Shown: positions 1 through 64,000 of the stretch, one piece after another
Numbering within the stretch: position 1 is the first letter of the stretch
Layout of the letters: every line of letters starts with the position of its first letter
Assembly (NCBI GenBank): GCA_025774935.1
Contig: JALGZK010000002.1
Location: forward strand, 248,001 to 312,000
Length of the DNA stretch: 64,000 bases
Reading direction: 5' to 3'
From: a bacterium
GTDB taxonomy: Bacteria; Joyebacterota; Joyebacteria; Joyebacterales; Joyebacteraceae
Translations under genes and position numbers: made by a program
The notes under the pieces: generated by a model
The model's database searches: none
Told to the model about the DNA's origin: nothing
What the model saw: the letters and a program-made list of their open reading frames with translations, nothing else

Positions 1-593
1 CCCGAGAACCTCAACGAGATCTCGCGGGCCGCGTCAGCCATGTTGAGCGTGCCGGTGACCGCGTAGACGGTGCCGATGGCGAAGAGGATCATGACCGACG
101 CCACCGATCCGAGCACGAGGTATTTGAACCCCGCCTCGAGCTCGTCCGCCTCCGTCCCGAACGCCACGAGCGCGTACGACGCGATCGACGCGATCTCAAG
201 GAACACGTACAGGTTGAAGAGGTCGCCCGACACCACCACACCATTCATCCCCGCGACCATCAACATGAAGAGCGAGTAGTACTTCGGAAGGCCCGAGTAG
301 GCCGTCATGTACTTGAGCGAGAAGAGGATGCACAGGAACGCGACGACGTTCACCGCGATCAGAAGCAGCACCGTCAGTCCGTCGCTCACCAGCGCGATCC
401 CCACCGGGGGCGCCCACCCACCCATGTGGTGGGTCACCGCCGTGCTCCCGATCGAGAGGATCGCCATCACCGCCAGGATCACGGTAGAGAGCGCGGCCAG
501 AACCTCCCCGCTCTTCTTCCACCAGATGCCCAACATCGGGATCAGGAACGCGGCACCGAGCGGAATCGCTACGAACAGTGGAACAGGGCTCAT
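1..593 (-). CDS. Mrp antiporter subunit D / NuoN-like proton-conducting membrane subunit (partial, runs off left edge)
   Basis: Reverse-strand ORF starting ATG at 593 (MSPVPLFVAIPLGAAFLIPMLGIWWKKSG...), hydrophobic, with MVAGMNGVVVSGDLFNLYVFLEIASIASYALVAFG typical of MnhD/MbhH. Not in the ORF track because it is edge-truncated. Confidence 0.8.
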   Translation of the reverse strand, partial: MSPVPLFVAIPLGAAFLIPMLGIWWKKSGEVLAALSTVILAVMAILSIGSTAVTHHMGGWAPPVGIALVSDGLTVLLLIAVNVVAFLCILFSLKYMTAYSGLPKYYSLFMLMVAGMNGVVVSGDLFNLYVFLEIASIASYALVAFGTEADELEAGFKYLVLGSVASVMILFAIGTVYAVTGTLNMADAAREISLRFS

Positions 594-596
594 CGG

Positions 597-944
597 CTAT
601 CCCCTCAGCTTGCTGATCTGTGACATGTCGAAGGTTCCGTGCCTCTCGTAGATCCTGATGCACATCGCCACCATGAGCGCCAGTACGCCCAGCCCGATGA
701 CGATCGAGGTCAGGACGAGCGCCTGCGGAAGCGGGTCGACGAACCTCTCGAGCATCGACGAGTTCATCCCTCGCTCGATAACAGGCGCCACACCACCCTT
801 CTTGTACCCGACGATGATCAGGTACAGGTTCACGGCGTAGTCCATGATGACCAGGCCGATCACCTTCTTCACGATGTTCTTCTTCGCGACGAGGCAGTAG
901 AGCCCCATCGTCAGAAGTACCGCGCACAGGAAATAGACCGTCAT
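597..944 (-). CDS. Mrp antiporter subunit C / NuoK-like
   Basis: 115 aa, three predicted TMs, LVIMDYAVNLYLIIVGYKKG...DPLPQALVLTSIVIGLGVLALMVAM matches the MnhC/MrpC signature. Confidence 0.85.
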   Translation of the reverse strand: MTVYFLCAVLLTMGLYCLVAKKNIVKKVIGLVIMDYAVNLYLIIVGYKKGGVAPVIERGMNSSMLERFVDPLPQALVLTSIVIGLGVLALMVAMCIRIYERHGTFDMSQISKLRG

Positions 945-1396
945 CTGAGTTCACCCTCGATCATGGACCTGAAAGAGCGCCTGCGGAAGATCGCCAGCGC
1001 GCTGAACACGAGAAAGAGCGAGCTCGCAACCTTGAACGCGATCGCGATGTTCGCCGGCAAGATCATCCCCGAGCTCAGGAGCCTGAACTGCTCTCCCCGC
1101 CCGAAGACGTTCATGAAGAAATAGCCGCCCACGACCCCAGCCCACCCAATCAGGAGAAAGGCCAAGGCGCCTGCGGAGTCGAGGATGTGCGCCGCGCGCT
1201 CCCCGAGCTTCGAGAACGCCACCTCCCGCCCGTGCGCCAGCATCAGGAGGATGAAGGCCGACGCGATAATCACGCCGCCCGCGAATCCGCCGCCCGGCGT
1301 CAGGTGGCCGTAGAGGACGATGTACGCTCCGAAGATGATAATGAAGGCGACGACGAAGTCACTGATCGTCTTTACGATCAAGCTCAGACCCTTCAT
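941..1396 (-). CDS. Mrp antiporter subunit B (MnhB-like)
   Basis: 151 aa; FGAYIVLYGHLTPGGGFAGGVIIASAFILLMLAHG is the MnhB signature; overlaps neighbours as in a translationally coupled operon. Confidence 0.85.
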   Translation of the reverse strand: MKGLSLIVKTISDFVVAFIIIFGAYIVLYGHLTPGGGFAGGVIIASAFILLMLAHGREVAFSKLGERAAHILDSAGALAFLLIGWAGVVGGYFFMNVFGRGEQFRLLSSGMILPANIAIAFKVASSLFLVFSALAIFRRRSFRSMIEGELR

Positions 1397-1947
1397 GCGG
1401 ACACCACCTCCTCCCCTGCCTTGCCCGTCCTCCTCAGAATCGCGAGCGCTCCGAGGATCGAGGCGAAGAGGACGGTGGCCTCACCGAGCGTGTCGTACGC
1501 CCGGAAGTCGAGAATGATCGAGGCCACGATGTTGGCGGCGTAGGTCGCCGGCAATCCGGTCTGCACGTACACCTTCGACACCCTCATCAGCGGCTCGCCG
1601 AACGCCGGGAAGCCCGTGCTCCCGAAGATCAGCGCCCCGAACCCCAGGAGCATCCCGAAGAAGATGAGCGATGCGACCATCGCCAGCGTGTCCCGTCCCT
1701 TCTCGATCGCCGTGTTGTCGAGAAGGATCGTCCCCCGGATCAGGATGATGAGCACGAGGACCTCGACCACCAGCTGCGTGATCGCAATGTCCGGCGCGCC
1801 GAGGAACAGGAACGCGATAGACAACGCGAACCCGACCGCGCTCACCGAGATCACGGCGGACAACAGGTTCTTCGTCTCGATGGCGATGATCGAACCCACC
1901 ACCATGAAGACGAGGAGCGTGTACAACTGTGGGGCGATGTTTTCCAT
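1393..1947 (-). CDS. MrpA C-terminal/DUF4040-type subunit (MbhD/MbhE-like)
   Basis: FLFLGAPDIAITQLVVEVLVLIILIRG is characteristic of DUF4040/MnhA C-terminal domains; operonic. Confidence 0.8.
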   Translation of the reverse strand: MENIAPQLYTLLVFMVVGSIIAIETKNLLSAVISVSAVGFALSIAFLFLGAPDIAITQLVVEVLVLIILIRGTILLDNTAIEKGRDTLAMVASLIFFGMLLGFGALIFGSTGFPAFGEPLMRVSKVYVQTGLPATYAANIVASIILDFRAYDTLGEATVLFASILGALAILRRTGKAGEEVVSA

Positions 1948-2070
1948 GTACTCGTCTCCCGCCAGTCCCGCGCTGAACCCCTGCTGAACCCGTAAAGGAA
2001 ACCCCTGTTTGTTCTGTCGTCCGTTCGGTCGTTTCGTTCTGTCGTCGGTCCGCGCCCAGGGGCGCGCCGC

Positions 2071-3966
2071 TTACTGTCTGCTCGCCAGCTCCTTCAGGAG
2101 CACGGTCAGGAGCACGAAGACGATCGCGCCGAGGCCGATGACCGACCACGCGAGATACGTGGAGAGGACGCCGTCGTGGAGCATCCTCAGTCCCTGCACG
2201 AAGACGTTGCCCACCCTGCCGCCGACCTCGTAGACGTCGAAGATGCGCTGCTCCGCGTTGGCGAAGAGGCCGCGCAGCCCCGTCTCGTGGCGGATGGTGT
2301 TGTAGAAGTCGGTGCCGGTCACGTGCATTGGGTCCATGTTGCTCGATGGAACCGTCCCGCCGATGAAGATCCGACCCGTGCGGCGCTTCGCGAGCTTGCC
2401 GAACGCGAAGATGCCGAGGCCCACGATGATCCCGATGATGATGAGGCCCGTCGCGACGGTCGGGTCCCAGAACCCGACCGCGATGTCGAGCGTGCCTGCG
2501 GCACTCGTCCCGACCGCACCGTGGACGATCGGGTTGATGAACCTGTCGATCGGGAACTTCGCCCAGACGCCGAAGATCACGCAGAGCGCGGCAAGGACGA
2601 TCATCGGGACCGTCATCGCCCAGTTCGACTCTCTGACCTTCGCCAGGGCCGTCGGCCGCTGGCCGAGGAAGCCCGAGTAGATGACCTTCACGAATGAGGC
2701 CAGAGTGAGCGCGCTTCCGAAGAGGGCGGCGATCAGGAAGATCCAGTAGGGCTTGAAGCCCCTCGCCCCGAGCTCGACCAGACCCGAATAGACCATCCAC
2801 TTCGAGACGAACCCGTTGAACGGCGGGATGCCCGAAATCGCGAACGCCGCGATGGCGCAGGCGGCGAACGTGATCGGCATCGCCCTAGCGAGCCCACCCA
2901 GTTTCGAGATCTCGGTCGTGCCGGTCTGCTTCTCGATCGACCCCGCGGACAGGAAGAGACACGCCTTGTAAATCGCGTGGTTCAGCATGTGGAAGATGCC
3001 GCCCGCTATCCCGACGGGGATTCCCGTGCCGACACCCAGCACCATGTACCCGACCTGGCTGATCGCGTGGTACGAGAGCAGGACCTTGAGGTCGTGCTGG
3101 ATGAGCGCCATCAGGACCGCGCCGAGGATGGTCACTGCACCGATGATCATGAGGGTCAGCTGCAGACCCGGGCCGATGCTGAAGATGTCGAGGCTGATCC
3201 TCGCGAGGAGGTAGATGCCGAGGAGCTTGTCGATCGAGGCGGGCAGGAGCGCCATCACCGGGGTCGGGGCGCCCTTCGCGGCCGCCGGGATCCACGTGTG
3301 GAAAGGCATCGCTCCGGCCTTCGTGATCGCGCCGACCATCATGAGAAGGTACATCGTGATGGTGACGCCATCGCCCGCGAAGATCGAGAGCTCGCTCATC
3401 GAGAGGGTCCCGGACTTCATCCAGATCATCGCGATCGCCATGAAGAGCGCCGCGTCGGAGAGCCCGAGCATGATGAAGCTCTTCGCCGCCCCGTCGGCCG
3501 CCTCCTCCTTCTTTCTACCCAGGATGATGAAGAAGACGAGGACCGCGGTCAGCGCCTCCCAGAAGATGAGCATCACGAGGAGGCTGTTCGAGAGAACCGC
3601 TCCGCAGCTCGCCGCCACCGTCCAGAGCAGGAACGCGTAATACCTCCGCCCGTCGTGCTCCTTCGAGAGCCACGACATCGAGTAGAGCCCGATCAGAAGC
3701 CCGAAGAGCCCCACGAAGATAATGACGAAGCTGCTGAACTGGTTCAGGAGGAGGTCGAACTGGACCGTGAAGTTACCCAGCACCATCCAGTCCTTGGTGT
3801 ACGAGAGCGGCCACGACCCGAACAGCTGGAGCGTCGAGACGAACGCCCAGACCAGGGCGATGAGCGAGATGGCCTCCCGCACGTACTTCACGCGACGCGG
3901 TATGAGGAAACAGAGACCACCCGCGATCGCTGGGACGACAATGGGAATGAGTATCGGTGACATCAA
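2071..3966 (-). CDS. NuoL/MrpA-type proton-conducting membrane transporter
   Basis: 631 aa, many TMs; LLVMLIFWEALTAVLVFFII, GAITKAGAMPFHTWIPAAAKGAPTPVMALLPAS..KLLGIYLLAR typical of the proton_antipo_M domain. Confidence 0.9.
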   Translation of the reverse strand: MMSPILIPIVVPAIAGGLCFLIPRRVKYVREAISLIALVWAFVSTLQLFGSWPLSYTKDWMVLGNFTVQFDLLLNQFSSFVIIFVGLFGLLIGLYSMSWLSKEHDGRRYYAFLLWTVAASCGAVLSNSLLVMLIFWEALTAVLVFFIILGRKKEEAADGAAKSFIMLGLSDAALFMAIAMIWMKSGTLSMSELSIFAGDGVTITMYLLMMVGAITKAGAMPFHTWIPAAAKGAPTPVMALLPASIDKLLGIYLLARISLDIFSIGPGLQLTLMIIGAVTILGAVLMALIQHDLKVLLSYHAISQVGYMVLGVGTGIPVGIAGGIFHMLNHAIYKACLFLSAGSIEKQTGTTEISKLGGLARAMPITFAACAIAAFAISGIPPFNGFVSKWMVYSGLVELGARGFKPYWIFLIAALFGSALTLASFVKVIYSGFLGQRPTALAKVRESNWAMTVPMIVLAALCVIFGVWAKFPIDRFINPIVHGAVGTSAAGTLDIAVGFWDPTVATGLIIIGIIVGLGIFAFGKLAKRRTGRIFIGGTVPSSNMDPMHVTGTDFYNTIRHETGLRGLFANAEQRIFDVYEVGGRVGNVFVQGLRMLHDGVLSTYLAWSVIGLGAIVFVLLTVLLKELASRQ

Positions 3967-4049
3967 CTTCCCCCCGCGCCTCTAGGAGTAGGGTTCGTTT
4001 CGGTGTTCGGCTCCTCGGATCCTCGGGCCAGACGCCCTCGGATTCCCCA

Positions 4050-5222
4050 TCAGGAGTTCCGTCTGATCTCTTCCGTCTTCTCGTGACTCAGTCTCAAGAG
4101 CTCACCCGGGCCGTAGGTTATCCTGCCCGAGGGATCGAGCACCGTCATTCGCTCCGTGCAGCTGTAGCACGGGTCGATGATCGCGAAGCACAGGAGGGCG
4201 TCGGTGATCGTCTCGCCCTTCACTCTCGGCCTGAACGTCGGGATGTTGTTGTAGGTCGGCGCCCTCATCTTGTGCCGCTCGGGCATGTTCGTGCCGTTCG
4301 AGCGGATGAAGTGGAACGTCTCGCCGCGGGGTGCCTCGATGTGACCGATGCCCTCGCCCCTCGGGACCTCCCGGATGCCGGCGTCGATCGGCCCGCCGGG
4401 GAGCTTCTCGATGCACTGCTTCACGATCTTGACCGACTCCTTCATCTCGAGGAGCCGGATGACGGCGACCGCGAGGCAGTCGCAGCCGTCCTGTGTGATC
4501 ACGTTCCAGTCCACCTCGGCGTACGCACCGTACGGCTCGTCCCGCCGGAGGTCGATGTCGACCCCGGAACCGCGAGCCGTCGGCCCGAGCGCTCCGTAGG
4601 CGATCGCGTCTTCCTTCGTGAGGATGCCGACGCCCTTCAGGCGGCCGAGGATGACCGGGTCGTCGAGCACCGCCCCCGTCAGCAGGTCGACCTTCTCGTC
4701 GAACTCGTCGAGGATCTTCAGGACCTTCGGCCAGATCTCGTCGGGAACGTCCCGCCTCACACCACCGGGTCTGTACCACGCGTAGTGCTGCCGGTTCCCC
4801 GTGATCATCTCGAGCGCGTCGAGGATCGGCTCGCGGTACTTCCAGCCCCACATGAAGACGGTCCAGTACCCGATGATGTGACCGCCGAGCCCGACCCACA
4901 GCATGTGGCTGTGGAGCCGCTCGAGCTCGTGGACGATCGTCCGGAGGTACCTCGCCCGAGCGGGCACCTCGCACCCCACTACGTCCTCCACCGCCCGCGA
5001 CGCCGCCCAGCTGTGGGACGCCGAGCAGATCCCGCAGATCCGCTCCACCAGGAACGTGTCCTGGTCGTACGTCTTCTCCTGTGCGAGGAGCTCCATCCCC
5101 CGGTGATTGCGGCCGAGGTCGATGTCCGCACTCAGCACCCTCTCGCCGTCGACCTCCAGGGTGATGTACTCCGGCTCCTCGAGGACAGGATGAAATGGTC
5201 CAATGGGAATGGTCGTGCTCAT
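4050..5222 (-). CDS. Group 4 [NiFe]-hydrogenase-type large subunit (NuoD/EchE family)
   Basis: 390 aa with both Cys pairs: L1 ERICGICSASH and L2 DPCYSCTER near the C terminus. Confidence 0.9.
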   Translation of the reverse strand: MSTTIPIGPFHPVLEEPEYITLEVDGERVLSADIDLGRNHRGMELLAQEKTYDQDTFLVERICGICSASHSWAASRAVEDVVGCEVPARARYLRTIVHELERLHSHMLWVGLGGHIIGYWTVFMWGWKYREPILDALEMITGNRQHYAWYRPGGVRRDVPDEIWPKVLKILDEFDEKVDLLTGAVLDDPVILGRLKGVGILTKEDAIAYGALGPTARGSGVDIDLRRDEPYGAYAEVDWNVITQDGCDCLAVAVIRLLEMKESVKIVKQCIEKLPGGPIDAGIREVPRGEGIGHIEAPRGETFHFIRSNGTNMPERHKMRAPTYNNIPTFRPRVKGETITDALLCFAIIDPCYSCTERMTVLDPSGRITYGPGELLRLSHEKTEEIRRNS

Positions 5223-5651
5223 CTATTCATCTCTCCTCATCGGGTGGAAGTCGGCAGGTCTGTCGTGGGAGGAGAGCAGCTTCCGCGGATCGGGGTGTCC
5301 GTCGAACTCAACGCCCAGGAAGTCGAAGATCTCCCGCTCGATGAAGTCGGCCGCCGGGTAGTACTTCGCCAGCGACTCGATTCTCGGGAAGGGCTTCGCG
5401 AGGATCGTCCTGATGTTGACGATCGTGCCGTCCCGGTCGATCCCGAAGTGGTAGAGGAGCTCCACCCCTGTTGGCCTGTCACTCCCTGTTGCCGTGCACA
5501 GCCTCCCCTTCTCCTCCTCATGCATGTAGCGCGTGACGGGAATCCAGTCCTCGTTGGCCACCGTCACGTACGCGCGGCGAGCGGATCGCTCGACGACGTC
5601 CACCCTGTCGCCGAACTTGGTCTTCAAGCGTTCCAGAACCTCTTTGCTCAT
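5223..5651 (-). CDS. NuoC-like (Complex I 30 kDa family) hydrogenase subunit
   Basis: 142 aa; EIFDFLGVEFDGHPDPRKLL is the 30 kDa-family signature; sits between large and small subunit genes. Confidence 0.85.
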   Translation of the reverse strand: MSKEVLERLKTKFGDRVDVVERSARRAYVTVANEDWIPVTRYMHEEEKGRLCTATGSDRPTGVELLYHFGIDRDGTIVNIRTILAKPFPRIESLAKYYPAADFIEREIFDFLGVEFDGHPDPRKLLSSHDRPADFHPMRRDE

Positions 5652-5708
5652 CGTGTCGTTACCCCCCGTCCCCGGCGACGAAACCGCGCCCGGGCCCGTG
5701 CTCTCCCG

Positions 5709-6122
5709 TTACAGCGTGCCGATCAGCTTCACGATCCCGCCGATGATCGCTTCCGGTCTCGGCGGGCACCCGGGGATGTAGGCGTGAACCGGGATGTGCT
5801 TGTCGATAGGGCCGGCGAAGTTGTTGCCGTCCTTGAAGATCCCGCCCGTGCACCCACACGACCCCAGCGCCACCACCGCGCACGGCTTGGGTGCCTGCTC
5901 CCAGGTCTCGATGACGTCCGGCACGACCTTCCTCGGCACGCTCCCGGAAACGAGGAGCACGTCGGCGTGCTTGACGCTGCCCACGAGCTTGATGCCGAAC
6001 CGCTCCACGTCGAACCTCGGGGTGAGGCAGTCGAGCACCTCGATGTCGCAGTTGTTGCAGGCCCCGGCGTTCAAGTGGAACACCCACAGTGACTTCTTGA
6101 ATCCCCAACCTGTTGCGCCCAT
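5709..6122 (-). CDS. NuoB-like / [NiFe]-hydrogenase small subunit
   Basis: 137 aa; NAGACNNCDIEVLDCLTPRFD (CxxC, hydrogenase-type), ALGSCGCTGGIF, IPGCPPRPEAI. Confidence 0.9.
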   Translation of the reverse strand: MGATGWGFKKSLWVFHLNAGACNNCDIEVLDCLTPRFDVERFGIKLVGSVKHADVLLVSGSVPRKVVPDVIETWEQAPKPCAVVALGSCGCTGGIFKDGNNFAGPIDKHIPVHAYIPGCPPRPEAIIGGIVKLIGTL

Positions 6123-6141
6123 GAATCGCTCCGTCTGAACC

Positions 6142-7080
6142 CTAGAGGCCCAATACCGCGAGTATCATACCGACGATGGCGAGGATCGTGACCGGGCCCC
6201 AGAAGAAACGAACGGCCTGGTCGATCCTCACTCTGGGATTCGTGTTCTTGATGAGGACGATGATCGTCACGATGATCACGTACTTCACGATCGTGTAGAG
6301 GATGCCCCACCCCGTCAGCTGCAGGCCGCCCCAGAAGATCGTGATGAAGAAGACGGGCAGCGTGAAGAGCATCATCGCCTGGGTAACCTTGACGACGGCG
6401 AGGGCGGCGCCTGAGTACTCCATGTGGGTGCCGTCCATGAGCTCGGTCTCCGCCTCCGGGATGTCGAACGGCGGATACGTGAGCTTCGCCTGCGCGCAGA
6501 GGATCGCGACGACGAACGCGATGATGCACGAGAGATTGCCGAGAAGAACACCGTTCATGGCCTGGTACTCGAGGATGCCGTCGAGCTTGAGGGTCATCGG
6601 CGAGACCTTCGTGACCGCGGTGAAGATCGCGATCACGAACGGGAGCTCGTACGCGAGGATGAGCTTCATCTCGCGGCTGGCGCCGATGCTCGAGAGGGGG
6701 TTGCCCGACGCGGACGCGCCGATGATCATCCCGAGCGAGGGAATCGTCAGAAGGTAGATGACGCCGATCAGGTCCCCCACGAAGCCCGCGCCCCTCATGT
6801 TCGCCAACCACAGCATCGTCGACACCAGAGCCACCGCCGCGAGGCCTGCCAGCGGGGCCACCAGGAACCCCGTGCGCTTCGCGCCCTCGGGGATCACGAT
6901 CTCCTTCCCCAGGAGCTTCAGGACGTCCGCGAAGGGCTGGTACCAGGGCGGGCCGACCCGCCACTGCACGAGAGCCGATACCTTCCTGTCGACCCACGTC
7001 GTCAGGAGACCGACCACGGCAGTGAAGACCAGGCCCGGGAAGACGATGAAGTAGAGAATCATGCTCAGTGTAGAAGCCAT
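6142..7080 (-). CDS. NuoH-like / hydrogenase membrane anchor subunit
   Basis: 312 aa; TWVDRKVSALVQWRVGPPWYQPFADVLKLLGKE is the NuoH/EchB signature. Confidence 0.9.
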   Translation of the reverse strand: MASTLSMILYFIVFPGLVFTAVVGLLTTWVDRKVSALVQWRVGPPWYQPFADVLKLLGKEIVIPEGAKRTGFLVAPLAGLAAVALVSTMLWLANMRGAGFVGDLIGVIYLLTIPSLGMIIGASASGNPLSSIGASREMKLILAYELPFVIAIFTAVTKVSPMTLKLDGILEYQAMNGVLLGNLSCIIAFVVAILCAQAKLTYPPFDIPEAETELMDGTHMEYSGAALAVVKVTQAMMLFTLPVFFITIFWGGLQLTGWGILYTIVKYVIIVTIIVLIKNTNPRVRIDQAVRFFWGPVTILAIVGMILAVLGL

Positions 7081-7136
7081 CCTGTTACCTCTCCCGTTAT
7101 CTTCTTACGCGTCTCGTGTGGAACGCACCGGAACCC

Positions 7137-7619
7137 CTACCTCTCCCTCCGCACCGTCTTCTCCCGGGTCCGGCCGCCCCTCATCGGGGCGCCCCTCTGG
7201 GCCTCGAGGTCGCTGATGTCCTCGAACGTCCGGGCCTTGGACGTGCACGTCCCAGCGCACATCGTGTCCTTCTGCTCGAGGGTCCGCCACTCACAGAGAT
7301 CGCACTTCGGCATCGTGTGGCGGGTCTTGTTCAGGTCGATCGCACCGAACGGGCACGCCTGCGCGCACGAAGTACACCCACTGCACTCGATGTTGCTCCG
7401 GATCACGAGCCCGTCGTCGCGCCTCACGATCGCCTCCTGCGGACAGGACGCTTCACAGAGCGGCTGCTCGCAGTGCCTGCAGTTCATCTGCAGCACGATG
7501 TTCGTGAGGACCTTCGACGCCTCGAGGTGATCCTGGGTGTTGTGCGAGTAGTAGCAGGCGGCTATGCAGCTCCTGCAGCTGATGCAGCGCCCGTAGTCCA
7601 GGATGTTTCTCTTGTTCAT
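7137..7619 (-). CDS. 4Fe-4S polyferredoxin electron-transfer subunit (HycB/CooF-like)
   Basis: Start taken at ATG 7619 (MNKRNILDYGRCISCRSC). Multiple Cys clusters: CISCRSCIAAC, CRHCEQPLCEASC, CSGCTSCAQAC, CDLC...CAGTC. Confidence 0.85.
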   Translation of the reverse strand: MNKRNILDYGRCISCRSCIAACYYSHNTQDHLEASKVLTNIVLQMNCRHCEQPLCEASCPQEAIVRRDDGLVIRSNIECSGCTSCAQACPFGAIDLNKTRHTMPKCDLCEWRTLEQKDTMCAGTCTSKARTFEDISDLEAQRGAPMRGGRTREKTVRRER

Positions 7620-7686
7620 CCAAGTCCCCCGGAGATGTCTCCGCCGCCGGTTGCCTGAGCGCAGCCGCGCGGCCACTCCCGTTTCG

Positions 7687-9384
7687 CTACGCCTCCGGCG
7701 CGACCTTCGCGCCCTTGGCGGAAACGTCGTACCACTTCGTGCCCGCGTTAGGGGTCCAGACCATGAGTCCCCTCGCGTCCGGCACGTACGTCGGAATCGC
7801 CACGAGACCGCCGGGCATCCGGTCGGTCACCGTGACGATGAGGCTCGTCTCGCCGCGGTCGGTCGCGACCGCAACGCTCGCGCCCTGTTCGATCCCAAGG
7901 CCCCCCGCCGTGTCCTCGCCGATCCACACCTCGGCGTAGGGTGAGATCGTCTGTGGGAAGCTCATCCTGCTGGTGACGGTCCCGTCCCCGCGGTGCAGTG
8001 GGCTCGTGCCCTCGATGAGGTCGACCCCGTCTGCTGCGCCGGCCGCGGCGATCTTCGCGAGAGCGGCCTCGACATCGATGTCTACCGGCGGGTGCTCCGC
8101 CTTTGCGCCCGCGGCCGCGGCCGGGAGCGCTGCGCCCAGCCCCTTCGCGACGTCGCCGAGCATGCTCGCGATCGTCCGGGCGTCGCCCTGAGGAGCCGTC
8201 AGCGGCGCGATCGTGGTCGAGATCCCGAACGAGCCCGTGTAGGTCCCGTTCACCTCCGACCAGACCGCCTGCGGGAGTCCGACGTCGCTGTGCTTCGTGA
8301 CGTCGTTCTCGAAGATCGCGGAGGCCGCGAGGAACTCGAGCGCCTCGACGTCGTCCTGCGAGAGGGCGCCCGGGTAGAGCTGCACGATGTCGGGTCCGAA
8401 GACCAGGAGCCCCTTGATCTTCCTGTCGGCCACGTCCTTGAGAATGTCCGGGACGGTCTTCGCCGAGCCGACGCGCTCGAACGCGCCGATCGTGTTCCCA
8501 CCGCGGAAGAGCGGGGCGTACTTGCCATTCGCTGCCGCCGCGAGCTTCGCGGCGAGCATGCCGGTGAGATACGCGGAGGTTGAGTCGCCGAGCCTTGAGG
8601 AGACGAGCACGACGACCTTGTGCTGCTCTTTGAGGTTCTTCGCGATCGCGGTAATCTCGTGCGGCTCGAGCCCGGCCGCGTCCGCAGCCTTCCCGACGTC
8701 GACCTTCGGCGCTCCCTGGATGCCCATCTCGGAGAGCAGCGCCGCGAGGACGAGCGGTTCGGCGCCGGGCCGCACCTTCACGTGTCGATCGGCGAACCAG
8801 TCCGTGTTCGTCCTGTAGGGGTTGAGCGTGTAGACGCGATTGGACCTCGCCTGGTGGCGCGCCTCGATGATGCGCTTCGAGATGCACGGGTGGCCCCAGA
8901 AGACGTCGCCGACCATGACGAAGCAGGTGGCGTCGTCGAGGTCGGTCGGCACCGCGTCGCCGACCCCGCCTCCTCTCAGAAGCGGGTAGTCGCTGCCGCC
9001 GTAGGCGACGGCGACGTTGTTCGTCCCGAGGGCGGTCGCGGCGAACGCGACGGCTGCGTCGTAGTCCTCGTTCGAGAGCTCGGTCCCCACGATGACACCC
9101 AGCGCTCCTCCCCCGCCCGCGCCCTTGATCTCACCGATCCTGCCGGCGACCTTGGTCACCCCGCTCGACCACGGCACCCTTCGCCTGTTGACCGTCGCTC
9201 CCAGGAACCTCTTCGGATGGAGCAGGAGCTCGTAGTTGTAGTGCCCCCTCACGCACAGCGACCCCAGGTTCACCGGAGCCTCCGTGTCGAGGTCGACCCT
9301 GACGGGCACCCCGCTGTCCATCTCCATCCCATACCCGCACTGAAGCGAGCAGAAGAGACACGACGCCTTCTTGATCTCTGGCAT
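7687..9384 (-). CDS. Molybdopterin oxidoreductase-family subunit (formate dehydrogenase / FwdB / NuoG-like)
   Basis: 565 aa; N-terminal CLFCSLQCGYGM...NLGSLCVRG 4Fe-4S Mo/W domain, internal GTNNVAVAYGGSDYPL, C-terminal molydop-binding-like domain. Confidence 0.75.
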   Translation of the reverse strand: MPEIKKASCLFCSLQCGYGMEMDSGVPVRVDLDTEAPVNLGSLCVRGHYNYELLLHPKRFLGATVNRRRVPWSSGVTKVAGRIGEIKGAGGGGALGVIVGTELSNEDYDAAVAFAATALGTNNVAVAYGGSDYPLLRGGGVGDAVPTDLDDATCFVMVGDVFWGHPCISKRIIEARHQARSNRVYTLNPYRTNTDWFADRHVKVRPGAEPLVLAALLSEMGIQGAPKVDVGKAADAAGLEPHEITAIAKNLKEQHKVVVLVSSRLGDSTSAYLTGMLAAKLAAAANGKYAPLFRGGNTIGAFERVGSAKTVPDILKDVADRKIKGLLVFGPDIVQLYPGALSQDDVEALEFLAASAIFENDVTKHSDVGLPQAVWSEVNGTYTGSFGISTTIAPLTAPQGDARTIASMLGDVAKGLGAALPAAAAGAKAEHPPVDIDVEAALAKIAAAGAADGVDLIEGTSPLHRGDGTVTSRMSFPQTISPYAEVWIGEDTAGGLGIEQGASVAVATDRGETSLIVTVTDRMPGGLVAIPTYVPDARGLMVWTPNAGTKWYDVSAKGAKVAPEA

Positions 9385-9411
9385 GTCGGTTAACCCCTCA
9401 ACGTGAATCCA

Positions 9412-10257
9412 CTAGAACGGATCTTCGAACTTCGCGATCTGCGCTGCGGTCAGGACCGGACCGTCCTTGCAGATATAGTACTCGCCCAGCATGCAGTGTC
9501 CGCACTTGCCGAGCCCGCAGCTCATGTTCCGCTCCATCGAGTGGTAGATGTTCTCGGGCTTGAAGCCCTTGTCGAGGAGCGCCATGTTCACGAACTTGAG
9601 CATGATCGGGGGCCCGCAGACGCACGCGATAGCATTCGACGTATCGAGCGGCAGCTGGTCGACGTCGACCGTCGTGACGAACGCGAGGTCTTCGAGGAGA
9701 ACCGTCACGACTCCTACCGTCCCGGTCCAGTCCGGGTGCGGCTCGTCGATCGTCAGCTGGACCTCGGTGTTCTTCATCTTCTCCCAGTCAGGGAGGAGAT
9801 CCAGGTAGACGATGTCCGCCGGTGAGCGCGCGCCGTAGCGAATCGAGATCCTCTTGTACTTGTCGATGTCGTCGAAGAGGGCGAGGATGAGGGAGCGGAG
9901 CGGGGCGAGACCGACGCCACCGCCCACGATGAGGATGTCCCGGCCCTCGAAGTCCTTCAGGTTGTAGCCCTCTCCGTACGGTCCCCGGATTCCCACCGTG
10001 TCCCCCACCTTCATCTTCGCGAGGGCGTCCGTGACCGAGCCGACCTCCATGATCGTGATCTCCATGGTGTCGGTGACGTTCGGGTTCGAGGACGGAGTGA
10101 AGGGAGCCTCGCCGACGCCGGGGACGGTCAGTTCGACGAACTGACCCGCCTCGAACGTGATGGGCTCCTTCGGACGAAACCTGTAGGTCTTGATGTTCGC
10201 GGTCTCTTCCCTGATGTCCTCAATCACGCTTTCGATTGGCCTGTAGAGATTCTTCAT
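9412..10257 (-). CDS. FAD/NAD(P)-binding hydrogenase subunit gamma (HydG/AsrB-like)
   Basis: Start taken at ATG 10257 (MKNLYRPIESVIEDIREETANIKTYRF). GRDILIVGGGVGLAPLRSL NAD-binding motif; C-terminal CGLGKCGHCMLGEYYIC 2Fe-2S motif. Confidence 0.85.
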   Translation of the reverse strand: MKNLYRPIESVIEDIREETANIKTYRFRPKEPITFEAGQFVELTVPGVGEAPFTPSSNPNVTDTMEITIMEVGSVTDALAKMKVGDTVGIRGPYGEGYNLKDFEGRDILIVGGGVGLAPLRSLILALFDDIDKYKRISIRYGARSPADIVYLDLLPDWEKMKNTEVQLTIDEPHPDWTGTVGVVTVLLEDLAFVTTVDVDQLPLDTSNAIACVCGPPIMLKFVNMALLDKGFKPENIYHSMERNMSCGLGKCGHCMLGEYYICKDGPVLTAAQIAKFEDPF

Positions 10258-11321
10258 GCCTTCGCCTTCTCCGTGACGATGTGCTTGACGGCCTCGCGCA
10301 TGTCGATCCTGCCCATGCAGACGTCGATGCACCTGCCGCAGCCTGTGCATGTGACGAGACCGTATCTGTCGCGGGAGTACTCGTACTTGCAGCGGATCCT
10401 GTTGTCCAGACGCTGGGGAAGGTCGGGCCGCGAGTTGCCGCCGCCACCCGTCCGCGCGTAGCCGATCGACAGGCACGTGTCCCAGTTCCTCGACCTCTCG
10501 TACCCACCCTTCGCTCTCTGGTCGACCAGGAGGAAGCAGGTGCAGGTCGGGCACGTGCGGTTGCACGCTCCGCACGCGACGCAGTTCTGCGTCACGTACG
10601 CCCAGGCGTCCGCAGACCCCTCGAGCTCGTGCTTGTCGTACGCGACGTCCACGGCGAACTCGGCGTTCTGTCTGTCGATCGCTTCCTTGACCGAGTTCCT
10701 CCTTCGCTCGCGCTCGTCGGTGTGGTTCTGCTGAACGTCCGCGACCAGGTCGTCCGCGCCCGCCATCAGCGTCTCGCCCTTTTCGGACCCGACGGTCAGA
10801 ATGAAGCCCGTGTCGATCGGCGAGAGGTTGACGTCGAAACCATTCTTCGCGAAGGGCTCACCGCCGACCATCGTGCAGAAGCAGGTCTCCTTCGCCGCGG
10901 TGCAGTCGACCGAGACGATGTACGTGTTCTTCCGCTTCTCGATGACGAACGGATCGTCGTACTCCTCCGTGAAGTGCGCAGTGCTCCAGTAGACCTTGTC
11001 GAACTTCGCGAGGCCGCGGACGTCGCATCCCCGAGGGCCCACGATGACGGTGGGCGGCGCCGTCACATCCGCATCCGCTTCGCTGCTCGGGTAGTTCGCG
11101 ACAACCTCGCGCGGGTAGAAGATGAACGACTTCGCGGGAAGCGCGAGAGCCGCGCCCGCGAGGTGCAGCTTCTCCGGCACCTCGTCGCCCACCAGCTCGT
11201 AGTCCGGCGTGTCCTCGTTGTTCATGATGTCGAACGTCACCGGAACGTACACGCGGTGATCCTTCGCCCACCGTTCGATCAGTCGCCGGAGATTCTCTTT
11301 GCCGATGAAGACTTCTTTCAT
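10254..11321 (-). CDS. 4Fe-4S dicluster hydrogenase subunit beta (HydB/AsrA-like)
   Basis: Start taken at ATG 11321 (MKEVFIGKENLRRLIERW). GPRGCDVRGLAKFD, CVACGACNRTCPTCTC and CTGCGRCIDVC motifs; overlaps the gamma subunit by 4 nt. Confidence 0.85.
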   Translation of the reverse strand: MKEVFIGKENLRRLIERWAKDHRVYVPVTFDIMNNEDTPDYELVGDEVPEKLHLAGAALALPAKSFIFYPREVVANYPSSEADADVTAPPTVIVGPRGCDVRGLAKFDKVYWSTAHFTEEYDDPFVIEKRKNTYIVSVDCTAAKETCFCTMVGGEPFAKNGFDVNLSPIDTGFILTVGSEKGETLMAGADDLVADVQQNHTDERERRRNSVKEAIDRQNAEFAVDVAYDKHELEGSADAWAYVTQNCVACGACNRTCPTCTCFLLVDQRAKGGYERSRNWDTCLSIGYARTGGGGNSRPDLPQRLDNRIRCKYEYSRDRYGLVTCTGCGRCIDVCMGRIDMREAVKHIVTEKAKA

Positions 11322-11606
11322 CCTTACCCAGCCCTCTTGCTTGGTGTCGTGCGCCCGACCCATCCGCCGTTCCGACTGCGGGCGGGCCGATCAGTCACGC
11401 CGGATCACAAATAGGTCCCGCCACGTCATCCGCCGTGCGGGAGACGTTCGCGGGACCGCTTCGCTGCTGCAACTCCGTGTTGGGTGATACGACCCGGCCT
11501 GCAAGTAACACTCAGCCCTTTCACTGATTGTTGCTCGCGGCTTGCTCACGCGGCACATAATCCATCCCCGACCACCCGGCGCGCCGGGTCAAGCCGGGGA
11601 CAAAAG

Positions 11607-11625
11607 CCCGATAGAGTGTATCGGG
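11607..11625 (-). terminator. Intrinsic terminator-like hairpin
   Basis: CCCGATA GAGTG TATCGGG 7-bp perfect stem; on the minus strand followed by CTTTTGTCCCC. Confidence 0.45.
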
Positions 11626-11644
11626 CGAGGACGCGAAGTGTCAA
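11615..11644 (-). promoter_or_regulatory. Candidate sigma70-type promoter
   Basis: Minus strand TTGACA (rc 11639-11644), 18-nt spacer, TACACT (rc 11615-11620). The -10 lies inside the hairpin at 11607-11625. Confidence 0.35.
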
Positions 11645-11739
11645 GTGGAAAGGGTCGGTTCCATGTACGAACGTCGTCGACTCGACCGCGGTCTCCGCCC
11701 CCGCAGCGCGGCCGCCCGCCGACCCGCGGGTTGCCGCCA

Positions 11740-11783
11740 CACGAAGAACCCGCCCCGGAGTGAGTCTCCTCACCGGGGCGGGA
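11740..11783 (-). terminator. Terminator downstream of gyrA
   Basis: CCCGCCCCGG (11749-11758) pairs with CCGGGGCGGG (11773-11782); on the minus strand followed by TTCTTCGTGT. Confidence 0.6.
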
Positions 11784-11840
11784 AGCTATCGCGGAACCAC
11801 CACACTTTGTCCTCCGGCGGACCTGCCCGAGGCGCGTTGC

Positions 11841-14267
11841 CTAACCGTCAGTCACCACGCAGGCGATGTCGACCGCCCGGTCGTCCCTCCCGACGGTGAT
11901 GATCCTGACACCCTGGGTGTTGCGCCCGATGAGCGAGATGCCCTTGACCGGGAGGCGTATCATGACCCCTTTCGCGGTCATGATCATGACCTCGTCCTGC
12001 TCGTTGACGACCCTGATGGCCACGACGGGGCCGTTTCGCTTGCTGGCCTTGATCGAAATCACGCCCTTGCCGCCGCGCTTGATCACGCGGTAGTCGGAGA
12101 GCTTCGTCCGCTTCCCGAACCCGTGTTCCGTTACCGAGAGGACCGTGCCCTCCTCCCCCACCACCGCGGCCATCCCGACGACCTCGTCGCCCTTCTCGAG
12201 GAGTGTGCCCCGCACGCCCCGCGCCGTCCGGCCCATCTCCCGGACGTCGTTCTCGTGGAAGCGGATCGCCTTTCCGAGCTTCTTCGCGAGGAAGATGTCG
12301 TGGCCGCCGTCGGTGACCGCGGCGTCGATCAGCTCGTCGTCGTCGTCGATCGACATCGCCCGGATGCCGCCCCGGCGCGGGTGCGAGAACGCAGACAGTG
12401 CCGTCTTCTTGATGATTCCCTTCCTGGTCGCCATCACTATGTAGCGTTCGTCGTCGAACTCCCGGACGGAGACGAACGTCCTGATCGACTCGCCGGGGTT
12501 CAGCGCGAGGATGTTGACGATCGCCTTCCCCTTCGCGGCCCTCCCGGCCTGCGGGACCTCGTGGACCCTCAGCCAGTGGCACTGCCCGCTCTGCGTGAAG
12601 AACAGGATGTAGTCGTGGGTCGACGCGACGAGCATGTGTTCGACGAAGTCGTCCTCCTTCGTCCCCATCCCCGTCACGCCCTTGCCGCCGCGCTGCTGGC
12701 GACGATACGTCCCGACCGGCAGGCGCTTGATGTAGCCGGAGTGCGAGACCGTGATCGCCATGTCCTCCTCGGCGATCAGGTCCTCGATCGAGAAGTCGGT
12801 CGTCGCCTCGACGATCTCAGTCCGTCGCTCGTCCCCGTACGCCTCGGCGGCCGCCTCCAGGTCCTCCTTGATGATCCCGAGGACCTTCGCTCTACTCTCG
12901 AGGATCGCCTTCAGGCTCGCGATGAGCTTGATGATCTCCTTGTACTCGTCCTCGATCTTCTTCCTCTGGAGGCCGGTGAGTCGCTGGAGGCGCATGTCGA
13001 GGATCGCCTGCGCCTGAACGTCGGAGAGCTTGAACTTCTTCATCAGCTGCTTGTGCGCGGTCTCGACGTCCTTCGCCTTCTTGATGAGCTGGACGATTTC
13101 GTCGATGTGGTCGAGCGCCTTTTTGAGACCCTCGAGGATGTGCGCGCGCGCCTCCGCCTTCGCGAGATCGAACTTCGTCCGGCGGACGATCACGTCCTCG
13201 CGATGGGCGACGTACAGCTCCATCATCTGCTTGAGCGTGAGGACCTTCGGGACGCCGTCCACGAGCGCGAGGAGAATCGCGCCGAACGTCGTCTGCATCT
13301 GCGTCTTCTTATAGAGCTGGTTCAGAATGACCGCCGCCTGTGCGTCGCGCTTGAGGTCGATGACCACCCTGATCCCGTCGCGGTCGGACTCGTCCCGGAT
13401 GTCCCTGATCCCGACGACCTTGCCGGACCGAACCAGATCCGCGATCGTCTCGATCAGGTTCGCCTTGTTGACCATGAACGGAATCTCGGTGATGACGATG
13501 CACTCCGCCCCGTTCGCGTGGGTCTCGACGTTCGCCCTCGCGCGGACGATGATCCTGCCGCGCCCCGTCAGGTACGCCTCGCGGATTCCTGTGCGCCCGA
13601 AGATGATGCCACCGGTCGGGAAGTCGGGGCCCTCGACGATCTCGAGGAGCTCCTCGTCTTCCACCTTCGGGTCGTCGATGACGCGGACGATACCCTCGAC
13701 GAGCTGGAGGAGGTTCTGCGGCGGGATGTTCGTCGCCATGCCGACGGCGATGCCGGACGCGCCGTTCATGAGGAGGTTCGGGAGCTTGCCGGGAAGGACC
13801 AGCGGCTCCTGGCGCGTCTCGTCGTAGTTCGGTACGAAGTCGACCGTGTCCTTCTTTAGGTCCCCCAGCAAATCCTCGGCCGGCCGCGTGATCCTCGCCT
13901 CGGTGTACCGCTCGGCCGCGGCGCTGTCACCGTCGACCGATCCGAAGTTCCCCTGCCCGTCCACGAGCGGGTACCTGAGCGAGAAGTCCTGTGCCATCCG
14001 CACCATCGCGTCGTAGATGGCGCTCGTCCCGTGCGGGTGGTAGTTGCCGTTCACGTCGCCGGAGATCTTCGCCGACTTCCTGTAGGGTTTGTTGTGCGCG
14101 AGTCCCAGTTCGTCCATCGCGACGAGGATGCGCCGCTGCACGGGCTTGAGGCCGTCCCTGACGTCCGGCAACGCCCGTGACACGATCACGCTCATCGCGT
14201 AATCGATGTACGACTTCTTCATCTCGTCTTCGATGACTACCGGAACGATCTTCTCGGTCTGTGGCAT
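11841..14267 (-). CDS. gyrA: DNA gyrase subunit A
   Basis: 808 aa; [33 protein letters not shown], active-site TEARITRPA region, GyrA box QRGGKG. Confidence 0.97.
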
Positions 14268-14348
14268 CGTCCCCCCGCTTCAGTCCTGCTCGAAGATGCG
14301 GCAGCCTGCGACCGGACGGCACCTCGTCCACGCGGCCGCGCAATGGGT

Positions 14349-16952
<2,604 letters not shown>

Positions 16953-16956
<4 letters not shown>

Positions 16957-18080
16957 TGCCGCTCCACCTTCCCCGCCTCCACCACGAAGCCCGCAGCGTC
17001 TTCCGCCGCGGCTCCCGCCATCGGCCTGGTCGACGTCATCAGTGCCTGGCCGTGCCCGCCGACGAGGTCGATCAGCGCGCCCGCTCTCTCGTCGTCGAGC
17101 TCCGAGAGGATGTCGTCCAGGAGGACGACCACCCCCTGTCCGTCCGAGTCCAGGACCGCCGCCTCACCGAGCTTGAGGGCGATCGCCGCGGTCCGGTGCT
17201 GCCCCTGCGATCCGAAGGTCCGGAGGACGCGCCCGTTGAGCCTCACGTCAAGGTCGTCCCTGTGCGGTCCCACGAGCGTGAATCCGCGCCTCCGCTCGTC
17301 CTCCGATCGCGACTCGAGCGCCTCGCGATACTTCTCCGCGACGTCGTCCTGCTCGAGCGAGCGCCCTTCGGCCCCCGTCGCGTCGTCACCTAGCGGCACC
17401 GAGCTTCGGTATCTGAGCGACAGCGTGTCGCCCGCGGCGACGAACGATTGGTACTGCGAGACCGCGTCGCTGAACCGCGGCACGAACTCGAGCCGCTTCG
17501 CGACCACCGCGCTTCCGTACTCGACCAGGCGCTCCGTCCAGACCTCAACGATCCTGTCGGACTCCTCGTCGGGGGTCCAAGTGAGGAGCGCCTCGTTGCG
17601 CTGGCGGAGCGTGCGCCGGTAGCCCGTGAGCGACGAGAGGTAGGCCGGGTCGAGCTGGCACAGCGTCAGATCGATGAGCTTCCGCCGCGCCGCCGGTTGG
17701 CCCTTCGTAATCCACGTGTCCTCGGGGCAGAACCAGGCCACCCGCAGGACGCCGACCAGGTCCGAGAGTTTCGCGAGGGGCTCGCCGTCGACGGTGACTT
17801 CCTTGCCCGCGGCCTTCGAGAACCTGAGCACCACCGTGCTCGAGCGCTCCCCGGTGACCACGTCCCCGCCGACTCCGAACCCACCCTCTCCCCACCTTCC
17901 GACCTCGCCGTCGTTCGACCCTCTGAGCGACCGCGCGACCGCCAGGTAGGACACGCCCTCCAGGATGCTCGTCTTCCCCGACCCATTCGGACCAGAGAAG
18001 AAGTTGAGGCCCTGCGCGAGTTCAAGCTCGAGCGACTCGTAGTTCCGGAAGTTCTCGAGCCTGAGCGCCCTCAGCCACAC
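16953..18080 (-). CDS. recF: DNA replication and repair protein RecF
   Basis: MWLRALRLENFRNYESLELELAQGLNFFSGPNGSGKTSILEGVSYL Walker A; LLDDILSELDDERAGAL Walker B. Confidence 0.96.
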
Positions 18081-18099
18081 CCGAATCCCCTCCGCTTGA

Positions 18100-19227
18100 T
18101 CAGGAAGTCAGTCGGAGCGGCATGAGGAGGCACATGTACTCTTCGTCCTCGTTGCCGTCGATCGCACTGACGACCGCCGCACCCACCGGCGTTCCGAGGA
18201 GGAACCGCGCCTCCTTCGAGTCGATGTGCTTCAGGACGTCGAGAAGGTAGTTCGCGTTGTAGCCGACCTCCATCGGGTCGGCGGTGAAGCTGCCTGGTAT
18301 CTCTTCCTTCGCCTCGCCGACGTCGGGCGTCGACACGACGAGGCCGATCTTCTTCTTCGTGAGCGACAACCGCACCTGGTGCGTGAGCGCGTCCGAGAGG
18401 ACCGCCACTCTTCGCACTGCACTCATCAGCTCGTCGCGATCGACGACGAGCTCCTTCTTGTTGTCCTTCGGGATGACCTGCTGGTAGTTGGGGAACGGTC
18501 CCTCGAGCAGGCGCGAGTTGATCGTCGTCGTGCCGATGAAGAACGCCACGTGGTTCTCCTGCACGGCGACCTTCACCGTTCCGTCCGCCTCCGAGCCGAT
18601 GATCCTGACCGCGTGCGAGAGCGCCTTCGGCGGGACGATCATGTTCTTTCCGGCCAGGCTCTTGAACTTCCCCTTCGTTCTGAATGTGGCGAGCCGGTGC
18701 CCGTCGGTCGCCGTCATGCCCATGCTGTCGGCCGCGAACTCCCAGAACGCGCCGTTCAGGGACGGTCTCGTCTCGTCCTTCGAGGTGCAGAAGGCCACCT
18801 TGTCAACCATCCGCGCGAGCCCCTCCGCGTCGACCGCGAACGCGCTCGCGGGGTCGCTCTTCGGGAGCGTGGGGAACTCCTCCGTGGGGATTCCGACGAT
18901 CCTGAACTTGCTCTTCCCCGAAGTGATGAGAACTTCTTCCGCCTCGGCCGTCACCTTGACGTCCGCCTCGCGCAGCTCCTTCACGATCTCGGCGAACCGT
19001 TTCGCCGGTAGCGTGACCCCTCCCCCTTCTTCCACCTCCGCTTCCACACTCGTCGTCACGGTCATGTCAAGGTCGGTCGCCGTGAGCGAGATGCTCTTCG
19101 CTTTCTTGTCGGCCTCGACCAGGAAGTTGGCGAGAACCGGCAGCGTCGTCTTCGGCGAGACGACGGTCAGGACCTTCTGGATCGCCCTGTCCAGATCCTG
19201 TCGCGCGATCGAGAGCTTCATGGACAC
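18100..19227 (-). CDS. dnaN: DNA polymerase III beta sliding clamp
   Basis: 375 aa; MKLSIARQDLDRAIQKVLTVVSPKTTLPVLANFLVEA; C-terminal CLLMPLRL. Confidence 0.97.
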   Translation of the reverse strand: MSMKLSIARQDLDRAIQKVLTVVSPKTTLPVLANFLVEADKKAKSISLTATDLDMTVTTSVEAEVEEGGGVTLPAKRFAEIVKELREADVKVTAEAEEVLITSGKSKFRIVGIPTEEFPTLPKSDPASAFAVDAEGLARMVDKVAFCTSKDETRPSLNGAFWEFAADSMGMTATDGHRLATFRTKGKFKSLAGKNMIVPPKALSHAVRIIGSEADGTVKVAVQENHVAFFIGTTTINSRLLEGPFPNYQQVIPKDNKKELVVDRDELMSAVRRVAVLSDALTHQVRLSLTKKKIGLVVSTPDVGEAKEEIPGSFTADPMEVGYNANYLLDVLKHIDSKEARFLLGTPVGAAVVSAIDGNEDEEYMCLLMPLRLTS

Positions 19228-19317
19228 CCTCCCGGAGAGACACCCGACGGTACGATTCGGTGAGGCGCACGGAGATCAGACACACCAAGCCGACGAGAGG
19301 CCGCGCCTTCCGCGGTC

Positions 19318-19346
19318 ATTATATGGACGGACTTCCGCACCTGCAA
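19318..19346 (-). promoter_or_regulatory. Predicted dnaN promoter
   Basis: Minus strand TTGCAG (rc 19341-19346), 17-nt spacer, perfect TATAAT (rc 19318-19323), upstream of dnaN. Confidence 0.6.
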
Positions 19347-19407
19347 GCCAAAACCCCCTCCCCGCAGGCGCGCCGGACTCTCAGGGCACTCCCGCCCCAA
19401 CCCGCGC

Positions 19408-20193
19408 TCACAGGTACTCAGACCGCAGCTGATGCCGCAGGGTGAAGAGCTGCCTGCGCATCAGGAGCGCCGCGACCAGCGACCCGACGGCAGCTCCGCA
19501 GGCGATCATGTACATCACCACGATCTGATATCTCACCGCTTGAACCGAGAGGATCCCGGCGATGATCTGGCCACTCATCATTCCCGGGAGCTGAACGAGC
19601 CCCACCACCATCAGCGCGTTCATGGTCGGGATGAGGCCGGCCCTCATCGCCTCCCTGAACGGGCGTGACGAGGCCTGGCTCGATGTCGCGCCCAGCGCGA
19701 GGGCCGCTTCGACCTGCCCGCGCTGATGTGAGACCTCGCTCCTGAACCGCGTGGTGGTCAGGGCCACCGCGTTCATCGTGTTCCCGATGACCATCCCCGA
19801 GAGCGGAATGAGGATCTCCGGCGTATACCACGGCCTTACGCGGACGACGAACGCCATGACCGTTCCCATAGTGACGACCGCGCCTATCGCGATGGCGGCC
19901 CCCGCGGTGGTCATTCGGCCCGGCTGGCGGGACTCGTCGCGCTGCGCGGCCGTTCTCGCGGCTACGACGAGCATCACCGCGAGCATCAGGAGGACCCAGT
20001 ACCACTTCGAGAGGTCGAAGATGAACTTGAGCACGTACCCGATGATCATGAGCTGGGCGAACGTGCGGATCATGCCGATGAAGACGCCCCTAGCGATGCC
20101 GAGGCGCTGCACCAGGACCACGACGAGAAGGACACCCACGAGCGAGACGGAGACCGTCACGTCGAGCCAGGTGAGTTCGAAGTACCCCGTCAT
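19408..20193 (-). CDS. ABC transporter permease, FetB/UPF0014-like
   Basis: Start taken at ATG 20193 (MTGYFELTWLDVTVSVSLV). AARTAAQRDESRQPG...LIPLSGMVIGNTMNAVALTTTRFRSEV. Confidence 0.85.
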   Translation of the reverse strand: MTGYFELTWLDVTVSVSLVGVLLVVVLVQRLGIARGVFIGMIRTFAQLMIIGYVLKFIFDLSKWYWVLLMLAVMLVVAARTAAQRDESRQPGRMTTAGAAIAIGAVVTMGTVMAFVVRVRPWYTPEILIPLSGMVIGNTMNAVALTTTRFRSEVSHQRGQVEAALALGATSSQASSRPFREAMRAGLIPTMNALMVVGLVQLPGMMSGQIIAGILSVQAVRYQIVVMYMIACGAAVGSLVAALLMRRQLFTLRHQLRSEYL

Positions 20194-21068
20194 CGTCCAC
20201 CTCCCGCCTCTGCCGAGGCCTCCCGCACCGCGTCCCCCACGAGCCCGTGCGGATCGAGTCTCCCCTGGATGAAGAGACGGGTCGCGTCGCACGAGGGGCA
20301 GTCGAAGAGCTCCGGAATCGTGCCCTCTTCGACTCCCTCGCCCCCGATGAGAACGAGCGCCCTGTCGCAGATCTGGCGTGCCTGCTCCATGAGATGGGTC
20401 ACGAAGACGATCGTCACCCCGACCTCCTCGTTGAGCCCGCCAACGAGCGACACGATCCGGGACGCCGCGGCCGGGTCCAGCGCCGATGTCGGCTCATCCA
20501 GGAGGAGCACCTCGGGGTCCGCCGCGAGCGCCCTCGCGATTGCCACCCGTTGCTGCTCGCCCTGTGACAGCTCCCGGGCGTCCCTCCCCCAGAAGCTGGG
20601 CGGCAGGCCCGCCCGCTCGAGACAGGCGGCCCCTCTGCCCTCCCGCTCCCCCCGAGGCACGCCGTCGAGCTCGAGCGCGTACCCGACGTTCGTTCCCACG
20701 GTCCCGTGGAAGAGCGCCGGCGCCTGGAAGACCATTCCCACCCTGCGTCGGAGGTCGGTCATCTCGAGGCCGACGATGTCCATCCCGTCCAACGCGATGC
20801 TGCCCCGATCGGCCGTCTCGAGACCATTGAGAAGCCGGAGCAGCGTCGTCTTGCCCGCTCCTGACGGGCCGATCACGCCGAAGACCTCGCCCTCCCCCAC
20901 ACTGAAGGTCACGTCCCGGAGAACCTCCCGCTCGGAGAGACCTCCGTCGGACGACGCGCTCGACCTCGTGAGGCTGAGGCCTACGACGCCCAGCTTGGTC
21001 GCTCCCTGCGGTGCTGCGGGGGAATCGCCCATCTGCACCTCGCTTCCAAGGGATGGCCCGACCGTCAC
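20190..21068 (-). CDS. ABC transporter ATP-binding protein (FetA-like)
   Basis: Walker A GPSGAGKTTLL, signature LSQGEQQRVAIARAL, Walker B EVLLLDEPTSALDP; overlaps the FetB-like gene by 4 nt. Confidence 0.9.
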   Translation of the reverse strand: MTVGPSLGSEVQMGDSPAAPQGATKLGVVGLSLTRSSASSDGGLSEREVLRDVTFSVGEGEVFGVIGPSGAGKTTLLRLLNGLETADRGSIALDGMDIVGLEMTDLRRRVGMVFQAPALFHGTVGTNVGYALELDGVPRGEREGRGAACLERAGLPPSFWGRDARELSQGEQQRVAIARALAADPEVLLLDEPTSALDPAAASRIVSLVGGLNEEVGVTIVFVTHLMEQARQICDRALVLIGGEGVEEGTIPELFDCPSCDATRLFIQGRLDPHGLVGDAVREASAEAGGGR

Positions 21069-22054
21069 GCGACGGGCCAGAGTATCTCCGCCAGCTCCTC
21101 GAGGCCCTCCGCACCGGAGCCCGCAGGGACCAGTGCGAGCACATCCTTGAGCTTCACGTACTGGTGCACCAGAGTATACGCCATCAGCCTGTGTCTGAGG
21201 TCCGGCGTCAGCCCGTCCTCGGACGTCCCGCTTGCGACGAGCATCGTCCGAAGGAGCTCACCGTCCCCCCGCGCGAGATCAAGTCCAGGCGACACCGACT
21301 CGTAGTCGGGGTGTCCGAGGAGGGAGTCCCCGAAATCCACGCAACCGGTCATCGTCCACTGCCCGTTCTCGCGATCGACACACACGTGCTCCTCTGTGAT
21401 GTCCGCGAGGAGCAGCACTGGCCTGAAGCCGGGCTCGAACAGCGGCGACTCCGCGAGGTAGCCCGGCATCTCGTCGACGAGCCTCGCCGGGACGGCGGGA
21501 TCATCGTGGCGGGCTGGCGCCGTCTCGACCTGCCCGCCCACGAACTCCGGCCAGTCGATGGCAAGCTCCTCGAGGCCGTCGATTGGCACAGCCCGGACCA
21601 TGGCGATGGTCTCCCCCACCTGTCGCGCGATCCGTAGCCTGTCCTCCCGGTCGAACTCACCCCAAACCTCCCCGACAGGGCGACCGCGCACCGCCGTCAT
21701 GACAAGATACGGCCACCCTTCGACCTCCCCGTCCTCGACAATCGTGGGGGTCTCCACTCCGAGCCTGCCGGCGACGTGTCCCATCACGAGACGTTCCGCC
21801 GGATGGTCGTTCGGGAAGAGCGGCACAAAAAGCTTGATAACGAGGGTCTCTCCCGCCATGTAGACGACGTGGGTGCCGTCGGGGCCTCGCCTGACAGAGT
21901 CCGCCGGGACGTCGTGCCTTCGGCAGATCTCCTCGAGCACGGGGTCCCAGACGTCCGCTCGATGGTAGATCGCCCTATACTCGTCGAGTCCAGCCAGGTC
22001 GGGCAGCAAGTCGGTTCTCCCGGGGAGGCGTGTGCGTTCTATATGGAAGGACAT
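21065..22054 (-). CDS. Aminoglycoside phosphotransferase (APH)-fold family protein
   Basis: 329 aa; DGTHVVYMAGETLVIKLF, LLLADITEEHVCVD (catalytic-loop-like) and CVDFGDSLLGHPDYE (metal-binding-like). Confidence 0.7.
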   Translation of the reverse strand: MSFHIERTRLPGRTDLLPDLAGLDEYRAIYHRADVWDPVLEEICRRHDVPADSVRRGPDGTHVVYMAGETLVIKLFVPLFPNDHPAERLVMGHVAGRLGVETPTIVEDGEVEGWPYLVMTAVRGRPVGEVWGEFDREDRLRIARQVGETIAMVRAVPIDGLEELAIDWPEFVGGQVETAPARHDDPAVPARLVDEMPGYLAESPLFEPGFRPVLLLADITEEHVCVDRENGQWTMTGCVDFGDSLLGHPDYESVSPGLDLARGDGELLRTMLVASGTSEDGLTPDLRHRLMAYTLVHQYVKLKDVLALVPAGSGAEGLEELAEILWPVA

Positions 22055-22121
22055 CCACTCACCGACACATAAACAGTGACTTATTCATGGTGATTCCGCT
22101 TCGTCCCGTGGATACCAAGTA

Positions 22122-22161
22122 CTACTACTTCACTGAACTATAAGAATAGCAGAAGTAGTAG
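22122..22161. repeat. 10-bp perfect inverted repeat in an AT-rich patch
   Basis: CTACTACTTC (22122-22131) ... GAAGTAGTAG (22152-22161), 20-nt spacer. Confidence 0.7.
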
Positions 22162-22431
22162 GGACTGTGGAGATGTTGATAGCAGTCGGCGCTGGGCGCG
22201 GCGCTCTCTCGCTCGGTGCGCGCCGTGGGGCATTCCTAGTGACCGCGAGCCATCCGTTCGCAAGCATGCCTGTGGACGAGCCGATGGACAACGTCGCTTA
22301 CGGCTAACGGGTCATCAACACCACCGGACAACACGGGCGTTCGTCCACACGCAGCGACACTCGGTCCACCGGCTGTCCCATTTCCTCGTGCACGGCCTTT
22401 TCGTCGCCGCTCCCCCATCTCCCGACGCAGG

Positions 22432-22456
22432 CCGGCCCCGTCGGGGACGGGGCCGG
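22432..22456 (-). terminator. Strong GC hairpin downstream of dnaA
   Basis: CCGGCCCCGTC GGG GACGGGGCCGG, 11-bp perfect stem; no T tract, so termination is uncertain. Confidence 0.4.
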
Positions 22457-22504
22457 TGTGTCGATCGAGACAGAGGGGACGAAGCCGAGAGACCGACGGC
22501 CTGC

Positions 22505-23845
22505 TCAAGAGGCACGGAGCACGCGGCGAAGGTTGTCGACGTCCCGTTGGACCTGGACGTTGTTCGAGACCTCGCCCGCGATCTTCCGCTGCGCATGGAG
22601 GACCGTTGTGTGGTCCCTTCCACCGAACTGCTCGCCTACCTGAGCGAGCGAGAGGTGGGTGAGCTCGCGCGAAAGGAACATCGCGACCTGGCGCGCGTGG
22701 GCGATCTGGCTTGCTCGCCCCCGGGCCTTCATTTTCTCGACGGGGACGCCGTAGGCTTCGGCGACGGCCTGCTGGATGCGGGCCACAGAGATGGGGCCGC
22801 GCGGCTTCCCGAGGAACTCGCCCAGGACCTCCTTGGCGAGATCGACGGTAATCTCGCTCCCCGTCAAGCTTGAGAAGGCGAGGAGCCGGACGAGCGATCC
22901 CTCCAGCTCGCGGATATTCGACGTAACGCTATTAGCGACTAAATGGATTACGTCGTTGGGAATCGAAATCCCGTCCAGCTCCGCCTTCTCGTGGAGAATG
23001 GCGATCCGAGTCTCGAGGTCGGGCGGCTGGATGTCCGTCACGAGCCCCGACTCGAACCGCGATACCAAGCGCTCTTCCAGGGTGGCGATCTGCTTCGGCG
23101 GCCTGTCGCTCGTCAGCACGATCTGCTTGTGCGCCAAGTAGAGAGCATTGAAGGTGTGGAAGAACTCCTCCTGCGTGCTCTCCTTGCCCGCGAGGAACTG
23201 CACGTCGTCGATCAGGAGCACGTCCTTGCTACGGTACTTGTCCCGGAACTCGAGCGTCGACCCTCGCTGGATCGCGGTGATCAGCTCGTTCATGAAGGTC
23301 TCGGACGACGCGTAGTAGACCGAGAACTCCGGGCGGTGCTCCCTGACGTAGTGCCCGACCGCCTGCATCAGGTGGGTCTTCCCCAGCCCGACGCCGCCAT
23401 ATATAAAGAGCGGATTATACGCATCAGCGGGCGCCTCCGCCACCGCCATAGTTGCAGCCTGCGCAAAGCGATTGCTGTTCCCCACGACGAACGTTGAAAA
23501 CGTATAGCGTGGATTGAGCTGGCAATCTTCAGCCGCTGCTATGGTCAGTGGCGGAGGTGCTGCCCGCCGAGTCGATACAGGCTCGTATTCGTCCGCTCTC
23601 CGATGGGCCACCTGGAACGCTGGCGCGGCGTCTTTCCCCAGGTGCTCTCGGATCGCTCGCTGCACGAGCCCTCTGTAGTGCTCTTCGAGCCAGTCCGCGA
23701 AGAAACGGTTCGGAACCTCGATCTTCAGGACGTCGTCCGTCAGCTCGACCGCTCTCGTAGGTTCGAACCAGGTCTGGTAACTCTGATGTTCCGTCTCTTC
23801 GCGGATTGTCTCGAGGCACCTCGTCCAGAGGTCGGTCGGGGTCAT
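22505..23845 (-). CDS. dnaA: Chromosomal replication initiator protein DnaA
   Basis: 446 aa; NPLFIYGGVGLGKTHLMQAVGHY Walker A, VLLIDDVQFLAGKESTQEEFFHTFN, C-terminal FGGRDHTTVLHAQRKI box-binding domain. Confidence 0.97.
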   Translation of the reverse strand: MTPTDLWTRCLETIREETEHQSYQTWFEPTRAVELTDDVLKIEVPNRFFADWLEEHYRGLVQRAIREHLGKDAAPAFQVAHRRADEYEPVSTRRAAPPPLTIAAAEDCQLNPRYTFSTFVVGNSNRFAQAATMAVAEAPADAYNPLFIYGGVGLGKTHLMQAVGHYVREHRPEFSVYYASSETFMNELITAIQRGSTLEFRDKYRSKDVLLIDDVQFLAGKESTQEEFFHTFNALYLAHKQIVLTSDRPPKQIATLEERLVSRFESGLVTDIQPPDLETRIAILHEKAELDGISIPNDVIHLVANSVTSNIRELEGSLVRLLAFSSLTGSEITVDLAKEVLGEFLGKPRGPISVARIQQAVAEAYGVPVEKMKARGRASQIAHARQVAMFLSRELTHLSLAQVGEQFGGRDHTTVLHAQRKIAGEVSNNVQVQRDVDNLRRVLRAS

Positions 23846-24391
23846 GGCAATCCGCAGGTTGTCAACAAACCGTGGACTTGTTATCCACCGGAGGCGGAAA
23901 TTGGAGCATTCTCAAGGATGAGGCCGCGAAGACGAGGAACTGCGAGGAAATGTCGTGCGGCACTTGTCTACATCCGCGCTCCACAATGTGGATAACTGTG
24001 TAATGTCTTGAATAGCCTTGAGTTGGAAGCCGGTGCCTCAGGGGAGCTGGCTGCGGGTTGGGATCGGCGTCCCCGAGGTTCGGCTATGCTTCTGTTTCCG
24101 GTACTTCCTTCCGATCGGCGGCGGCCGCTTATCAACGGCACCTGTGACGGCGGCGCATGTTAGCACGGCCCCCCGAAATCGTGCAAGCACTTTCTGTGAG
24201 GTGCCTCCACTTTTTTCTGGAACCGGCGGAAGTGGTCGAGAGACAGGGAGTTGGAGGAGGTGATCGGGGGCGGGGGGAGGTTGGTTCGAGGGGTTGATGA
24301 GGAGGGGAGAATGGGCTTGACAGGGGCACGGGCGGGCAGTAGTGTATTGGGTTCGAGTGTACTTCGACCACGCTGAGAAGTAGGGGAACTG
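23846..24391. other. Putative oriC (dnaA-rpmH intergenic region)
   Basis: Gene-strand switch here; DnaA-box matches TTATCCACC (23881-23889), TGTGGATAA (23987-23995, perfect), TTATCAACG (24129-24137, weak); G-rich composition begins on the plus strand to the right. Confidence 0.65.
24317..24345 (+). promoter_or_regulatory. Predicted rpmH promoter
   Basis: TTGACA (24317-24322), 17-nt spacer, TAGTGT (24340-24345), about 45 nt upstream of rpmH. Confidence 0.5.
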
Positions 24392-24529
24392 ATGAAGCGG
24401 ACGTACCAGCCCAAGAAGCGGAAGGGCAAGAGGAAGCACGGGTTCCTGAAGCGCAGCTCCAGTCCGGGGGGCCGGAAAGTGCTGGCCCGGAGGCGCTCCA
24501 AAGGGAGAAAGCGCCTCACGACACGGTAG
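24392..24529 (+). CDS. rpmH: 50S ribosomal protein L34
   Basis: 45 aa: [45 protein letters not shown]. Absent from the ORF track because of its length. Confidence 0.95.
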
Positions 24530-24534
24530 AGGCT

Positions 24535-24885
24535 TTGACTTCGAACAAGCTGGGTAGGGGCCGGAGGCTGAGAGACCGCCGGACCTTGGAGCTGACCCTG
24601 AGGGCGGGGAAGGTAGTACGGACGCCGTACTTCAGAATGTGCTACCGGACGGGTGTGGGGCCGCCGGGAGTGGCGTTCCTGGCGGGATCGAGAGTCGGAG
24701 GAGCGGTCGATAGAAACCGCGCAAGGAGGGTCCTTCGAGAGGCGTTCCGCGTGAGCACCCAGGACACCGCGGGACTTCAGACCCTCGTCTTCGTAGCAAC
24801 CGACAGGGCGGCGAGAGCGCGACTCGCAGATCTCAAAGATGCGCTTGATGCCGCGCTTCGACGCGCCTCCGACGACGCCAGCTAG
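24535..24885 (+). CDS. rnpA: Ribonuclease P protein component
   Basis: TTG start; GRRLRDRRTLELTLRAGKV...GVAFLAGSRVGGAVDRNRARRVLREAFR is the RnpA signature. Confidence 0.92.
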   Translation: MTSNKLGRGRRLRDRRTLELTLRAGKVVRTPYFRMCYRTGVGPPGVAFLAGSRVGGAVDRNRARRVLREAFRVSTQDTAGLQTLVFVATDRAARARLADLKDALDAALRRASDDAS

Positions 24886-24930
24886 TGTGGGAAAGGGATC
24901 GCCGCGCAAGCGGCCGAGATAACTCAGTCG

Positions 24931-25182
24931 ATGGCCAATCCGACGGAGTCCTCCAGGAGGCCCCTGGCGCTGACGAGGGGGGTGGTCCTTCTCGTGAAGG
25001 TCTACCGCCGCGTCGTCTCGCCTTTCACTCCCCCAAGCTGTCGTTTCACCCCATCCTGTTCGGAGTATGCCGTTCAAGCCCTCACACGGCACGGTCTGAG
25101 CCGCGGTCTGTGGTTGTCCGTGCTCAGGATCGCCCGGTGCAATCCGTGGGCGGAGGGTGGCGAGGATCCGGTGCCTCAGTAG
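24931..25182 (+). CDS. yidD: Membrane protein insertion efficiency factor YidD
   Basis: VKVYRRVVSPFTPPSCRFTPSCSEYAVQALTRHGLSRGLWLSVLRIARCNPWAEGGEDPVP. Confidence 0.95.
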   Translation: MANPTESSRRPLALTRGVVLLVKVYRRVVSPFTPPSCRFTPSCSEYAVQALTRHGLSRGLWLSVLRIARCNPWAEGGEDPVPQ

Positions 25183-25239
25183 CGCCGGGCGCGTCTTCTC
25201 ACACCGTCTGCGGGACCACAACAGCAGCAGCGGGAGGCA

Positions 25240-27084
25240 TTGATGGACGAGAGACGCGCCATCGTGGCCGTCATCCTCATTTTCGTGCTCCTGTTCGGCT
25301 ACAACTTCTTCGTTCGACGACAGGCGGACCAGGCTCCGCCGGAGCCGGGCGGGGGTGCGCAGGTCGAGGAGGTCGCGGAGGCGCCGGCTGGAGATGTGGG
25401 GGCCGAATCCGCTTCCGGCGAGACACCTGCGGCGGGCGCGGGTGTGGAGCCCCGGGCCGATGCGGGAGCGATCGAGTCCGACGAGCCCGGATCTGAGCCG
25501 GCGGAGGTGATCGCTGAGGAAGTGCTCACGGTCGAGGGACCTCTCTGGACGGCGGCACTGAGCAACCGGGGCGCGTCCATCGTGTCGTGGCGGCTCGCAG
25601 AGTATCAGGACCAGAACGGGCTGGACGTCGAACTCGTCCCCGCAGGGGAGCGCGGGCTGGACCTCGGAATCCAGTACGGCCCTGGAGGGATTCGCACCGG
25701 CGACTGGATGTTCGAGACGTTGTCGCGAGGGACGGTCAGCCTGAGAGAGGGCGGTCCTCCCGCGACCGTGCGGTACGAGACGACATCCGATCAGGGTGTG
25801 AGCGTCGTCCGGGAGTACACGTTCTACCCCGACGAGTACACGTTCGATCTCGCCGTGTCGGTCGGCGGACTCGTCGAGCCGACGGCCCAGCGGGCGGTCG
25901 TAATCGGCTGGCCGGGCATCCTCCCAACGGAGGCGAAGGAAGACAACAGGTCGCTTGCATCGGTCGCGAAGATCGACGAGGACGTACAGCGACTCGACTT
26001 CGGGAAGCTCAGGAAGGACCCGCTCAGACGCCGCGTGGGGGAGGTGCTCTGGGCGACATCGCAGTCCAGGTATTTCATGGCGGCGCTCATGCCGGAGGAG
26101 CCCTTTGATGCCCTCGAGGTCTTCGCCGACGTCGACAGGCGCACGGTCGGGTTCGCCGCCACACTCTCCACCCAGAGCGCGGAGACCACGACACGGCTCA
26201 GCGTCTTCGCCGGACCTCAGGACTACCTCCTGATTTCGAACATGGGGTCCGGCCTCGAAAGGGCCGTCGACCTCGGGTGGAGCATCACGCGACCGCTGTC
26301 AGTTCTGATGCTGCGGGCTCTCGTCTGGGCCCACGGGATCATCCCGAACTACGGCATCGTGATCATCCTCTTTTCAATCCTCACGAAGCTCCTCTTCTAT
26401 CGGTTGACGCACAAGAGCTTCACAGAGATGAAGCGGATGCAGGACCTCCAGCCGAAGCTCGAGGAGCTGAAGAAGAAGTACGAAGGCGACAGAGAAGCGC
26501 TCGCGAAAGAGCAGATGAAGATGTACAAGACGGAGGGCGTCAACCCGCTCGGCGGGTGCCTGCCGATGCTCTTCCAGATGCCCGTCTTCATCGCTCTCTT
26601 CCAGGTGCTCCGGACGACGATTGAGCTCCGGGGCGCGCCCTTCGTACTCTGGATCACCGACCTGTCCCAGCCCGACACGATTGCGTCGATCGGTAGCCTC
26701 CCGATTCACATCCTCCCAATCCTCATGGGCGTCGGGATGCTGGTGCAGCAGCGCTTCTCATCGAGAGACCCAAGCCAGGCCGCGCTCGGCAAGATGATGC
26801 CGATCCTCTTCACCGTGCTCTTCTACAACTTCGCGTCGGGCCTGGTCCTCTACTGGCTGGTGAACACCGTACTGAGCGTCGCGCAGCAGTACTACATCCA
26901 CCGCGGCCCGAGCACCGCGGACGGATCGTCTTCAGTCGACGCCGCTGCCCCGGGAGTTCAGACCGGCCAGACCACTGCCTCAACCACGACGGTGCCCGAC
27001 TTCGACGTGCAGGACGCGGAGGTCGTCGAGACGAACCCCGCGCCGCCGAAGAAGCGGAAGAAGAAGCGCCGCAAGAAGAGGTAG
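25240..27084 (+). CDS. yidC: Membrane protein insertase YidC
   Basis: 614 aa; N-terminal TM plus periplasmic domain; NYGIVIILFSILTKLLFYRLTHKSFTEMKRMQDLQPKLEELKKKYEGD. Confidence 0.95.
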   Translation: MMDERRAIVAVILIFVLLFGYNFFVRRQADQAPPEPGGGAQVEEVAEAPAGDVGAESASGETPAAGAGVEPRADAGAIESDEPGSEPAEVIAEEVLTVEGPLWTAALSNRGASIVSWRLAEYQDQNGLDVELVPAGERGLDLGIQYGPGGIRTGDWMFETLSRGTVSLREGGPPATVRYETTSDQGVSVVREYTFYPDEYTFDLAVSVGGLVEPTAQRAVVIGWPGILPTEAKEDNRSLASVAKIDEDVQRLDFGKLRKDPLRRRVGEVLWATSQSRYFMAALMPEEPFDALEVFADVDRRTVGFAATLSTQSAETTTRLSVFAGPQDYLLISNMGSGLERAVDLGWSITRPLSVLMLRALVWAHGIIPNYGIVIILFSILTKLLFYRLTHKSFTEMKRMQDLQPKLEELKKKYEGDREALAKEQMKMYKTEGVNPLGGCLPMLFQMPVFIALFQVLRTTIELRGAPFVLWITDLSQPDTIASIGSLPIHILPILMGVGMLVQQRFSSRDPSQAALGKMMPILFTVLFYNFASGLVLYWLVNTVLSVAQQYYIHRGPSTADGSSSVDAAAPGVQTGQTTASTTTVPDFDVQDAEVVETNPAPPKKRKKKRRKKR

Positions 27085-27121
27085 TGCACATCGACCAGCG
27101 GGGCGGCAGGGGAGAGATGGA

Positions 27122-27874
27122 ATGACTCGCTCGTTCGAGGCAACGGGGAAGAGTGTCGCGGAGGCAACGAGGATCGCGATCCGTGAGCTCGGCATATCGA
27201 GGGACGAAGCCGAGGTCACCGTAGTGCAGAAGGGCAAGAGAGGGTTCCTCGGTCTCTTCGCAGGGTCGCCGGCGAAGGTGCGCGTGTCGCACCGGATGTC
27301 GACCCGCGCCAGAGCCGAGGAAATCGTGACCTCCATGCTCAAGCTGATGCGCTTCTCGAGCCAGCTCCACATCACCGAAGAGAAGAACACCTACATCATC
27401 GACATCGAGACCGCCGGTTCGGACGGTCTACTAATCGGAAAGAGCGGCGCCACGCTCTCGGCGCTTGAGTACCTGACGAACAGGATGCTCCAGAGAGAGA
27501 GCCGGCGAACCGCCAAGATCGTTCTCGACGTCAGCGGGTACAAGCGCCGCCGCGAGGACTTCCTGAAGTCCAAGGCGTTGTCCCTGGCGAAGGAAGTCAA
27601 ATCCGCCAAGAAGCAGATCACGATGGAACCGCTCGACTCGGCCGATCGCCGAATCGTCCACGCGGTGCTCAAGGAGGACCCGGAAGTCGACACGACGAGC
27701 GTTGGCCAAGGCCGCGTGAAGAGCATCGTCGTCGCTCCCGCCAGGGGAGACGGCAAAGGCGGCAAGGGCGGCAGGGGTGGAAGGGGCGGTAGGGGCGGCA
27801 GAGGCGGGCGCAGCTCCCGCGGCGGCAGAGGCGGCCGCGGCAGCAGAGGCGGCTCCCGCAGCAAGAAGAAGTAA
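27122..27874 (+). CDS. jag: Jag/KhpB-type KH-R3H RNA-binding protein with RGG-rich C-terminal tail
   Basis: Jag-N, KH ([21 protein letters not shown]) and R3H-like ([26 protein letters not shown]); tail [38 protein letters not shown]. Confidence 0.9.
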
Positions 27875-27918
27875 CCCGGGGCCGGGGCGCCCGGACCGCG
27901 CCCCGAGGGGATTCCATT

Positions 27919-29304
27919 ATGAGAGCCTCGCCCGGGGACACGATCGTCGCCATCTCCACGGCCGTCGGTCCGGGAGCGATCGCGATCGTGCGTCTGTCGG
28001 GCGCGCGATCACTCGAGATCGCGGACTCGGTCTTCCGCGGCTCGTCGAATCTCTCCGGTGCCCCGAGCCACAGCGTTCACCACGGACACGTATTCGATGC
28101 CGACGGTCGCGAGGCGGACGAAGTCCTTGCGACCGTCCTTCGTTCTCCGAGCACCTACACGACCGAGGACATGGTCGAGTTCGGTTGCCACGGAGGCGCG
28201 ATGCCGGCCCGTCGAGTCTTGGAGGTCTGCCTCGATGCCGGAGCGAGGTTGGCGCGCCGCGGGGAGTTCACGGAACGTGCGTTCCTCTCCGGCCGCCTCG
28301 ATCTCGTCCAGGCTGAGGCTGTAGCCGACGTCGTCGGCGCGAAGACGAGACGGGGTCTCGAGATTGCGCTGGGTCAGCTCGAGGGCGGGCTGTCGGGCCG
28401 ACTCTGGAAACTGCGGACTTCGCTTCTGGACGTTCGCGCGGAAATCGAGGCGCAGGTCGACGTCGGCTCGGATGAGGTGCAGCCGGGAGGTCCCGACGTC
28501 GTTCTGGCGGCGATCGCCACGAGCCGGGGGCTCGTCGCCGAGCTCCTCTCTCGATGTGAACTCGGCATCGCGGTGCGCGACGGCATCTCGGTCGCGATCG
28601 TCGGAAGGCCGAACGTCGGGAAGTCGAGCCTCATGAACGCGCTCCTGATGCGGGACCGCTCCATCGTGACGCCACTTCCGGGCACGACGCGCGATGCAAT
28701 CGAGGAGTTCCTTCACCTCGAGGGAGTCCCGGTTCGCCTCATCGACACGGCGGGCTGGCGTGACGCGACGGACGAGGCGGAACAAGCCGGTGTAGAGCGC
28801 GCACGAGCGGCGGCGGCGGGGGCGGCGATCGTGGTACTCGTCGTCGATGCGTCGACAGGCGTCGGTTCCGCTGACGACATGATCGCGAGCGAGCTTGAGC
28901 CGGCGCGGACGGTCATCGTGGGGAATAAGATCGACCTCGGCGCGAAGCTCGGCAGCGATGAGTTGGCGGGTGCGCTCGGCGGTTCCTGGTCATGCGCGGC
29001 GTGCGTGTCCGCGAAGGAGGGCGAAGGGCTGGACGAACTGCGCGGCCTCCTCGTGACCGCGGCGCTCGGATCGCCTCCGGGCGACGAAGAGGCGCACCTC
29101 ACGAACGTGCGTCACGTCGTCGCGTTGAAGGTAGTCGATGCCACTCTCGCTCGCGCGGCTCAACTGACGCTGGACGGGGCGCCCCCCGAAGTGGTCGCGG
29201 TCGAAGTGGCGGATGCGGCGGCGGCACTCGGCGAGGTCACGGGAGAGACGACCCCGGAAGACGTACTCGAGAGGATCTTCGAGCGGTTCTGTGTCGGCAA
29301 GTAG
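27919..29304 (+). CDS. mnmE: tRNA modification GTPase MnmE
   Basis: [51 protein letters not shown]-terminal FCVGK. Confidence 0.97.
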
Positions 29305-29337
29305 GGGAGAGCTCGAAGCAGAGGACCAACGCCAGCG

Positions 29338-31203
29338 ATGCAGAGGGAGTTCGACATCATAGTCGTCGGTGCCGGCCACGCGGCGTGCGAGGCCGCGCTC
29401 GCAGCCGCTCGTCTCGGGAAGCGCGTCTGCGTCATTACGATCTCGAAGCGTCACGTCGCCGAGATGGCGTGCAACCCGGCTATCGGTGGACTCGCCAAGG
29501 GCCAGCTCGTCCGCGAGATCGACGCCCTTGGGGGCGAGATGGGGCGGGCCATAGACGACACCGGAATCCAGTTCCGGATGCTCAACACCGGCAAGGGGCC
29601 GGCCGTCCGGTCACCGAGAGCCCAGGCCGACAAGTCCGCCTACCGTTTGAGGATGCTCGACGCGCTCCTCTCGCAGCCCAAGATCACTCTTGTGGAGAGT
29701 CGGGTAGAGGAGCTCGTGGTCGAAGATGCAAGGGTGAAGGGTGTCGGGTTGACGGGTGGCCGGAAACGGACCGCGCCCGTTGTTATCTTGACAACAGGGA
29801 CATTTCTGTGTGGTCGTCTCTTCGTCGGCCTCTCTGAGTGGAGGGGCGGGAGGACGGGGGAGCCGCCAGCGAGGCATCTATCATCCTGCCTCAGAGGCCT
29901 CGGATTGGGGCTGGGGAGGCTGAAGACTGGGACGCCCGCGAGGATCGCTGCGGATTCGGTGGACTGGAATGACATGACCGAGCAGCCCGGGGATGACCCA
30001 CCAGTACCGTTCTCCTTCTCTGCGCAATCGTTGTACGTTGACCAACTATCCTGCCACACGACGGCGACGACGCCGGAGACCCACGCGATAGTACGGGCGG
30101 GCTTGGACCGGTCCCCGCTGTTCAGGGGGAAAATCTCGGGCATCGGCCCGAGATACTGCCCGTCGATCGAGGACAAGGTTGTCAGGTTCGCAGGGCGCGA
30201 ATCGCATCGAGTCGTAGTGGAGCCGGAGACCCGTTCGGGCCAGACGCTCTATCTGAACGGGCTCTCGACAAGCCTGCCGTACGACGTGCAGGTCAATATG
30301 ATCAGGAGCATCCCGGGACTCCGGAGAGCGCGCCTGGTAAGGCCCGGCTACGCGGTCGAGTACGACTTCGTGGACCCGCGCGAGCTCCGCTCGTCGCTTG
30401 AGGTGCGTCACATCGGCGGGCTCTACCTGGCTGGCCAGATCAACGGGACGTCGGGGTATGAGGAGGCGGCGGCCCAGGGCATCATGGCGGGGACGAACGC
30501 GGCGCGAGCGCTCGACGGACTGGAGCCGGTGGTCCTGGGGCGGTCTGAGGCTTACATCGGCGTCCTCATCGACGATCTCGTCACGAAGGGCGCCGACGAG
30601 CCGTACCGGATGTTCACGAGCAGGGCAGAACACAGGCTGGTTCTGCGCCACGACAACGCGGACCTCAGGCTGTCGGCCATCGGATGGGCAGCTGGTCTGG
30701 TCTCGGAGGATGCACACGCCCGGGCCAGGCGACGAGCCGAGCTGGCCGGCCAGGCAGTGGAGCGACTCGAGCGAAGCGTCGTGGCGCCATCGGTCGCGAA
30801 CCCCGTTCTTGCCATGAGGGGAACGAGCGCCCTCGCGGAAGCGGTGTCCGCGGCACGGCTCCTGGCGCGCCCGGAGCTCTCACTGGACGACGTCGCAGCC
30901 ATGCTCCCGGACAGCGTGACGATCGCGCCGGAGGTGAGGGAGCACGTCGAGATCGAGGTGAAGTACCGCGGCTACATCGACAGGGCGCACGGGCAGATAG
31001 AGCGCCTGAGAGCTCTGGAGTCGGCCGACATCCCGGTTGACGTCGACTACCTCGCCGTCCGGGGACTCTCAACCGAGGCACGCCAGAAGCTGGCCCGGCT
31101 GAGGCCGGAGACGGTGGGACAGGCGGGGCGGATTCCGGGAGTGAGTCCGGCGGATCTCGGTGTTCTCCTGATTCACCTTCGCGCGAGGCGCCGGCCCCAG
31201 TAG
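29338..31203 (+). CDS. mnmG: tRNA uridine-5-carboxymethylaminomethyl modification enzyme MnmG
   Basis: [69 protein letters not shown]. Confidence 0.97.
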
Positions 31204-31259
31204 TACCCCAGGGTCCCGAGGTCACGCGCGGGCAGACCACCACGCGAGGTACAGCGAGC

Positions 31260-31925
31260 ATGCCCTTCGAGCTGCCGGTGGCGGAGATGGAGGCCCTCTG
31301 TGGGCCACTGACAGAGGAGCAGAGGGAGCAGCTCGTGTCGTTTGGAGAGCGGGTCATCGGGGCGGCTCCGCAGGTGAACGTCGTGTCCAGGCGATCGCTG
31401 GACCGGCTGGGGGATCACTTCATCGACTCGGCGGCGCTCCTGTCGGCCTTCGACGTCACCGGAACCAGTGTCGGGGACCTGGGAAGCGGCGGCGGGTTCC
31501 CAGGTGTGGTGCTCGGCATTCTCCGTCCGGGGCTGCAAGTGGCGCTCGTGGACTCGCGCAGGAGCAAGGTGGTGTTCCTCAAGAGCGTGCTGCGCGTGCT
31601 GGAGCGCCCCAATCTGGCGGTCGTCCACGCAAGGGTCGAGGACCTCGGGGGGTCGATGTCCTTCGACACGGCCCTGTCGAGGGCCTTGGGGAAGATCGAG
31701 GAGACGCTCGCGCCAAGCCTCGCACTGGTGGCGCGCGCTGGCCGGCTCGTGCTCTTCAAGGGGCCGAAGTGGCCACAGGAACGCGAACTGGCCATCTCGA
31801 TCGCGCGGGAGCACGGGTTCGTCCTCGGGAAGGAGATCGACGTGGCACTGCCGGGCCTGGAGCGGACAACGACATTCGTCGAGTTCCACGTGGAACACCG
31901 CGCCGAGAAGCCGGGGGCTCACTGA
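31260..31925 (+). CDS. rsmG: 16S rRNA (guanine-N7)-methyltransferase RsmG
   Basis: VNVVSRRSLDRLGDHFIDSAALL, VGDLGSGGGFPGVVLGILRP. Confidence 0.93.
   Translation: MPFELPVAEMEALCGPLTEEQREQLVSFGERVIGAAPQVNVVSRRSLDRLGDHFIDSAALLSAFDVTGTSVGDLGSGGGFPGVVLGILRPGLQVALVDSRRSKVVFLKSVLRVLERPNLAVVHARVEDLGGSMSFDTALSRALGKIEETLAPSLALVARAGRLVLFKGPKWPQERELAISIAREHGFVLGKEIDVALPGLERTTTFVEFHVEHRAEKPGAH
31882..31897. promoter_or_regulatory. parS-like site 1 (inside 3' end of rsmG)
   Basis: AGTTCCACGTGGAACA, near-palindrome close to TGTTNCACGTGAAACA. Confidence 0.75.
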
Positions 31926-31930
31926 TCCGC

Positions 31931-31946
31931 CGTTCCACGTGAAACA
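31931..31946. promoter_or_regulatory. parS-like site 2
   Basis: CGTTCCACGTGAAACA, 15/16 to TGTTNCACGTGAAACA, just after the rsmG stop. Confidence 0.85.
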
Positions 31947-32051
31947 CCGAGCATCGTCGCTCCAGGAAAAAAGCTGTGGACAACTCGCTCCACCCCCTCC
32001 TTTTCCCTTGACTCGCAACTCTCCATCAGTATTCTTCTAGCAACCTGTCTG

Positions 32052-32069
32052 CCCCCAAGCCGTTGGGGG
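32052..32069 (+). other. Hairpin upstream of parA
   Basis: CCCCCAA GCCG TTGGGGG 7-bp perfect stem. Confidence 0.5.
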
Positions 32070-32085
32070 ACTTGATGGACACACG

Positions 32086-32094
32086 TTATCCACA
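32086..32094 (+). promoter_or_regulatory. Perfect DnaA-box sequence upstream of parA
   Basis: TTATCCACA 12 nt before the parA start; a second near-match TGTGGACAA lies at 31975-31983. Confidence 0.6.
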
Positions 32095-32105
32095 GGTGGT
32101 CCACA

Positions 32106-32906
32106 TTGAGTCGAGTCATCGCCATCGCGAACCAGAAGGGCGGCGTCGGCAAGACCACGACCGCCGTCAACCTAGCGGCCTGTACGGCAGTTGCTGAGCG
32201 CCCCACGCTCCTCATAGACATCGACCCGCAGGCGAACGCCACCAGCGGCATTGGACTCAGCAAAACCGACGTTGGCACAAGCATTTACGAGGTCCTGATC
32301 GGCGAGGCGTCAGTCGACGACGCCGTGGTGGCGGCGCCCAACCTCCCCTTCCTCCACGTCATCCCGGCTCATCAGCGTCTCATCGGGGCGGAGATCGAGC
32401 TCGTCAACGTGATGGCGAGGGAGACGCGCCTCCAGAGGGCCCTCGAAGCCATCAGGAATGACTACCACTTCGTCTTCATCGACTGCCCCCCATCGCTCGG
32501 GCTCCTGACGGTGAACACGCTCACGGCTGCGGACACGGTCCTCGTGCCCATTCAGTGCGAGTACTACGCGCTCGAGGGCCTGGGACAGCTTCTGAACAGC
32601 ATCCGGCTCGTGCAGCGGAACCTGAACCCGGACCTGAGGATCGAGGGGATACTCCTGACGATGTACGACGGGCGGCTGAACCTGGCCCGCCAGGTGGCTG
32701 AAGAGGCACGACGGTACTTCGGCGACCGGGTCTATCAGTCGATGATTCCGAGGAACGTGCGGCTTGGCGAAGCACCTAGTTTCGGTCAACCGATCATTAC
32801 TTACGACATCCTCTCCTCCGGGGCGGAGAGCTATATCGAGCTCGCGAAGGAATTGATGTTCCAGGACAAGCCGGCAGAGAAGATGTCTGCCGGCGAGCCG
32901 GCGTAG
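32106..32906 (+). CDS. parA: Chromosome partitioning ATPase ParA/Soj
   Basis: TTG start; VIAIANQKGGVGKTTTAVNLAA deviant Walker A; IDCPPSLGLLTVNTLTAAD. Confidence 0.96.
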   Translation: MSRVIAIANQKGGVGKTTTAVNLAACTAVAERPTLLIDIDPQANATSGIGLSKTDVGTSIYEVLIGEASVDDAVVAAPNLPFLHVIPAHQRLIGAEIELVNVMARETRLQRALEAIRNDYHFVFIDCPPSLGLLTVNTLTAADTVLVPIQCEYYALEGLGQLLNSIRLVQRNLNPDLRIEGILLTMYDGRLNLARQVAEEARRYFGDRVYQSMIPRNVRLGEAPSFGQPIITYDILSSGAESYIELAKELMFQDKPAEKMSAGEPA

Positions 32907-32945
32907 CGGCGAGCCGACCGCGGACGCCAGAGCAGGAGTCGCACG

Positions 32946-33812
32946 ATGAACCGGAAGGCGCTCGGAAAGGGACTGGGAGCACTCATCCCCGACGCCGCCG
33001 ACGACATGGGCGCGGGCCAGGTGCGGGAGCTGCCGATCGCGGAGATCGAGCCTAACAGCGAGCAGCCGCGAACGCGCTTCGATGAAGAGGCGATCGAGGA
33101 GCTGGCGCGCTCCATCTCCATTCACGGGATCGTCCAGCCGGTGATGGTGCGCACGAAGCCGGCCGGAGGCTATCGTCTCATCGTCGGGGAGCGGAGGTTG
33201 CGCGCGTCGAAGCGGGCGGGGCTGGCGACGATCCAAGCGATCGTGAGGGACGTCGACGAGGCGATGTCGCTGGAGCTGGCCATGGTCGAGAACCTCCAGC
33301 GCGAGGACCTGAATCCGATCGACGAAGCGCACGGGTACGAGGCTCTGATGGAGATCGCCGAGGTGACGCAGGCGGACGTCGCAGACCGGGTCGGTAAGGA
33401 TCGGAGCACGGTCGCGAACGCCCTGAGGCTCCTGGCTCTCCCGCCGGAGGTGCAGGAGATGCTGTCGGACGGTCGCCTCTCGGCCGGCCACGGGAGGGCC
33501 GTGCTGGGCGCCTCGTCGGCCGAGAACCAGCGGGCGCTTGCGCAAAAGGCGGTATCGAAGGGCCTCTCGGTACGAGAGGTCGAAGCGCTGGCTCGTGGGG
33601 TGAGGAAGCGCAGGAAGGCCGCGAGGTCCAGGAGGAGCGACGACCCGGTCGTCCGCGAGTGGGAGGAGCGGCTCCAGCGCATTCTGGGGACACAGGTCAG
33701 GATCGACCGCATGGGCAAGGAGGGTACGATTCGGATCGAGTACTACTCGGACGAGGACCTCGAGAGGATCTTGGAGGCGCTCGCCACGCTGGAGTTCCAC
33801 AGGCAGGAGTGA
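32946..33812 (+). CDS. parB: Chromosome partitioning protein ParB/Spo0J
   Basis: MNRKALGKGLGALIPD; EPNSEQPRTRFDEEAIEELARSI; GYRLIVGERRLRASKRAGL. Confidence 0.96.
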   Translation: MNRKALGKGLGALIPDAADDMGAGQVRELPIAEIEPNSEQPRTRFDEEAIEELARSISIHGIVQPVMVRTKPAGGYRLIVGERRLRASKRAGLATIQAIVRDVDEAMSLELAMVENLQREDLNPIDEAHGYEALMEIAEVTQADVADRVGKDRSTVANALRLLALPPEVQEMLSDGRLSAGHGRAVLGASSAENQRALAQKAVSKGLSVREVEALARGVRKRRKAARSRRSDDPVVREWEERLQRILGTQVRIDRMGKEGTIRIEYYSDEDLERILEALATLEFHRQE

Positions 33813-33847
33813 GGGCGTCGGAGGGGCGCGACAGCGTCCGATAGATG

Positions 33848-33876
33848 TTGACTTGGCAAAGGTCGTTTGGTAAGTT
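33848..33876 (+). promoter_or_regulatory. Predicted promoter for bactofilin gene
   Basis: TTGACT (33848-33853), 17-nt spacer, TAAGTT (33871-33876). Confidence 0.4.
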
Positions 33877-33962
33877 CAACCGTTCACTCGCCTCCGGGGC
33901 GTGTGAGAAACCGGATTCGACGCGAGGTGCCTCGAATCCACATGGATGGTAGGGGGTACGTC

Positions 33963-34409
33963 ATGTTCACCAGAGACGACGAAAGGACAGTCGGCAGCGT
34001 GAACACGATCATCGGAGAAGGGACGACCCTCAAGGGCGACGTCAAAGTTGAGGGGAGTATCCAAGTCGACGGTGACTTCGACGGGACGATCGGCGCGAGC
34101 GACACCCTGGTCGTGGGAGAGACCGGGAAGGTCGAGGGTGACGCGACGGTCGCGAACGCGGTCATCGGCGGCAAGATGTACGGCAACGTCTTCGCCTCCG
34201 GGAAGATCGAGCTTCAGCGCGGGTCCCAGCTGCTCGGCGACATCAAGACACGCGGTCTGGTAATCGAGGACGGCGTGGTCTTCCAGGGGAACTGCCAGAT
34301 GGGGGACGTGGGCGACACGCCAGTGATTCGTCGCGCCACGGGTGGTCTGGACCTCACGGAAGACGAGGAGCTGGAAGAGGAGCTCGAGGAGAGCGAAGCA
34401 ACGCTGTAG
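33963..34409 (+). CDS. Bactofilin-family (DUF583) polymer-forming protein
   Basis: Start taken at ATG 33963 (MFTRDDERTVGSVNTIIGEGTTLKGDVKVEGSIQVDGDFDGTI), beta-helix repeats. Confidence 0.9.
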   Translation: MFTRDDERTVGSVNTIIGEGTTLKGDVKVEGSIQVDGDFDGTIGASDTLVVGETGKVEGDATVANAVIGGKMYGNVFASGKIELQRGSQLLGDIKTRGLVIEDGVVFQGNCQMGDVGDTPVIRRATGGLDLTEDEELEEELEESEATL

Positions 34410-34671
34410 CGCAAGGGGCCACGTGGTAGCGGGTTCCGCCGCACGAGCGGGAGGCGCGGACATCCACGTGTGGACAAGTGTGCACAGCGGCCCCTCACCG
34501 ACATACTTCCATACAGCATGAGCACTTAGGCGGTCCCGGTCGGAGGAACGTGGGTGGCTTATCCACCGGGACGCGTTCTCGGATATGACCGAGTTGGCCG
34601 TCAAGGTGCGCACACGAGCGGAGGTCGGACGACCTCCGCTATGCGACAAGCGCGGGGCCGAGGAGGACGCG

Positions 34672-34989
34672 TTGGTTTCTGAAGCGATCGAGCGCATCAG
34701 GAGCGCCGAGAGGGAATCTGAAGAAGCGCTCCGTCGGGCACGGGCAGACTCCAAGAAGCTCGTCGCAGAAGCGCACGAGCAGTCTGAGCACATGCTCGAC
34801 ACGATGCGGAAGGAAGCGCGTGACGAGGAACGCTCTCTCGTCGATAAGTCGCGGGCGGACGCGGAGGCGGAGGCCGAGCGGATTGTTGCGGAGAGCAGAA
34901 CGGGCGTTGAGCAGGTGAGGGCCTCGGCGGGCGGCAAGGTCGCCGCCGGGGTAGCGAAGGTCCTCGAATCGATCACGGCTGCGGCCTGA
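34672..34989 (+). CDS. V/A-type ATP synthase peripheral-stalk subunit G/H-like
   Basis: Coiled-coil Ala/Glu/Arg-rich. TTG 34672 has GGAGG 5 nt upstream and fits the expected size better than the ORF-track start at 34585. Confidence 0.65.
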   Translation: MVSEAIERIRSAERESEEALRRARADSKKLVAEAHEQSEHMLDTMRKEARDEERSLVDKSRADAEAEAERIVAESRTGVEQVRASAGGKVAAGVAKVLESITAAA

Positions 34990-35010
34990 GGCACCCGGGG
35001 GTAATCGCGG

Positions 35011-37505
<2,495 letters not shown>

Positions 37506-37582
37506 GGTCCGCCCTGTGAGTCCGGAAGGCTGTCGCGCGCCGAAGGCGCGGACGTGTCCGCGGACGACGAAGTGAGGAAGCA

Positions 37583-38182
37583 ATGGCAGTCGACGACATC
37601 CTGAAGAAGATCAAAGCCGACGCCGAGGATGCCGCACGGGAGATTCTGGCGGAGGGCCGGAAGGATGCCGACGAGGTTCTCGCCGCCGCGCGCGCGAGGG
37701 CGGAGTCGGAGAGGGAGAAGATGCAGGCGAAGGCCCGCCAGCGCGCCGACGAGGAGCGCAACCGCATCATCACCCTCGCGAGGCTCGCTGCGCGCCGGGA
37801 CCTCCTGAACGAGAAGCAGTCCCTGATCGACCGCGTCTTCGAGGACACGAGGAAGAACATCCTCGAGATGGGCCGCGACGACTACCGCAAGCTCATCGGA
37901 AACTTCCTCAAGGACAACGTGGAAGCGGGCGACCAGGAGGTCATTCTCGACGAGGGCGAGACCCGGATCGACCAGGCGTACCTCGACGATGCGACGAGGG
38001 CTCTCGGCCTTCCGGGGAAGCTCAAGCTCTCGAGCGAGCGACGCAGCATCGGGGGCGGGTTCATCCTTCGGAGTGGGAAGATCGAGACGAACTGCGCGCT
38101 CGACACGATCCTCCGCGACGCGCGCGAGAGGCTCGAGGCCGACGTCGCGGCGATCCTGTTCGGCACAGAGGGCGGGAAGTAG
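37583..38182 (+). CDS. ntpE: V/A-type ATP synthase subunit E
   Basis: 199 aa; Ala/Glu/Arg-rich coiled coil and C-terminal SIGGGFILRSGKIETNCALDTILRDARERLEADVAAILFG. Confidence 0.88.
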   Translation: MAVDDILKKIKADAEDAAREILAEGRKDADEVLAAARARAESEREKMQAKARQRADEERNRIITLARLAARRDLLNEKQSLIDRVFEDTRKNILEMGRDDYRKLIGNFLKDNVEAGDQEVILDEGETRIDQAYLDDATRALGLPGKLKLSSERRSIGGGFILRSGKIETNCALDTILRDARERLEADVAAILFGTEGGK

Positions 38183-38284
38183 CCGGGTGCGGAAGGGGAG
38201 TTCCGCAGCGCCGGTCCGGCAGTCACGACGCGCCACGGCCCGCCGACGGCGCCGGAGCGCATGGCGCGACGGACACGAGGAGCG

Positions 38285-39283
38285 ATGGCAGACGACACGA
38301 GATACGCATACGCGGTCGCGCGCGTGAGGGGCATGGAGACCGGTCTCCTCGACCGGCAGTGGCTCGAACGTCTCCTCTCTGAGACGGCGAACGGGGCGCT
38401 CAAGGCGCTCTCCGACTCCGCGTACGAGGAGTCCATGGCCGACGTCGGCCGACCGCAGGAGATCGAGCGCGGTCTCGTGCTGGCCTTGGGCGAGACGCTC
38501 GAGACGGTCTCCGCCATTTCGCCGGTGCCCGAGCTCATCGACCTCTTCCGACTCCGCTGGGACGCGCGGAACCTGAAGGCGCACCAGAAAGCCTCGTTCC
38601 TGAAGCTCGAGGGGGAGATCGGCGTCGCGTCGGGCGTGGGGACGATCGACGTCTCCGTTCTCGAGAAGGCCGTCCAGGAGAAGGACTACACGGCGCTCCC
38701 GGACTTCCTCGCGGAAGCTGCGCGCACGGCCGAGGAGGCTTACCGGGATCGCGGCGAGCTGTCCGTCATCGACGCCGTGATCGACCGGGCGATGTGGAAG
38801 CACTCGCTCGACACGGCGACGGGGCACAGGGACACGTTCCTGCGCGGCTTCTTCCAGATCGAGATCGACCTCGCAAACGTGAAGACGTTCGCCCGCATGA
38901 AGGAAGCGAACAGGGACCGCGCCGACCTCGGGGCCGCGTTCGTTCCCGGCGGCACCCTCGAGCTCTCGCTCTTCGAGGGACTCCTCGGGGAACCGATGGA
39001 CGCCTTCGCCCGGGCGCTCGAGTATGGACGGTACGGCGCGCTCACTCCGGTCTTCCGGGAGTGGACTCCCGAGCGCATCTACACGCTGGAGCTCGTGTGT
39101 GACAACGTGCTCCTGAAGGAGATCGAGAAGGCGAAGACGATCGCCTACGGCATCGAGCCGCTCGTGGCGTTCATCGTCTACCGACAGATCGAGATCAAGC
39201 TCATCAGGACGGCCGTCATTGCGAAGCTCGACGGGGCCGACCGCAGCGACATCGAAGCGCGGCTCAGGATGACACATGTCTAA
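38285..39283 (+). CDS. ntpC: V/A-type ATP synthase subunit C
   Basis: Start taken at ATG 38285 (MADDTRYAYAVARVRGMETGLLDRQWLERLL); V-ATPase C/AC39 family. Confidence 0.85.
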   Translation: MADDTRYAYAVARVRGMETGLLDRQWLERLLSETANGALKALSDSAYEESMADVGRPQEIERGLVLALGETLETVSAISPVPELIDLFRLRWDARNLKAHQKASFLKLEGEIGVASGVGTIDVSVLEKAVQEKDYTALPDFLAEAARTAEEAYRDRGELSVIDAVIDRAMWKHSLDTATGHRDTFLRGFFQIEIDLANVKTFARMKEANRDRADLGAAFVPGGTLELSLFEGLLGEPMDAFARALEYGRYGALTPVFREWTPERIYTLELVCDNVLLKEIEKAKTIAYGIEPLVAFIVYRQIEIKLIRTAVIAKLDGADRSDIEARLRMTHV

Positions 39284-39602
39284 GATCGCGTTCATTGGCG
39301 ACAGGGATTCGGTGTGGGGATTCAGAGCCTTCGGAATCGCGGCGATTCCGGTTGCGGACGCCGACGGCGCGCGCGACGCTTTTGCCGCCGCGGTACGCGA
39401 GGGCTACGCGATCATCTTCGTCACCGAAGACGTCTACGAGGCCTGCTCCGAACAGATCCGGGAGTACCGGGACCAGGCCATCCCGACGGTGACGCTTCTT
39501 CCGGACGTGAGAGGTTCGAGGGGTCTCGCGGCAGACGAGATCCACCAGGCTGTCTCCGCAGCGATCGGCGCGGACATCCTGGCCGACTCGGGGAACGACT
39601 AG
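39276..39602 (+). CDS. ntpF: V/A-type ATP synthase subunit F
   Basis: 108 aa; KIAFIGDRDSVWGFRAFGIAAIPVADADGARDAF...YAIIFVTEDVYE. Confidence 0.92.
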   Translation: MSKIAFIGDRDSVWGFRAFGIAAIPVADADGARDAFAAAVREGYAIIFVTEDVYEACSEQIREYRDQAIPTVTLLPDVRGSRGLAADEIHQAVSAAIGADILADSGND

Positions 39603-39650
39603 TCGGTCCTGTAATGGGGTCGCGGGTCGGCCGTCGACAGGAGAATGAGA

Positions 39651-41444
39651 ATGGCTGAAGCGAACGTCCAGGGAACCATCAGAAAGGTGTCGGGGCCGCT
39701 CGTCGTGGCCGACGGGATGCGCGAGGCGCGGATGTTCGACGTCGTCCTCGTCAGCGACAAGAAGCTCATCGGCGAGATTATCGAGGTCAAGGGCGACCTC
39801 GCGTCGATCCAGGTATACGAGGAGACCGGCGGGCTGGGACCGGATGAACCGGTGGTGTCGTTGGGTGAGCCGCTCTCCGTGGAGCTGGGGCCGGGCCTCA
39901 TCGAGTCGATCTACGACGGCATCCAGCGGCCGCTCGACGCGATCAGGGATCAGGTGGGCGACCGCATCACGCGCGGGATCCACGTCCCCGGTCTCAATCG
40001 CGAGAAGAAGTGGGACTTCGTCGCGACGGCGAAGGTCGGCGATGAAGTTGTCGGCGGCGATATCCTCGGGACCGTCAACGAGACGAAGCTCGTCGAGCAC
40101 CGTATCCTCGTCCCGCCGGGAGTCTCGGGCAAGATCACGAAGCTCGCGAGCGGGTCGTTCACGGTCGAGGACACGATCGGAGAGCTCGACACGGGCGCCG
40201 GCAAGCAGGATCTCATGCTCATGCACAGGTGGCCCGTGCGCCTTGCGCGGCCGTACAAGGAGCGGCTGACGCCGGAGGAGCCGCTCGTCACCGGCCAGCG
40301 CGTCATCGACGCGTTCTTCCCGATCGGCAAGGGGGGCACTGCGTGCGTGCCGGGCCCGTTCGGAGCCGGCAAGACCGTCATCCAGCATCAGCTCGCGAAG
40401 TGGGCCGACGCCGAGATCGTCATCTTCATCGGCTGCGGCGAGCGCGGGAACGAGATGACCGACGTGCTCATGGAGTTCCCGGAGCTCACCGACCCTCGTT
40501 CGGGCGAGCCCCTCATGAAGCGGACCGTGCTCGTCGCGAACACGTCGAACATGCCGGTCGCGGCGCGTGAGGCGTCGATCTACACCGGCATCACGATCGC
40601 CGAGTACTTCCGCGACATGGGTTACTCCGTGGCGCTCATGGCCGACTCGACGTCGAGGTGGGCCGAGGCGCTCCGCGAGATGTCCGGACGCCTCGAGGAG
40701 ATGCCCGGCGAGGAAGGCTACCCCGCGTACCTTCCCGCGCGCGCCGCGCAGTTCTACGAGCGCGCCGGTCGCGTCGTCTGCATGGGAAGGGAGGACAGAA
40801 TCGGTGCCCTCTCCGCAGTCGGCGCCGTGTCGCCGCCCGGCGGCGACCTCTCCGACCCGGTCGTTCAGGCGACGCTCAAGGTCGTGAAGGTCTTCTGGTC
40901 GCTCGAGGACTGGCTCGCGTACGAGCGGCACTTCCCGGCGATCAACTGGCTCACGAGCTACTCGCTCTACCACGAGAGCCTCGAGGGCTACTTCCGGACG
41001 GAGGTCTCCGAGGAATGGGAGACCATGCGCTCCGAGGCGATGAAGACCCTCCAGCAGGAAGCGGAGCTCAAGGAAATCGCGCGCCTCGTCGGCGTCGACG
41101 CGCTCTCGAACCGCGACCGCCTCATCCTGGGAACCGCGAAGGCGCTCCGCGAGGACTTCCTGCACCAGAACGCGTTCGACGACGTCGACACGTACACGTC
41201 GTTCCCGAAGCAGTTCGCGATGCTCAAGAACATCATGTCGTTCAACCGGTACGCGAACGACGCCATCTCGCAGGGCATCCAGGCGGAGGAGCTGTTCGCG
41301 CTCCCCGTCAACGAGGAGATCTCGCGCTCGCGCTACGTCCCCGAGGCGGAGCTGAACCAGCTCGAGGCGATCGGCGGGCGAATCGAGAGCGAGATTCGCG
41401 GGCTCGTCGAACAGAAGGTGGGCGCGGAGGAAGGGATCGAGTAG
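39651..41444 (+). CDS. ntpA: V/A-type ATP synthase catalytic subunit A
   Basis: [17 protein letters not shown] Walker [49 protein letters not shown]. Confidence 0.97.
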
Positions 41445-41534
41445 AACGCGCGGCCTCGGACCGGCCGCGGCGGAGACAGGCAACCATCCGATGACACGGG
41501 AGTTCGAACCGAGCGCATCACGGGGGAAGATGTC

Positions 41535-42932
41535 ATGGTGAAGGAGTACAGGACCGTCCAGGAGATCGCGGGACCGCTCATCCTGGTCGGCGGCGTGTCG
41601 GGAGTGAAGTACGAGGAGCTCGTCGAAGTCGAGCTGCCGACCGGTGAGGTGAGGCAGGGGAGGGTGCTCGAGGTCAACGAGGACACGGCGCTCGTGCAGC
41701 TCTTCGAGGGCGCGTCCGGCGTGTCGGTCGACAGCGCTCGGATCCGGTTCCTGGGGCGCGGGCTCGAGCTCGGGCTCTCGCGCGACATGCTGGGCCGCGT
41801 CTTCGACGGCCTCGGCCGGCCGAAGGACGGGGGTCCGCAGATTATCCCGGAGCTCAAGCGGGACGTCGCGGGCGCTCCGATAAACCCGACGGCGCGCGAC
41901 TACCCGAACGAGTTCATTCAGACGGGGGTCTCGTCGATCGACGGGCTGAACACCCTCGTCCGCGGACAGAAGCTCCCGATCTTCAGCGGCTTCGGTCTTC
42001 CTCACGCGGAGCTCGCCGCGCAGATCGCGCGGCAGGCGGCCGTCCTCGGGGCCGAGGGTGAGTTCGCCGTCGTCTTCGCGGCGATGGGCATCACGTTCGA
42101 GGAGGCGGAGTACTTCATCTCCGACTTCCGCCGTACCGGCGCGATCGACCGCGCTGTGCTGTTCGTCAACCTCGCGAACGACCCGGCGATCGAGAGGATC
42201 GCGACGCCGAGGATGGCGCTCACGGCGGCCGAGTACCTCGCGTACGACGTCGGGATGCACGTCCTGGTCATTCTCACGGACATGACGAACTACTGTGAGG
42301 CGCTCCGTGAGATCTCGGCGGCGCGGAAAGAGGTCCCCGGCAGGCGCGGCTATCCCGGTTATCTCTATACGGACCTCTCGACCATCTACGAGCGCGCGGG
42401 GCGCATCATCGGGCGGGACGGCTCGATCACGCAGATCCCCGTGGTCTCCATGCCTGAGGACGACAAGACGCACCCGATCCCGGACCTCACCGGCTACATC
42501 ACCGAGGGCCAGATCATCCTCGACCGGAGCCTGCACCGGAAAGGCATCTACCCGCCGGTCAACGTGCTGCCGTCCCTGTCGCGTCTCCGCGACAAGGGAA
42601 TCGGCGAGGGGAGGACGCGCGAGGATCACGCGAGCCTCGCAAACCAGCTCTTCGCCGCGTACGCGCGCGGCAAGGAGGCGCAGGAGCTCGCGGTCATCCT
42701 CGGTGAAGCCGCGCTCTCTCCTGAGGACAAGGCGTTCTTCAAGTTCGCCGACGCGTTCGAGGATCGCTACGTGCGACAGTCGATCGATGAGAACCGCACG
42801 ATCGAGGAGACGCTCACGCTCGGGTGGGAGCTTCTCGAGATCCTGCCACTGTCGGAGCTCAAGCGTGTGAAGCCCGCGCAGATTGAGAAGTACCTGAAGA
42901 CGAAGACGCCGGCCGGGACTGCGGCGGAGTAG
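41535..42932 (+). CDS. ntpB: V/A-type ATP synthase subunit B
   Basis: [78 protein letters not shown]. Confidence 0.97.
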
Positions 42933-42971
42933 GACCGGGTCGCCCCTGGAGCGGGGCGCGAGAGAGAACGC

Positions 42972-43595
42972 ATGCGGATTCGAGCGAACCCGAACAGAAT
43001 GCAGCTCCTGAGGCTCAAGCGACGCCTCGTCCTCGCGAAGCGCGGACACAAGCTTCTCAAGGACAAGCAGGAAGAGCTGATGCGCCGCTTCCTCGGGATG
43101 GTGCACCAGGCGAGGGCGCTCAGAGAGACGGTCGAGGCCGAACTCGCGCAGGCGTACCGCGCGTTCATCTCCGCGAGGTTCGAGATGGACGCCCCGGCGA
43201 TGGAGGCCGCACTCGCGTCGTCACGCCGCCTCGTCGAGCTGCACGCGGACCGCGAGCAGGTGATGAACCTGAAGGTCCCGAAGTTCACCGTCGAGTTCCC
43301 CGCGGGAGCGGAGTTCGGCTACGGATACCTCGAGACGACCGCGGAGCTCGACCGGGCGCTCGAGCTGTACGCGGCGATCATCCCGCACCTCCTCAAGGTC
43401 GCCGAGATGGAGAAGAGCCTGCAGCTCATCGCGGCGGAGCTCGAGAAGACCAGGCGGCGCGTGAACGCCCTGGAGCACATCCTCGTCCCGAGCCTCGAGG
43501 AGACGATCCGGTTCATCTCGGACCGCCTCGGCGAGCTCGAGCGCGAGACGGCGACGCGGTTGATGAAGGTGAAGGAGATTGTGAGGGAGCACTAG
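42972..43595 (+). CDS. ntpD: V/A-type ATP synthase subunit D
   Basis: 207 aa; RIRANPNRMQLLRLKRRLVLAKRGHKLLKDKQEELMRRF; LEKTRRRVNALEHILVPSLEETIRFI. Confidence 0.95.
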   Translation: MRIRANPNRMQLLRLKRRLVLAKRGHKLLKDKQEELMRRFLGMVHQARALRETVEAELAQAYRAFISARFEMDAPAMEAALASSRRLVELHADREQVMNLKVPKFTVEFPAGAEFGYGYLETTAELDRALELYAAIIPHLLKVAEMEKSLQLIAAELEKTRRRVNALEHILVPSLEETIRFISDRLGELERETATRLMKVKEIVREH

Positions 43596-43628
43596 GCGTG
43601 TGCCTAGCTCCAGCGAGTGTACCGTGAG

Positions 43629-43658
43629 ACGGGGCCCGGACGGGGGCCCCGTTCCTCT
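43629..43658 (+). terminator. Terminator of the V/A-ATPase operon
   Basis: ACGGGGCCC ... GGGCCCCGT followed by TCCTCTT. Confidence 0.6.
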
Positions 43659-43744
43659 TGGGCACCAGCGGGTCGTCACGTTGATGGTGCACGCGAGCGG
43701 CGCCGGGTGGTATCCTCTGGCGGATCCGAGCCAATGGGAGGCGC

Positions 43745-45658
43745 ATGGCACCACGAGGGAAGCGCTCTGGGAACAGGGCGAAGAAGCGGGCGAGAAAGCG
43801 AACGGCTGACCGCGCCTCGGCGAGCGGACGACGGAGCTCCCTCAGCTCCACCGCTTGGGTCTGGATTGTCCTCGCCGCGATCCTCATCTTGGGCGGCGTC
43901 ACGCGCGGCGTCTATCTGAACGAGATCGCGCACGCGCCCGACTTCACGAACCCCCTCGCGGACGCACGCTTCAACGACTACTGGGCACGCGGACTCGCGT
44001 TCGGAGATTGGGCCTTTCCCGACGACCTCGATGACCCCCAACTCAGAACGACGCCCTACTTCAGGGCGCCCGGATACCCGTACTTCCTCGGGTTCGTCTA
44101 TGGTGTGACGGGGCCGGGTCACGTCGGCCCGCGCGTCGTCCAGATGATCCTCGGCCTCGCGAGCGCGCTCCTCGCGTTCCTTCTCGCCCGGCGGTGGTTC
44201 GGGACCGGGATCGGGCTCGTGCTCGCCGGGCTGATGTCGTTCTACTGGATCTTCATCTACTTCGAGGGAGAATTCCACGCGCCGCCGGTTCTCATACCGC
44301 TTCTCCTCCTTCTGACGATCCTCCTCGCGCAGTGGACCGAGAAGGCGACACTGTGGTCGGGACTCGCAGCCGGCGTGTGTCTCGGGGTCGCCGCGCTCCT
44401 CCGTCAGAACGTGCTTCTGTTCCTCCCGGCCGTCGCAGTCTGGTCGGTCTGGCTCGGGCGCCGCGGAAGGAGAAAGCGATCGCTTCTCCTCGGATTCGCG
44501 GGCCTGGTCCTCGGGACGATCGTCGCCGTGATGCCGGCGACGGTGCGGAACCACGTCGTCGCTCGCGAGTTCGTCCCGATCACGACGGGCGCCGGGGCGA
44601 ACCTGCTCATGGGCAACAACGAAGCCGCCACCGGGTTCGTGGCGGGCGAGGTCCCCGGGTACGGCAAGTTCAAAACTGCGTACGACTATCCCGGCATCGT
44701 CGCGAGGCTCGAGGAGAGACTGGGGCGGGAGCTCACTTACTCGGAGGCATCCTCGTATCTGACGGACGAAGCGGTCGGGTTCATCCGCGAGAACCCGGGG
44801 AAGGCGCTCAGGCTGACAGGAAGGAAGGTCCTCCTCTTCTGGGGCCCGTGGGAGGTCCCCCACAGCAAGATGGTCCAGGAGGCCCGGGACGCCTCCGGCG
44901 TCCTCGCGAGGATCCCCGGGAACTTCCCCCTTGTGGTGGCGCTGTTCGCAGCGGGCGTGCTCCTGGCTTTCTGGGACGCGCGGGCGAGACGGGCTGCGGC
45001 GCGTGCCGAGAGGGCGAGTCTTGAGGCCCGATGGGAGGTCTCGGTCCTCGTTCTGCTCTTCGTCCTCGCCTGGTTCGTCTCGATCGTCCCGTTCTTCGTC
45101 ACCGCGCGGTATCGGGTACCGGTGATTCCGTTTCTCCTCGTGTTCGCCGCCTACGCGCTCGTCCGCATCGGCGAGTTCGCCGCTGCCCGCGACTGGAGGA
45201 GCGCCGGTGTCTGGGTGTTGGTCGCAGTCGCGGTCTACGTGCCGGCATCGATCAACTTCGTTCAGTTCGAAGCCGATCCCGCCAAGTGGCACTACGATCG
45301 CGGGTTCGCGCACTCGCGCGCGGGCGAGCTGGACCGGGCCGTCGCGGAGTTCGAGAGTGCGCTCCGAATCAACCCCGAGCACTGGCAGGCGCGCGCAGAC
45401 CTCGGGGTGACCTTCCTCATGCAGGGGAGGACCGACCAGGGGATCGCGCACCTGGCCGAGGCGCTTCGCCTGAACCCCGACTATGCCTTCGGCCATCACA
45501 GCCTCGCTCTCGCGTACGCGAACACGGGCAGGTTCGATGAGAGCATTCATCATCTGAACGAGACGCTGAGGCTCGATCCCGGCTTCCGCGGCGCCAGGGA
45601 GGAGCTGGCGATGGTCATCGAGGCCCGGGACCGGCAGCGAGCAGGAGGAGTTCCGTAG
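43745..45658 (+). CDS. Multi-TM glycosyltransferase (GT39/ArnT-like) fused to C-terminal TPR repeats
   Basis: 637 aa; about 10 TM segments with TTPYFRAPGYPYFLGFVYGVTG; C-terminal TPRs WHYDRGFAHSRAGELDRAVAEFESALRINPEHWQARADLG... Confidence 0.7.
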   Translation: MAPRGKRSGNRAKKRARKRTADRASASGRRSSLSSTAWVWIVLAAILILGGVTRGVYLNEIAHAPDFTNPLADARFNDYWARGLAFGDWAFPDDLDDPQLRTTPYFRAPGYPYFLGFVYGVTGPGHVGPRVVQMILGLASALLAFLLARRWFGTGIGLVLAGLMSFYWIFIYFEGEFHAPPVLIPLLLLLTILLAQWTEKATLWSGLAAGVCLGVAALLRQNVLLFLPAVAVWSVWLGRRGRRKRSLLLGFAGLVLGTIVAVMPATVRNHVVAREFVPITTGAGANLLMGNNEAATGFVAGEVPGYGKFKTAYDYPGIVARLEERLGRELTYSEASSYLTDEAVGFIRENPGKALRLTGRKVLLFWGPWEVPHSKMVQEARDASGVLARIPGNFPLVVALFAAGVLLAFWDARARRAAARAERASLEARWEVSVLVLLFVLAWFVSIVPFFVTARYRVPVIPFLLVFAAYALVRIGEFAAARDWRSAGVWVLVAVAVYVPASINFVQFEADPAKWHYDRGFAHSRAGELDRAVAEFESALRINPEHWQARADLGVTFLMQGRTDQGIAHLAEALRLNPDYAFGHHSLALAYANTGRFDESIHHLNETLRLDPGFRGAREELAMVIEARDRQRAGGVP

Positions 45659-45710
45659 ACGACTCCCGGGACGCTCCCGCCCGGAACCAAGATCAACCGC
45701 ACGCGGACTC

Positions 45711-45727
45711 GGGCCCCACGGGGCCCC
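45711..45727 (+). terminator. GC hairpin after the GT39/TPR gene
   Basis: GGGCCCC AC GGGGCCCC followed by GTTCTCG. Confidence 0.35.
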
Positions 45728-45788
45728 GTTCTCGCACCGCGGGGGAACACCTCGGCTGATTGTCCTTCAGAAACCGTCCCAGAGGGTG

Positions 45789-45794
45789 TATAAT
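45789..45794 (+). promoter_or_regulatory. Perfect -10 hexamer upstream of the S8 protease gene
   Basis: TATAAT at 45789-45794, about 110 nt before the start; no clear -35 found. Confidence 0.3.
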
Positions 45795-45902
45795 GGGGTC
45801 GGTTCAGACCATTCCTTATGTAGACGCAGGTTCTCGACCCGAGCTTTCGAACGGAGCGATCCGGGCGGAGATTGATGCCCTCGCTCCAGAAGGAGGAGAG
45901 TC

Positions 45903-48900
45903 ATGCAGTGCCGTGTCAGCCGGGCCTCGGCGATGGTGCTCGCCCTGCTCCTCGTCGGCTCTCTTTCGGCGGCGGCCGGGGCCGCGCCGCCGGGGCAGTA
46001 TCCGTGCGAGCAGGACCTGATCGAGGTGATGTTCGAACGGGATTCCGAGGTGCGGCTCCGGGAGCACGGTCTGGTTGATCGCGCGACGGACGCCTTGGCC
46101 GGGATCAATGAAGCCCTCGAGCCGCTCGCCTGGCACGAGTGGCGCAGGGCCATCGACGTGCCCGAGAGCCGCCTTGACGAGCTGCACGAAGAGGGGGAGG
46201 CGAATACGCGCAAGTGGCTCTACAACATGAACAACATCTACCGGCTCCGCATCCCGCCCGGCGAGGACGTCTGGCAGGTGAGCCGTGAGCTGGAGACCCT
46301 CCCGGGCGTCCACATGGCCTACCCGGTCCCGCTTCCCACGCCGCCGCCCCTGCCGGACGACTACGAGTGGCAGCAGGGGTACCTCGATCCGTCGAGCGAC
46401 GTCCCGAGCGGCGTCAATGCGGAGTACTCGTGGACCCTCAACGGGGGGGACGGCACCGGGGTCACCGTCTGCGACATCGAGTATGACTGGAACTACGACC
46501 ACGGCGACCTCACGAAAGCCGTGGGCTCGCAGATCATGTCGGACACGTCGGACCCCTTCAATGACCAGGAGCACGGGACGGCCGTGATCGGGGTCATGGT
46601 CTCCGACGACAACGGGTGGGGCACGACGGGAATCTGCAAGAGCGCGGGGCTTCTGACCGCCGGAACTTACTACGGCACGCCGACGCCCGAGTGGAACGTC
46701 GCCGGCGCGATCGCGGCCGCGACCGACACGCTCGAGGCTGGCGACGTGATCGTCCTCGAGCAGCAGTGGGACTACTACGGTGGAGGCACCTACATCCCGA
46801 TCGAGTGGTGGGGCGCGACTTATCCTGTGAGCCAGGGGTACAGCTCTGTCTACATCGCGATCGAGAACGCGGTCGCTGTCGGGATCCACGTCGTGGAGGC
46901 CGGTGGAAACGGCGGAGTCGACACCGGCGCCCTCACCTGGTACGGGGACTCCGGCGCGATCATCGTGGGCGCTGGCGGCGCCAGTATCGGCCCGAACGCC
47001 GATCTCCAGCGGCTCTCCTTCTCGAGCTACGGCGGCCGCTTCAATCTCCAGGGCTGGGGCGAGAACGTCGTGACGACCGGCTACAACGATCTCTACGACG
47101 ACGAAGGCGAGAACTACTACTACACTGCCATCTTCAGCGGGACGTCGAGCGCGACGCCGGTGGTCGCGGGCGCGGTGGCCTGTTGCGTCGGATACTGGAA
47201 GGGACTCGGCTGGGACGCGAGCCTTCTGACCCCGTCCCACCTCCGCTCGATTCTGACGTGGACCGGAACTCCACAGAACTGGTCGGTCACAGGTCAGATC
47301 GGTCCGCGCCCGAACGTGCGCGCTGCGGACTCGCTTCTCGTTCAGGAGGAGGTCGAGTGGGCCGACGCGAGCGCGGCCCCGCACTCGAACGAAGGGGGAG
47401 GCAGCGGCGGGATCGCGTGGGGCGACTACGACGGCGACGGCGACCAGGACATCTACGTTTCGAGCTACTGGAACCCGAACAAGCTGTACAGGAACGATGG
47501 GTTCGGGAACTTCGCCGACGTGACGGCGAGCCCTCTCGACGACGCGTCCGGGAACACCGTCTCTGCCTGGGGCGACTACGACAACGACGGCGACCTGGAC
47601 TTGTACCTCGGGTGCGACGGGTACGCGAACAAGCTGCTCCGGAACGACGGGACCGGCGGGTTTACCGACGTCACAAGCGGTCCTCTAGGCGACATACAGG
47701 GCGCGTCCTCGCTCGCCTGGGTCGACTACGACAACGACGGGAACGTCGATCTCTACATCGGCAACTACGACAGCGGGAATGTCCTTCTCAAGAACAACGG
47801 GGACGGCACCTTCTCGGATGCGACCACAGGCGGACTCGGAGACGCGACGGGTGATGGCGCCGTTGTGTGGGGCGACTACGACAGCGACGGTGACCAGGAT
47901 CTCTACCTCGCGAACGGATGGGCGGCGAACAAGCTCTTCCGGAACGACGGAGCGGGTAGCTTCACAGACGTCACGACGGGCCCCCTCGGCGACACCGGCT
48001 ACGGCATCGCCGCGGCCTGGGGCGACTACGACAACGACGAAGACCTCGATCTCTTCATCGTCAATAACGGAGAGAACGACGTCCTGCTCAGGAACGACGG
48101 GGGGACGACGTTCACCGACGTAACGAGCGGACCTCTCGTGGGACGCGGGTACGAGTTCGGGTGCACGTGGGGCGACTACGACAACGACGGCGACCTCGAC
48201 CTGTACATATCGATGGGCTACTGCTGCAACCAGCTCCTCCGGAACGACGGCGGCGACACCTTCGTCGACCGCACGACCGGGCCCCTAGGAGACTGGCAGG
48301 AGTACAGCCTCGGAACGGGGTTCGCCGACTACGACTCCGATGGGGACGTCGACCTATACGTTGGGAACCAAGGCACGTGGGATCTGAGCAGGCTGTTCCG
48401 GAACGAGATCGGGAGCTCGAACAACTGGATCCACGTGACCCTCGAGGGAACCGAGTCGAATCGTGCGGCGATCGGTGCACGAGTGCGAGTGGTCACGGGA
48501 CGGGGGTCGCAGATCCGGGAGGTGTCCGGCGGGTCAGGGTTCCGGTCGCAGGATTCGATGACGGCCGAGTTCGGACTCGGGTCGCAGACGGTCGTCGACA
48601 GCATCATCGTGAACTGGCCGTCCGGGAACACGGATGTCGTGACGACGCTGGTCGCGAACCAGTTCGTAATCCTGACGGAGACCGGGACGTCGGTCTCGGG
48701 GGGCGAACCACTCTCATTCAGGCTCCTCCCGAACACACCCAACCCGTTCTCGGAGAGCACTCTCATCCGGTACGATCTTCCGCAGTCGGCGGAGGTCACG
48801 CTCGCAATCTACGACCTTTCGGGCCGTAGGGTACGGACGCTCCTTTCGTCCGCGGTCCGTGCGCCTGGCGGGCATGAAGCTCGCTGGGGCGGGCGCGACG

Positions 48901-48992
48901 ACACCGGGAGCGCGGTGGCGTCGGGCGTCTATTTCGTGAAGCTCGAGGCGGGCGCCGATGTCGAACGCAGGCGCCTGGTCTTCCTGAAGTAG
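45903..48992 (+). CDS. Secreted S8 (subtilisin-like) peptidase with seven VCBS/FG-GAP repeats, ASPIC/UnbV domain and FlgD-like C-terminal sorting domain
   Basis: Signal peptide; D (VTVCDIEYDW), H (DQEHGTAVIGVM), S (SGTSSATPVVAGAV); WGDYDNDGDLDLY repeats; ASPIC/UnbV-like region; C terminus GVYFVKLEAGADVERRRLVFLK. Confidence 0.88.
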   Translation: MQCRVSRASAMVLALLLVGSLSAAAGAAPPGQYPCEQDLIEVMFERDSEVRLREHGLVDRATDALAGINEALEPLAWHEWRRAIDVPESRLDELHEEGEANTRKWLYNMNNIYRLRIPPGEDVWQVSRELETLPGVHMAYPVPLPTPPPLPDDYEWQQGYLDPSSDVPSGVNAEYSWTLNGGDGTGVTVCDIEYDWNYDHGDLTKAVGSQIMSDTSDPFNDQEHGTAVIGVMVSDDNGWGTTGICKSAGLLTAGTYYGTPTPEWNVAGAIAAATDTLEAGDVIVLEQQWDYYGGGTYIPIEWWGATYPVSQGYSSVYIAIENAVAVGIHVVEAGGNGGVDTGALTWYGDSGAIIVGAGGASIGPNADLQRLSFSSYGGRFNLQGWGENVVTTGYNDLYDDEGENYYYTAIFSGTSSATPVVAGAVACCVGYWKGLGWDASLLTPSHLRSILTWTGTPQNWSVTGQIGPRPNVRAADSLLVQEEVEWADASAAPHSNEGGGSGGIAWGDYDGDGDQDIYVSSYWNPNKLYRNDGFGNFADVTASPLDDASGNTVSAWGDYDNDGDLDLYLGCDGYANKLLRNDGTGGFTDVTSGPLGDIQGASSLAWVDYDNDGNVDLYIGNYDSGNVLLKNNGDGTFSDATTGGLGDATGDGAVVWGDYDSDGDQDLYLANGWAANKLFRNDGAGSFTDVTTGPLGDTGYGIAAAWGDYDNDEDLDLFIVNNGENDVLLRNDGGTTFTDVTSGPLVGRGYEFGCTWGDYDNDGDLDLYISMGYCCNQLLRNDGGDTFVDRTTGPLGDWQEYSLGTGFADYDSDGDVDLYVGNQGTWDLSRLFRNEIGSSNNWIHVTLEGTESNRAAIGARVRVVTGRGSQIREVSGGSGFRSQDSMTAEFGLGSQTVVDSIIVNWPSGNTDVVTTLVANQFVILTETGTSVSGGEPLSFRLLPNTPNPFSESTLIRYDLPQSAEVTLAIYDLSGRRVRTLLSSAVRAPGGHEARWGGRDDTGSAVASGVYFVKLEAGADVERRRLVFLK
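47410..48372 (+). repeat. Seven tandem VCBS/FG-GAP repeats of about 50 aa
   Basis: Seven occurrences of [WF]xDYDxDxxxDxxx, from WGDYDGDGDQDIYV to FADYDSDGDVDLYV. Confidence 0.8.
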
Positions 48993-49043
48993 ATGGTCTG
49001 GCTGGACGCCCTCCGTGCCGGCCTATCCCACGCCATCAACGCC

Positions 49044-49080
49044 GACTCCCGCGGCAGCTGCCGCGGGAGTCCTTCTTTGA
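49044..49080 (+). terminator. Terminator after the S8 peptidase gene
   Basis: GACTCCCGCGGCAG/CTGCCGCGGGAGTC perfect 28-bp palindrome (49044-49071) followed by CTTCTTTGA. Confidence 0.6.
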
Positions 49081-49212
49081 CGGGTGCCTCGCCCGCTCCG
49101 GCCGGTCACCTCAGCCGTCGCCTCAGTCGCCCGCTCCGCGGGCAGGAGGTGAGGGAGTGTGGTGTCGGGATGGATGACCCGCCGGCTCATCCTGTCCCAA
49201 CTGGGAGGGTAA

Positions 49213-52200
49213 GTGATGAAGTTCGCGCCCGTGACGATTCTCATGACTGGCCTCGTCCTCGTGCTCTGTGCCGGGGTGGGCACCACGAAGAACGCAGTCG
49301 AGGAAGATGTCCCAATGCGAGACGGTGTCTCGCTGAGGGCGAGCCTCGTGAGGAATCCGGCCGAGGCCCGCGCCGAAGCTGTGTACGAATCCGGGAACGA
49401 GCTCTACGGCCCGGGGACTCAGGAGAGGGCGGATCCCGTTTGGATCTACGAGGCCAACTTCGATCTGGATGGCGGAGGCTGGACCTCGTACGACATGAGC
49501 TACGGTGTCGATCAGGTCCACCCCAAGGAGAACTTCTGGGGCCGCGACACGGTCCGCATGCGTCCGCTCGACCCTGCCTTCGACTACCTCGACGACCCCA
49601 TCAACCCGGACGGAGTCCCCTACAGCTGGTGGTGCGGGACGACCAACGACTGCTGGGAGCAGTCTCGCGGGTACGGAAACGACTGGGAATGCTCCCTCGA
49701 GCGCCACTTCGACGCCGCGGATCTCCCGACCGGCACCGGCTTACTCTGGGTCGAGTTCGACCAGCGCTTCGCGATGGATGCGCGCCAGAACATCGGGGAC
49801 TTTGGGTACTTCGAGGTGTCGAGGGACGGCTTCGACACGTGGGAGTCGTTCGGATGGGAAGAAGGTCTGTTCGGGATTCCCCCGTACGTTGCGCACAACA
49901 CGGTCCCCGTCGGAGGCGGGGATCCTCACGACTGGGACAGCGCCACCTACGGCCACGTATCGCTCGACCTATGGGAGTATGCGGCCCAGCACATCGACGT
50001 CCGCTTCAGGTTCAGATCGGACAACACCCACTCCTGCGCGGACGATCCAGTCAACGCGAGGAAGTCGAGTGAGGACGGTGCATGGCAGATTGATAACATC
50101 ACATTCTACGATGGTCCCCCGGGGTGGCCAGGTCGCGAAGTGCTCTGGAGCGACGATTGCGAGACGGGCGAGAACGGGTGGACTCACGACTTCCGCCCGT
50201 CAAACTGGCACTCGGGTCAGCAGTTCGCGTGGGGTATGTTGGGGACACCCCCCTTCTTGACGGGCGCCGACTACTCGTGCGGTACGCCGCCATCGGGAAG
50301 CGGAGTGTGGTGGTCGGCCCATCCTGGTCCGCAGATGGCGAACTGGGCGTGGACGTGGCTCGTGAGTCCGCCGATCGACATCAGCGGGCTTCCCCCCGAC
50401 GCGACACTCGTAGCCCAGTGGAACATGTGGATCGACTTCCCTGCTAACTCACACACCAGCTACAGCCTCTCCCTTGCGTCGTGCGACAGCCCAGACGTCG
50501 ATAGAGATCTCTCGCTCTTCGTCGATGAGCAGCCGGGCTGATGGTACGGAGGGCCGTTCTGGGGCACCTGGGGCGACAACTGGGACGCCTTCGCCGGGAA
50601 CGACTGGCTCGCGATCATGTGGCAGGTTGGAAGCTCTCAGCCGCCCGAGCCCGGCGTTGAGAACGGCACCGGGATGTTCCTGAACTGGATGAAGGTCGGG
50701 TATCTCGAAGGCGGAGGGGTCACGTTCGACCGCGATGAGTGGAACGCGTTCAACGACTGGTGGAGGGACGATTTCAGTGGTCCGCGCGACGACGAGGAGC
50801 GAATTCAGGTCACGAGTGATATCGATCCGGGCAGCGAGTCCCTGACGCTCTGGGCGAGAAACGCCGGGGATCCCGTCTGGACTCCTTACCCGTGCACCCG
50901 AGAGAACCCCGGCACCGACTGGTGGATCGGGCCGGCACCGCTCGTTGAGATCGGCGACGCCGGCATGGACGGGGGCGAGATTCACTACTACTACGCGGTG
51001 TACGACGCGGGGGAGCTTGCGGCGACGTACCCGGATGGTGCTCCAGGCACCGACGAGCCCGGTGAGCGGAGGTACCTCGAGTTCTCGCTTCTGCCTACTA
51101 CGAACCCGGGAACCGGGGAGCCTCCCGAAGTTCTCCTCGTCGACAAGCACGGCCGCAGGACCCCGGGCGAGGGCCGCGACTACGCGCACTACTCCGAGTA
51201 CTACTATCGCGAGGCGCTGGAGATTATGGGATACGTCGATGCGGAGGGGAATCCCCTGTATGACGTGTACGACGTCGAGGTCCCCACGGCGACCAACGAA
51301 AAGTCGGACGGCCCCCCGTCGGGGCTCCTGGACCACTACGACACCGTGTTCTGGTGTACGAGCGACGTGCCCACCGCCGGCGTCAAGTCAGTTGACGCGC
51401 AGAACCTGATGGACTGGCTGAATATGGGAATGCCGACCGCACCGCGGTCTCTGTGGCTGACAGGCAACAACAACAACACGGAGCTGGCCTCGGGCGATGC
51501 CACCCAGCAGGCCTTCCAAGTTACGTACCTGACGACGGGGTTCGTGCGGGGTTCGGTGGTCGCCCCTGACCCGCCGACCCACGAGAGTCACCCCAACCTC
51601 TGGCCGGGCCTCGTTGACAACCCGGGCGGCGAGTTCGTCTTCATGGACAGCGACGACGGTGCGTGTATCCTCGCTGGTGACTGCCCACTCATGCCGGAGT
51701 TCGACGTCGTGTTTCCACTCATCGGGGAGGCTGTTGCCGACTACGAGATTCTTGAAGGTGGAGAGCCCACCAGATACTCGGCGGGCGTGGCGAACGCCTA
51801 TGAGGGCTGGTACTCCGTCGTGAACCTCGGCTTCGGGCTGGAGTTCATGATGGACAGCATCGTAGAAGAGGGAGGGCGGACGGAGTACACATATGTCTCT
51901 GGCGTCCACGACCGCGTGAACCTCGTGGAGAACGTCGTGGCTGAGTACTTCGAAGAGCCCCCGACCGGCGAACCGACGGGCGTCGTGGTCGACGAGCGCA
52001 GGAACGAACTCAGTCAGGCGTACCCCAATCCCTTCAATCCACTCACGAAGATCACGTACAGCGTGAAGGATGCTGGCCGAGTGACGATTCGGATCTACAA
52101 CGTGGCAGGGCGGGAGGTGAGAACTCTTCTTGATACCGAGATGGCTGCCGGTACATCGGGCTACGCGGTGTGGGACGGCTTGGATGACGCAGGCAAGCAG

Positions 52201-52278
52201 TGCGGGACGGGCGTGTACCTCTACAGCATTGAAGCGCCCGGGTTCGCGAGTTCGAAGAAGATGATCATGATGAAGTGA
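49213..52278 (+). pseudogene. Secreted protein with FlgD-like C-terminal sorting domain, interrupted by one in-frame TGA (two ORFs in the same frame)
   Basis: ORF 49213..50541 (signal peptide MMKFAPVTILMTGLVLVLCAGVGTT) ends in TGA at 50539-50541; the same frame stays open from 50542 to 52278. C terminus GVYLYSIEAPGFASSKKMIMMK. Confidence 0.7.
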
Positions 52279-52461
52279 TTGAGTGCGGCCAGGATTGCGT
52301 CGTTCTCTCCGTGCTTCCGTCGCATCGCTGCGGGAGGCCACTTTCTTCCGCATGGGTCGGCCCGGTGCAGCGCTCCGGAAGCAACGAAGGCGGGCGAAGA
52401 TGTCCTCTCCGCCCGCCGTTTCGTCCATGAAGAGCGGCCCGAGTCTCCGGACCAGTCCGAG

Positions 52462-53796
52462 TTACGCAGTCGCCTCTGCCGTCTCCATGCTCGCGTCCTC
52501 GATGCCGAGCACTTCGCGGTAGCCCTCCATGTCCATGAACCCATGGCCGCTCACGTTGAAGGCGATGACCTTCTCCTCGCCCGTCTCCTTGCACTTGAGC
52601 GCCTCGTCGACCGCGCAGCAGACGCTGTACGCAGACTCCGGCGCAGGCAGGAAGCCCTCGGAGCGGATGAACCTAAGCGTGTTCTCGAACACGTGCTTCT
52701 CGTCCTGCGGGTACGCCACCGTGTCGATGTAGCCCTTGTTCCTGAGCAGGCTCAGGATCGGCGAGCAACCGTGGTAGCGGAGGCCGTCTCCCTTGATCGG
52801 CTCCATCGACGTCTGGTGACCGAGCGTGTACATCTTGAGGAGCGGCGTGATCTCCGCATGGTCGGCGAAGTCGTACTTGTACTCGCCCTGGAGGTTCGGC
52901 GCGGCCTGGCTCTGCGCCGCGATGAACTGGGTCTTTTTGCCCTTCGTCAGGACGTCGCCGATAAACGGGAGCACGAACCCGCCGAAGTTGCTGCCGCCAC
53001 CAAGGCACGAGATCATGAGATCGGGGTAGTCGCCCGCCTTCTCGAACTGCTTCTGCGTCTCGAGCCCGATGATCGTCTGGTGCATCAGGACGTGGTTCAG
53101 CACCGAGCCGAGGCTGTAGGCGGCCTTCGGGTCGTTCTGCGCGTCCTCGAGTCCCTCGGAGATCGCGATGCCGAGCGAGCCGGGGTGGTCGGGATCCACG
53201 CTGCAGAGGCGCCTGCCGCACTCGGTCTGCATGCTCGGCGACGCGTGCACGTCGGCGCCCAGGAGCTTGATGAACGCGAGGCGCGCCGACTTCCACCTGT
53301 AGACCGCGCGCACCCAGTAGACCGTGCACTTGAGGCCGGTCAGCGCGGCGGCGTACGCGAGAGCCGTTCCCCACTGTCCCGCGCCCGTCTCCGTCGCAAG
53401 CCGCTCGTAGCCCTCCTCGCGCGCATAGTACGCCTGCGCGAGCGCGGTGTTGACCTTGTGGCTTCCCGTCGGGCTGTAGAACTCCGACTTGTAGTAGAGC
53501 CTCGCGGGCGTGCCGAGCGCCTTCTCGAGCCCGTACGCACGGAAGAGGGGACGCGGCCTGCCGGCCTGCTTGTAGAGATCCTGCAGACCCTCCGGGATGT
53601 CGACCCAGCTGTCGGTCGAGAACTCCTGGCCGAGGCACGTCTTGATGAGGAGGTTCGGGAGGTTCTCGACGCGGGACGGTCCTTCTTCCGGATCCAGGGG
53701 TGGAGGAAGCGGTTCGGGCAGGTCGGGGAGGATGTTGTACCAGCGCTTCGGGAGCTCGTCCATCGTGAGCCTGATCTGCCTCTCCTTCGTCGGCAT
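52462..53796 (-). CDS. trpB: TrpB2-type tryptophan synthase beta chain-like PLP enzyme
   Basis: 444 aa; RPRPLFRAYGLEKALGTPARLYYKSEFYSPTGSHKVNTALAQAYYA; ATETGAGQWGTALAYAAAL; CLGGGSNFGGF. Confidence 0.92.
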   Translation of the reverse strand: MPTKERQIRLTMDELPKRWYNILPDLPEPLPPPLDPEEGPSRVENLPNLLIKTCLGQEFSTDSWVDIPEGLQDLYKQAGRPRPLFRAYGLEKALGTPARLYYKSEFYSPTGSHKVNTALAQAYYAREEGYERLATETGAGQWGTALAYAAALTGLKCTVYWVRAVYRWKSARLAFIKLLGADVHASPSMQTECGRRLCSVDPDHPGSLGIAISEGLEDAQNDPKAAYSLGSVLNHVLMHQTIIGLETQKQFEKAGDYPDLMISCLGGGSNFGGFVLPFIGDVLTKGKKTQFIAAQSQAAPNLQGEYKYDFADHAEITPLLKMYTLGHQTSMEPIKGDGLRYHGCSPILSLLRNKGYIDTVAYPQDEKHVFENTLRFIRSEGFLPAPESAYSVCCAVDEALKCKETGEEKVIAFNVSGHGFMDMEGYREVLGIEDASMETAEATA

Positions 53797-53933
53797 GCGT
53801 GCCTCCTTAGGATCTGTGAGCGCCTAGTGTCCGGGATGCATCGAGTGTCGCAGGTGGGGGACCCTCAATCAAGCGCGAACCACGGCCGGGCACCGTCGCG
53901 AGCGGTCGGGAGCCGTTCGCTCGCGCGGCGAGC

Positions 53934-54296
53934 CTACTCGATTACCTCTTCGTCTTCACTCCGCCACGGCGGGTCGACGATGCAGAGGAACGCGAGGTCG
54001 ACGCCGGCCTCGTTCTTGATCCACTGAACCTCACCGGCGGGGATGTAGACCGTCTGTCCTGCCTCCACGGTCTCGCTCTCGTCCCCGACGTGCATGAGCC
54101 CCGTCCCGTACAGAACGTAGTACACCTCCGATGCGGCGAGCTTGTGCCTTCGCGACGCTTCGCCCGGGTGGAGCAGCGCGAGCGCGAGGCTGTAGCCGAG
54201 GTGCACGCCGTCCCGGATCGGATGGAGAATCTCGCGGAGCTCGGTGCCGTCTCCGGCCTCGATCGGGTCGATCGTGGCGACGTCCTTGACCAGCAT
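53934..54296 (-). CDS. Cupin-domain protein
   Basis: Start taken at ATG 54296 (MLVKDVATIDPIE) preceded by CCGGAGGCCAC; LHPGEASRRHKLAASEVYYVLYGTGLMHVGDE. Confidence 0.85.
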   Translation of the reverse strand: MLVKDVATIDPIEAGDGTELREILHPIRDGVHLGYSLALALLHPGEASRRHKLAASEVYYVLYGTGLMHVGDESETVEAGQTVYIPAGEVQWIKNEAGVDLAFLCIVDPPWRSEDEEVIE

Positions 54297-54514
54297 GTGG
54301 CCTCCGGCGGGAACTTCCCAAAATGAGTCAGTTGTAAAGTCGCTACGCTCCCCGATTCTGCCAGAAGGAAGGGGAGGCCGCAAGCTCGTGGCCTATGGGG
54401 GCGTTGCGCGCACAAACCTTCACTTGCGCGCCCTAGGGCAGTTGCGATAGACTTTTCGGCGTTCCCAACGACTCAACTGAGGAGAGGAACTCTTCAAGAA
54501 AGAGGAGGTGTGGC

Positions 54515-55921
54515 ATGTTGCGCACGGCTGTCGTGTCGCTTCTCGTTCTGGCGCTCTTTGCTCCCGCGGCGCTCGCGGGTCAGGGCGACGCCCAGCTCGG
54601 CGTCGGTCTCGTCGGGGGCTGGTACCAGCCCTCGGGTGGCGACAACGACTACGAGAAGTCCGGCTACACTTTGGGCGTGACGCTCATGAAGCCGGTGAAC
54701 GATGCACTCTGGTTCGCCTTCGACTACCGCTACGGCACCAGCAGCGGCGAGGAGCCATCGGTATCGTCGCCCGGAGCGCTCGGCGTCAGAAGCTCCGACG
54801 ACTTCACAACCAAGTGGAGCATGTTCGAGCTCACGACTCTGTACAAGTTCAGTACCGAGAAGAGCTTCCAGCCGTGGATCTCCGGCGGGTTCGGTCTGAC
54901 CTCCTGGCAGGTCGAAGACGAAGACGGCTCCGTCCCTGATGGGTATAACACAGACGGCAAGGTCAAGAGGCTCAGCGGAACCAACTTCACGTTCATCGCC
55001 GGACTCGGCATGGACTTCTTCGTAACGGAGGCCGTCGCCCTGACCGTCGGTGGGAAGTACCGCTACCTCTTCGATCAGGAAGTCGACAACGTCGGCTACA
55101 GCTCGATGTACGGTCCGGGCTTCGTCGACGCGAACACGTCGTCGTTCGAGGTCTTCGGCGGCGTCTACTGGTACATCGGCGGCGGCGACTGTGACGGCGA
55201 CGGCATCTATGGGCGGAACGACCTGTGCTGGCGCGATCCCGAGGACTTCGACGGGTTCGAGGACGAGGACGGCTGTCCGGATCCCGATAACGACATGGAC
55301 GGCTACCTCGACATGTACGACAAGTGCCCCGATGAGGCCGAGGACTTCGACGGCGATGACGACGAGGACGGCTGTCCGGACATCGACAGGGACGGCGATG
55401 GCATCCTCGACATGAACGACAAGTGCCCGGACAAGCCGGAGGATTTCGACGGGTTCATGGACGAGGACGGCTGCCCCGATCCGGACAACGATGGGGACGG
55501 CGTTCCGGACTCGCGGGACGAGTGCCCGAACACGCCGAAGGGCGTGGTCGTCGGTCCGAACGGGTGTCCGCTGCCGAAGGTCGAGCTCATCGCTGTCATG
55601 GTCAACTTCGAGTTCGACAAGGACGACATCACCGACCAAGCTGCCGCGAAGCTCGACGCTGTCGTTGAGATGATGAAGAAGGACGAGGACATCACTGTGG
55701 AGATCGCGGGACACGCCGACGACGTCGGCACCGCCGGATACAACCAGGCGCTCTCCGAGCGTCGTGCGGCGGCAGTCGAGGCCTACCTCGAGGGCGGCGG
55801 AATCGACGTGGACCGGGTTGTCACGGTCGGATACGGCGACACGGACCCGCTCGTGCCCAACGAGACGGATGAGGGCCGCGCCGAGAACAGGCGCGCCGTG
55901 ATCACTCCGAGCAGGGACTAG
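54515..55921 (+). CDS. OmpA-family outer-membrane protein with thrombospondin type-3 repeats
   Basis: Signal peptide; beta-barrel-like N-terminal region; DxDxDGxxD repeats (CPDPDNDMDGYLDMYDKCPD...); OmpA-like AGHADDVGTAGYNQALSERRAAAVEAYL. Confidence 0.9.
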   Translation: MLRTAVVSLLVLALFAPAALAGQGDAQLGVGLVGGWYQPSGGDNDYEKSGYTLGVTLMKPVNDALWFAFDYRYGTSSGEEPSVSSPGALGVRSSDDFTTKWSMFELTTLYKFSTEKSFQPWISGGFGLTSWQVEDEDGSVPDGYNTDGKVKRLSGTNFTFIAGLGMDFFVTEAVALTVGGKYRYLFDQEVDNVGYSSMYGPGFVDANTSSFEVFGGVYWYIGGGDCDGDGIYGRNDLCWRDPEDFDGFEDEDGCPDPDNDMDGYLDMYDKCPDEAEDFDGDDDEDGCPDIDRDGDGILDMNDKCPDKPEDFDGFMDEDGCPDPDNDGDGVPDSRDECPNTPKGVVVGPNGCPLPKVELIAVMVNFEFDKDDITDQAAAKLDAVVEMMKKDEDITVEIAGHADDVGTAGYNQALSERRAAAVEAYLEGGGIDVDRVVTVGYGDTDPLVPNETDEGRAENRRAVITPSRD

Positions 55922-55966
55922 CGGCGGGCCGGGCGGAGACGTCCGACACGCGATCTGCGAAGAAAA

Positions 55967-56009
55967 GGGGGGAGCAAGGGCCCGCGGGCCCTGCTCCCCC
56001 TGTCTCATT
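55967..56009 (+). terminator. Terminator after the OmpA-family gene
   Basis: GGGGGAGCAAGGGCCCGC / GCGGGCCCTGCTCCCCC, about 17-bp stem with one bulge, followed by TGTCTCATT. Confidence 0.65.
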
Positions 56010-56244
56010 CTCGGAAGGGATCCCGTGAGCCCCCGGGCAGGCCCAGCGCTTGGGGGTTCCTGGCCACCAGCCGGGCCCGGCCGAACGCCGCCCCGCCCGC
56101 CCCCGTGGCACGCCCCTTGCTAGATTAACGGGCAGAGTTAGGACTTCAGGGCCTTCGGCGGGCCGTGCAGGTGGCCGGGGCGGGGAGACATGTGTCTCCG
56201 CGTGCTGTCCCACATCTCCGTGTCCGCCTGCGGGGGGAGCGCGC

Positions 56245-57558
56245 ATGGGAATGCCTGCGAGGGAGTCGATCCGGAAACACGTCCTCATCGGGACGTCTGC
56301 GGGGAAGGGCGAGGAGAGGCTCGTTGCCTGGCTGAAGGAGGCCGGCTACGTGTCGTGCGTCTGTTGCGACCCCTCCAATATCGCGCAGACTACCGCCCGG
56401 GAGATTCCCGACCTCGTCGTCCTGACCGAGTCGCTGGGGATGTCGGACCAGCACCGCGCGATCCAGAAGCTCGAGGACGACGGGCGGACCCGCAAGATCC
56501 CCGTCCTGGCTCTCCTCAGGAGAGGCGAGGACCCCAACGAACCATCCCTTCGCCGCAGCTTCCGGATCGACTTCATGACCGAGCCTGCGGGGAGCACTCA
56601 GTTCCTCTCCCGTGTCAGAGCCATGCTCCGGATCGCTGACGACGAGAAGAAGCCAGGTGGCGGCGGCGAGCGGGACGGCCTGACGAAGCTCTATAATAGA
56701 CGCTATCTCGACGAACGGATCGAGAAGGAGATTGAGCGCGCGCGCCGGTACTCCCGAAGCGTCGCGTGCATCATGGTCGACATCGACAACTTCCAGACGA
56801 TCAACGCCGAGCATGGGTACAAGGCCGGAGACGAGATCCTGAAGGCACTCGCGGACATGCTCCTCTCGGAGACGCGCCTCCCCGACACGGTGGCGCGGTT
56901 CGGAAGCGAGGAGTTCGTGCTGATCCTCCCCGAGACGGAGGGGGCGGCGGCGGAAGGGCTGTCGGAGCGTCTTCGCAGATCGTTCGCGGAGCTCCGGCTG
57001 GGTGATGATGAGGAGGGGCCCGGCGCGACCATCAGCTGTGGCGTCGCCTCGTACCCAGACCACGCGAGCGACGCGACGACGCTCATCCGAATGGCGAGCT
57101 CTGCCGTCTATCAGGCGCAGCAGGAAGGACAGAACTGCACCGTGGTGGCGTTCGGCGAGAAGAAGGACGAGGAGTGGCCGCGCGTCGACACCGCCGCGAC
57201 GATCCTCCTGGTTGAGGATAACGACTACAACCGCACGGTGGCGTCTCTCGTGCTGCGCGCCAGCGGCTACGAGGTTATCGAGGCTTCGGACGCGGCGACG
57301 GCGATCTCCCTTGCCAGGGCGGTTCTCCCGGACCTCGTGATCATCGACGTCAACCTCCACGGTGTGAGCGGCCTCGAAGCGACCAAGCAGCTCGTGGGGA
57401 TGAGCGAGACGAAGGACATTCCGATCGTCGCCCTCACGACGAAGGATATGCCCGGCGACCTGGAGCAGCTCGTCGCCGCAGGCTGTCGCGGGTACATCAC
57501 CAAGCCGATCGACACGAACAACCTCGCGACGCAGATCGAGACCTACCTGCACGGCTAG
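56245..57558 (+). CDS. REC-like / GGDEF (degenerate GSEEF) / REC signalling protein
   Basis: Start taken at ATG 56245. DGLTKLYNRRYLDERIEKEIERARR...RLPDTVARFGSEEFVLILPET; C-terminal REC ILLVEDNDYNRTVASLVL...PDLVIIDVNLHGVSG...KPID. Confidence 0.88.
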   Translation: MGMPARESIRKHVLIGTSAGKGEERLVAWLKEAGYVSCVCCDPSNIAQTTAREIPDLVVLTESLGMSDQHRAIQKLEDDGRTRKIPVLALLRRGEDPNEPSLRRSFRIDFMTEPAGSTQFLSRVRAMLRIADDEKKPGGGGERDGLTKLYNRRYLDERIEKEIERARRYSRSVACIMVDIDNFQTINAEHGYKAGDEILKALADMLLSETRLPDTVARFGSEEFVLILPETEGAAAEGLSERLRRSFAELRLGDDEEGPGATISCGVASYPDHASDATTLIRMASSAVYQAQQEGQNCTVVAFGEKKDEEWPRVDTAATILLVEDNDYNRTVASLVLRASGYEVIEASDAATAISLARAVLPDLVIIDVNLHGVSGLEATKQLVGMSETKDIPIVALTTKDMPGDLEQLVAAGCRGYITKPIDTNNLATQIETYLHG

Positions 57559-57741
57559 CGGCTTGGTGTGAGCGTGCCGCGAGAGAGCCGCGCCGCCACA
57601 AAAGAAGAGCAGAGTACGACCGCACCCGGCCGGCGGACTCCCCGCCGGCTGGCGTGTATTCGCGCGTCGGGCGCGGGGTGGCTTCTGTGGTAGGATGTGG
57701 CGTGGCGCTCGTCGATCGATGCCGTGCTCACGGGAGGCACC

Positions 57742-59283
57742 ATGGCCGCCATCCCTTCTCGTCCCCGAATGACCCGCTCCACCTCTGGACGCTGCGTTCC
57801 GGTGCTCGCCCTCCTCACGCTCATCGCGCTCGCAGTCGTGATGCTCTCCGGTTGCGCCTCGAAGAGAGAGGGTCGCGTCGCCGAGCCCGCTGCGGCCGCC
57901 GGATCGTGGGAGTGCGCCGTCGTGGACGGTGACCTCGACGCACCGTGGTACGCGAGAGAGGCGGGGTCCTGGTGGAACGATTCCGGCAGCTACTTCATCG
58001 TGCACCGCTCGTCGCCGGAGTCTCTCGTTTTGGCCGCCGACCCCGGCGCCGCCGCGTTGCTGCCGGAGACCACCGAAGACGCCGCGGTGTGGGAGGCCGT
58101 CGACGCCGGCGCCTCAGATGTCCTGAGACTTCTGGGGTTGCGGGATGTGGAGTACACGGCGTCCGAGGGCGCGCGACTGAGGACGCGGACCTCTCGCGCC
58201 CTCGTCGGTGGCCGCCAGCCGGAGTTCCCACGCGCCCAGCTGGCGGGGCTCGTGACCGAGCGGTGCTCGGTGGGTCACGGCGCGGTCGAGACGTGGCGTG
58301 CGACGATACTCCTCGAGTACCCCGCGGCTTTCCTTCAGGGCGACGCGAACAACGCCCGCTGGGAGGGCCAGCGGCTTGAGAGCGAGGCAGGCGTCCTCTA
58401 CGACTCCGCAAGGTCGTTCTTCGGCGAGGGGCTCTGGCTCGAAGGGCTCATCGAGCTCGCCGCGGCGAGGCGGCTCCTCGAACGTGCAGCGAGGCCGCTC
58501 GAAGCGAACGGCCTCGTCGCCAGGATCGAGGAGATGATGGACTGGGCCCGTCACGCGGTTGTGGTCGAGCCCGTCAGCGCGACGGCGGTAGTCGAGATCG
58601 GTGCCAGGGAAGCAGCGACCGCCGAGTTCGCTTGTCACTACGAGTGGGACGGGCGACGGATCGCTGCTACGCGCGTGCCGATCGAGTTCGAGGCGCGCGG
58701 CTTCCGGGCGGTCCTGTCGTGCGATGTCGAGAGCGATGGGAACGGAGCTGCGAAGTGCCGCATTCTCTCTGCGTACGGAGAGCCGGGATCGTACGAGATC
58801 GTTCCCGTACTGAACGCGAGGGTCGTCTCCGCGGCCGTCGGTCACCCGCTCTGGGGGCGCGCCGCTCTCGATGAGGGAGGTGTGGTTCAGGTGTTCCTCG
58901 TCGCGGGCGCCCACGCTGTGACCGTCTGTCTGGAGCTCGACGGTGCGGACGCGCAGGATGGAGCGCAGTTCCGTTCCGGGTACAACCGGCGAATGGAGGC
59001 GGGCGGCTTCGGTGTGGGCGAGTGCGGGCCCGACACCGACGTGCTCGTTCGGGCCGCAGTGGGAGTATCGTCCGGGCAGCAGGGGGAGGAGTGGCATGCC
59101 GTCGCGGCCGTCGACGCGTCGGCCTTCGACCAGCGCTCCGCGCGGACTCTCGGAGAAGCGAAGATCACCGTGGCAGAGTCGTCGCCCGACGCCGCACGGG
59201 ACGCGGAGGTTCTGGCGCTGAAGGAGCTGGGGCGGCTCGTCGCGGCCTACTACTCGAGGAGGATTCTCGCGGCAGGCCCGTAG
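57742..59283 (+). CDS. Hypothetical lipoprotein
   Basis: N-terminal hydrophobic stretch with lipobox VMLSGCAS; no recognised domain. Confidence 0.6.
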   Translation: MAAIPSRPRMTRSTSGRCVPVLALLTLIALAVVMLSGCASKREGRVAEPAAAAGSWECAVVDGDLDAPWYAREAGSWWNDSGSYFIVHRSSPESLVLAADPGAAALLPETTEDAAVWEAVDAGASDVLRLLGLRDVEYTASEGARLRTRTSRALVGGRQPEFPRAQLAGLVTERCSVGHGAVETWRATILLEYPAAFLQGDANNARWEGQRLESEAGVLYDSARSFFGEGLWLEGLIELAAARRLLERAARPLEANGLVARIEEMMDWARHAVVVEPVSATAVVEIGAREAATAEFACHYEWDGRRIAATRVPIEFEARGFRAVLSCDVESDGNGAAKCRILSAYGEPGSYEIVPVLNARVVSAAVGHPLWGRAALDEGGVVQVFLVAGAHAVTVCLELDGADAQDGAQFRSGYNRRMEAGGFGVGECGPDTDVLVRAAVGVSSGQQGEEWHAVAAVDASAFDQRSARTLGEAKITVAESSPDAARDAEVLALKELGRLVAAYYSRRILAAGP

Positions 59284-60056
59284 CGGGCGTCCCCCGCGGC
59301 ACGAGCCGCGAGTTCCGTCACGGTCACCGAGAACTCGCTCTGGCTGTCGTAGTAGGAGGTCGAGAAGAACCCCCACCCGGCTCCCGTGATGTTGCCCTCG
59401 GTTCCACCGTCCGGGAACGGACCCGAGACGGCCTCAACGTATCCCGTGAACTCCCCCGCCATCCCGATGTCCTCGGGCAGGAACGACACAGTCGTATCGG
59501 CAAGCGTCTCCGAGAGGAACTCCGTGTCCCCGCTCCCGTCGAGGACCGCGTTCACCACGTAGTAGTCGGCGTCCTCAGACGAACCCCACACCAGCGTGAG
59601 CGTGTCGCCGAGTGAGACCGCGGCGGGAGCGGTGACGCTGAACGATCCCGGCACGCGCGTGGCGGCGGTTGCGAACCCGTAGTCTGTCGTGACCTGGAGC
59701 GAGCAGTGCGTCCCGGGAGCCCACAGAAGCTGTTCCTCGTCGAGCGATGCGACCAGGCCGAGGTGGTCCGGCGAGGATGCCACGTCCAACTGCCTGCCGT
59801 TCACGAGCACGACGAGGAGATTCGGCAGCGGATCCGCGGAACAGAACACTTCAATGCTCGTCCACTCCGCGCGGTCGCCGCCGAACTCGGCGACTCCACC
59901 GGATATGAACGGTTCGACGTCGCCCGTCCCGGGGTCGGTGCAGGTCACGTCGTCCGAACATCCGGCGACGAGGAACGCGATCGCGGCGACGGACACGGCG
60001 ACGACTGCCGTGGCGGCGCGTGTCGACCCGGGAACAGCCCGGCTTCTGGCGTGCAT
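59250..60056 (-). CDS. Hypothetical lipoprotein
   Basis: Start taken at ATG 60056 (MHARSRAVPG); lipobox IAFLVAGCSDD. Confidence 0.6.
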   Translation of the reverse strand: MHARSRAVPGSTRAATAVVAVSVAAIAFLVAGCSDDVTCTDPGTGDVEPFISGGVAEFGGDRAEWTSIEVFCSADPLPNLLVVLVNGRQLDVASSPDHLGLVASLDEEQLLWAPGTHCSLQVTTDYGFATAATRVPGSFSVTAPAAVSLGDTLTLVWGSSEDADYYVVNAVLDGSGDTEFLSETLADTTVSFLPEDIGMAGEFTGYVEAVSGPFPDGGTEGNITGAGWGFFSTSYYDSQSEFSVTVTELAARAAGDARYGPAARILLE

Positions 60057-60073
60057 GGTCTCCGTCCTCTCGA

Positions 60074-61372
60074 TCACTCGGGTTCGGGCAGGGGCCGCTG
60101 GTTCAGAAGGAGGTCCTCAACCCTTCCGCGCTTCCTCGCCTCATGCATCTCTCCGTCGAGAACCAGCGCCTCCGCCGGCGTCGCGTGGGAAAGGAACAGC
60201 TGAGGGCTCATCGAGTACCCGTACGCGCCGGCGTTGAAGATCCCGACGAGGTCTTCCAGTGCAACGTCCTCCGGGACCTCGATCTCCTGGCTCGTGATGT
60301 CGATTGGCGTGCAGAGCGGTCCGGCGACCTTCGCGGTCCCGCCGCCGGTCGACGCTAACTTGTTGACTACCTTCGCCTGGTGCCTGACCTTCATGAGGAC
60401 CGGCCGGACGAACTGGTTGATGCCGCCGTCGGTGATGACGAATCTCTCTCCCCGCGACTCCTTGAGTTCGATGATCCGGGAGACGAAGACGCCGCTCTCG
60501 GAGAGAAGGTACCTGCCGAGTTCCAGGATGAGGCGGGAGTCGCTCCTGCTGGAGAACGGCCGGAAGACATCCTCGACGGCCGCGCCGAGTGCCGGCATAT
60601 CGAGCGACGCTTCCTCTTCATAGTGCGGGACGCCCAGTCCGCCTCCGAAGTCGATTGCGACGAGCTCGGTTCCGGTGACGCTCTCCACGTGGTCCGCGAC
60701 GGCGAGCGTCCGCTTCGCGTTCTCTATGATCTCGTCCTCGTGCAGGATCTGGCTCGCCGTGTAGACGTGTATTCCCACAATCTCGATCGCGCGCTTGTCC
60801 CACGACTTCCCTAGGCGGTCGAGCTTCTCCTCGTCGATCCCGAACTTGCTCGGACCTCCGGCCATCCTCTCGTGGAGAGGACCCGCGGAGCCGCCGCCGG
60901 ACTTCGTGAGCCCCACCGACGTGTTGATGCGGAGCGCGACGCGCGCGGGCACGCCGACGAGCTTCGAGATATGCGCGATGTGCTCGAGCTCGCGGAACGA
61001 CTCGGCGTTGATCGCGTAGATCCCAGAGATGATCGCTTCCTCGAGCTCCCGGTCGGATTTGCCGGGGCCGGCGAAGACGATATCGAGCGGGTCGTAGCCT
61101 GCCTCTCGCGCGAGGAAGAGCTCTCCTCCGGATGCTATCTCGGAGCCCGCGCCGAGCGACCTGAGCAGGCCGATGAGCGCGAGGGAAGGGTTCGCCTTCA
61201 TCGAGTAGAACACGTCGAACGACGGGAACGACCTCCGGAGCGTCTCGTACCGCTCACGGATCATGTTCCCGTCGTAGACGAACAAGGGCGTGCCGAACTG
61301 GCGGACGATCTCCGTCACGGGTACGCCGCCCACCTCGAGAACGCCGTCGGTCTGTGTGAAGTTCCTGAGCAG
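60074..61372 (-). CDS. lysA: Diaminopimelate decarboxylase
   Basis: PLP motif FDVFYSMKANPSLALIGLLRSLGAGSEIASGGELFLA; IDFGGGLGVPHYE; GAYGYSMSPQLFLS. Start uncertain: ORF track uses GTG 61333; a CTG at 61372 sits 4 nt after AAGGAGG. Confidence 0.9.
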   Translation of the reverse strand: MLRNFTQTDGVLEVGGVPVTEIVRQFGTPLFVYDGNMIRERYETLRRSFPSFDVFYSMKANPSLALIGLLRSLGAGSEIASGGELFLAREAGYDPLDIVFAGPGKSDRELEEAIISGIYAINAESFRELEHIAHISKLVGVPARVALRINTSVGLTKSGGGSAGPLHERMAGGPSKFGIDEEKLDRLGKSWDKRAIEIVGIHVYTASQILHEDEIIENAKRTLAVADHVESVTGTELVAIDFGGGLGVPHYEEEASLDMPALGAAVEDVFRPFSSRSDSRLILELGRYLLSESGVFVSRIIELKESRGERFVITDGGINQFVRPVLMKVRHQAKVVNKLASTGGGTAKVAGPLCTPIDITSQEIEVPEDVALEDLVGIFNAGAYGYSMSPQLFLSHATPAEALVLDGEMHEARKRGRVEDLLLNQRPLPEPE

Positions 61373-61420
61373 AAGGCCTCCTTCGGCGGGGCGCGCGCCC
61401 CGCTCCGCGAACGACCGGCG

Positions 61421-62227
61421 TCATCCCCTCCGGAAGACGTCGATCCTGGTGGTTCCACCGAAGATGTAGAACGGGAACGGCTCGGCGATCGCGCTGTCGA
61501 CGCCGAAGCGTATGTACTCCTCGCAGAGGTTCGCGCCCGTCTCACAGAACATGACGAGACGCGTCCCCCCGCGCTTCGCGGCTTTGAAGATGTCCTCCAT
61601 CGTATCGGTCGAGATGATCATGCCCGTCATGACGGCGACGTCGCACTCCTCGACGAACTCGACGGTCCTCTCTTCGTCGAAGATAGGGATGCCGCCGATC
61701 TCCGAGCCGACCAGGACGGGGTCTTCGTCGGTCCCGACCACTTCGATCCCGCGCTCGGTGAGCGCCTTGATGATGTTCCCGATCACACCTACGTTGACCA
61801 CGCGGCCGCCCTCGATGCCCATCATCTCGAGCTGGCGAAGGACCTCGTTCACGACGATGCCGCTGCGCCAGAGCGCCTTCTCTCCGGACGTCCCGGTCAT
61901 CGTGAACGACTCGTCCGGGTGCTTCTCGAACGCGGAGTACATCGCGTCGACCGCCGCCACCTCGAAACAGCGGTACTTGTGCTCGACGGTCCGGGCGTCC
62001 TTGCCGAGAAGGTAGAAGCCCTCGGTGAGCGCCGGAATCGTCGAGCAGTAGCAGGCGCCCTCCCCGACGGTCTGGATGATGAGGTAGGTGTAGTTGAACG
62101 TCCGCTCGGCAGGGTTCGGCCGGAAGAGGAGATCGGTCCGCCACAGACCGCGGATGCGGAAGTCCTCGTCGGGCATCCCCTTGCTCCTCTTGACTGCTGT
62201 TCTCTTGAGTTCCTTGATGTACTCCAA
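61421..62227 (-). CDS. DUF364-like (putative heavy-metal chelation family) protein
   Basis: 268 aa; VVNVGVIGNIIKALTERGIEVVGTDEDP...ECDVAVMTGMIISTDTMEDIFKAAKRGGTRLVMFCETGANL resembles the DUF364 C-terminal domain. Confidence 0.5.
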   Translation of the reverse strand: MEYIKELKRTAVKRSKGMPDEDFRIRGLWRTDLLFRPNPAERTFNYTYLIIQTVGEGACYCSTIPALTEGFYLLGKDARTVEHKYRCFEVAAVDAMYSAFEKHPDESFTMTGTSGEKALWRSGIVVNEVLRQLEMMGIEGGRVVNVGVIGNIIKALTERGIEVVGTDEDPVLVGSEIGGIPIFDEERTVEFVEECDVAVMTGMIISTDTMEDIFKAAKRGGTRLVMFCETGANLCEEYIRFGVDSAIAEPFPFYIFGGTTRIDVFRRG

Positions 62228-62355
62228 GGTCCCCTCTTCGGTTGATGTCAGGCCGCTCCGGATTCCGCGGCAAGAGGCCGGCTCCGGGGAATATACCTGC
62301 CCGCACCCGCTCCGTCAATCCGACCGCCCCGGGGCGCGGGATGCCGCGGAGCCGG

Positions 62356-64000
62356 TCACTTCAGGAAGACGACCTTGCGCTGGAAACCCTGGTCGCCTAT
62401 GCGAGCCCGCACGAAGTAGATGCCGCTCGCCACCCGCTCTCCGCTCGAGTTGGTGCCGTCCCACTCCAGGAAGTAGGTGCCGGCGTCCGCGCCCGTCTCC
62501 TCGAGCAACGCGACGCGGCGGCCGGCGACGTCGTAGATGCCGACGGCGACCCACTGTTCGTCGGTTCCGACCGAGTACGCCAGCTCGACCAGGTCGCGGA
62601 ACGGGTTCGGGTGGGGGAGCGAAAGCCCGCCGCCCGGCGGGCACGGAGGTACGTCGACATCCCAAGGCCCCCTCAACGTCGTTCCTCCCCACCGCTCGAC
62701 TACCGCCAGACGATACGAGTAGACCGTTGCAGCGGCGACAGCCTCGTCGACGAAGTCGTACCGTCCGTTCGGTCCGGCCACGAGGAGCTCGTCGTTCAGT
62801 CGCTCCCAGGCGTCGGTGGAGCCGGCGACACCCTCGCGCCTCTCGATCCGACACCCCTTCGGGTCGTCGGGCGGGTCGAGATACCATGAGAATTCGACCG
62901 AACGCGGCGTCGCTTCCCAATCGAAGAAGACGAGGTCCGCGGAGGCCTGCCACTCGTCAAGGCTCGCGAGAACCGTTCCGATCATCGTCGTCGCCTGCGG
63001 GGTCTCGAGGTAGTAGAACGGGAACCCGAACCACGCGAGCGTGCCGGTTCCGTCCGTCGGGAAGCGCGCGGTCGCGCAGGGCATCTCGTGGAGGGTGTCG
63101 TTCAGGTACGCGTCGAACAGGTAGAGCCTCGCCGTCGTGCCCAGAGGCCTCACTGTCTCGCAGTACGGGATCCCCCCGAGCTCCTCGTACTCGTCGCCCC
63201 ACTTCACGACCGTGTCGACGGGGACGTCGACGAATGCGGGTGGACCGACAGAGAGCCCTCCGAGGAACGCGTACCCGTACGTCGATGGCGAAGCCGGGTT
63301 CTGGTTGGCGCCCGCGTTCCTCAGGCTGTCGACGCCCACGTAGTCGTAGACGAACTCGCCGGGAACGTAGCGTGGCGAGTAGTCGAACGGGCCGCTTCCC
63401 CCGAGGGTCGCGAGAGACGACTGTCCCTCGAGGATGAGGTTCCCGCCGGCCCGCACGTATCCCTCTATATTATGATATGCGGACTCGGCCTGCGCCGCCC
63501 TCAGGAACCCCCCGTTCCTGTCGAGCGTCCAGATGATGGTGCGGTACCTCCCGAGCTCCTCCATCGGCGGGAGGGTCGGGAAGCCTCCCTCGATGTGCTC
63601 CAGCGGGTCCCACACGTCGTGCTCGCGATCCGAGAGTATCGAGTCGTAGAACGCGTCGTGCAGCTCGTCGTCCACGGCCGAATCGAGCCAGTCGTCCACG
63701 CGAAGGAGGTCGCTGGACATCGGGGCCGCGACGGGCGCGAGCACGATGCGGCCGACCGTGGTCGCTCCGTTCTCGTCGCTGGCCAGGAAGTAGACCGCCG
63801 TGTCGCCCAGCGCCGGTCTCAGGACGAACTTGCGGGGCGTCTCCTCCAGGGCGGCCCACGCCGTGGAGTCGTTCACCGCGACCGCCGCGGAGTCGGACAC
63901 GCCGCAGTACGAGGAGGCGTCGGTCGAGATCTCGAAGACGAGAAGCTCGTTCTCGAAGACGGAGACCGGGACGTCGTCCTCTTCGGTCCAACGCTCGACG
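62356..64000 (-). CDS. Secreted protein with FlgD-like C-terminal sorting domain (partial, N terminus beyond window)
   Basis: Reverse-strand frame open to the window edge (...VERWTEEDDVPVSVFENELLVFEISTDASSYCGVSDSAAV...); C terminus LPHPNPFRDLVELAYSVG...GIYFVRARIGDQGFQRKVVFLK. Confidence 0.75.
   Translation of the reverse strand, partial: VERWTEEDDVPVSVFENELLVFEISTDASSYCGVSDSAAVAVNDSTAWAALEETPRKFVLRPALGDTAVYFLASDENGATTVGRIVLAPVAAPMSSDLLRVDDWLDSAVDDELHDAFYDSILSDREHDVWDPLEHIEGGFPTLPPMEELGRYRTIIWTLDRNGGFLRAAQAESAYHNIEGYVRAGGNLILEGQSSLATLGGSGPFDYSPRYVPGEFVYDYVGVDSLRNAGANQNPASPSTYGYAFLGGLSVGPPAFVDVPVDTVVKWGDEYEELGGIPYCETVRPLGTTARLYLFDAYLNDTLHEMPCATARFPTDGTGTLAWFGFPFYYLETPQATTMIGTVLASLDEWQASADLVFFDWEATPRSVEFSWYLDPPDDPKGCRIERREGVAGSTDAWERLNDELLVAGPNGRYDFVDEAVAAATVYSYRLAVVERWGGTTLRGPWDVDVPPCPPGGGLSLPHPNPFRDLVELAYSVGTDEQWVAVGIYDVAGRRVALLEETGADAGTYFLEWDGTNSSGERVASGIYFVRARIGDQGFQRKVVFLK

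Follow-up and report, generated by a model that had tools for sequence, protein, structure and literature searches.

A conserved operon for a putative Mrp-linked [NiFe] hydrogenase complex with HydB/HydG-like subunits and an optional, probably non-catalytic formate dehydrogenase-like protein

Analysis of a 64,000-nucleotide stretch of bacterial DNA (hereafter, the window) revealed a 17-gene operon that probably encodes one membrane complex, namely an Mbh-like, Mrp-linked, H2-evolving [NiFe] ion pump with inlets for both ferredoxin and NAD(P)H, in which a molybdopterin-family protein (MopB) would act as a Mo-free relay or scaffold. The genes and their motifs, the conserved gene order, the missing catalytic residues of MopB and the missing Moco genes are all read from sequence; from these we infer a single complex, its direction, its donors, the coupling ion and the role of MopB.

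Operon extent, setting and conservation

The window belongs to a 3.24-Mb draft genome (96% complete), most likely placed in Candidatus Effluviviacota, in which the operon lies on contig C18. The host of the operon is a seafloor-seep bacterium. All thirteen genes listed by the first-pass annotation are real and lie where it had put them, on the minus strand, read leftwards from position 11,321, but they are not the whole operon. The left edge of the window cuts through mrpD; beyond it lie the rest of this gene, then mrpE, mrpF and mrpG, which that annotation had proposed to look for on the left, and finally a gene for a NuoI-type ferredoxin. Thus, the operon consists of 17 genes and extends 2.8 kb beyond the window, with its end ~2.76 kb left of base 1 (Table 1), and its apparent left edge at base 1 is an artefact of the window. 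The genes are separated by gaps of −8 to +123 nt. The upstream neighbour of the operon is gyrA, at a distance of ~520 nt, and on the downstream side it borders on a convergent gene. Hydrogenase maturation genes were also to be sought on the left; HypD is encoded in the same genome, but away from the operon, on contig C38. No tRNA or other RNA elements were found within the 64-kb window.

Table 1. Genes of the operon in order from right to left (genes 1–9, hydB to nuoL; genes 10–17, mbhDE to nuoI). Negative coordinates lie to the left of base 1 of the window.
Gene	Position	Strand	Predicted product	Domain evidence	Remarks
hydB	10254..11321	-	HydB/AsrA-like [4Fe-4S] electron-transfer subunit, 355 aa	PF17179	first gene of the operon
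hydG	9412..10257	-	FAD/NAD(P)/[2Fe-2S] diaphorase subunit, HydG/AsrB-like	PF00970, PF00175, PF10418	
mopB	7687..9384	-	FDH-fold molybdopterin-family protein, 565 aa	PF04879, PF00384, PF01568 (weak)	
fd4	7137..7619	-	ferredoxin-like subunit, up to four [4Fe-4S] clusters	PF13247 and other Fer4 families	
nuoH	6142..7080	-	NuoH-like membrane subunit	PF00146 (E-value, 2.9e-63)	
nuoB	5709..6122	-	NuoB-like small subunit, hydrogenase-type CxxC	PF01058	
nuoC	5223..5651	-	NuoC-like subunit	PF00329 (E-value, 2.9e-23)	
nuoD	4050..5222	-	NuoD-like [NiFe] large subunit	PF00346, PF00374	
nuoL	2071..3963	-	NuoL-like antiporter subunit (MrpA N-terminal part)	PF00361	
mbhDE	1393..1947	-	MbhD+E fusion (MrpA C-terminal part, DUF4040)	PF13244, PF20501	
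mrpB	941..1396	-	MrpB	PF04039	
mrpC	597..944	-	MrpC	PF00420	
mrpD	1..593	-	MrpD, 5' part in window	PF00361	gene end at -945, outside window, on L003
mrpE	-962 to -1465	-	MrpE	PF01899	outside window, L003
mrpF	-1465 to -1719	-	MrpF	PF04066	outside window, L003
mrpG	-1712 to -2044	-	MrpG	PF03334	outside window, L003
nuoI	-2159 to -2764	-	NuoI-type ferredoxin, 2x[4Fe-4S]	PF00037	outside window, L003

A NuoD profile search of 386 bacterial genomes gave a match in 65 of them, and 40 neighbourhoods were taken and annotated with profiles built from the window operon; most of the host genomes are draft MAGs. A contig scan seeded with MopB returned Effluviviacota-type contigs only, the seed peptides being too specific. 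A profile search added genomes G154 and G162; the remaining loci came from the search with the NuoD profile. Wherever an Effluviviacota contig is long enough, it shows the identical 17-gene order, which is also present in the distant families of G154 and G162, where protein identity is 25–70%; this recurrence excludes a chance arrangement. The locus of G154 has two extra frames between nuoL and mbhDE.

Outside Effluviviacota, 31 loci from 27 coded families (G154 and G162 included) have an intact upstream end, and in all of them hydB-hydG and fd4 precede nuoH. The Mrp genes follow downstream in the same order in most of these loci, some contigs ending early; in G045 (L104), Mrp genes were not found after the hydrogenase core within the stretch taken. 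MopB lies between hydG and fd4 in eight of the 31 loci (G154, G162, G386, G387, G169, G304, G308 and G022), and where it is missing, hydG and fd4 overlap or are at most 180 nt apart. The gene order for which a neighbourhood search had been proposed does recur across families with HydBG constant, but MopB is optional. Independent distribution of the HydBG and Mo genes, which the first-pass annotation had named as a finding that would speak against its reading, applies to the Mo gene only. In a concatenated tree, inferred by a quick method without bootstrap and with some long branches, the 41 loci form one clade (SH-aLRT, 100). The same quick tree needs two changes for MopB, about one gain and a possible loss in G037.

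Catalytic core, membrane arm and the HydB–HydG module

The NuoD-like subunit contains the Ni-Fe ligand motifs RICGIC and DPCYSC (L1 and L2) with all four Ni cysteines intact, and its best PDB match is the alpha subunit of Pyrococcus furiosus MBH (6cfw_L; E-value, 3.3e-80). Comparison of homologues demonstrated that the Ni ligands and the C-terminal extension are present in all 41 large subunits, and that C22, C25, C89 and C119 of the NuoB-like subunit are conserved (41 rows). HypD was found in 15 of 16 genomes. Together with the NuoB-, NuoC- and NuoH-like partners (Table 1), these features are those of a group 4-type [NiFe] catalytic pair, as had been proposed from the window alone.

The membrane arm is likewise complete, with MbhD/E and mrpB–G in the hydrogenase operon, as expected of an Mrp-linked Mbh-type system. 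K214, K245 and K387 of the NuoL-like subunit are conserved (38 rows), and within the clade conservation is at least 95% for the antiporter lysines in NuoL and MrpD and for the acidic cluster of NuoH. The operon does not fit respiratory complex I, since its NuoD carries Ni ligands and genes for NuoE and NuoF are absent from it. A separate complex I was considered for the window genome and rejected, because the nuoD of the operon is the only PF00346 gene found there. In metabolic models, the Nuo-like genes of this genome should be assigned to the hydrogenase and not to a quinone reductase.

The HydBG-like diaphorase assignment was also borne out. Among solved structures, HydB and HydG are closest to P. 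furiosus sulfhydrogenase 1, namely to its beta (9nez_B; E-value, 1.9e-37) and gamma (9nez_C; E-value, 7.6e-52) subunits, respectively. In HydG, the motifs for FAD, NAD(P) and [2Fe-2S] are conserved (39 rows; at least 95% across the clade), and the same level of conservation applies to the two [4Fe-4S] motifs of HydB and the eight cluster cysteines of NuoI; homologues of fd4 contain 12–19 Cys. The scores fall below the NCBIfam equivalog cut-offs NF040833 (146.5 of 750 bits) and NF040835 (184.5 of 650 bits), as well as those of AsrAB, TIGR02910 (116.6 of 323 bits) and TIGR02911 (207.6 of 288.6 bits). By these profile scores, HydB and HydG are homologous to the HydB and HydG of sulfhydrogenase, yet are not the same member of the family.

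Homologues of HydB and HydG are known in soluble enzymes, e.g., sulfhydrogenase and AsrABC, and second copies of hydB or hydG occur near some of the loci. It is conceivable, but unlikely, that HydB–HydG, with or without MopB and fd4, form a soluble enzyme of their own (an NAD(P)H:ferredoxin oxidoreductase or a sulfur reductase), sharing no more than co-expression with an ordinary ferredoxin-driven Mbh. The strict adjacency of hydB, hydG, (mopB), fd4 and nuoH in all 31 of the non-Effluviviacota loci with an intact upstream end argues against such an enzyme, as do the lack of an alpha subunit belonging to the HydB–HydG module and the presence of fd4, which would provide a chain of clusters towards NuoB. 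The catalytic subunit AsrC was looked for in the operon and is absent from it.

MopB and the proposed electron route

The first-pass annotation took MopB for a working Mo subunit. The window protein retains four N-terminal cluster cysteines and gives weak matches to molybdopterin Pfam families, and its genome (G000) carries MoaA and MoaC; these are the points in favour of a working Mo/W enzyme, either a formate dehydrogenase (FDH) or one with another substrate, serving a formate/NAD(P)H/ferredoxin/H2 node. However, the FDH catalytic loop GTNNVDHCARLCHAP is replaced by GTNNVAVAYGGSDYPL in the window MopB, and none of the operon-position MopBs has kept the catalytic Sec/Cys-His. Effluviviacota, G162 and G304 have the cluster motif C-x2-C-x3-C; in six further genomes the third ligand is Asp, giving C-x2-C-x3-D. 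The MopB of G162 stops short of the C-terminal pterin-binding domain. MopB has diverged much faster than its neighbours. Its PF00384 scores range across lineages from 83 bits down to none; a catalytic-type FDH encoded near the operon of G357 scores 237.

MoaA and MoaC are missing in the same 21 of the 22 MopB genomes tested, the window genome being the only one with both, and both are present in eight of the 21 genomes without MopB. The absence of these genes is no proof that the cofactor is absent, since G357 and G226 lack MoaA and MoaC and yet have a catalytic-type FDH gene near the operon. The combination of catalytic Sec/Cys-His and cofactor supply that marks a bis-MGD Mo/W oxidoreductase such as formate dehydrogenase was thus not found. 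On the active site, the Moco genes and the erosion in other lineages, we rejected as very improbable that MopB works as a formate dehydrogenase or as another Mo/W enzyme.

The AlphaFold model of MopB (pLDDT, 91) is closest to FDH (TMq, 0.85), followed by nitrate reductases, and NuoG is lower (0.75). Based on this fold, the missing catalytic residues and Moco genes, and the lineage erosion, MopB is probably not an enzyme, the best reading being a subunit that descends from FDH and carries no Mo. It follows that the formate part of the ferredoxin/NAD(P)H/formate/H2 node proposed in the first-pass annotation is unlikely; ferredoxin, NAD(P)H, H2 and ion export are kept here as parts of the predicted mechanism.

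In the single complex that we favour, reduced ferredoxin would deliver electrons via the NuoI-type ferredoxin. The FAD of HydG would accept those of NAD(P)H, which would then travel through HydB, MopB, fd4 and NuoB until they reach the [NiFe] site on NuoD and reduce protons to H2. MopB, whose gene probably arrived about once at its place between hydG and fd4, would serve in this chain as a Mo-free FDH-fold relay or scaffold. With ferredoxin as the donor, NuoH, the NuoL- and MrpD-type antiporters and the other Mrp subunits may use the electron flow to expel H+ and/or Na+. Electron transfer from ferredoxin to H2 is downhill, and ion export driven in this way is established for MBH; with NAD(P)H as the donor, H2 formation is not downhill under standard conditions. 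As NAD(P)H yields little free energy, its branch probably operates near equilibrium, is co-driven by ferredoxin, spends the gradient, or runs backwards from H2 to NAD(P)H.

The poor suitability of NAD(P)H as a donor for H2 is also compatible with a complex that works mainly in reverse, H2 oxidation reducing NADP+ or ferredoxin with the help of an ion gradient, and group 4e is listed as physiologically reversible (PMC5037454). This direction is nevertheless improbable, given that the closest relatives evolve H2 and that the host is described as a fermenter with other hydrogenases (PMC11323493).

Comparison with known systems

Group 4 [NiFe] hydrogenases and mrpBCDEFG have been reported for Candidatus Effluviviacota, and the available part of that report does not describe the operon (PMC11323493). 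A matching gene set was published in 2019 for a region of Saganbacteria RX5A, where genes for Mrp-like and hydrogenase subunits occur together with asrA, asrB, a cooF-like ferredoxin and a molybdopterin oxidoreductase that the authors could not classify; relatives are noted in Zixibacteria and Omnitrophica, and an Mbh-like function is proposed (Matheus Carnevali et al. 2019, PMC6349859). As an arrangement, the composite is thus already known, and the chance raised by the first-pass annotation, that the order had already been described with a biochemical function, holds for the gene set but not for the biochemistry. In that paper, the Mo-type subunit was assigned to a possible oxidoreductase module, and its accessible sections do not report the cross-family gene order, the optional MopB or the Mo-free reading, the two systems being compared here by gene set. 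These three features, namely a fixed order of 16–17 genes over many families with constant HydBG, the optional MopB and its Mo-free reading, appear to be new.

HydDB lists the role of group 4g as undetermined (PMC5037454), and 4g enzymes, some of them Mrp-linked, occur in Omnitrophota and Cloacimonadota in complexes similar to this one (PMC8542988, PMC10066038). NPL-UPA2 was considered as a similar system and rejected, because its authors report no hydrogenase (PMC6305446). Literature searches on complexes of this kind yielded no papers beyond those cited here. The operon, found in at least 28 sampled bacterial families, predicts the subunit composition and two electron donors for perhaps a large part of group 4g, and its versions with and without MopB are available for comparison. 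In metabolic models, a MopB gene at this position should not be called formate dehydrogenase.

The core resembles that of P. furiosus MBH (group 4d, 6cfw), which shares the ferredoxin-type inlet, the [NiFe] pair and the NuoC/H-like and Mrp-like subunits; MBH is not known to have HydBG, MopB or fd4. MBH has one large antiporter-like subunit, and the presence here of both MrpD- and NuoL-type antiporters suggests that more ions may be moved per electron pair. In P. furiosus sulfhydrogenase 1 (9nez), the homologues of HydB and HydG, its beta and gamma subunits, serve a soluble group 3b hydrogenase. An FDH-fold subunit combined with a ferredoxin and a group 4 hydrogenase is also found in E. coli formate hydrogenlyase and the formate-H2-Mrp complexes of Thermococcales (groups 4a and 4b), and Mrp is shared with the group 4b complexes; the FDH of these systems is catalytic, whereas MopB is probably not.

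In complex I, NuoG is likewise a non-catalytic FDH-fold subunit, placed between the NuoB/NuoD core and a flavin subunit that takes up NAD(P)H, but MopB is nearer to FDH in both sequence and fold and lacks the N-terminal ferredoxin domains of NuoG. We tentatively suggest that, separately from the origin of NuoG, a dead formate dehydrogenase may have become a Mo-free electron relay that links a flavoprotein for NAD(P)H to a complex-I-type [NiFe]-Mrp core. This would be a parallel invention of the architecture of the complex I N-module, within a hydrogenase that is linked to both ferredoxin and NAD(P)H and is spread over many families of uncultured bacteria. If MopB is such a relay, it would represent a second case of the fate that befell NuoG in complex I.

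Ehr-type genes and the hydrogenase operon

A second NuoD-like gene was found in 8 of the 20 Effluviviacota genomes. In the three of these eight that were inspected (loci L135, L136 and L137), the second NuoD lacks the Ni ligands, and its gene lies in an Mrp-linked operon of the Ehr/Mbx type; in L135, the NuoI of this operon and a GltD-like pyridine nucleotide oxidoreductase form one 617-aa fusion protein. G386 and G387, two MopB-containing genomes outside Effluviviacota, also have a NuoI-GltD fusion gene belonging to an Ehr-type complex; in L095 it is accompanied by NuoD of the same complex. Because the fusion gene is located immediately upstream of hydB in both genomes, two complexes, the Ehr-type and the hydrogenase, may be encoded in one operon there. 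In G154, the longer of the two frames interrupting the hydrogenase operon has no Pfam match.

Coordinates of the loci discussed
Feature	Genome	Position	Size
MoaA/MoaC region with MopB-family frame	G000 (window genome)	C22:231703-266394	
Two extra frames between nuoL and mbhDE	G154	L063:9095-11057	112 aa + 522 aa
Second NuoD	G004	L135 (C26)	
Second NuoD	G006	L136 (C72)	
Second NuoD	G005	L137 (C69)	
NuoI-GltD fusion gene, with NuoD of the same complex	G386	L095:373-3405	
NuoI-GltD fusion gene	G387	L096:17638-19485	
Separate FDH gene	G357	L106:18084-19901	
Separate FDH gene	G226	L110:3-1118	

Moco genes and formate dehydrogenases

G357 and G226 each carry a separate FDH gene upstream of the hydrogenase operon, within a few genes of it; in G357 this gene has a catalytic-type CARLCHAP motif. 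Despite this gene, neither MoaA nor MoaC was found in G357 or G226. Among the tested Effluviviacota, the window genome alone has both, with a 1305-aa MopB-family frame about 32 kb away.

The third cluster ligand of MopB

At the MopB N-terminus (alignment A3), Asp replaces Cys as the third cluster ligand in six genomes from four families. This exchange may tune the cluster; Asp in place of a cluster-ligand Cys is an arrangement known in some ferredoxins.
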